From positions 1 through 34,807 of the forward strand of contig JAQBOU010000097.1 of NCBI GenBank assembly GCA_028287865.1: a stretch of DNA of 34,807 nt. Reading direction: 5' to 3'. Below the pieces are notes generated by a model that saw only the letters and a program-made list of their open reading frames with translations, did not search any database and was not told where the DNA came from. Shown here piece after piece: positions 1 to 34,807 of this stretch. The position numbers and the translations under genes are program-made. How positions within the stretch are numbered: position 1 is the stretch's first letter; every line of letters begins with the position of its first letter. This stretch comes from Mucilaginibacter sp. (lineage in GTDB: Bacteria; Bacteroidota; Bacteroidia; Sphingobacteriales; Sphingobacteriaceae).

Positions 1-146
1 TTTTTAGGTAGATGAATTGTTAGTCAGGAAATTGTAAAATGACTCAAGTGGAATAAAATTTTGTATTAACTTTTGGTTAAAATGTATTTATATTCAGTTA
101 CTTATGTAGATTATATAAACATATAATTTAGGTTTAAGTTTAAAAA

Positions 147-1397
147 TCAAGGCGTACGTATTTGTCCGTTTCCTTTAACGATCCATTTATAACTGGTCAA
201 TTCTTCCAGTCCCATCGGACCACGGGCGTGCAATTTTTGCGTGCTTATTCCAATTTCTGCACCCAGTCCAAACTGCGCACCATCAGTAAAAGCGGTGGAG
301 GCGTTCACATAAACGGCGGCTGCATCAACCTGGTTTAAGAAGGCTTCGATGTTTTCACTATTCTCAGATATAATGGCCTCACTGTGTTTCGAGCTATAGG
401 CAGCGATATGATCCAGCGCTTCTTCAAAGCTCTCCACAACTTTAATTGCCATTTTTAATGATAGAAATTCCGTTCCAAAATGTTCAGGTTTGGCATGGCT
501 TAAGAGTCCATCGGGATAATGCCCTTTAAGGATCATAAACGCAGTTTTGTCCGCATAGATCACTACCTTTTTTTCAGCCAATGGTTTTATCATGGCGGGC
601 AAATCACGCAGTCTTGTATAATGCACAATCAAACAATCCAATGCATTACACACGCTTACCCGGCGGGTTTTTGCGTTGAAGATTATGGAGCTGCCTTTTT
701 CCAGGTCGGCAAATTCGTCAAAATAAGTATGGACAATCCCTGCGCCTGTTTCAATTACCGGTACTTTGCTGTTAAAACGAACATGATCTATCAAACCCTG
801 GCTTCCCCGCGGGATTAAAACATCCACATAACCTATGGCATTTAACAACGCGTCGGTGGCTTCACGTTCTGCGGGAAGCAGTATGGCCACGTTTATATCT
901 ATTTGGTACTTTAATAAAACCCCATGAATGATGGAAATAATAGCCCGGTTGGAAAAATCCGCATCGCTGCCACCTTTCAAAATGCAAATATTCCCGGTTT
1001 TAAAACAAAGGGAAAATACATCAAAGGTAACATTTGGCCGGGCTTCATAAATTACGCCAACCACTCCAAGCGGCACCCGTACTTTGGAAATATGTAAGCC
1101 ATTGGGCATTATTTTTTGTGAAAGAACATCGCCAAGAGGGCTTTCCAGGTTTGCCACGTTGTTTATTTCGGCGGCAATATCTTCAATGCGGGCGGCGGTT
1201 AGTTTTAAGCGGTCGTACTTTGGATCATTCACATCCATTCGCTCCAAATCCTTTTCATTCTCCTGCAATAAATATCCGGTTTGGGCAATAGCCGTTTCAG
1301 CAAGGTCTGTTAACACCTCGTTTATAACGGCAGCATCAACACTTTTTCTGCCTGCTATACGCGCGCTTTCAAAATACTTAGTGTAGTTATTTAGCAT
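147..1397 (-). CDS. proA: Glutamate-5-semialdehyde dehydrogenase
   Basis: 416 aa ORF with ProA motifs ([39 protein letters not shown]); overlaps proB by 7 nt. Confidence 0.97.
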
Positions 1398-2470
1398 TCA
1401 AGGTAAAGATAATCATAATGTACCAGCGCTTTTTGATTTTTTTGGCCGATCATTCCGGCTGCTTTATCCGAGCCATATTCCGCAATACCCAAGCCGACCG
1501 GCTTGTTATTTTCATCGATTAATTTAATGATCTCTCCCTTTTTAAACTCAGCAACTATATTTATTACCCCTACAGGAAGCAGGCTGGATGCTTTGGCAGA
1601 GGTAAGTGCTGCCTTTGCACCTTCATTAACCTGCACAATACCCTTGGCGTAGTTACCGGAATGTGCTATCCATTTTTTTTTGCCCGAGGCGTTTTTATTT
1701 GGAACGAAATGAGTGTGCTCCGCCTTATTCTCCAGCACATCAAGTAAAATGTTGTCTTTTGTTCCATTGGCAATATGAACGGCAATACCAAGCTGGGCTA
1801 TTTTTTGCGCCATGGTTGATTTAGTGATCATCCCCCCCCGGCCAAACTGAGAACGGGCCGAGCTTACAAAAGATGCAAAGTCCATGGATTTATCAGTAAC
1901 TTCTTCAATCACTTTAACACCTTCATTTTCCGGGTTACCATCATATATTCCGTCAACATTGGTCAGCACTATTAGTGCCTGTGCATTCAGCATTGAAGCA
2001 ATGAGTCCCGCCAGTTCATCATTATCTGTAAACATCAGTTCGGTAACGGATACCACATCATTTTCATTTACCACCGGGATCACATGGTGCTGCAGTAAGA
2101 TTTTGAGACAGTTCTTCATGTTCAGGTAATGAAGCCTGTCCCTGAAGTCTTCCTTGGTTACCAATACTTGCGAACAAAGGATATTAAATTTTTCGAACCG
2201 TTGCGCATAGGTATTAATTAGCTTTACCTGGCCGATTGAAGCAAAGAGCTGTCTTGTTGCAATGGAATCATATTTTTCAGAAATGGTGATCAAACTGCGG
2301 CCCGAAGCTACTGCGCCAGAGGATACTAATATCACTTCCTTACCCTGTTGTTTTATCGCAGCAATTTGATCAACCAGGTGATTTATCCGTTTAATGTCGG
2401 GCAAACCATCTTTTTGAGTCAAAACGTTTGAACCAATCTTAATAATTATACGCTGATAGTTATAGGCCAT
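1391..2470 (-). CDS. proB: Glutamate 5-kinase with C-terminal PUA-like domain
   Basis: [39 protein letters not shown] motifs; adjacent to proA. Confidence 0.96.
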
Positions 2471-2656
2471 TTTGGTAATAAATGGTGCAATATACAGGTA
2501 AAAAAATAGTAAATTGTATATTTTAGGAATGATTTTAGCATATAAATATAATTTTAACGGTTTTGTTACTGAAAAATATACTTATTTAACAAAAAAACAA
2601 TCGAAGCATAATAAAATGCCCATGTTTTAGCCTAAAATTGGGTTAAAATCCATTTT

Positions 2657-3418
2657 TTAACTGATAAATCCCTTTACATACTCCTTAGTCAGCTCCTCTT
2701 TTGGGCTTAGTAAAACTTCTTCTGTCGGACCGAATTCAATGATGCGGCCCATATAAACAAATACGATATAATCAGAAACACGCCGGGCCTGACGCAGGAT
2801 ATGTGTTACCAGCACAATGGAGTATTTTTCTTTTAAGCTGATAAAAAGGTCTTCAATTATCGAGGTAGAAACAGGATCAAGCGCGGAGGTTGACTCATCT
2901 CCTAAAATAATCTCCGGACCTACAGCCAATCCCCTGGCCAGGCATAAACGCTGCTGCTGACCTATGGATAAACGTGTTGCCGGTGCATTTAAACGGTCTT
3001 TAACCTCGTTCCATAAACCGGTAGCTTTTAATTGTTCTTCTACCAGCTCATCCAGTACCTGTTTTTTACGGATGCCATGAATCCGCGGTCCGTAAGCTAC
3101 ATTATCATAAATAGACATGGGCAGCGGGTAAGGCCGCTGGGAAAGCAATCCCATTTTTTTTCGGATATGGGTTACTTCGGCATCCGGTGCATAAATGTCT
3201 TCACCATCAACCAAAACCTTACCTGTTATTTTTACACCGTCGGTATTATCAAGCAGGCGGTTAAAGGATTTTAAAAGCGTTGTTTTACCGCAGCCAGAGG
3301 GACCTATAATAGAAGTTACTTTTTTATCAGGGATATTTATGTTGATATCATTTAAAATGTGCTGGTTGCCGATATGCACATTTAAATGCTGTACACTGAT
3401 ATGTGGTGTTTGGGTCAT
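2657..3418 (-). CDS. pstB: Phosphate ABC transporter ATP-binding protein
   Basis: Walker A GPSGCGKTT, signature LSIGQQQRLCLARGLA, Walker B-like IILGDESTSALDP; next to pstA/pstC. Confidence 0.95.
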   Translation of the reverse strand: MTQTPHISVQHLNVHIGNQHILNDININIPDKKVTSIIGPSGCGKTTLLKSFNRLLDNTDGVKITGKVLVDGEDIYAPDAEVTHIRKKMGLLSQRPYPLPMSIYDNVAYGPRIHGIRKKQVLDELVEEQLKATGLWNEVKDRLNAPATRLSIGQQQRLCLARGLAVGPEIILGDESTSALDPVSTSIIEDLFISLKEKYSIVLVTHILRQARRVSDYIVFVYMGRIIEFGPTEEVLLSPKEELTKEYVKGFIS

Positions 3419-4263
3419 TAAATGTTATGTTTTGAGAATTTCTTTATCAGTATTTCAGCTAATATGGTAATGCCTAATACAATAATGGTGAGGATGAGTG
3501 CAGAGGCATAGCCACGGCCCTGTACTTCTTCTACCGGGCTGCTTAATTGAAAAAAGATAGCCAAAGGAAGTGTGGCTGCAGGTTCATGCAGCGAGGTGGG
3601 TATATTGTCGCTGAAACCTGCGGTAAATAATACTGATGCAACATCGCCAATTGCCCTGCCGAAAGATAACAATATAGCGGTAAGTATACCGGGCCTTATC
3701 TGCCTTAAAACCACTTTGGCCATTTCCCAGCGGGTAGCGCCTAACGAAAGTGCCGCATCCCTTAATTCTAATGGTACGGTACGGATCACCTCATCCAGCG
3801 TACGTACAAGGATGGGTATAACCAGTAGCGTAACAGCTATAATGCCACCTAATAATGATGCCCTGATGCCGAAATAAACCATTATCAAAAAGCCAAAAGC
3901 GCCATAAACAATAGAAGGGATACCAAATAATACGTCAAATGCCGCCCGTAGCGTGTTGGATAAAAACTTTTTACCATCCATATACATATTGATAAATATG
4001 GCAACAGGTATGCTGATAATAAGCCCCAACACTGTTGCACCGCCAGCTACATAAAGCGAGCCGATAATCGCATTCAAAATGCCCCCTTCTTTGCCGATGT
4101 AAAAGCCGCCGCCGGGTGTTTTGGTAAGCATATCCCAGGTCATATAGGGCGCACCTTTAATGAATACCGTTCCTACAATCAGGAAAAAGCTGCCACCAAC
4201 AACCACGGTGGCTATTACCATGAGCGACCGGAAAAATAATTCTTCTAATTTTCGTCTTTTCAT
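3418..4263 (-). CDS. pstA: Phosphate ABC transporter permease PstA
   Basis: Membrane permease with EAA-like motif (ELRDAALSLGATRWEMAKVVL); gene order in pst operon. Confidence 0.94.
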   Translation of the reverse strand: MKRRKLEELFFRSLMVIATVVVGGSFFLIVGTVFIKGAPYMTWDMLTKTPGGGFYIGKEGGILNAIIGSLYVAGGATVLGLIISIPVAIFINMYMDGKKFLSNTLRAAFDVLFGIPSIVYGAFGFLIMVYFGIRASLLGGIIAVTLLVIPILVRTLDEVIRTVPLELRDAALSLGATRWEMAKVVLRQIRPGILTAILLSFGRAIGDVASVLFTAGFSDNIPTSLHEPAATLPLAIFFQLSSPVEEVQGRGYASALILTIIVLGITILAEILIKKFSKHNI

Positions 4264-5147
4264 CCAATCAGCTTTCTTTCCAAACGGGTTAATATCACCC
4301 TTGAAATAATGTTAAACAACAGAATAATTATAAAAAGCAGCAACGCTGCAAACATCAGTGCAGAATCATAAAGTGGAATTGACATCATCTCGCCGTAATT
4401 ATTAGCTATTAACGCCGGAAGCGGATAACCCGGATCAAAAACGGAATTCGGTACAACCGCGTTATTGCCGCATACCATTAACACAGCTATGGTTTCGCCA
4501 AACGCACGTGATATAGCTAAAACTACGGCTGTAACAATTCCGGGAAGCGCTTTACGCAGTGCAACATTTTTTATGGTTTCCCATTGGGTAGCGCCTAACG
4601 AAAGTGAGGCATCTTTTAATTCCTTCGGTATTGTTCTGAGTACTTCGCTGATAATGCTTACTATGAGCGGAAAGATCATCACCGCTAAAACAATTCCGCC
4701 GGCTAAAACCGAATAACCGGTGGAATAATCAACAAAGTGGGGCGCAATATATTTTTGAATAAGCGGAATGATAAAAAGCACCCCCCAAACGCCAAATATA
4801 ACCGGCGGTATGCCAGAAAGCAGGTTTACAAAGGGAACCAGAATTCTTTTTATACGGGCATGTGCATATTCCACTATGTATAAAGCGGTAAACAAACACA
4901 AGGGCAAGGCTATAACAATAGCTATACCGGTTACCCATAAAGTGCCCATTATAAACGGGTAAAAGCCAAATAACCCTTTGAGTGGTTTCCATACACTTGA
5001 AGTGACAAGTTCACCCCATGATGATTTCTGTAATAAAGGGATGGAATGGTAATACAATCCAATCCCTATAACCAATAATAATGAAACTGATGCCAGTGTA
5101 AATACCAGCATCAGTTTTGAAAGGATCTTATCTTTTAGTAAACGCAT
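4260..5147 (-). CDS. pstC: Phosphate ABC transporter permease PstC
   Basis: Membrane permease with ELKDASLSLGATQWETIKNVALRKALPGI; start overlaps pstA start region by 4 nt. Confidence 0.94.
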   Translation of the reverse strand: MRLLKDKILSKLMLVFTLASVSLLLVIGIGLYYHSIPLLQKSSWGELVTSSVWKPLKGLFGFYPFIMGTLWVTGIAIVIALPLCLFTALYIVEYAHARIKRILVPFVNLLSGIPPVIFGVWGVLFIIPLIQKYIAPHFVDYSTGYSVLAGGIVLAVMIFPLIVSIISEVLRTIPKELKDASLSLGATQWETIKNVALRKALPGIVTAVVLAISRAFGETIAVLMVCGNNAVVPNSVFDPGYPLPALIANNYGEMMSIPLYDSALMFAALLLFIIILLFNIISRVILTRLERKLIG

Positions 5148-5219
5148 GTGTTAGTAATTGGTTCGCCCCCTCTAAATCTCCCCTGTTGGGGAGACTTTAA
5201 CTTCATTCTTCCTTAAAGC

Positions 5220-5259
5220 CTCCTTTCCGGTCCGTAGGACTCCTTTGGAGGGAAGGTTG
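5220..5259 (-). repeat. Dispersed intergenic repeat located between pstS and pstC
   Basis: Minus strand ccaaccttccctccaaaggagtcctacggaccggaaagga; matches 16201-16241. Confidence 0.8.
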
Positions 5260-5270
5260 GGTGGGGCTTT

Positions 5271-6251
5271 TCAATCCGCCTTCTTCAGCTCCTCCTGGAT
5301 TTTGGTTTTAGATAGCGGGATATAACCATTTTCGTCAACAAATTTTTGGCCTGCTGTTAATACGTATTTCACAAATTCTACCAGCTCTTTTTTCTTTGGC
5401 TTTCCCTTAAATAAAAAGCCAAGATTACGGGCCGGGGGCGAGGGATACTTTCCTTCGCCTATTGCAGTGGTTAATTCATCAATGGTGGCATAGAAATTTT
5501 CATTGGCATCGATTTTACCATTGCCATTCACATCAATTGGCAGCGCATGCACACCGGCAACCGGCTTGCGTGTTTTCAGATCATACAAGTATGCCAGATT
5601 GTTATAACCGATGGCCGCCGGATCTTTTTTAACTGCCTGCGCTAAACCGGGATCGCCAAAAACACCTACTCCAAGCAGGTCTTCCTGTTTTTTACCAAAA
5701 TATTTAGCCCAGGTTTCTCCGGCGCCGGCAGCATCTGAGCGGGTGTAAACATGTATGGGTACAGCCGCTTTGCCTGCTACCTGCTTCCAGTTTTTTATAC
5801 TGCCGGTTACAAAAATGTTCAGGAATTGGTCTTTTTTAACGCCTTTTGCAAGTATTTCTGACGCATCAGGATTCCCGGTATTAAATGTTTGCACCATCGC
5901 ATCCTTTGTCACATAGATAGTATAAGCGCCTTTTTTTACTTCCGAAGGATCAATATCCCTTGAGGCCAATCCGATATCAACCAAGCCCGATAAGGCATCG
6001 GTTATCCCTTTACCGGCACCACCTGCCGAAATATTAAACTTAACATTTGGATGCAGTTTTTTAAACTCATCGGCCCATTTTACGGTGATAGGGTATAAAG
6101 CAAAGGCACCTGAGATACTTATTGTCCCTTCAAGGTCATCCGCAGGAATCATATTAGTCTTGTGCCCGACAAATGATGAAGTAATTAATAACACACCTGA
6201 AACAGCTATTACTGCTATAAGTGATCTGGGTTTTAATATTTTTTTTATCAT
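5271..6251 (-). CDS. pstS: Phosphate ABC transporter substrate-binding protein (PstS family)
   Basis: Signal peptide, ISISGAFALYPITVKWADEF, SAGGAGKGITDALSG, SRDIDPSE; operon context. Confidence 0.93.
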   Translation of the reverse strand: MIKKILKPRSLIAVIAVSGVLLITSSFVGHKTNMIPADDLEGTISISGAFALYPITVKWADEFKKLHPNVKFNISAGGAGKGITDALSGLVDIGLASRDIDPSEVKKGAYTIYVTKDAMVQTFNTGNPDASEILAKGVKKDQFLNIFVTGSIKNWKQVAGKAAVPIHVYTRSDAAGAGETWAKYFGKKQEDLLGVGVFGDPGLAQAVKKDPAAIGYNNLAYLYDLKTRKPVAGVHALPIDVNGNGKIDANENFYATIDELTTAIGEGKYPSPPARNLGFLFKGKPKKKELVEFVKYVLTAGQKFVDENGYIPLSKTKIQEELKKAD

Positions 6252-6261
6252 CCTGTTTTAT

Positions 6262-7398
6262 TTAAAAAGTCAATTGTAATTGAGCCTCAAAAATGTTGTT
6301 TTTAACCTGGGTAACTGCTTCACGGCGGTCGAGGTAATCAATTGCTAACCTTGCCCATGCATTAAAGAAGTAATTAACCCCACCTGTATAATAGTTGGTG
6401 CGAACGTTTGCCGTAACCTGGTTAGGGTCATAGGTATCGTATTTTGCGGCAAGCTGTAGTTTTTTGGGGATCACAAAATAGGTGGCCTGGCCATACCAGC
6501 CATCTCTTTTAATGATGCCGTCTGTGCCTTTATCATATTCAGCCTGTAAAGCGAGGCCGCCTATTACATACCTGGCATCAAAACCAACCCGGTTACGTTT
6601 TTGGTTTTTTGCCGGTGTACCATAATTACCTTGCCCGTTATAAAAATCACCGGATATAGTAAGGTCCCTAACAGGATGAACGCTAAACCGCCCCACTATA
6701 TCTTTATGGTTATTGTTATCAGTGGTTACATCATACCCTGCACCGTTAAAAATACCCAGGGTATAATCAAACAGGTACCTGCCGTCCACCTTTGCAAAGC
6801 TGCCATTTACCTGGATGCCAATGTCACGTCCATTCTGATTGCCAATTACATCTGACGATCTTCCGGAAAGCGCATTAACCACCTGTGAGCGGTCAATAAA
6901 GTCAAGTTGACTATCCGCAATCAGGCTTTCGAGCGAGTAGGGGACTTTGAACTGCCCCGCCGTGAACTTTAAATAATCAGCTATTTTATAAGTGGTATAA
7001 GCATCCAGCAGCTTAGTAGTTCCGGCAAATTCAGTATATACTTCATAATTCCAGTTGTCATTAATATCCCCTTTTACATCAAGGCGGGCACGGTGAAGGA
7101 GGAATGTGTTATTTACACCGGTTTGCTGAAATCCCTCATATTCTGTTTGGATCAAACCGCTTATTTGTAAAGCCCTGCTGCCTATGGTTATACCATGCTG
7201 ATTTTCCTTTTCTTTATCTTTTTTTGCCTGTTCTTTTACGGCCTGGTCTGCGCGGATTGAATCGGCTTCCCGCTCCGTCAAAACGTTCTTTTTAATAAGC
7301 AGGTTTAAAAGGTCTTCATTTTGTTGCGCTTTTGAAGTAAAAGCAGCGAAAAGTATAGCCAATACAATGGCCGTTCTGATTATGTAAGGTAATTTCAT
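6262..7398 (-). CDS. Phosphate-selective porin (OprP/OprO-like) outer membrane protein
   Basis: Signal peptide, beta-barrel pattern ending in aromatic (QLQLTF), typical HRARLDVKGDINDNWNYEVYTEF; upstream of pstS. Confidence 0.88.
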   Translation of the reverse strand: MKLPYIIRTAIVLAILFAAFTSKAQQNEDLLNLLIKKNVLTEREADSIRADQAVKEQAKKDKEKENQHGITIGSRALQISGLIQTEYEGFQQTGVNNTFLLHRARLDVKGDINDNWNYEVYTEFAGTTKLLDAYTTYKIADYLKFTAGQFKVPYSLESLIADSQLDFIDRSQVVNALSGRSSDVIGNQNGRDIGIQVNGSFAKVDGRYLFDYTLGIFNGAGYDVTTDNNNHKDIVGRFSVHPVRDLTISGDFYNGQGNYGTPAKNQKRNRVGFDARYVIGGLALQAEYDKGTDGIIKRDGWYGQATYFVIPKKLQLAAKYDTYDPNQVTANVRTNYYTGGVNYFFNAWARLAIDYLDRREAVTQVKNNIFEAQLQLTF

Positions 7399-7681
7399 TT
7401 GTTAATTTTATTCGTGAAAAGTTTAATTAATAGCTATATCAGATTGAAGCGGCATCAATAATAACACCTACAACAACCGGGTATTTTGGAATAGCAGAAT
7501 AAAGTTGAATTAAATTGCAAGTACAGATTCAAGGTTTTCATTTGTTTAATATCTATAATATCTACCGATTTAGTAGTGTAAAAATAGATGTATTATTTTA
7601 ATTCACAAATGTTTATTTAAAAAAAGTGAAAATTAAAAGAAATATTATTGTTATTTGTTGATAATAAGGTAGTTATTAAAT

Positions 7682-7712
7682 AAAAAAACCGGTAGCTTTT
7701 ATAGCCACCGGT
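7682..7712 (-). terminator. Rho-independent terminator of the efflux operon
   Basis: Minus strand: ACCGGTGGC-TATAAAA-GCTACCGGT followed by a T run; 30 nt downstream of the adaptor gene stop. Confidence 0.85.
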
Positions 7713-7742
7713 CATAAAACAATAAAATAACCACAAACTTTA

Positions 7743-8822
7743 TTATATTTCATCTCCCTGTTTGATCTCATCCGAGGCATGCAACAAGATTTTATCATCC
7801 GGTTTAAGGTCGCCGAATACTTCTGTCGAGTCCTTGCTTGTCAATCCTTCTTTAATATTAACCAGGTTAGCTTTACCGTTTCTTACAGTGACAACATATT
7901 CTTTTTCGGTAGACCTGACAATGGCTGAGTTTGGCACCAGCAAAGATTTTGCTCCCGAAACCATCGGTATTTTCACTTCGGCGTACATGCCGGGTTTCAA
8001 TTGCCCGCTTTTGTTTGCCACATCAATTTCGATAGCTTCCTGCCGCATGCTGCCCAAAGCATTTGCCGAACGGCTTATTTTGGCAGTATGCGCCTGTCCG
8101 GGCATCGCATTAAAAGTAAAGGTGACAGGCTGATTCAGGTCTACCTTATCTACATAATCTTCAGGAATATAAACGGTAAGGCGCATTTTATTTATGTCCT
8201 GTATAATCAACATTGGCTGGTCGGTTTCTTTCCCTGGTGCTACCAATGCGCCCGGAGAAACGTTTCTTTGGACTATCATTCCATCAAAAGGAGCGTAGAT
8301 GCGCAGGTATCCCTGCATTGTTCTTACTGCATCTACATTTGAATGCTCGGATTGTGCCATTGCCAGATCTGCTTTCATTTTAGAATTTGCATTGTCAAGG
8401 TCCAGCGGTGATACAGATCCCGGCTCTTTAGCGGCTTCCTTAAGGCGTTCATATTTTTCTTTGCTGGCCTCGGCGTTTTCCTGCGATTGTATATAACGGG
8501 AATTGGCCGCCTGCAATTGCGACTCCATTTCAGGCGCTTCCAATGTCATCAGTAACTGACCCTTTTTTACAATAGAGCCGCGGTCAACAAATAATTGCTT
8601 TACAAACCCGTTTACCTTTGGGAAAAGGTTTACTTCATTAAAGGGAACTAACTGTCCCGGCAAATTGGCTGAACTTGATAATGCCTTTTCAGAAACAGTA
8701 CCAAATTCATATTTACCGGTATTTTTCTTCGATTGGCCGGTTAAATCAACCGGTTTCTGATTTCCTGAACAGGCTGCAAACAAGCCGGTTACGGCTAATA
8801 ACAAATAAGATCTATATTTCAT
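7743..8822 (-). CDS. RND efflux periplasmic adaptor subunit (MFP), lipoprotein
   Basis: Lipobox-like FAACSG, biotinyl-lipoyl-like VDRGSIVKKGQLLMTLEAPEMESQL, APFDGMIVQRNVSPGALV. Confidence 0.93.
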   Translation of the reverse strand: MKYRSYLLLAVTGLFAACSGNQKPVDLTGQSKKNTGKYEFGTVSEKALSSSANLPGQLVPFNEVNLFPKVNGFVKQLFVDRGSIVKKGQLLMTLEAPEMESQLQAANSRYIQSQENAEASKEKYERLKEAAKEPGSVSPLDLDNANSKMKADLAMAQSEHSNVDAVRTMQGYLRIYAPFDGMIVQRNVSPGALVAPGKETDQPMLIIQDINKMRLTVYIPEDYVDKVDLNQPVTFTFNAMPGQAHTAKISRSANALGSMRQEAIEIDVANKSGQLKPGMYAEVKIPMVSGAKSLLVPNSAIVRSTEKEYVVTVRNGKANLVNIKEGLTSKDSTEVFGDLKPDDKILLHASDEIKQGDEI

Positions 8823-11800
8823 GGTGTTGGATATTTAAATTGGTGGTTTTGGTTGATTCTTCCGGCATTAATGATGGTTCGTCGTAGGTTGTTTTATTTT
8901 GTACCCAGGCAAATACCATAGGCAGTATAAACAAGGCAGCAAGCGTTGACGCAAACAGGCCGCCGATAACTGCGCGGCCAAGTGGGGCGGATTGTTCGCC
9001 AGCCTCACCCATGCCCGAAGCCATCGGGATCATCCCGGCAATCATTGCCAAGCTTGTCATCAGGATTGGCCGTAAACGGATAGAGGCACTGGTAATTGCA
9101 GCTTTGGTGGAATCCCTGAACTCCAGCCGCAATTTTTCAGCGTTGGTTACGATCAGTATAGCATTTGCTACCGATACCCCCGTTGACATGATCATACCCA
9201 TGTACGACTGCAGGTTGAGTGTGGAACCTGTTATTAATAGGGCGGTTATTGAACCTAATATTACGGCCGGGATAGTTACCAGTACCGTTAACGATACTTT
9301 AAAGGATTGATAGTTTGCGGCCAGCAATAAGAATATTACCAGGATTGCAAACGCCAACCCGTTTTGCAGGCTGGTTAGCGTCTCAGTTAAAAGACCTGAC
9401 ATACCGCCAATTTCTGCAATTAAGCCTTTGGGAGGGGCACCTATGGATTGCACCGCATTCTGAACAGCAGTAGTAGCCGAACCAAGATCCTTTTTATAAA
9501 TATTTGCGCTTACCGTGATAAAACGCCGGGGACCGGTGCGGTCATACTCGCCGGGAGCTGTAGTTATTTTAAAAGTGGCAACATCTGCAAGGGTAGGGCT
9601 GCTTTGGCCTTTTAAAAGAGGTATCTCCTTCAGCTCATCCATATTATCCATCACATACTCAGGTACCTGGGCCTGTACCTGGTAGGTATAAGCATTTTTC
9701 TCATCCAGCCATAAATTTTTTAGTGTAAACCGGCTGGAGGAGGTACTTGCCGTTACGGAACGTGCAATATCACTTACATTTAATCCTAATTGCGATACTT
9801 TTAAACGGTCGAGCGTGATGGCAATTACCGGGTAATCCAAAGGCTGATTTATTTGCACGTCGCGCAGGTAGGGAATTTGTTTCAGTTTCCCTAAAACCTT
9901 GTACGCGTAAGTTTTTATCTGCTGCAGATCCTTACCTGCCACCTGAACTTCTATGGGCGTATTGGCGCCCTGGCTCATGATCTTTTCAGTCATGTCGATA
10001 GGTTCAAAAGTAATTGACATTTCGGGTAGCTCATGGGCTATGTTTTTTCGCAGCGCATCCTTTAACTCGTCCATATTAACCTTATAATTTTCGTCAAGGT
10101 TTACCTGTAAAACGGCCTCGTGTGTGCCGGTATTAAAAACGTACAGGTTGCTGCTTCCAAAACTGCTGGGCACTAAACCAATATAGCCGGATGTGATTTT
10201 CACATGGTTATTTACGGTCTGGTCTATAATGTGCAATACCTGTTTAAATTTGTCTTCCGTACGTTCCAATCTTGTGCCCTGGGGTTCTTTTAAGCGGATC
10301 TGGAACTGGCCGTTATTGAGTTTTGGCATCATATCTTTACCAATAACAACAAATCCAATACCGGCCAATACAATTACCACAACCAGGTAAGTGAGTACGT
10401 ACAGTTTTTTACGCGGCATTAAGCGCTTTATAATTTTTATAAACCGCTGTTTAACTTTTTCAAAAAGATCGTTTTCTTCAGGATGCTCTTCTTCCTGCTG
10501 CTGGTGCATATTCACCTGACCTTCCTCATAGCTATCCATTGATTCCCCTGCATGGGCATGTACTTTGCCGTGGTGATAAGTTTGATAGCGCTCTGCTTTT
10601 ATCATCCAGTTGCTTAATATGGGCACCAGGGTTTGAGCAATAATGAAAGAAACGATCATGGTTAAGCCGATTGACATCGACAACGGTAAAAACATCGCCT
10701 TTGGCACACCATTCATCATAAAGGATGGAGCAAAAACGGCCAGGATACATAATAATATCAGTAACAGGGGAAACGAAATTTCCTCGCAGGCATCATAAAT
10801 AGCCAGCCGTTTGGATTTTCCCATTTCCAGGTGCTGGTGGATGTTTTCGATGGTCACCGTTGCCTGATCGACGAGGATGCCAATAGCCAGCGCCAGCCCG
10901 CTCAATGTCATAATGTTTATGGTTTGCCCAAATAAGCTAAGCAAAAGTACCCCGATTAATATGGATACCGGAATAGTGATCACCACAATTAAACTGCTGC
11001 GCCAGTCGCGCAAAAATAACAATACCATTAACCCGGTTAATATCGCGCCAAGGCCGCCTTCGGTCATTAAGCTTTTTACAGCGTTTACCACAAACACTGA
11101 TTGGTCAAATTCATAGGAGATTTTTACATCATTTGGCAACAGGCTTTGCATTTCGGGCAGCTTACTTTTTAAATTTTGAACCACTGTCCAAGTTGATGCC
11201 GAAGCCGTTTTTACCACCGGAATATAAACAGAACGTTTGCCATTGATGAGTGCATAATCCACTGTAACATCGGCTGCATCGGTAACCCTTGCTATATCCT
11301 TCACATAAATCGGCACTCCATTTTTGGTGATCACCGGAATATTGCCAAAGTTTTCGGAGTTTTTAATCAAGGTATTCATAGTGGTTAGATACATGGTATT
11401 GCCAACCCTGAGGTTACCTGACGGCGACATCACATTGTATTTTGACAATGCTTCAACCACCTCATCAGGGGTAAGGTTAAAGCTTCTCAATTTATTCGGA
11501 TCAATACTAAAAACAATTGTTCTGGCATTTGACCCAAACGGCGGCGGGGCAGACAGGCCCGGTATAGTTGAAAACATCGGCCGGATGCGGGTGGCGGCCA
11601 GGTCATAAATGTCTTTCAAATTTTCACTTTTACTATCCAAAACCAGTTCTCCCACCGGCAGGGATGAAGCATCGTACCTGATCACCTGCGGAGGTAAAGC
11701 ACCTGGAGGAAAAAAGCTTTGCGCCCTGTTAACCTGCAGGGCTACCTGGGCCGAAGCTTCGGCCATATTGGTAGTTTCGTAAAACGATATTTTAACGATT

Positions 11801-12066
11801 GTTAAGCCTTGTATGCTTTTACTGCTGATGTTCTTTACACCATCAACATAAAGGAACTGATTTTGCAGTCCTGTTGCAAAGAAACCTTCCATTTGCTGCG
11901 GCGACATGCCGCCGTAGGATTCGATCACATAGATTGTTGGAAGGTTAAGCTTCGGGAAAATATCGATCGGTATATTTATTGCACTGAGCACTGCAAATAT
12001 TAAAAGGCTCATGGTTATTACTATTACAGTAACAGGCCTTTTCAGTGCGGATGTGACCATTGACAT
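8812..12066 (-). CDS. RND efflux transporter permease subunit (AcrB/CusA superfamily)
   Basis: 1084 aa, 12-TM RND architecture, GLALAIGILVDQATVTIENIHQ motif; 11-nt overlap with adaptor gene. Confidence 0.95.
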   Translation of the reverse strand: MSMVTSALKRPVTVIVITMSLLIFAVLSAINIPIDIFPKLNLPTIYVIESYGGMSPQQMEGFFATGLQNQFLYVDGVKNISSKSIQGLTIVKISFYETTNMAEASAQVALQVNRAQSFFPPGALPPQVIRYDASSLPVGELVLDSKSENLKDIYDLAATRIRPMFSTIPGLSAPPPFGSNARTIVFSIDPNKLRSFNLTPDEVVEALSKYNVMSPSGNLRVGNTMYLTTMNTLIKNSENFGNIPVITKNGVPIYVKDIARVTDAADVTVDYALINGKRSVYIPVVKTASASTWTVVQNLKSKLPEMQSLLPNDVKISYEFDQSVFVVNAVKSLMTEGGLGAILTGLMVLLFLRDWRSSLIVVITIPVSILIGVLLLSLFGQTINIMTLSGLALAIGILVDQATVTIENIHQHLEMGKSKRLAIYDACEEISFPLLLILLCILAVFAPSFMMNGVPKAMFLPLSMSIGLTMIVSFIIAQTLVPILSNWMIKAERYQTYHHGKVHAHAGESMDSYEEGQVNMHQQQEEEHPEENDLFEKVKQRFIKIIKRLMPRKKLYVLTYLVVVIVLAGIGFVVIGKDMMPKLNNGQFQIRLKEPQGTRLERTEDKFKQVLHIIDQTVNNHVKITSGYIGLVPSSFGSSNLYVFNTGTHEAVLQVNLDENYKVNMDELKDALRKNIAHELPEMSITFEPIDMTEKIMSQGANTPIEVQVAGKDLQQIKTYAYKVLGKLKQIPYLRDVQINQPLDYPVIAITLDRLKVSQLGLNVSDIARSVTASTSSSRFTLKNLWLDEKNAYTYQVQAQVPEYVMDNMDELKEIPLLKGQSSPTLADVATFKITTAPGEYDRTGPRRFITVSANIYKKDLGSATTAVQNAVQSIGAPPKGLIAEIGGMSGLLTETLTSLQNGLAFAILVIFLLLAANYQSFKVSLTVLVTIPAVILGSITALLITGSTLNLQSYMGMIMSTGVSVANAILIVTNAEKLRLEFRDSTKAAITSASIRLRPILMTSLAMIAGMIPMASGMGEAGEQSAPLGRAVIGGLFASTLAALFILPMVFAWVQNKTTYDEPSLMPEESTKTTNLNIQHHEI

Positions 12067-12072
12067 AGTTGA

Positions 12073-13530
12073 TTATTTTAATAAGTTTAAAACAGAATTT
12101 ACCTGGTTCTCGGTAATGGCTTTCTGGAACAGCGCATTTGAGTAATCATATTTGGCCTGCATGTAATCAGTTTCAGCGCGATACAGAATATTAAGGGCTG
12201 CATCCAGCGTAATAATATCTGATAAGCCATTTCTATATAGTGACAGGTTTTGCCGGTAGCTGTCATTTGCAGATTTCAGCTGATTTGGGATTTCTTTTAA
12301 GCGGTTTAAAGCAGTCTGCATTTCTACATCTGCCTGGCTGGCACTTACGGAGAGCAGTTGCTCTTGTTCCTGCAGTTTTTTAGATGCATAGTCAGTACTG
12401 GCTTTTTGCGTACGCAATTTTAGCTGTCTTCTCCGCAGATCGAACAAGTTATAAGATACGCCAACACCTATCAGGTAATTGCCTCTTTGAAAGCCATAGC
12501 CCGTTGAAAGACTATTGTATTGCCCGGCAGCGTCAACGCTCGACCCGCGGCCCCATGCTGCAGCTTCGAGGGATATTTTGGGATTATATAGATTTTTAAC
12601 CAGGTTTTCGCGTTCCAGGTTATTTTGATAAACAGACCTGTAATAATTGATCAACGGGTGATTGATGGTATCCTGCGGAAATAAATAAGCAGCTGGCTGA
12701 CCGATCAACGTATTTTCGATGGTTGTATCAGGCACTATTGACTGGTACGGAAAACCGCTCACAGCCGAAAGCTGTAATTGAACCTGCTTCAGCTGGTTAT
12801 TTACTTCTATATAATTTAGCCTGGCTTTTGACAGCTCGGCCTGTGCAATACTTGTATCAACACCGGCCCGTACGCCGCTTTTGGCAAGTGACATAATCGA
12901 CCGCAAGATCTCCCCGGTACGCTGAATATTCTGGTATTGTATACCGAGCAGACCCTGTAAGCGGAGAAGTTGTAAATAACCGCTGATGGTGTAAGCTTTC
13001 AGATCGTACTTTGACTCTGCATACTGGCTTTGCTGAACCGTTATATCTGAATTGGCAACTTTATTTTGAGCCCTGTATTTACCGAAGTTGTAAACTTCCC
13101 AATTGAGTTCGGCAATTCCAAGGTTATCTGATAACGCAGTGGTAACATTGGTATTATGGATACCACCCGAACTGGAAGGGATAATACCGAAGCCAAAATA
13201 AGGGCCGGTAGTATTGTTACTTGTACCTAAATCTGCCTGGTAATTTAATGTCAGGTCGGGCAGCCAGTTATTTCGTACTTCGTTTGCTTGCGCACGACGG
13301 ATAAGTATGGCCGCCGAATCCGTTAATAACGCAGGCGCTTTTTGATCAACGCTGTTAAGTAACTGTCTTAAAGTTATGGCCGACGATTGCATTGCATTCG
13401 CCGGTGGCGGCATTAGTATATTGCCGGGGAATGGTTTTGGTGTGTTGGCAGGTAATGATTGCTGTGCATTGGCGGCTATTGCAATCAATAGCAATACGCA
13501 CAAATACAAGCATCTCTTATAGTTGAACAT
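12073..13530 (-). CDS. TolC family outer membrane efflux protein
   Basis: Signal peptide, OEP-type repeats (GVDTSIAQAELSKARLNYIEVNNQLKQVQLQLSAVSG); operon with RND pump. Confidence 0.92.
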   Translation of the reverse strand: MFNYKRCLYLCVLLLIAIAANAQQSLPANTPKPFPGNILMPPPANAMQSSAITLRQLLNSVDQKAPALLTDSAAILIRRAQANEVRNNWLPDLTLNYQADLGTSNNTTGPYFGFGIIPSSSGGIHNTNVTTALSDNLGIAELNWEVYNFGKYRAQNKVANSDITVQQSQYAESKYDLKAYTISGYLQLLRLQGLLGIQYQNIQRTGEILRSIMSLAKSGVRAGVDTSIAQAELSKARLNYIEVNNQLKQVQLQLSAVSGFPYQSIVPDTTIENTLIGQPAAYLFPQDTINHPLINYYRSVYQNNLERENLVKNLYNPKISLEAAAWGRGSSVDAAGQYNSLSTGYGFQRGNYLIGVGVSYNLFDLRRRQLKLRTQKASTDYASKKLQEQEQLLSVSASQADVEMQTALNRLKEIPNQLKSANDSYRQNLSLYRNGLSDIITLDAALNILYRAETDYMQAKYDYSNALFQKAITENQVNSVLNLLK

Positions 13531-13623
13531 TTCAATAATGAATTAGATGAATATTATAACAAAATATAAAGGCTATAAAGCCAAATTGTTAAATAATCGC
13601 GGAAGGCGATTAACAAAGAAATG

Positions 13624-14034
13624 TCAGATAAGAAGTGCGCTGTTGATCAGCCAGGTTCCCCTGTCGGGGTGCAAGTTTAATTGTAAGCGGCGCAAAAACC
13701 GGGCGCTTATACCAGCCTGTATATTAAAAAGAATAGGGAATAGAATACCCAGGAAAAATGAAAACCGCAAAAATAGCTGGGTGCCAGGCTCTGCAAGCTT
13801 TTTTTGAACAGCGCTCATGTTGAACCGGCTGTTTTCTGAATATTCCAGCGTGCGCTTGGTGAACGCTTTTACTAAAATATTTTTGCCCAAAGGAGGGTGG
13901 ATGCGGCTAAACATGGTAAACCCTAAAAATGGCTTGGCCACTAATAGCATTACAGCAAAACAGAAATATATTTTAGCCGGTTTGAACAGGTGCATGTTTA
14001 AAAACAATAATATTATAATACTATTGAAATACAA
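13624..14034 (-). CDS. Small membrane-associated hypothetical protein (a more likely start is the internal Met at about 13995)
   Basis: 136 aa ORF with hydrophobic segments; no family recognised. Confidence 0.45.
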   Translation of the reverse strand: MYFNSIIILLFLNMHLFKPAKIYFCFAVMLLVAKPFLGFTMFSRIHPPLGKNILVKAFTKRTLEYSENSRFNMSAVQKKLAEPGTQLFLRFSFFLGILFPILFNIQAGISARFLRRLQLNLHPDRGTWLINSALLI

Positions 14035-14206
14035 AGTTCGACAGAAATTGTTAAATAAAACTTCGGTAACATTAATGTTGCAAAGGTGGAATTAACAAGA
14101 TTTCTTTTAAGTGGGAATCTATTTCAAGAATAAGTATAATTGTAAATAGAAAATGTTACCGTTTTAAGAGCGGGTTATTTTTGTTGGGTGTTCCATTTTT
14201 TGAGAA

Positions 14207-14242
14207 GGAACGCGTGGAACGTTTGGAACGGGTGGAACACTT
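14207..14242. repeat. Four tandem 9-bp iterons beginning GGAAC
   Basis: GGAACGCGT GGAACGTTT GGAACGGGT GGAACACTT; GGAAC starts at 14207, 14216, 14225, 14234. Confidence 0.9.
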
Positions 14243-14389
14243 GATATAAACCTATTTAATTATATATAGTACAGTTATTTATGTTTTTTAGTTAAATAAT
14301 AAGTTTAACTAAATAGATCGGCGATCTACCAGTTGAACGCCCAATAAATTAGAAAACCAAGTTACCGATTACCAACTATAAAACCTGAT

Positions 14390-15763
14390 ATGAAAAATCT
14401 AACCCAAAAAATCGCAGTCGTTTTTTTGTTCGCAACTTTCCTTATTCCATTAATCAGCAAAGCACAAAGCAGTCCGGAATTATTTGATGGTAAAACCCTT
14501 AAGGGCTGGAAACGCCTGGCCGGAACAGCGGATTATAAGGTGGAAGACGGTGCTATCGTTGGTACAACCGTGCTTAACTCCGGTAATACTTTTCTGGTAA
14601 CAGATAAAGAATACGGCGACTTTATTTTGGAGATGGATACTAAAATTGAAAGCCCGCTAAGTAATTCAGGAGTTCAAACCCGTAGCCATTATGATCCATC
14701 CGGCAATAACGGTAAAGGCAAAGTTTATGGCAGGCAGTTTGAGATCGATCCATCAGTACGCAAATGGTCGGGTGGGATCTATGACGAGGGCAGGCGCGAT
14801 TGGCTGTATCCGCTTGATCTGAACGCAAAGGCTAAAGATGCGTTTAAGGTGGGTGAATATAACCACATCCGTATAGAATGTATCGGCAACGAAATGAAAA
14901 CATGGATAAACGGCACCCCGGTTGCTTACATGGTGGATACAGTTGATAGCAAAGGATTTATCGGTTTACAGGTTCATGCAGTAAGCACAACTGAGCAAGC
15001 CGGTAAAAAAGTGTATTTCAAAAATCTCCGCATCCAAACAAAAAACCTGGTACCTAAGCCATTTCCGAAAGATGTATTCGTGGTAAATTACACACCTAAT
15101 ACCCTATCTGCCCATGAAAAAGCAAGTGGCTGGAAATTACTGTACGATGGTCATACCTCAACCGGATGGCGCGGGGCAACAATAACTGCGTTTCCGGCTA
15201 AAGGCTGGGTGTATAACGAAGGCGCTATGCATGTACTGCCATCGGCCGGGAAAGAAGAGTCAGGCGGCGGCGATATTGTTACTGATGACATGTACAGCGC
15301 GTTTGACCTCTCCTTCGAATTTAAATTAACACCGGGAGCCAATACCGGCGTAAAATACTTTGTTACCCTGAGCGAAGTTACCAAAGGATCGGCTATTGGT
15401 TTGGAATACCAGGTTTTGGATGATGCGCTGCACCCCGATGCCAAGCTGGGCCGTAATGGCGACCGCACGCTGGCCTCTCTTTACGACCTGATCCCATCCA
15501 AAAAACAGGAGCGTTTTACAAGGTCGATAGGAGCATGGAATACCGGCCGGATCGTGGTTTATCCTGATAACCATGTGGAGCATTATTTAAACGGCGTTAA
15601 AGTACTAGAGTATGAAAGAGGCTCAAAAGAGTTCCGCGACCTGGTAGCCATTAGTAAATATGTGATCTGGAAAAACTTCGGCGAAGCCAAAGAAGGGCAT
15701 ATTTTATTACAGGACCATGGAAATGAGGCGTATTTCAGGAGTATTAAGATCAGAAAGCTGTAA
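14390..15763 (+). CDS. Secreted protein with two DUF1080 (3-keto-disaccharide hydrolase / LamG-like) domains
   Basis: Signal peptide; ELFDGKTLKGWKRL and KLLYDGHTSTGWRGA domain starts; terminal YFRSIKIRKL. Confidence 0.9.
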   Translation: MKNLTQKIAVVFLFATFLIPLISKAQSSPELFDGKTLKGWKRLAGTADYKVEDGAIVGTTVLNSGNTFLVTDKEYGDFILEMDTKIESPLSNSGVQTRSHYDPSGNNGKGKVYGRQFEIDPSVRKWSGGIYDEGRRDWLYPLDLNAKAKDAFKVGEYNHIRIECIGNEMKTWINGTPVAYMVDTVDSKGFIGLQVHAVSTTEQAGKKVYFKNLRIQTKNLVPKPFPKDVFVVNYTPNTLSAHEKASGWKLLYDGHTSTGWRGATITAFPAKGWVYNEGAMHVLPSAGKEESGGGDIVTDDMYSAFDLSFEFKLTPGANTGVKYFVTLSEVTKGSAIGLEYQVLDDALHPDAKLGRNGDRTLASLYDLIPSKKQERFTRSIGAWNTGRIVVYPDNHVEHYLNGVKVLEYERGSKEFRDLVAISKYVIWKNFGEAKEGHILLQDHGNEAYFRSIKIRKL

Positions 15764-15787
15764 TCCGGTCCTCATGACATCGATTTG

Positions 15788-15878
15788 AAAAATTCCTCCC
15801 AGTGAAGGGGTGCGGTTGACAGTGAAGTAGCAGGGGAGGGGTTTCGCAGCGAATGCCCGCTGAGTAGTTTCCAGAAAA
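15788..15878. repeat. Left copy of ~90-bp imperfect direct repeat flanking palindromic element A
   Basis: Shares ggggtgcggttgacagtgaagtagcag...ggaggggtttcg with 16075-16166. Confidence 0.85.
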
Positions 15879-15888
15879 TTCCCGCCCG

Positions 15889-16056
15889 TTCAAGTGTCCA
15901 CACTTGAATGCAAAAAGTTTAAGCATCCACGCTTAAATTATTAACTATTTCTAAAGAGCGTTCAGATTCGCACCGATATATCAAAATTTGCAATGCATGT
16001 TTTTGACGTAAGCGTGGACGCTTACAATTTCAGGTGTCCAAGTGTAGACACTTGAA
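15889..16056 (+). repeat. Mirror-ordered palindromic element, copy A (4 palindromes, no ORF)
   Basis: Palindromes at 15889-15908 (TTCAAGTGTCCACACTTGAA), 15918-15937 (TTTAAGCATCCACGCTTAAA), 16008-16025 (GTAAGCGTGGACGCTTAC), 16037-16056 (TCCAAGTGTAGACACTTGAA). Confidence 0.88.
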
Positions 16057-16074
16057 CAGGCGATGGTTGCCGCT

Positions 16075-16166
16075 AAAATTCCCTCCCAAGGGAGGGGTGC
16101 GGTTGACAGTGAAGTAGCAGGGAGGGGTTTCGCCGGCCAATGCCTGCTAATCAATTTCCAAAAGAA
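16075..16166. repeat. Right copy of ~90-bp imperfect direct repeat flanking palindromic element A
   Basis: Aligned by eye to 15788-15878. Confidence 0.85.
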
Positions 16167-16200
16167 TAAGCATTAATGAACAGTTCGTAAACCCCTGCCT

Positions 16201-16241
16201 CCACCTTCCCTCCAAAGGAGTCCTATGGACCAGGGAAGGAA
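16201..16241 (+). repeat. Dispersed intergenic repeat, also present inverted at 5220-5259
   Basis: ccaccttccctccaaaggagtcctatggaccagggaagga matches the reverse complement of the 5220-5259 segment. Confidence 0.8.
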
Positions 16242-16277
16242 TCGCAAGGTCCTTGTTTTTAATCCCGATTCATTCAT

Positions 16278-17291
16278 TCACACTACCTCATTCTTCTTCT
16301 GAAAACTATAATACAAATAGAATAACGAAGGAAGTATTAAAAAGCTACCTATAATAAGCCCCCAGCCTAAATCGTCTATAGTTTTTGGCGGGGCATGCAG
16401 CGCCATTAATGATAAATTTTGACCGCCCTTTACCATCACCATATAAGGCCAGTGCATATAACCCACCGCTAAAAGGATCATGGTTACCTGGAAACCGGCA
16501 AATATCCTGATGATCTTTCTTTTTCCCTTATAGATCAGCACCCAAAGCGTAATCAGCGACAAAGTTGCAGCTATTACCGCTACCAGGCTCACGGGATTGC
16601 CAAATATCCAGTGTGCCAGGCGGATATGTTCAATTTCAGCCGCTAAAAATACCGCACCACCAAAAATTACCGCAATAATGTTCATAACCCTGGCTTTTTT
16701 AATAAAACGACGGGCGTCATTATCATCTTCAGCCTCGCCGATGAGGTAAATAGCTGCCAGGTAACCGCTTAAGGCTACAGTAAATAGTCCTACGGCAACC
16801 GAAAAATAGTTAAGCCAGCTAAAAATATAGCCCGTAACAAACGAGGTAGGGTGCAGGTCTATTTGCCTGGAGATAACGCTCCCGGCAATAATGCCTAAAA
16901 ACAGCGGGGTAACAAAGCTGGAATAGACAAATACGTGATTATAGATCCGCTGCGTATTTTCGCCTTTTATAGCATCATAGTTTCTGAAAGAGAAAGCGGT
17001 ACCCCGGGCAGTGATTCCCAGCAGCATAATAAGCAGCGGGATATGCAGGTAAGTACACATTTGGCTGTATATAAACGGAAAGCCAACAAACATGATCACC
17101 ACGGCTATGATCAGCCACATGTGGTTTGCTTCCCAAATAGGGCCCATTGCCTGATACATGGTTTTTCGGGTGCGTGATTTATTTTTATCCGAGGTAAAAA
17201 GCTCGATAATACCCGCGCCAAAATCGGCCCCGCCAAGCAAAAAATATAACACAATGGCTAAAAACAAAAAAGCGATCACAACATATAACAT
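16278..17291 (-). CDS. cydB: Cytochrome bd ubiquinol oxidase subunit II
   Basis: LGGADFGAGIIELF, WEANHMWLI, GTAFSFRNY motifs; adjacent to cydA. Confidence 0.95.
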   Translation of the reverse strand: MLYVVIAFLFLAIVLYFLLGGADFGAGIIELFTSDKNKSRTRKTMYQAMGPIWEANHMWLIIAVVIMFVGFPFIYSQMCTYLHIPLLIMLLGITARGTAFSFRNYDAIKGENTQRIYNHVFVYSSFVTPLFLGIIAGSVISRQIDLHPTSFVTGYIFSWLNYFSVAVGLFTVALSGYLAAIYLIGEAEDDNDARRFIKKARVMNIIAVIFGGAVFLAAEIEHIRLAHWIFGNPVSLVAVIAATLSLITLWVLIYKGKRKIIRIFAGFQVTMILLAVGYMHWPYMVMVKGGQNLSLMALHAPPKTIDDLGWGLIIGSFLILPSLFYLYYSFQKKNEVV

Positions 17292-17297
17292 AAGCTT

Positions 17298-18608
17298 CTA
17301 TTTAACGTCGTACAATTCAGGAACCATCTTTATTTGCCTGCTTAACAGGAAGATAACAGCAATACTTAAAGTGAAGTAAATAGCCGTAAAAAGATAAAAA
17401 GAGTAATGGATACCAGGCATGGGTGTTACCGCGGCGCTCGTCCGCATAATTCCCTGGATGATCCATGGCTGACGGCCAACTTCGGTAACTGTCCATCCGG
17501 CCTCTACCGCAATAAAGCCAAATGGAGTTGCTAAAATAAACAGATTCAAAAACCAGTTCTTGTTGAGCCAGCTTCTTTTTTTCCAAAGAGCAATAAAATA
17601 TATGATGCCCAACAACATCATAGCCGAGCCGATAGCGATCATCAGCTCAAAGGCCAGGTGGGTAACCATAACCGGAGGTTCATCCTGGTCGGGGATGGTA
17701 TCGAGCCCTTTAACAGGTTCTTTAAAATTATCGTTTACCAAAAAACTTAATAGTCCGGGTATTTCAATGCCGTATTTAACTTTCTTATTTAAGGTATCCG
17801 GTATGCCGCCAATAACCAATGGCGAGTAGGACTGCGTATGATAATAAGCTTCCATTGCAGCGAGTTTGGCAGGTTGATTTTTTGCTGCATTTTTAGCAGA
17901 GATATCACCGCTAAAGGGTTGTAATATAGCTGCTACCGCTCCAAAAATGATGGCAATTTTAAATGCCTGGGTATGAAACCGGATATTTCTTTGGCGGGCG
18001 ATCATCAGGGCATGTATTCCGGCTACTGCAAAACCGGTGGCAGAAAATGCAGCCAGCGTCATATGCAACGCTTCTGAGAACCAGGAACCATTAAACATGG
18101 CTTTAATGGGATCGATATTGAGATACTGGCCATTTACATAATCAAAACCGGCCGGGTTATTCATCCATGAATTGGCAGATACCACTAAAATTCCCGAAGC
18201 GATACCGCTTATACCCACTATAACACCGGTAAACCAGTGAAACCATTTATTAAACCTGTTCCATCCGTAAAGGAAAAACCCGAGCGCAATGGCCTCGATA
18301 AAAAAAGCAACCCCTTCCAGCGAAAAAGGCATGCCGAATATCGGCCCCGCGTGTTCCATAAATTTGGGCCACAACAGCCCTAGCTCGAAAGATAAAATTG
18401 TGCCAGATACGGCGCCGGTAGCAAAAAATATAGCTACTCCCTTGCTCCATGCCTGCGTAACGTTTTTATAAACAGCATCGCCCGTGCGTATCCATTTGTA
18501 GTGCGATACGGCCATAAACAATGGCATCACCATCCCTATACAGGAGTATATGATGTGAAAGCCTAACGATATGGCCATTTGCGACCTTGCAGCTATAAAG
18601 TCATTCAT
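17298..18608 (-). CDS. cydA: Cytochrome bd ubiquinol oxidase subunit I
   Basis: ARSQMAISLGFHIIYSCIGMVMP, GVAIFFATGAVSGTILSFELGLLWPKFM, EAGWTVTEVGRQPWI. Confidence 0.96.
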   Translation of the reverse strand: MNDFIAARSQMAISLGFHIIYSCIGMVMPLFMAVSHYKWIRTGDAVYKNVTQAWSKGVAIFFATGAVSGTILSFELGLLWPKFMEHAGPIFGMPFSLEGVAFFIEAIALGFFLYGWNRFNKWFHWFTGVIVGISGIASGILVVSANSWMNNPAGFDYVNGQYLNIDPIKAMFNGSWFSEALHMTLAAFSATGFAVAGIHALMIARQRNIRFHTQAFKIAIIFGAVAAILQPFSGDISAKNAAKNQPAKLAAMEAYYHTQSYSPLVIGGIPDTLNKKVKYGIEIPGLLSFLVNDNFKEPVKGLDTIPDQDEPPVMVTHLAFELMIAIGSAMMLLGIIYFIALWKKRSWLNKNWFLNLFILATPFGFIAVEAGWTVTEVGRQPWIIQGIMRTSAAVTPMPGIHYSFYLFTAIYFTLSIAVIFLLSRQIKMVPELYDVK

Positions 18609-18843
18609 ATATTATGTTCGCTCTAAATTGTGTCGCGAAGCCTGCAAACACGCAGCGCGACTTTTATTTGTATAAAAGGTGGATAAGCTTTCTTATCTAT
18701 TTGCCTCACCTAAATCCTTTCCAAAGGAGAAAACTTTGACCGACAAAGTAGTATTTTAAGCCCTTCTCCAAGGGAGATAGGTTGGGATGAGGCATCCCTC
18801 ATTGCTTATCCAAACTTATTTAACAGGGTTGGGCGGAGCCGGT

Positions 18844-19257
18844 TTAATGAGGCAATCCGTCCCTTACTGCTCCGTAAACCCAGGTCCCTGCTATAGCGCT
18901 TAAAAGCGTTACGGTAACAACCAGGAAGCCGCTTCCTATTTGTGCAAACAAAGGGCCGGGGCAGGCTCCTGTAAGTGCCCATCCTAAACCAAATATTAAT
19001 CCGCCATAAACATTTCCCCAGTGGAATTTTTTTGTTGGTATGATGATGTCCTCGCCACTGAACGTTTTAAGCCTGAACCGTTTGATAATTAATATAGCGA
19101 TCAGACCGACAACTATCGCGCTGCAAATAATACCATACATATGAAAAGCCTGCAGCCTGAACATTTCCTGGATCCTGAACCATGAAATAACTTCCGACTT
19201 TACCAGGATAATGCCAAATACCAAACCTGCCAATAAATATTTAAAGTTACGCTTCAT
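18844..19257 (-). CDS. YeeE/YedE-type membrane protein, C-terminal half of a split pair (DUF6691-like)
   Basis: GLIFGLGWALTGACPGPLFAQIGSG motif; ATG overlaps upstream gene stop. Confidence 0.88.
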   Translation of the reverse strand: MKRNFKYLLAGLVFGIILVKSEVISWFRIQEMFRLQAFHMYGIICSAIVVGLIAILIIKRFRLKTFSGEDIIIPTKKFHWGNVYGGLIFGLGWALTGACPGPLFAQIGSGFLVVTVTLLSAIAGTWVYGAVRDGLPH

Positions 19258-19814
19258 AATTTAATAAGGTAAGGTAAAATAAACCAGGTCATTACAAAAC
19301 CGCCGATCATAAAACAGCAGGTAGCAACTACCGAAGGCCATTGAAGGGACGCTATGCCCATAATAGAATGACCGGAGGTACATCCACCGGCATACCGGGT
19401 GCCAAAGCCTACCAAAAAACCGCCTGCCACCATAAAAATAAGTCCTCTTAAAGTAAACAGTTGATGAAAGCTGAAAATATCCTGCGGCAATAAACCGCTG
19501 AAATCTTTCAAGCCCTGTTGTTTTAGCAATGCGGTAGTATGTGGATTAATAGCGACAGCATGCTGCCCATTTAAAAATTGCGCGGCAACAAATCCGCCTA
19601 AAACAATACCGGCAACAAAAAACAGGTTCCAGCTTTCTTTTTTCCAGTCGTACTTAAAAAATGAAATATTAGCAGGGATACAAAAAGCACAAATATGTCT
19701 GAGTGATGAGGATATGCCAAATGATTTATTTCCTGCAAATAACAATGCAGGTACGATTAGGCCCATTAACGGTCCTGCTATATACCATGGCCATGGTTCC
19801 TTTAAAAACTCCAT
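19254..19814 (-). CDS. YeeE/YedE family membrane protein, N-terminal half (putative sulfur-compound transporter)
   Basis: GGFLVGFGTRYAGGCTSGHSIMGIASLQWPS motif. Confidence 0.9.
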   Translation of the reverse strand: MEFLKEPWPWYIAGPLMGLIVPALLFAGNKSFGISSSLRHICAFCIPANISFFKYDWKKESWNLFFVAGIVLGGFVAAQFLNGQHAVAINPHTTALLKQQGLKDFSGLLPQDIFSFHQLFTLRGLIFMVAGGFLVGFGTRYAGGCTSGHSIMGIASLQWPSVVATCCFMIGGFVMTWFILPYLIKL

Positions 19815-19947
19815 ATATTATAATGTAAAATATGCATTACAAATATACCCAATACTGAATTTAACTATCCGGCTTTAAAAAATTGCTTGTTAAATAGAAT
19901 TATTCTAAAGAATTTAAAAATGGTAACTGCATCATATTCAAAAAGGA

Positions 19948-20010
19948 GGCTCCTATGGAGCCGAAAACGGTGGCGGCTGTTTTCTATAAACAGGGTACTC
20001 CTGCGGAGTA
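19948..20010 (+). repeat. Double-palindrome unit 1
   Basis: GGCTCCTATGGAGCC - 33 nt - TACTCCTGCGGAGTA, with tctataaacagg next to the second palindrome. Confidence 0.85.
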
Positions 20011-20052
20011 AAAAAACGAACCTGTAAATATATAACAGGATTATTCTGTAAC

Positions 20053-20139
20053 ATGTCAACTAAAATCCGGACAAGACCGCGTCTATAAATAATGGTTTTA
20101 ACCTCACCAAAAATGTCAACTAAAATCCGGACAAGACCG
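20053..20139. repeat. Two identical 27-bp direct repeats atgtcaactaaaatccggacaagaccg, period 60 bp
   Basis: 20053-20079 and 20113-20139, plus related tgtcaacttattttaggac at 20142-20160. Confidence 0.9.
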
Positions 20140-20181
20140 TGTGTCAACTTATTTTAGGACGGCACGTGATTATGGCGCACT

Positions 20182-20245
20182 GGCTCCATAGGGGCCGCCT
20201 GTTTGTAGACATGTATTTTAAAGTTTTCCAGGCTCCGTAGGAGCC
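20182..20245 (-). repeat. Double-palindrome unit 2, inverted relative to unit 1
   Basis: GGCTCCATAGGGGCC - 34 nt - GGCTCCGTAGGAGCC, with cctgtttgtaga next to the first palindrome. Confidence 0.85.
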
Positions 20246-20402
20246 GCCTAAAAGGTACACGGTATGGAATTTAGCTTGGTTTTAATGTTTGCCTTGAAAC
20301 TCACGGACTTTTATTCCTGAATTTCAGGAAATATTTCTTTCTATCAAAAATATTACATACTTTCATCCCATCATAACCAATTGTGAGTCAATTCCTGTTT
20401 AA

Positions 20403-20957
20403 TTGAAACGTTTTTTCGCCATCGTATTACTAAGTGTTCACCTGTTTAGCATAGGGGGATATGCATTGCTGTTCCAGTATTACATCCATCAATCAGATGT
20501 ACAAATGGTTAAGCAGATCTTCGATAATAAAATTGATGAAGCAAAATTACTGGAGATAAAAATACCGGTGCACATGCCCACTATTCAAGATTGGACCGAG
20601 TATGAAGTGATTGAGGGCCAGATCCAGTTAAAAGATGCCTATTATAACTATGTAAGGCTTAAAATGACCCGCGATACCATGTATTTTGTTTGTATCCCCA
20701 ATACGGCAAAAACACGTCTCGAAAAAGCAAATATCATTACCGCCAAAGAAATAAGTGATGTTCCGCTAACCAAGAGAGGTCAAAGCCCTGCGTCAAAAAA
20801 GGTTAATACGCTTAGCGAATATAATCTGCAGGCTTTTCAGTATAACTATTCTGCATTTGGGAATACTTTACAAACAAAAAATAATAAGTTTCTTTCTACA
20901 GAAATAAACAATCCCTACATTTCATCTCCCGGGAAACCACCCAACCACATCGGCTAA
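20403..20957 (+). CDS. Conserved-type hypothetical secreted/membrane-anchored protein
   Basis: 184 aa, apparent TTG start, N-terminal hydrophobic segment MKRFFAIVLLSVHLFSIGGYALLFQ. Confidence 0.7.
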   Translation: MKRFFAIVLLSVHLFSIGGYALLFQYYIHQSDVQMVKQIFDNKIDEAKLLEIKIPVHMPTIQDWTEYEVIEGQIQLKDAYYNYVRLKMTRDTMYFVCIPNTAKTRLEKANIITAKEISDVPLTKRGQSPASKKVNTLSEYNLQAFQYNYSAFGNTLQTKNNKFLSTEINNPYISSPGKPPNHIG

Positions 20958-21196
20958 AGCTGCTTTTAAACTTTTCTATACGTCCTTATTTTGTAGGGCT
21001 GTAAATTAATTTTTATGGAAATGTCATTCATTACCTTGGTTATCAGGTATTATATCGATTTATCTGTACTGATTATCAAAGTTTAAGCAGTTTCCTGCCC
21101 TCGCTGAATGTCAGCTTATGTTAGTTCATCTTTAAAGTTGATAACATAGACATCAGCATTTTTCAACTACTTCTATTTACTTTTTAATAAAAGATT

Positions 21197-22138
21197 ATGA
21201 ATAAATCTTTACACCTGTATTTTGTAAGGTGTTGTTTGATAATATGCTGTTTAACCACTTTTTCAAAGGTCTTGCATGCCCAGACAGACGCCGATGGGCA
21301 GATGATCCCAAAAAACTTTTTCTGCGGCGTAGTAATGTACGACCACAGTAGCTGGAATAACTATTGGGAAGGAACTTTTAAACGCAACAACCTTAACATC
21401 GGAACATTAACAGCCAATACGTATTCAGTTATGGGTAATTACGGTATCAGTAATAAGCTCGACTTTTTATTTACCGTACCTTATATAACTACCAACGCTT
21501 CTGGCGGTACGCTTGCCGGGCAAAAGGGTTTTCAGGACCTCAATATATCCTTAAAGTGGCATCCTTATCAAACCAAAATTGGCAAAGGAGCTTTTGGTTT
21601 ATATGCTGTTGCAGCAGCTTCAACCCCCACAAGCAATTATGAGCCAAATTTTCTGCCTGTTTCCATCGGCTTACACAGCACTACCGCCTCATTAAGGGTA
21701 TTAGCTAACTACCAGACAGGCAGATTTTTTGTTGCCGGGGCCGGGCAATATATATACCGCAGTAATATTACTATTGATGCGGATGCCTATTATACTACCC
21801 GGGAAATTTACAGCAACAGGGTTTATATGCCTGATGTAACCAACTTTTTATTCAGCACGGGTTACCGCAGCGTCCATTTTAATGCAGAAGCTATTATATC
21901 GCAAACAACTACACATGGTGGTTTTGATATCCGCAAAAATGATATGCCTTTCCCAAGCAACGAAATGAATATGACAACGGCGGGTGTACTGTTTAAGTAC
22001 AGCTTTGACGCTGTTGCGGGTTTGGAGCTTACTGCCGGGGGCAATCGTGTTTTAGATGGCCGCAACGTTGGCCAAAGTACTGATTTCTTCGGAGGGGTGC
22101 TGTACCTGTTTGATTTTTCAAAAAACAACAAAAAGTAA
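21197..22138 (+). CDS. Outer membrane beta-barrel protein (MetA-pathway phenol degradation/transporter-like)
   Basis: Signal peptide ending LHAQ; alternating beta-strand pattern; NKLDFLFTVPYITTN and GFQDLNISLKWHPY. Confidence 0.7.
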   Translation: MNKSLHLYFVRCCLIICCLTTFSKVLHAQTDADGQMIPKNFFCGVVMYDHSSWNNYWEGTFKRNNLNIGTLTANTYSVMGNYGISNKLDFLFTVPYITTNASGGTLAGQKGFQDLNISLKWHPYQTKIGKGAFGLYAVAAASTPTSNYEPNFLPVSIGLHSTTASLRVLANYQTGRFFVAGAGQYIYRSNITIDADAYYTTREIYSNRVYMPDVTNFLFSTGYRSVHFNAEAIISQTTTHGGFDIRKNDMPFPSNEMNMTTAGVLFKYSFDAVAGLELTAGGNRVLDGRNVGQSTDFFGGVLYLFDFSKNNKK

Positions 22139-22145
22139 TTTAGCC

Positions 22146-23699
22146 ATGAAAAAGAATTTATACTATATAACCGGTCTGCTTGGTTTAACCGTTTTAGTTT
22201 TTTTAGGGTCGTGTAAAAAATCGGTGATAGATCGAACTGCATTATATCCGGCTCTTGCACCGTCAAATATTGATCTGAATGCAGATACCTGGAAACCGGT
22301 ATTGATTACAGATGCAAGCATATTTAATGTGCCTGCGCCGGATGCCGTTACTTCACCTGCCTATGTGGCGGATCTGAATGAGATAAAAGCCTATCAAAGC
22401 AATTTAACCGACGATCAGAAAGCCATTATTAAATACTGGAGCGCAGGAGCGGTATTACGCTGGAATGAAATTTTACGGGGTCTGGTGGCAAAACACAATT
22501 TGCCGCCTTATCAAAATGAAGATGGCACCTATCCGGCACCCAGTTCCACCAACCCTTTTGCATATCCGCAGTTTCCATTTTCTAATCCGCCTTATGCGGC
22601 CCGTGCTTACGCTTACGTAAGTGCAGCGCAATATGACGCCCTTATTGCTGCTTATCATTTTAAAAAAATGTATAACCGTGCAGCACCATATAATATTGCC
22701 GGCATACAGGCGCTGATCCCAAAGTCGGCATTAGCTTCATATCCGGGTGAAGATGCAGTAGTGGCGGGAGCAACGGTTGAAATTATGAAATTGTTATTTC
22801 CTACCGAGATTGCTTATATCCAACAAAAAGCCAGCGAAGAAATGCAATACCGGATGATGGCCGGCGCCAATGTAAGGGGTGAGCTGAATGCCGGACAATC
22901 GCTCGGTAGCCAGGTTGCGGACGTTTTTGCCGCCCGAGCCCGTACTGATAATGCCGGAAAAGCGATTGGCACGCAGGCAGTATGGACGCAATTACAGGTT
23001 CAAACTGCCGCCCGCGGCGAAACTTACTGGATCAGCCTGGAATCACCGTCGAGGCCGCCAATGTTGCCATTGTTCGGTAAGGTTATTCCGTTTTTGTTTG
23101 ATACTGCCGCCGTCAAAACGTTAAGGCCCGGCCCGCCAAATTTAACCAACTCAGCGGCATTTAAACAGGAGGTGGCAGAAGTGCTATCCTATAGTAAAAA
23201 TTATACACGCGAACACCAGGCGCAGGTTGAGTTTTGGGCTGATGGTGCCGGAACCTACACGCCTCCCGGACATTGGAATGCCATTGCTGCCACCGAGTTT
23301 GTACAACAAAATTACAGCGAGGTGCGCTGGGCACGGAATTTAGCACTGTTAAATATGGCCGAAATGGATGCTGCGATATGCTGCTGGGATACTAAGTATT
23401 TTTACTTTAACCAACGCCCAACACAGGCTAATCCTGCTATTAAAACCTTAACCGGCATACCCAATTTTCCTTCTTATACTTCGGGGCACTCCAATTTTAG
23501 CGGCGCTGCATCCACTATTTTAACTTATTTATTGCCGGATAGGGGTACAAAATTTACTGACTTTGCTAACCAGGCCGCAATGTCGAGGTTGTATGGCGCT
23601 ATTCATTTTCGCAGTGATTGCGAAGCTGGGTTGGTGACCGGGAATAAAGTTGGCCAATATGCAATTGCACGGGCAAAAACTGACGGAGCAGGAAATTAA
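22146..23699 (+). CDS. PAP2 / vanadium-dependent haloperoxidase family lipoprotein
   Basis: Start reassigned to MKKNLYYITGLLGLTVLVFLGSCKK (lipobox); FPSYTSGHSNFSGAAS and AIHFRSDCEAG core motifs. Confidence 0.88.
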   Translation: MKKNLYYITGLLGLTVLVFLGSCKKSVIDRTALYPALAPSNIDLNADTWKPVLITDASIFNVPAPDAVTSPAYVADLNEIKAYQSNLTDDQKAIIKYWSAGAVLRWNEILRGLVAKHNLPPYQNEDGTYPAPSSTNPFAYPQFPFSNPPYAARAYAYVSAAQYDALIAAYHFKKMYNRAAPYNIAGIQALIPKSALASYPGEDAVVAGATVEIMKLLFPTEIAYIQQKASEEMQYRMMAGANVRGELNAGQSLGSQVADVFAARARTDNAGKAIGTQAVWTQLQVQTAARGETYWISLESPSRPPMLPLFGKVIPFLFDTAAVKTLRPGPPNLTNSAAFKQEVAEVLSYSKNYTREHQAQVEFWADGAGTYTPPGHWNAIAATEFVQQNYSEVRWARNLALLNMAEMDAAICCWDTKYFYFNQRPTQANPAIKTLTGIPNFPSYTSGHSNFSGAASTILTYLLPDRGTKFTDFANQAAMSRLYGAIHFRSDCEAGLVTGNKVGQYAIARAKTDGAGN

Positions 23700-23793
23700 A
23701 AAAAGTAACAGGAGCGGGCAAGGCTCGCGAAAAATGAGCTTATTAACAAATGATTATAAACAAAATTAATTAAACCATATCAGCATAATATAC

Positions 23794-24879
23794 ATGAAAA
23801 CTACATTTAAAATTCTTACCGCTATTTGCCTTTTTATTTTACTTACACGTACAGGCGTTTACGCCCAGGGGTGTGTAGCCATCAGGAGCACAGGCGGCAT
23901 CTGCGAAATGAATGAACACCCGGACAGTACCACAACAAACGGGTATTGGTTATTTAACAGCAACGATCGTTATTATAAATCATTCAGGCACTTTGTAGGT
24001 AAAGCCGAGCAGTACCAACGCTTTACATTGCACAATAACGTAATTAATAAGGTGTTTACGCAGGATAACTCTTTAACCCGTATATTCAATAACCGGTGGT
24101 CGGCAACTTTTGATATGCCTTTTGCGGATAACAGTCGGTCGCAGGTAAGCAGCGGCACCCGTTTCAGCACCCATTCGTTTGGTGTTGGCGATATAAGTGT
24201 CACCGGTTTTTATTGGCTGTTCAACCCGGCTAAGGCAACAAAAGCTAATATCCAGGTAGGCCTGGGTATAAAATTTGCTACCGGGGCTTCCAATTACCAG
24301 GATTATTTCTTAAACGGCGCCACCGGTGCCAGAACGCTTGGGCCGGTTGATCAATCCATCCAGTTAGGCGACGGCGGTACTGGTATTTCTTTTAATATGA
24401 ATACCTATTATAACTTCACCCATTCTTTTGGCCTTTACGGAAATTTCTTTTATCTGTCTAATCCAAGAGACGTAAACCAAACATTACGGTCGGCAACCCC
24501 TGCAAGCGCCACTACAATAGCCGCTACCGGCGATGTATTAAGTGTGCCGGATCAATACCTCATCAGGTTTGGGGCAGGTTTAGCAGTTAAAAAATTCAAC
24601 TTTTCTTTAGGCGTGCGCGACGATTGTTTGCCTGTACATGACCTTGTTGGAGGCAGTGATGGTTTCAGAAGGCCTGGCTACATTATTTCAGCCGAGCCGG
24701 GCATAACTTATGAGTTTAAAAATATTGCCCTGTATGCTTACGTACCGATTGCGATCATCCGCGACCGTACCCAAAGCGTACCGGATATAAGAACTACAGA
24801 AATAACAGGAGTTTACACCCACGGTGATGCTGCCTTTGCAGATTACGTTGTCAACGTGGGGATAACCGTTAAATTTTAA
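23794..24879 (+). CDS. Outer membrane beta-barrel / transporter-like protein
   Basis: Signal peptide ending VYAQ; beta-strand pattern; C-terminal VNVGITVKF. Confidence 0.7.
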   Translation: MKTTFKILTAICLFILLTRTGVYAQGCVAIRSTGGICEMNEHPDSTTTNGYWLFNSNDRYYKSFRHFVGKAEQYQRFTLHNNVINKVFTQDNSLTRIFNNRWSATFDMPFADNSRSQVSSGTRFSTHSFGVGDISVTGFYWLFNPAKATKANIQVGLGIKFATGASNYQDYFLNGATGARTLGPVDQSIQLGDGGTGISFNMNTYYNFTHSFGLYGNFFYLSNPRDVNQTLRSATPASATTIAATGDVLSVPDQYLIRFGAGLAVKKFNFSLGVRDDCLPVHDLVGGSDGFRRPGYIISAEPGITYEFKNIALYAYVPIAIIRDRTQSVPDIRTTEITGVYTHGDAAFADYVVNVGITVKF

Positions 24880-24904
24880 CAAAGTTGATACTTGATTTAA
24901 GACA

Positions 24905-24936
24905 AGCCGGGCGTGAGATACCCGGCTTTTTATTTT
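24905..24936 (+). terminator. Rho-independent terminator
   Basis: AGCCGGG-cgtgagata-CCCGGCT followed by T-rich tract, 25 nt after the stop of the beta-barrel gene. Confidence 0.85.
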
Positions 24937-24966
24937 ATGTTTGTTTTTAAATTATACCTTTTAAAA

Positions 24967-25431
24967 ATGAATACTGCTGATCAGAATTTTGCAGCGCTTG
25001 GACTAAGCCTGCCGCCGGCACCAAAGCCGCTGGGCGTTTATAAACCTTGTTTAATTGATGGTAAATATCTCTATGTGTCAGGCCACGGTACTGTAAAGGA
25101 CGATGGTACCCTGATCATTGGTCGTATAGGAGCTACGTTAACACCGGAAGAGGGCAAACTGGCCGCACGCCAGGTAGGCCTTGCCATACTGGCAACCATT
25201 AAGGCAAACCTCGGAACCTTTGATAAAGTAAAAAGGGTTATTAAAGTATTAGGAATGGTTAATTGCACCCCCGACTTTGAAAAACATCCTTTTATTATCA
25301 ACGGCTGCAGCGAGTTGTTTTCGAAGGTTTGGGGCGAGGATAATGGAATAGGGGTACGTAGCGCCGTTGGCATGGGATCGTTACCCGATAATATTCCGGT
25401 TGAAATAGAGGCGTTGTTTGAGCTTTATTGA
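24967..25431 (+). CDS. RidA family protein
   Basis: Start reassigned to MNTADQNF; GKYLYVSGHGTVKDDG, RVIKVLGMVNCTPDF, VRSAVGMGSLPDNIPVEIEALFE. Confidence 0.9.
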   Translation: MNTADQNFAALGLSLPPAPKPLGVYKPCLIDGKYLYVSGHGTVKDDGTLIIGRIGATLTPEEGKLAARQVGLAILATIKANLGTFDKVKRVIKVLGMVNCTPDFEKHPFIINGCSELFSKVWGEDNGIGVRSAVGMGSLPDNIPVEIEALFELY

Positions 25432-25467
25432 AAGTCCGGAAGTCGGGGAGTCCGGAAGACCGAAAGA
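25431..25467. repeat. Degenerate short tandem repeat of agtccgga-type units
   Basis: aaagtccggaagtcggggagtccggaagaccgaaag. Confidence 0.7.
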
Positions 25468-25491
25468 TTAATTAATCAAAAATAAAAACCA

Positions 25492-26607
25492 ATGGACGAA
25501 AAAAATTGGTATGTCATAGATGATATTGAAATATTAGATACACCGGCTTTGGTAGTTTATCCCGCCAGGGTAAAACAGAATATCGAACTGCTTAAAAGCA
25601 TGATCGATAACCCTGCCAGGTTGCGGCCGCATGTTAAAACCTATAAAAACAGGGAGGCTACCTTGCTGGCTATGGATGCAGGTATCACAAAATTTAAATG
25701 CGCTACCATTGCGGAGGCCGAAATGCTGGGTATATGCAAAGTACCCGATGTTTTGCTGGCTTATCAGCCCGTAGGGCCGAAGCTTAAAAGGTTTATTCAG
25801 CTTATTACCTCTTTCCCCGAAACCAAATTCTCTTGCCTGGTTGATAACGGCAACGCTGCACGGGATATATCCTCTTCAGCTGTATCAAATAACATCCGCA
25901 TACCTGTTTATATTGATTTGAATGTGGGTATGAACCGCACAGGGATTTTACCGGGCGGGGAAGCGTTGCAGCTTTACTTGGATTGTGACTTATTACCCGG
26001 TATAAAACCAGTTGGTTTGCATGCTTATGACGGCCATATCCATGATCCTGATCTGCAAACCCGGGCTGAAAAGTGTAACCAAGGTTTTGAACCGGTTATT
26101 AAATTACAGACTGAATTGAAGCAAAAGGGATATCCCGAACCGGTGATCATAGCAGGCGGTTCGCCAACATTTCCTATCCATGCAAAAAGGGATGCGGTTG
26201 AATGCAGTCCGGGTACTTATATTTATTGGGACAGGGGCTACCAAACCGCATTAAACGAACAACCATTTTTAACGGCCGCATTGGTGGTAGCAAGGGTAAT
26301 ATCCCTGCCTACCGAAACAAAAATATGCCTCGACCTGGGCCATAAGTCCGTTTCTGCCGAAAATGATTTAAGCAAACGGATTTACTTTCTGAATGCACCC
26401 GAATTAGTGATGACCGGGCAAAGTGAAGAACATTTGGTAGCAGAGGCCGGTAAAGATCATCGATATAAAATAGGGGATATATTATACGGATTGCCGTACC
26501 ATATTTGCCCTACCGTGGCATTATATGAACGGGCAATTATCATAGAAAACAAAAAGATCGCCGGTGAATGGAAAAACATCGCCCGCGACCGCAAAATAAC
26601 CATATAA
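25492..26607 (+). CDS. D-threonine aldolase-like (DSD1 family) PLP-dependent enzyme, alanine racemase N-terminal fold
   Basis: DTPALVVYPARVKQN, LRPHVKTYKNREAT, YIDLNVGMNRTGI, HAYDGHIHD, and C-terminal LVAEAGKDHRYKIGDILYGLPYHICPTVALYE. Confidence 0.9.
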   Translation: MDEKNWYVIDDIEILDTPALVVYPARVKQNIELLKSMIDNPARLRPHVKTYKNREATLLAMDAGITKFKCATIAEAEMLGICKVPDVLLAYQPVGPKLKRFIQLITSFPETKFSCLVDNGNAARDISSSAVSNNIRIPVYIDLNVGMNRTGILPGGEALQLYLDCDLLPGIKPVGLHAYDGHIHDPDLQTRAEKCNQGFEPVIKLQTELKQKGYPEPVIIAGGSPTFPIHAKRDAVECSPGTYIYWDRGYQTALNEQPFLTAALVVARVISLPTETKICLDLGHKSVSAENDLSKRIYFLNAPELVMTGQSEEHLVAEAGKDHRYKIGDILYGLPYHICPTVALYERAIIIENKKIAGEWKNIARDRKITI

Positions 26608-26708
26608 CCTCGTAGAGACACAATACTTTGTGTCTCTACGAGGTGTCTCTGAATTGATAATTATATAATTACACACAATGCAAGGACGCAAAGTATTGGG
26701 TCTCTACA
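26608..26708. repeat. Pair of inverted gtagagac-type palindromic repeats around an AT-rich spacer
   Basis: CCTCGTAGAGACACAA-TACT-TTGTGTCTCTACGAGG (26608-26643) and gcaaggacgcaa-agta-ttgggtctctac (to 26707). Confidence 0.85.
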
Positions 26709-26725
26709 TTGTAAAACAATAAAAC

Positions 26726-27796
26726 ATGTTCACCATAGATGCCCATTTAGATTTAAGCATGAACGCCCTGGAATGGAACCGCGACCTGCGGAAACCTGTT
26801 GCAGCAATAAACGAACGCGAAAAAGGCTTAAATGATAAACCTGACCGCGCCAAAGCAGTGGTTTCACTACCCGAATTACGAAATGGCAATATTGGCCTGG
26901 TGGTAGCCACACAGATCGGCAGGTATGTTGCGCCGGAAAACCCGCTGCCCGGCTGGCACTCGCCCGAACAGGCATGGGCGCAAACCCAGGGCCAGGTAGC
27001 ATGGTATAAAGCAATGGAAGAAGATGGCGGGATGGTACAAATAAATGATCTGCTCAGTCTTGAAAAGCATTTGAAGTTATGGAATGATGGGACACCCAAT
27101 AGTTCAAAGCCAATCGGATATATTTTAAGCCTGGAAGGCGCTGATTCTATCATTACCATAAAACACCTGGAACGTGCATATAATTATGGTTTAAGGGCAG
27201 TTGGCCCGGCACACTATGGCCCCGGCCGCTACGCACAAGGCACGGATGCTACCGGTTTTATGGGGCCGCAAGGGCATGAGCTGTTAAAGGAAATGGAGCG
27301 CCTGAATATTATTTTAGATGCCACGCATTTATGCGATGATAGTTTTTGGGAAGCACTGGATCATTTTAACGGGCACATTTGGGCTAGCCACAACAATTGC
27401 CGGGCTTTAGTGAACCATAACCGTCAGTTTAGTGATGAAATGATAAAAGAACTGGTAAACCGGGGTGCCGTGATAGGTGCTGCGTTAGATGCCTGGATGA
27501 TGGTGCCCGGTTGGGTAAGAGGTGTATCAACCCCCGAAGGAATGAACTGTAACCTGGAGGTGATGGTTGATCATATCGATCACATCTGCCAGCTGGCCGG
27601 CAATGCCCTCCATGTAGGCATCGGCTCCGACCTCGACGGCGCTTTTGGTCGCGAGCAATGCCCGTATGATTTAGAGACCATTGCTGATCTTCAAAAATTA
27701 CCTGCATTATTAACAAAGCGGGGTTATACTGAATCAGATATCGTAAATATGATGCACGGTAACTGGCTCAGGTTTTTAAGAAATGCGTGGAAATAA
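26726..27796 (+). CDS. Membrane (renal) dipeptidase family protein
   Basis: TIDAHLDLSMNALEWNRD, LSLEGADSI, LDATHLCDDSFWEALDHFNGHIWASHNNCRAL, GIGSDLDGAFG. Confidence 0.93.
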   Translation: MFTIDAHLDLSMNALEWNRDLRKPVAAINEREKGLNDKPDRAKAVVSLPELRNGNIGLVVATQIGRYVAPENPLPGWHSPEQAWAQTQGQVAWYKAMEEDGGMVQINDLLSLEKHLKLWNDGTPNSSKPIGYILSLEGADSIITIKHLERAYNYGLRAVGPAHYGPGRYAQGTDATGFMGPQGHELLKEMERLNIILDATHLCDDSFWEALDHFNGHIWASHNNCRALVNHNRQFSDEMIKELVNRGAVIGAALDAWMMVPGWVRGVSTPEGMNCNLEVMVDHIDHICQLAGNALHVGIGSDLDGAFGREQCPYDLETIADLQKLPALLTKRGYTESDIVNMMHGNWLRFLRNAWK

Positions 27797-27844
27797 GGGT
27801 ACAATTAATGTTTACATTGTGCTGCGGTATTATACCTTGTTAAC

Positions 27845-30442
27845 ATGAATGCAGAACAATCAAGATTAAAAGATTCAACCTGGAAAAAATGGGGGCCTTA
27901 TGTAAGCGACCGTCAATGGGGAACTGTTAGGGAGGATTACAGCGCCAACGGTGATGCCTGGAACTACATAACCCATGATATGGCCCGCAGCAAAGCCTAT
28001 CGCTGGGGCGAAGAAGGCATTGCCGGGATCTGCGACAACGAGCAATTGCTTTGTTTTGCGGTGGCATTTTGGAATAAAAAGGATCCTATTATCAAAGAAC
28101 GCTACTTCGGCCTCAGCAACCCCGAGGGCAACCATGGCGAGGATGTTAAAGAGCTATATTATTACCTTGATAATACGCCCACCCATTCGTACCAGAAAAT
28201 GCTGTATAAATATCCGCAAAACGAATATCCGTATGAGTGGCTGGTCGACGAAAATAAAAGACGGAGCCGTAACGACCCGGAATTTGAATTAATAGATACA
28301 GGCTTGCTCGACCAGGACGCTTATTTTGATATTTTTATCGAATACGTAAAAAACACACAGCAGGACATATTAATAAAGATCACCGTTAATAACAGGGGAG
28401 GTGAGGACGCCGCATTAAATGTATTGCCAACCTTATGGTTTCGTAATACCTGGGTATGGGGTTATGATAATTTTACCCCTCAATTAAGTGACGGTTCGCA
28501 CGGCGTAATTGAGATCTATCATAAAGACCTTGGTCAGTTTTATTTAAACACCGAAGGCTCGCCGGAGATACTGTTTTGTGACAACGAAACAAATACCAAA
28601 CAGCTTTATGATTATAACGATGGCAGGCAATTTTGTAAAGATGGCATCAATGACCATGTTGTTCATGGCGCGGATACCATCAACCAAAAAAAAACCGGGA
28701 CAAAGGCAAGCGTTAATTTTGATATAAATGTACCGGCAAAGCAAAGTGTTACGCTTCGTCTGAGGCTTTCACAGGATGCAGGGAATGGTTTTGATGATTT
28801 CGATAAGCTATTTGATGCCCGTAAGCAGGAAGCCGACCAATTTTATGCTGATCTGCAAAAAGGCAATAACGATACCGACCGCCGTATGGTACAGCGCCAG
28901 GCTTTCGCAGGTATGTTGTGGAGCAAACAGTTCTATTATTATGATGTAAGGCACTGGATCAACGGTGATCCGGCCGAACCTGCGCCTCCTGCCGAAAGGT
29001 TATTTACCAGGAACAGCAAATGGACACATTTAAATACAAAGGACGTTATTTCGATGCCTGATAAATGGGAATATCCCTGGTTCGCCTCCTGGGACCTGGC
29101 TTTTCATTGTTTGCCGCTTGCCTCACTGGATATGGCCTTTGCAAAAAATCAGCTCACGCTGCTCATCAGGGACTGGTATATGCATCCTAACGGGCAACTG
29201 CCGGCTTATGAGTGGGATTTTAGTGATGCAAATCCTCCTGTGCATGCCATGGTAACCTGGAAAATTTATCAGAAGGATAAAGAAGCCAACGGGGGTAAAG
29301 GGGATACCTATTTTTTAGAGCGCATTTTCCATAAGTTGATGCTCAATTTTACGTGGTGGGTAAACCGTAAGGATGCAGCAGGGAATAATATTTTTGAAGG
29401 GGGTTTTTTAGGGCTGGATAACATAGGCGTATTTGACCGCAATGCAAAACTGCCTCTGGGTGAACGCCTGGAGCAGGCCGACGGCACCAGCTGGATGGCC
29501 ATGTATTCTTTAAACCTGTTGCGTATTGCCGCAGAGCTGGCTGTAACCAACAAGGCCTACAATGATATTGCCAGTAAGTTCTTCGAACATTTTATTTACA
29601 TTTCGGGTGCGTTATCGAATCTTGGACAAAATAAGGAAGGTCTTTGGGACGATACAGATGGCTTTTTTTACGACCAGTTGCGCTTGCCCGATAACAGTAC
29701 TGAGAAAATGCGGGTTAGGAGCCTGGTTGGTTTAATCCCTTTGTTTGCTGCCGAAGTGCTGGATGATGACGATATAACCAACAACCCTATCTTTAGAGAC
29801 CGCATGACCTGGTTTGCCGAAAATCGTCCAGATCTTGCTTTGCTGGTGTCACGCTGGGCAGAAACCAAGGGAACGGGTAAGCACCTCATCAGTTTGTTAC
29901 GGGGCTACCGCATGAAATCCCTGCTTAAATATATGCTGGACGAAAATGAGTTTTTAAGTCCTTATGGGATTCGCTCGGTTTCAAAATATCATTTAAATAA
30001 TCCTTATCAGGTTAAAGTGGATGGCATGGAGTTCAGTATAAAATATACCCCTGCCGAAAGTGACAGCGGTTTATTTGGCGGCAACAGTAACTGGCGCGGC
30101 CCTATATGGATGCCCATGAACTTTTTACTGATCGAAAGCCTGCAAAAATTTCATGAGTATTACGGCGATGACTATAAAATTGAATGCCCTACAGGTTCGG
30201 GTGTTTTCATGAATATGCAGCAGGTTGCGGAGGAATTGTACCGGCGCGTGTCTAATATATTTTTGCGGGATAAAGACGGTAAAAGGGCAGTATTCGGCAA
30301 TTACGCCAAGCTGCAAAACGACCCCAACTTTAAAGATTATATATTGTTTTATGAATATTTTGATGGGGATAACGGCCGCGGGGTAGGCGCCTCCCATCAA
30401 ACAGGGTGGACAGGGTTGATAGCTAACTGCTTGCATCAGTAA
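27845..30442 (+). CDS. MGH1/GH63-like glycoside hydrolase (glucosidase)
   Basis: 865 aa; W-rich (alpha/alpha)6-type sequence: YPWFASWDLAFHCLPLASLD, GQLPAYEWDFSDANPPVHA, NWRGPIWMPMNFLLIESL. Confidence 0.9.
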   Translation: MNAEQSRLKDSTWKKWGPYVSDRQWGTVREDYSANGDAWNYITHDMARSKAYRWGEEGIAGICDNEQLLCFAVAFWNKKDPIIKERYFGLSNPEGNHGEDVKELYYYLDNTPTHSYQKMLYKYPQNEYPYEWLVDENKRRSRNDPEFELIDTGLLDQDAYFDIFIEYVKNTQQDILIKITVNNRGGEDAALNVLPTLWFRNTWVWGYDNFTPQLSDGSHGVIEIYHKDLGQFYLNTEGSPEILFCDNETNTKQLYDYNDGRQFCKDGINDHVVHGADTINQKKTGTKASVNFDINVPAKQSVTLRLRLSQDAGNGFDDFDKLFDARKQEADQFYADLQKGNNDTDRRMVQRQAFAGMLWSKQFYYYDVRHWINGDPAEPAPPAERLFTRNSKWTHLNTKDVISMPDKWEYPWFASWDLAFHCLPLASLDMAFAKNQLTLLIRDWYMHPNGQLPAYEWDFSDANPPVHAMVTWKIYQKDKEANGGKGDTYFLERIFHKLMLNFTWWVNRKDAAGNNIFEGGFLGLDNIGVFDRNAKLPLGERLEQADGTSWMAMYSLNLLRIAAELAVTNKAYNDIASKFFEHFIYISGALSNLGQNKEGLWDDTDGFFYDQLRLPDNSTEKMRVRSLVGLIPLFAAEVLDDDDITNNPIFRDRMTWFAENRPDLALLVSRWAETKGTGKHLISLLRGYRMKSLLKYMLDENEFLSPYGIRSVSKYHLNNPYQVKVDGMEFSIKYTPAESDSGLFGGNSNWRGPIWMPMNFLLIESLQKFHEYYGDDYKIECPTGSGVFMNMQQVAEELYRRVSNIFLRDKDGKRAVFGNYAKLQNDPNFKDYILFYEYFDGDNGRGVGASHQTGWTGLIANCLHQ

Positions 30443-30496
30443 TCAAAAACCTGTTGTGAAGAAAGATTTCCGAAGTTTTTGAAACTTCGGAAATCT
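30422..30496. repeat. Left copy of 75-bp direct repeat (covers glycosidase C-terminus, stop and hairpin)
   Basis: 67/75 identical to 30785-30859 by manual alignment, no gaps. Confidence 0.92.
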
Positions 30497-30506
30497 AAAT
30501 TGCCTG

Positions 30507-30774
30507 TTCAAGTGTCTACACTTGAACCTTCTTCACCTCGTAATTCCTATATTGCCCGTTCAAGTGTTCACACTTGAACGTCTAAAATTTTAAGCGTCCA
30601 CGCTTAAATCAAAATAGCCATTGTTAATTCACAATAAAAATCCCATATTTATTTCATGTCACGCAACGCCTCAACGACGAACTTTAGCGCAAATCCGGAA
30701 AGCCCATTAAAAATAATTAGTTAATTTAAGCGTGCACGCTTAAAAAAAATTACATTCAAGTGTGGACACTTGAA
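30507..30774 (-). repeat. Mirror-ordered palindromic element, copy B (5 palindromes, no ORF)
   Basis: Palindromes at 30507-30526, 30559-30578, 30589-30608, 30725-30744, 30755-30774; all have perfect 9-nt arms. Confidence 0.9.
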
Positions 30775-30784
30775 TGGGCGGGTT

Positions 30785-30859
30785 GCTAACTGCTTGCATC
30801 AATAATCAAAAACCTGTCCTGAAGAGAGATTTTCGAAGTTTCAAAAACTTCGGAAATCT
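30785..30859. repeat. Right copy of 75-bp direct repeat flanking element B
   Basis: gctaactgcttgcatcaataatcaaaaacctg... duplicates the glycosidase gene 3' end. Confidence 0.92.
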
Positions 30860-30965
30860 GAAGCCGTAAATCTCTTAATGTGTTAAATTGACACAATAAA
30901 ATTTCTTTTTCTCCTTTTATTCATTTAGTTTTACGTAACCACATAAACTAAATTATCAAATAAAC

Positions 30966-31898
30966 ATGAATTTCAGCAGGCGTAAGTTTTTGCAAAGTAC
31001 CGGTACACTGGCACTTGGCAGTTTGGCTTTTTCAGGAAAAGCCGGTTCTCTTTTTAATTCAGCGGAGCTGCACCCGGTTGGTTTGCAGCTTTTTACATTT
31101 TTTGGGGTGATAGATGATGATGTAAAAGGTACCTTAAGCCGCATCGCGGCTATCGGTTACAAAGAACTGGAATCGGCATTCAGCAAAAAGGGTGGTTATT
31201 ATGGCATGAAACCAAAGGAATTCAAGGCCATGGTGAATGACCTGGGGATGTCGTGGAAATCGCATCACGTATTGGGTGCGCCGTTTAAATTGCCCAAAGG
31301 CTATAAAATGCCGCTCGGCACTGATGGCAAACCGATGGTGATACCACAAAAGATGGCTAACCTGCAGGATAATATGCAGCAATTGGTAGATGAAGCTGCC
31401 GCAGGCGGTATTAAATACCTGGTTTGTGCTAATGCGCCTACCGGCACGCTTGAAGAGATCAAAACCACTGTTGAAACGTTAAACAAAACCGGCGAAGCAG
31501 CAAAGAAAGTTGGGATACAGTTTGCTTACCACAACCACGACATGGAATTTCATGAAGTGGAGGGTAAAATTCCGTACCATTTGCTGCTGAAAGAAACAGA
31601 TGCGAAAAATGTAAAGATGGAGCTCGACCTGGCATGGGCTGTTAAAGGTGGTCATGACCCCGTAGAAATATTTAAAGCTTATCCCGGCCGTTTCCCGTTG
31701 TGGCATGTAAAGGATTTGGATGCCAGCCATAACGATATATTACCTGTGGGCAGGGGGACTATCGATTTTAAAAGAATATTCGAGAATAAAGCAATTGCCG
31801 GAATGCAGCATTTCTTTGTTGAGCATGACATGCCTAAGGATGCTTATGCAAGTGCTAAAAGCAGCTTTGAGTATCTTACCAAAACCCTTAAGGCCTGA
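30966..31898 (+). CDS. Tat-exported sugar phosphate isomerase/epimerase-like TIM-barrel protein
   Basis: Twin-arginine signal NFSRRKFLQSTG; AP-endonuclease 2-type barrel motifs (YHNHDMEFHE, MELDLAWAVKGGHDP, WHVKDLDASH). Confidence 0.9.
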   Translation: MNFSRRKFLQSTGTLALGSLAFSGKAGSLFNSAELHPVGLQLFTFFGVIDDDVKGTLSRIAAIGYKELESAFSKKGGYYGMKPKEFKAMVNDLGMSWKSHHVLGAPFKLPKGYKMPLGTDGKPMVIPQKMANLQDNMQQLVDEAAAGGIKYLVCANAPTGTLEEIKTTVETLNKTGEAAKKVGIQFAYHNHDMEFHEVEGKIPYHLLLKETDAKNVKMELDLAWAVKGGHDPVEIFKAYPGRFPLWHVKDLDASHNDILPVGRGTIDFKRIFENKAIAGMQHFFVEHDMPKDAYASAKSSFEYLTKTLKA

Positions 31899-31917
31899 TG
31901 ATTAAAGAAGAGGTCAA

Positions 31918-32361
31918 TTACCTGAATTGCGTACTTATTTTGAAGTTTCTTTTAAGGTCCTGATTGATCATTTTACTTTCCATGGTAACCGGGATAATGT
32001 GAAAATATAAGGATCCGGTTTTCATTTCGTTGAGTTTTTCATCAAGCGGAACATAAAAGGTTTCAGCGCAGGATTCACCGAGCGAATAGCTGCCAAGATA
32101 TTGCTTCGAATTGAGAGAATATTGAGGTTTTTCACCCTTTTTTACTACAAAAACCCGGAAAGCGATATTACAATAACCACTCTTTGAACCATCATAATAA
32201 ATTTTCAAATATGGTTTTCCATTTACCTGCCTGCTTTTTAAAGAATCTGGCGACCAACTATAAATAACGGGCTTATAATGTTGGGAAAAAGAAAAATGAT
32301 GATGATCCGCTGCATTAAATGCCCGGATCACCATCATTCCGCATATTAGTAAAAAGTTCAT
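31918..32361 (-). CDS. Small secreted protein of unknown function, coupled to the tyrosinase gene
   Basis: 147 aa with signal-like N-terminus and mature HHHFSFSQHY; starts 2 nt after the tyrosinase stop. Confidence 0.75.
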   Translation of the reverse strand: MNFLLICGMMVIRAFNAADHHHFSFSQHYKPVIYSWSPDSLKSRQVNGKPYLKIYYDGSKSGYCNIAFRVFVVKKGEKPQYSLNSKQYLGSYSLGESCAETFYVPLDEKLNEMKTGSLYFHIIPVTMESKMINQDLKRNFKISTQFR

Positions 32362-32363
32362 TC

Positions 32364-33794
32364 TTAACCTGCTTTCTCAGCAATAACAATTTCAACTTTG
32401 CCTGTAGTCAGCTTAGCTTCACTGTTTTCATTCATAGGTACTGCTATCAGCTGCACCTTAACTTCATCACTGACTTTATTGGTACTAACGGAAAAATGAC
32501 TGCTTAAATTGCGTGTTGCGTCCAAAACGAATTTAAGCCGGTGAGGCGGCATTGGTTCCATGTTGTTATCCATTTTCATAACATGGTTAGAACCAAAAAA
32601 GCTGATACTTCCAACATAATGAGGATCGGTTATCGGCGTATTGACAGTTAAGTCCGGCGCATCCACAAAAACCCTCACAAAAAAGTCTTCTTTACCCGGA
32701 GGAACGATGTCACTAAGGATGATCTTGATCTCTTTTTTACCAGTACTTATCTGATCAAAAGTAACAGCATTCCCTTTATTGATTTTATGTCCCATCAAAT
32801 TTGAAAACCTTTGGGCGCCTGCCAGAGAAAAAACAGCCGGCGCCTGTTTAGTTGCGGTTGCACTGGCGGTGCTCACCAGTTCATCATTGCTTATAATATT
32901 AAATGTACTGGCTAACCTCGGTATGTTAAGAATGTTGTGTTGTGTATCATACATATAGCCAAGGTTACGCTCGTTCATCATACTTTTAACCACAATATCA
33001 ACCGGGGCTCCGTTAATATTATGGAAGTTTTGTTTGAAAACATAGTTGTTATACGGTACATCGGTTGAGTTTTGGTGCCCTCTGTCGTTCCAGGTGGCCC
33101 ACAAGCGGTCAATATTGGCATGATGAAGCCAGAAAATAGGATCAAGAGGAGACCAGTAATTGCCCATATTACCGCCTATCCGTCCATGTACATTATTGTG
33201 CGGCCTGCCTTCCAGCTGGCCGGTGCCGCCGCCTGAAGGCGGCCGCTGTGATACGGCCTTGTAGCTTCCGAAATCCTCGTACGAATCAAGATTTAAAATA
33301 GTGGCAATTACCGGCGGCCCCACAAATTCTGCAGGCATGGGTGTTGTTGGCCCCGCCTGCCTGGTGTTATCAAATAAAACGTTTCCATTTCCCCAAAATG
33401 AAGCCGGAATAGTAGGATGCGTTGTCCAGTCCCAATAAGGTAAATTAAAAGCAGGATTACCGCAGGCCGCCCGGCATATTTCTTCAAACTTTAACAAGTA
33501 GGCGCGGTGCCATGGTAAAAAAAACCAATTGCCGTGTGGGCAAAAGTTATAATGGATACTTGCCTGGTAGTGCCAGCTGGTAGGATCGGAAGCGGGTCTT
33601 TGTTTCATCACCTGTACCGCTTTACTGTAAAGGGAAAGGTCGGAATTTGTTGGGCTGAGATTTGCAACATTTTTACGAACCCTTAAAGCAGGAGCCGCCA
33701 GGCTCTTAGCCCATGAAAGTTCTTTACCGGCTAATAATACACTCCCTGCAAGCAGGGACGATGATTTAATAAAATTGCGTCTTTTGATTTGCAT
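32364..33794 (-). CDS. Tyrosinase family type-3 copper protein with Tat signal
   Basis: KRRNFIKSSS Tat motif; CuA-type HYNFCPHGNWFFLPWHRAYLLKFE; CuB-type HNNVHGRIGG...DPIFWLHHANIDRLWATW. Confidence 0.93.
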   Translation of the reverse strand: MQIKRRNFIKSSSLLAGSVLLAGKELSWAKSLAAPALRVRKNVANLSPTNSDLSLYSKAVQVMKQRPASDPTSWHYQASIHYNFCPHGNWFFLPWHRAYLLKFEEICRAACGNPAFNLPYWDWTTHPTIPASFWGNGNVLFDNTRQAGPTTPMPAEFVGPPVIATILNLDSYEDFGSYKAVSQRPPSGGGTGQLEGRPHNNVHGRIGGNMGNYWSPLDPIFWLHHANIDRLWATWNDRGHQNSTDVPYNNYVFKQNFHNINGAPVDIVVKSMMNERNLGYMYDTQHNILNIPRLASTFNIISNDELVSTASATATKQAPAVFSLAGAQRFSNLMGHKINKGNAVTFDQISTGKKEIKIILSDIVPPGKEDFFVRVFVDAPDLTVNTPITDPHYVGSISFFGSNHVMKMDNNMEPMPPHRLKFVLDATRNLSSHFSVSTNKVSDEVKVQLIAVPMNENSEAKLTTGKVEIVIAEKAG

Positions 33795-33943
33795 GACAAT
33801 AAGATTTAGGTTATTTAATAGTATAAATATACTATGTATTTTATTAAATGCAAATAATAATGATATTAAATTTTGCTAAAGCACAGTAATAGATAAATGC
33901 ATATACCTCGTAATCAGCTTACCGCATCCGTAACCTATTCAAT

Positions 33944-33980
33944 GCCTTATATTAGAAATAAATATTATTTCTAATAAGGC
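33944..33980. repeat. Imperfect palindrome upstream of HTH fragment
   Basis: gccttatattagaaat-aaatt..-atttctaataaggc; arms match apart from a 2-nt insertion. Confidence 0.75.
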
Positions 33981-33983
33981 CGA

Positions 33984-34097
33984 ATGGAGTTTAATACCGT
34001 AAGTCGTGTTGAACGCGGTCTTTTAAATGCAAGTATCTCACTGATTTTTGCTATTGCAAATACATTAAATATTAAGCCGACGCAATTACTTGAGTAA
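33984..34097 (+). pseudogene. Truncated XRE-family HTH regulator (C-terminal HTH part only)
   Basis: Translation MEFNTVSRVERGLLNASISLIFAIANTLNIKPTQLLE*; matches the SRIExGxxNPSIxxLxxIAxALxIxPxxLL part of XRE domains; in-frame TAA just upstream. Confidence 0.7.
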
Positions 34098-34158
34098 TCG
34101 CTCTATTGTCAATACCAGTATAAAGCTACGAAAGTCTTTGTTAGATAAACTTCCTTTT

Positions 34159-34276
34159 TTTTAGAGAAAAGAATATTGAATCTATATTTGAAATAGCAGG
34201 TTGTCAACATTTTGTTATCTTCTGATCAAATCAAACAAATTGTTGACAATCGCTATTTAGGATTCTTTCTCTAAAA
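34159..34276. repeat. Long imperfect inverted repeat next to ssrA
   Basis: Left arm 34159-34215 (ttttagagaaaagaat...aatagcaggttgtcaacattttgtt) vs reverse complement of 34234-34276 (ttttagagaaagaatcctaaatagcgattgtcaacaatttgtt). Confidence 0.85.
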
Positions 34277-34376
34277 ACCATTTTTACAGAAAACGGAAAT
34301 TGTTTTACAACTGTTTAAAAATCGCTTTTTTCGTGAAATGAACGATTGTTCCACAAATGTTCCACAACGGTATATT

Positions 34377-34413
34377 AAAAAAGAGTGTCACTGAATAAGT
34401 GACACTCTTTTTT
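34377..34413 (-). terminator. Terminator downstream of ssrA (bidirectional hairpin)
   Basis: aaaaaagagtgtcact-gaat-aagtgacactctttttt. Confidence 0.9.
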
Positions 34414-34449
34414 AATACTACTAACGTGTTGAAAATAAGTTAGTTACCG

Positions 34450-34807
34450 TGGAGTCGGAGGGATTCGAACCCTCGTCCAAACATGGTATAAGGTAAGCTT
34501 TCTACATGCTTATCTGCTGTTTAATTGTAGGGAAGGGGAAGGTCAGCTGCTTACCTGTACCGTCTTCCTTAGGTGCTTTATCTCGCCCGCTATGCACACC
34601 TTAAGCAGGCCAGTTCCATCTTTCGATGCCCCTGATGCCGATCCGATGAAACGGAAAACCGGCGGGACAAAAGCTAGCTAAATTCTAAATTAAGCAGCTA
34701 AGGCGTAGTTATTTTCGCCATTTGTAAGTTTGAGTGTTCAGATTAAAGCGCTAGTCACACAACGCGCTGCATGCTTACTTACTTATCTCCATCCTGTCAA
34801 TTCCGGT
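34450..34807 (-). ncRNA. ssrA: tmRNA, 5' end truncated by the window edge
   Basis: Minus strand 3' end GGACGAGGGTTCGAATCCCTCCGACTCCA (T-arm/acceptor); tag ORF at 34690-34719 encodes GENNYALAA*; 5' part ccggaattgacaggatgg resembles the conserved tmRNA 5' region. Confidence 0.95.

Follow-up and report, generated by a model that had tools for sequence, protein, structure and literature searches.

The window, a stretch of 34,807 nt from Mucilaginibacter sp., contains two non-coding elements, here called A and B, each built from four short palindromes in opposite orientation to the other, and it raises the question of what these elements are and how they came to lie there. The initial annotation took them for a two-copy family and offered two readings, a non-autonomous transposable element (a MITE or a REP/BIME-like element, moved in trans) or a group of sites bound by a dimeric protein; further copies, empty sites in related strains and a RAYT-type gene near related termini were named as checks. 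Here we report that, as judged from sequence comparison, A and B are very probably non-autonomous, internally deleted derivatives of a Mucilaginibacter RAYT transposon.

The pattern TTYAAGYGTNNACRCTTRAA matches the window nine times with up to three mismatches, where 0.35 matches are expected and 100 shuffles gave at most 3. All palindromes were found at the positions first assigned to them, and the mirror order outer-inner-core-inner-outer is seen in both copies (Table 1). The interval 30507-30774 initially given for B begins too early, since position 30507 takes in a fifth palindrome that belongs to an extra partial end, in which no clear inner hairpin was seen. The palindromes are near-perfect 9-2-9 dyads whose symmetry is broken at the 2-nt loop. 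Read inward from either end, this loop is normally CC, which gives every end a direction. A single long hairpin can form from the complete B element (-49.1 kcal/mol, z -8.6), as is true of REPINs. Both elements are intergenic, A between convergent genes and B downstream of a gene, and Rfam gave no match across 15500-31100 of the window.

Table 1. Features of elements A and B and their surroundings in the window (bits, covariance model score; z, value for DNA folding)
Feature	Position	Strand	Remarks
A left direct duplication	15788..15876	+	89 nt; 79% identical to 16075-16163
Copy A, four-hairpin REPIN-like element	15884..16061	+	178 nt between GCC feet
A left end	15884..15939	+	foot GCCCG; outer hairpin 15889-15908, inner 15918-15937; 67.3 bits; fold -10.8 kcal/mol, z -5.5
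A core	15940..16004	+	65 nt; first ~47 nt match RAYT 3' end
A right end	16005..16061	-	inner hairpin 16007-16026, outer 16037-16056, foot; 69.9 bits; z -4.3
A right direct duplication	16075..16163	+	partner of 15788-15876
B left direct duplication	30413..30499	+	87 nt; 3' end of gene 27845-30442 and terminator-like hairpin
Extra partial end adjoining B	30502..30542	+	outer hairpin 30507-30526, GCCTG foot; 30 bits
Copy B, four-hairpin REPIN-like element	30554..30779	-	226 nt; orientation opposite to A
B right end	30554..30610	+	outer hairpin 30559-30578, inner 30589-30608; 71.6 bits; z -8.0
B core	30609..30724	-	116 nt; RAYT 3' piece joined to RAYT 5' piece and leader
B left end (minus-strand reading)	30723..30779	-	outer hairpin 30755-30774, inner 30725-30744; 69.8 bits; z -6.4
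B right direct duplication	30776..30862	+	85% identical; first bases overlap B foot

Each end consists of 5'-CGCC, an outer hairpin, about 9 nt and an inner hairpin, with the loops read inward; the consensus is GCC-N-R-(TTCAAGYGT-CC-ACRCTTGAA)-about 9 nt-(TGTAAGCGT-CC-ACGCTTACA). In the units of genomes G045 and G074 (L115, L116, L120, L121) both hairpins of each end are short of one loop base (GCGTCCCGC), which looks as though the loss had passed to all ends as a set. The GCC was itself a requirement of the search that gave 68 ends, and the C before it (position -1) occurs in 61 of these. The canonical REP foot GT[AG]G was looked for in the ends and is absent, (C)GCC standing as the foot, which counts against the RAYT-transposon explanation. 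Compensatory change within the hairpins supports it. Among 39 aligned sequences 97.9% of the cells of 18 hairpin pairs are paired and 13 of the 18 pairs show two-sided change, with 0 of 500 shuffles as high and slid structures only 21-42% paired; most of the 39 sequences were picked by palindromy, so the percentage leans upward, as does, to a lesser degree, the count of compensatory changes. Further support comes from covariance model R1, built from this alignment of relatives and excluding all sequence of the window's genome, which detects the four ends of A and B at 67.3-71.6 bits. Ends that belong to one unit are more alike than those taken from separate units (0.888 vs 0.781; 0/2000), and close pairs of ends are, among the matches listed, mostly inverted and convergent (+- 19, -+ 6, ++ 1, -- 1), both of which argue for the same explanation. 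These close pairs are 115-226 nt long, and the wider +- pairs listed, of 656-719 nt, are RAYT units.

The family extends well beyond the two copies first supposed. In the whole 4.0 Mb genome of the window (G000, of which C35, C165, C202 and C227 are contigs) TTYAAGYGTNNACRCTTRAA occurs at 16 sites with no more than one mismatch, compared with none for the reversed pattern, and R1 locates ends on 8 contigs, in no fewer than 18 places. Of 91 Mucilaginibacter genomes 67 gave model matches, against none of 59 from outside the genus; the numbers of ends per genome are lower bounds, with at most 37 candidates scored in each. Genome G067 holds at least 18 ends and gave no RAYT match at E 1e-10, its ends being possible orphan REPINs after RAYT loss. 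A second subfamily in G000, with GCCCGGTTAGGCGTCCACGCCTAACC and the inner hairpin TTTTGAGTGTCCACACTCAAAA, is found at L133 (C202:3700-4800), L134, L135 and L137; the assembly, which is incomplete, shows no RAYT alongside it. Three contigs from a viral collection (L199, L200, L201) carry one outer palindrome each. Contig C205 was suggested as a further site by a weak DNA match, and inspection shows no element there.

A 173-aa RAYT gene, of the kind that the initial annotation had proposed to look for near related termini, lies in the same genome at C165:2573-3094(-) between the same two-hairpin ends as A and B, which supports the RAYT-transposon explanation and, with it, the earlier reading of a non-autonomous element moved in trans. 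Its product matches NCBIfam REP_Tyr_transpos NF047646.1 (99 bits, cut-off 80) and Pfam Y1_Tnp (23.5 bits, cut-off 23), matches no IS200 model and found no match at E 0.001 in a PDB sequence search. It contains the motifs NHIH, WQ, YIHENP and YSS with a HuH-Y distance of 84 aa; the tyrosine motif has E where RAYT subclass 2.6 has Q or N, and other copies have N or D. Across 16 relatives neither the two HuH histidines nor the tyrosine varies (the tyrosine motif of two is YTHENP), and the named organisms among the relatives are Mucilaginibacter.

The closest RAYTs in relatives (72-81% identity) are flanked by the same ends, and the parent-type unit is a Y1 HUH gene between two inverted ends, about 660-720 nt in all. 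At least one end lies beside the gene in all 17 of the closest loci, and in 12 of them (L083-L087, L090-L096) the gene is inside a +/- pair. At L088 just one side of the gene has an intact end; the RAYTs of L089, L097, L098 and L099 are rearranged and lie beside or between extra elements instead of in a simple unit, which counts against the RAYT-transposon explanation. Among the distant RAYTs L100-L112 (about 50% identity) no such ends were found except for one marginal match of 18.9 bits, and a plasmid search gave distant RAYTs only, with at most 49% identity. Many of the L100-L112 loci have other palindromes. The second RAYT of G000, a 237-aa frame on C35 (L051:1296-1994), was rejected as driver because no R1 ends lie beside it; its flanks hold other, AAACGAGCGCAAGT-like repeats.

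The initial annotation had noted that the cores of A and B align and that no ORF lies inside. The alignment holds, with sequence common to both at the same offset, and the cores contain no open ORF but are themselves remnants of a gene. In the B core 27 nt at offset 12-39 correspond to the RAYT 3' end, at an offset identical in the RAYT unit, and a second piece of about 65 nt corresponds to the RAYT 5' end and leader; about 450 nt of the unit are missing between the two pieces, which in BLAST meet at B position 115. The local score of the B core against the RAYT unit is 72, with 0 of 1000 shuffles as high (maximum 45). The match in the A core is spaced from the inner hairpin just as it is in the RAYT unit. 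This core scores 36-49 against 7 of 11 RAYT units (a level reached by 0-1 of 300 shuffles) but only weakly against C165 itself (28; 23 of 300 shuffles as high). The likeness of the first halves of the A and B cores, noted initially, therefore reflects shared descent from the RAYT 3' end. RAYT-derived cores at matching offsets support the RAYT-transposon explanation. Two 220-nt elements in genome G010 likewise retain the RAYT 5' end. At L138 (G010 C2:1033500-1040300) about 6 kb hold a RAYT unit together with two RAYT-derived elements of 220 nt and additional ends. At the matching ends A and B show only about 76-81% likeness to the C165 unit, which is thus a relative of the parent and not the proven parent; the two elements are probably old and have diverged from it.

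The RAYT unit itself may also move. G074 contains two complete units, 92% identical over about 680 nt, and G045 another two with 86% identity; in both pairs the homology stops at the hairpin ends and the flanks are unrelated, one of the G074 copies being without part of the left outer hairpin. When a 3-kb query around a G074 copy was used, many genomes matched just the unit, about 1100-1779 of 3001, and had the neighboring gene at another place; in G150, for example, the unit lies at 2.66 Mb and that gene at 3.54 Mb. These comparisons suggest that the unit moves. Two copies could also be explained by independent horizontal gains, so whole-unit movement is something we infer, yet gains that mimic duplication would still require the unit to move. 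According to the published view tnpAREP is a single-copy gene with no evidence of mobility (PMC8266576, PMC3116915, PMC6006769), and Bertels and Rainey proposed that the ends of an IS200-like ancestor gave rise to REPINs (PMC3116915). An ordinary REPtron would agree with the published view of immobility: the RAYT would be domesticated and immobile, REPINs alone would move, and the remnants in A and B would result from local deletion of immobile RAYTs. This alternative, which competes with whole-unit mobility only and not with the REPIN reading, is also in line with the few close RAYT copies in most genomes examined, but the paired units with unrelated flanks in G074 and G045, and the restriction of the block common to different species to the unit alone, in differing contexts, make it rather unlikely, though tenable. 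That the Mucilaginibacter RAYT unit is a complete self-moving transposon, with A, B and the two G010 elements as intermediates in the birth of REPINs, is a proposal for which we see the chances as evenly balanced.

Related species keep the same neighbor genes with short gaps that contain no elements, the outcome of the proposed empty-site check, here run on other species. At A, where the matched neighbor stretches of the window are about 525 nt apart, the gaps measure 107 nt in G074, 113 in G155, 98 in G055, 94 in G151, 60 in G023 and 52 in G033; at B, with 367-442 nt in the window, they measure 93 nt in G055, 39 in G014, 23 in G033 and 14 in G023. Because these sites come from other species, they show the presence or absence of extra DNA and not the exact junctions. 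Together with the repeated whole units with unrelated flanks, they support the RAYT-transposon explanation. The direct duplications around the two elements count against it, since repeats of 87-89 nt are not predicted by Y1 transposition. The duplicated stretch flanking B, with the gene 3' end and the terminator-like hairpin, is single-copy in relatives. Among 34 units tested, in a comparison that would miss repeats of a few bases, direct duplications adjoin A and B alone (scores 101 and 111, against 44 at most in the random control), and target-site duplication was therefore rejected as a general signature, the diverged repeats being confined to the surroundings of A and B. A 46-nt portion of the A-flanking repeat (GAGGGGTGCGGTTGACAGTGAAGTAGCAGGGAGGGG and neighbors) recurs at C227:14638-14683 and 21429-21474 with 81-85% identity.

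The positions of A and B relative to their neighbor genes, and the strong folding of the ends, would also suit bidirectional terminators or mRNA-stabilizing hairpins spread by recombination. A secondary terminator role is possible; as the sole explanation it is highly improbable, accounting neither for the inverted four-hairpin anatomy and its CGCC foot nor for the RAYT remnants and a cognate RAYT. The binding-site array of the initial annotation, fixed by selection to regulate neighbor genes, draws on the near-perfect dyads and the intergenic position but is hardly credible, as transposase gene ends lie in the cores, the same ends flank a transposase gene, relatives retain the neighbor genes without the sites, and compensated changes set the arms of different units apart but leave the two ends of any one unit alike, which is unexpected for one conserved regulator.

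HUH Y1 enzymes, such as those of IS200/IS605 and TnpA-REP, recognize hairpins on single-stranded DNA, cleave with a tyrosine and rejoin the strands. In the RAYT-transposon explanation, the RAYT, guided by the short foot, would bind the hairpins where the DNA is single-stranded (probably the replication fork), its tyrosine would cut near the CGCC feet, and the segment would be rejoined elsewhere. Any segment bounded by two inverted ends could be moved in this way. Long units would carry the RAYT gene, internal deletion would give copies such as A and B, and further loss from such copies would lead to the common four-hairpin REPINs of 115-140 nt.

RAYT groups were reportedly the subject of a study by Bertels in 2017. 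Subclass 2.6 of Quentin et al. 2018, equal to Bertels group 5, belongs to the Bacteroidetes (PMC6006769), and the accessible text of that paper lists NH[LIV]H, WQ, YIH[QN]NP, an SS tail, a HuH-Y distance of about 82 aa and a 21-aa insertion between alphaC and beta4, together with atypical hairpins beside Bacteroidetes RAYTs, and reports no GT[AG]G for the subclass. The C165 RAYT shares the phylum, the NH[LIV]H, WQ, YIH-NP and SS motifs, and hairpins lacking GTAG, both next to the gene and at other genomic sites; by motifs, length (173 vs median 179) and HuH-Y distance (84 vs median 82) it appears to fit this Bacteroidota type. Here the ends are in addition defined (two hairpins, CGCC foot, inverted unit), and a difference lies in whole units that are 86-92% identical within one genome. 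To call the elements undescribed, as was first done, is thus too broad with regard to atypical hairpins, but holds, for the accessible text, with regard to the two-hairpin anatomy and the RAYT-derived cores.

Like REPINs and BIMEs (Bertels and Rainey 2011, PMC3116915), the elements are short, non-coding and spread in intergenic DNA, with a repeated unit of two inverted hairpin ends and a cognate RAYT flanked by the same hairpins. REPINs and BIMEs differ in having one hairpin per end and GTAG, whereas two hairpins per end and CGCC are found here, and A, B and the two G010 elements still have RAYT gene ends in the core. With MITEs they share terminal inverted repeats and the internal deletion of an autonomous parent with the same termini, but the parent encodes an HUH Y1 enzyme and there is no general target-site duplication. 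TIRYTs and TIRtrons (Di Nocera et al. 2013, PMC3733652) likewise have a RAYT-like gene between long inverted repeats, and repeat copies elsewhere; the TIRYT motif GGGGWSAS was looked for in the ends and not seen, and TIRYTs are mostly of subclass 2.1, whereas the C165-type motifs fit subclass 2.6. IS200/IS605 elements share the Y1 HUH enzyme, the hairpin ends and possibly a mobile whole unit, but have a Y-x-x-x-Q motif, in contrast to the YIHENP, the inverted two-hairpin ends and the RAYT model match found here. A literature search covering main texts returned nothing on Mucilaginibacter repeats or IS200.

A and B are thus REPIN-like and MITE-like derivatives of a Bacteroidota RAYT unit, whose anatomy and intermediates are relevant to how REPINs arose. 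In the two-hairpin end with its CGCC foot there is a defined candidate substrate for a subclass whose hairpins are so far, in the accessible text, described as atypical only. One genus seems to hold full RAYT units, repeated units, deletions that keep the gene ends, and short REPINs; with all stages seemingly in one genus, both the way REPINs arose and the immobility claimed for RAYTs become directly testable. A and B would preserve an intermediate step that has so far only been assumed for the origin of REPINs and, if this is true, REPINs elsewhere would go back to such a state, the RAYT having since lost its own mobility.
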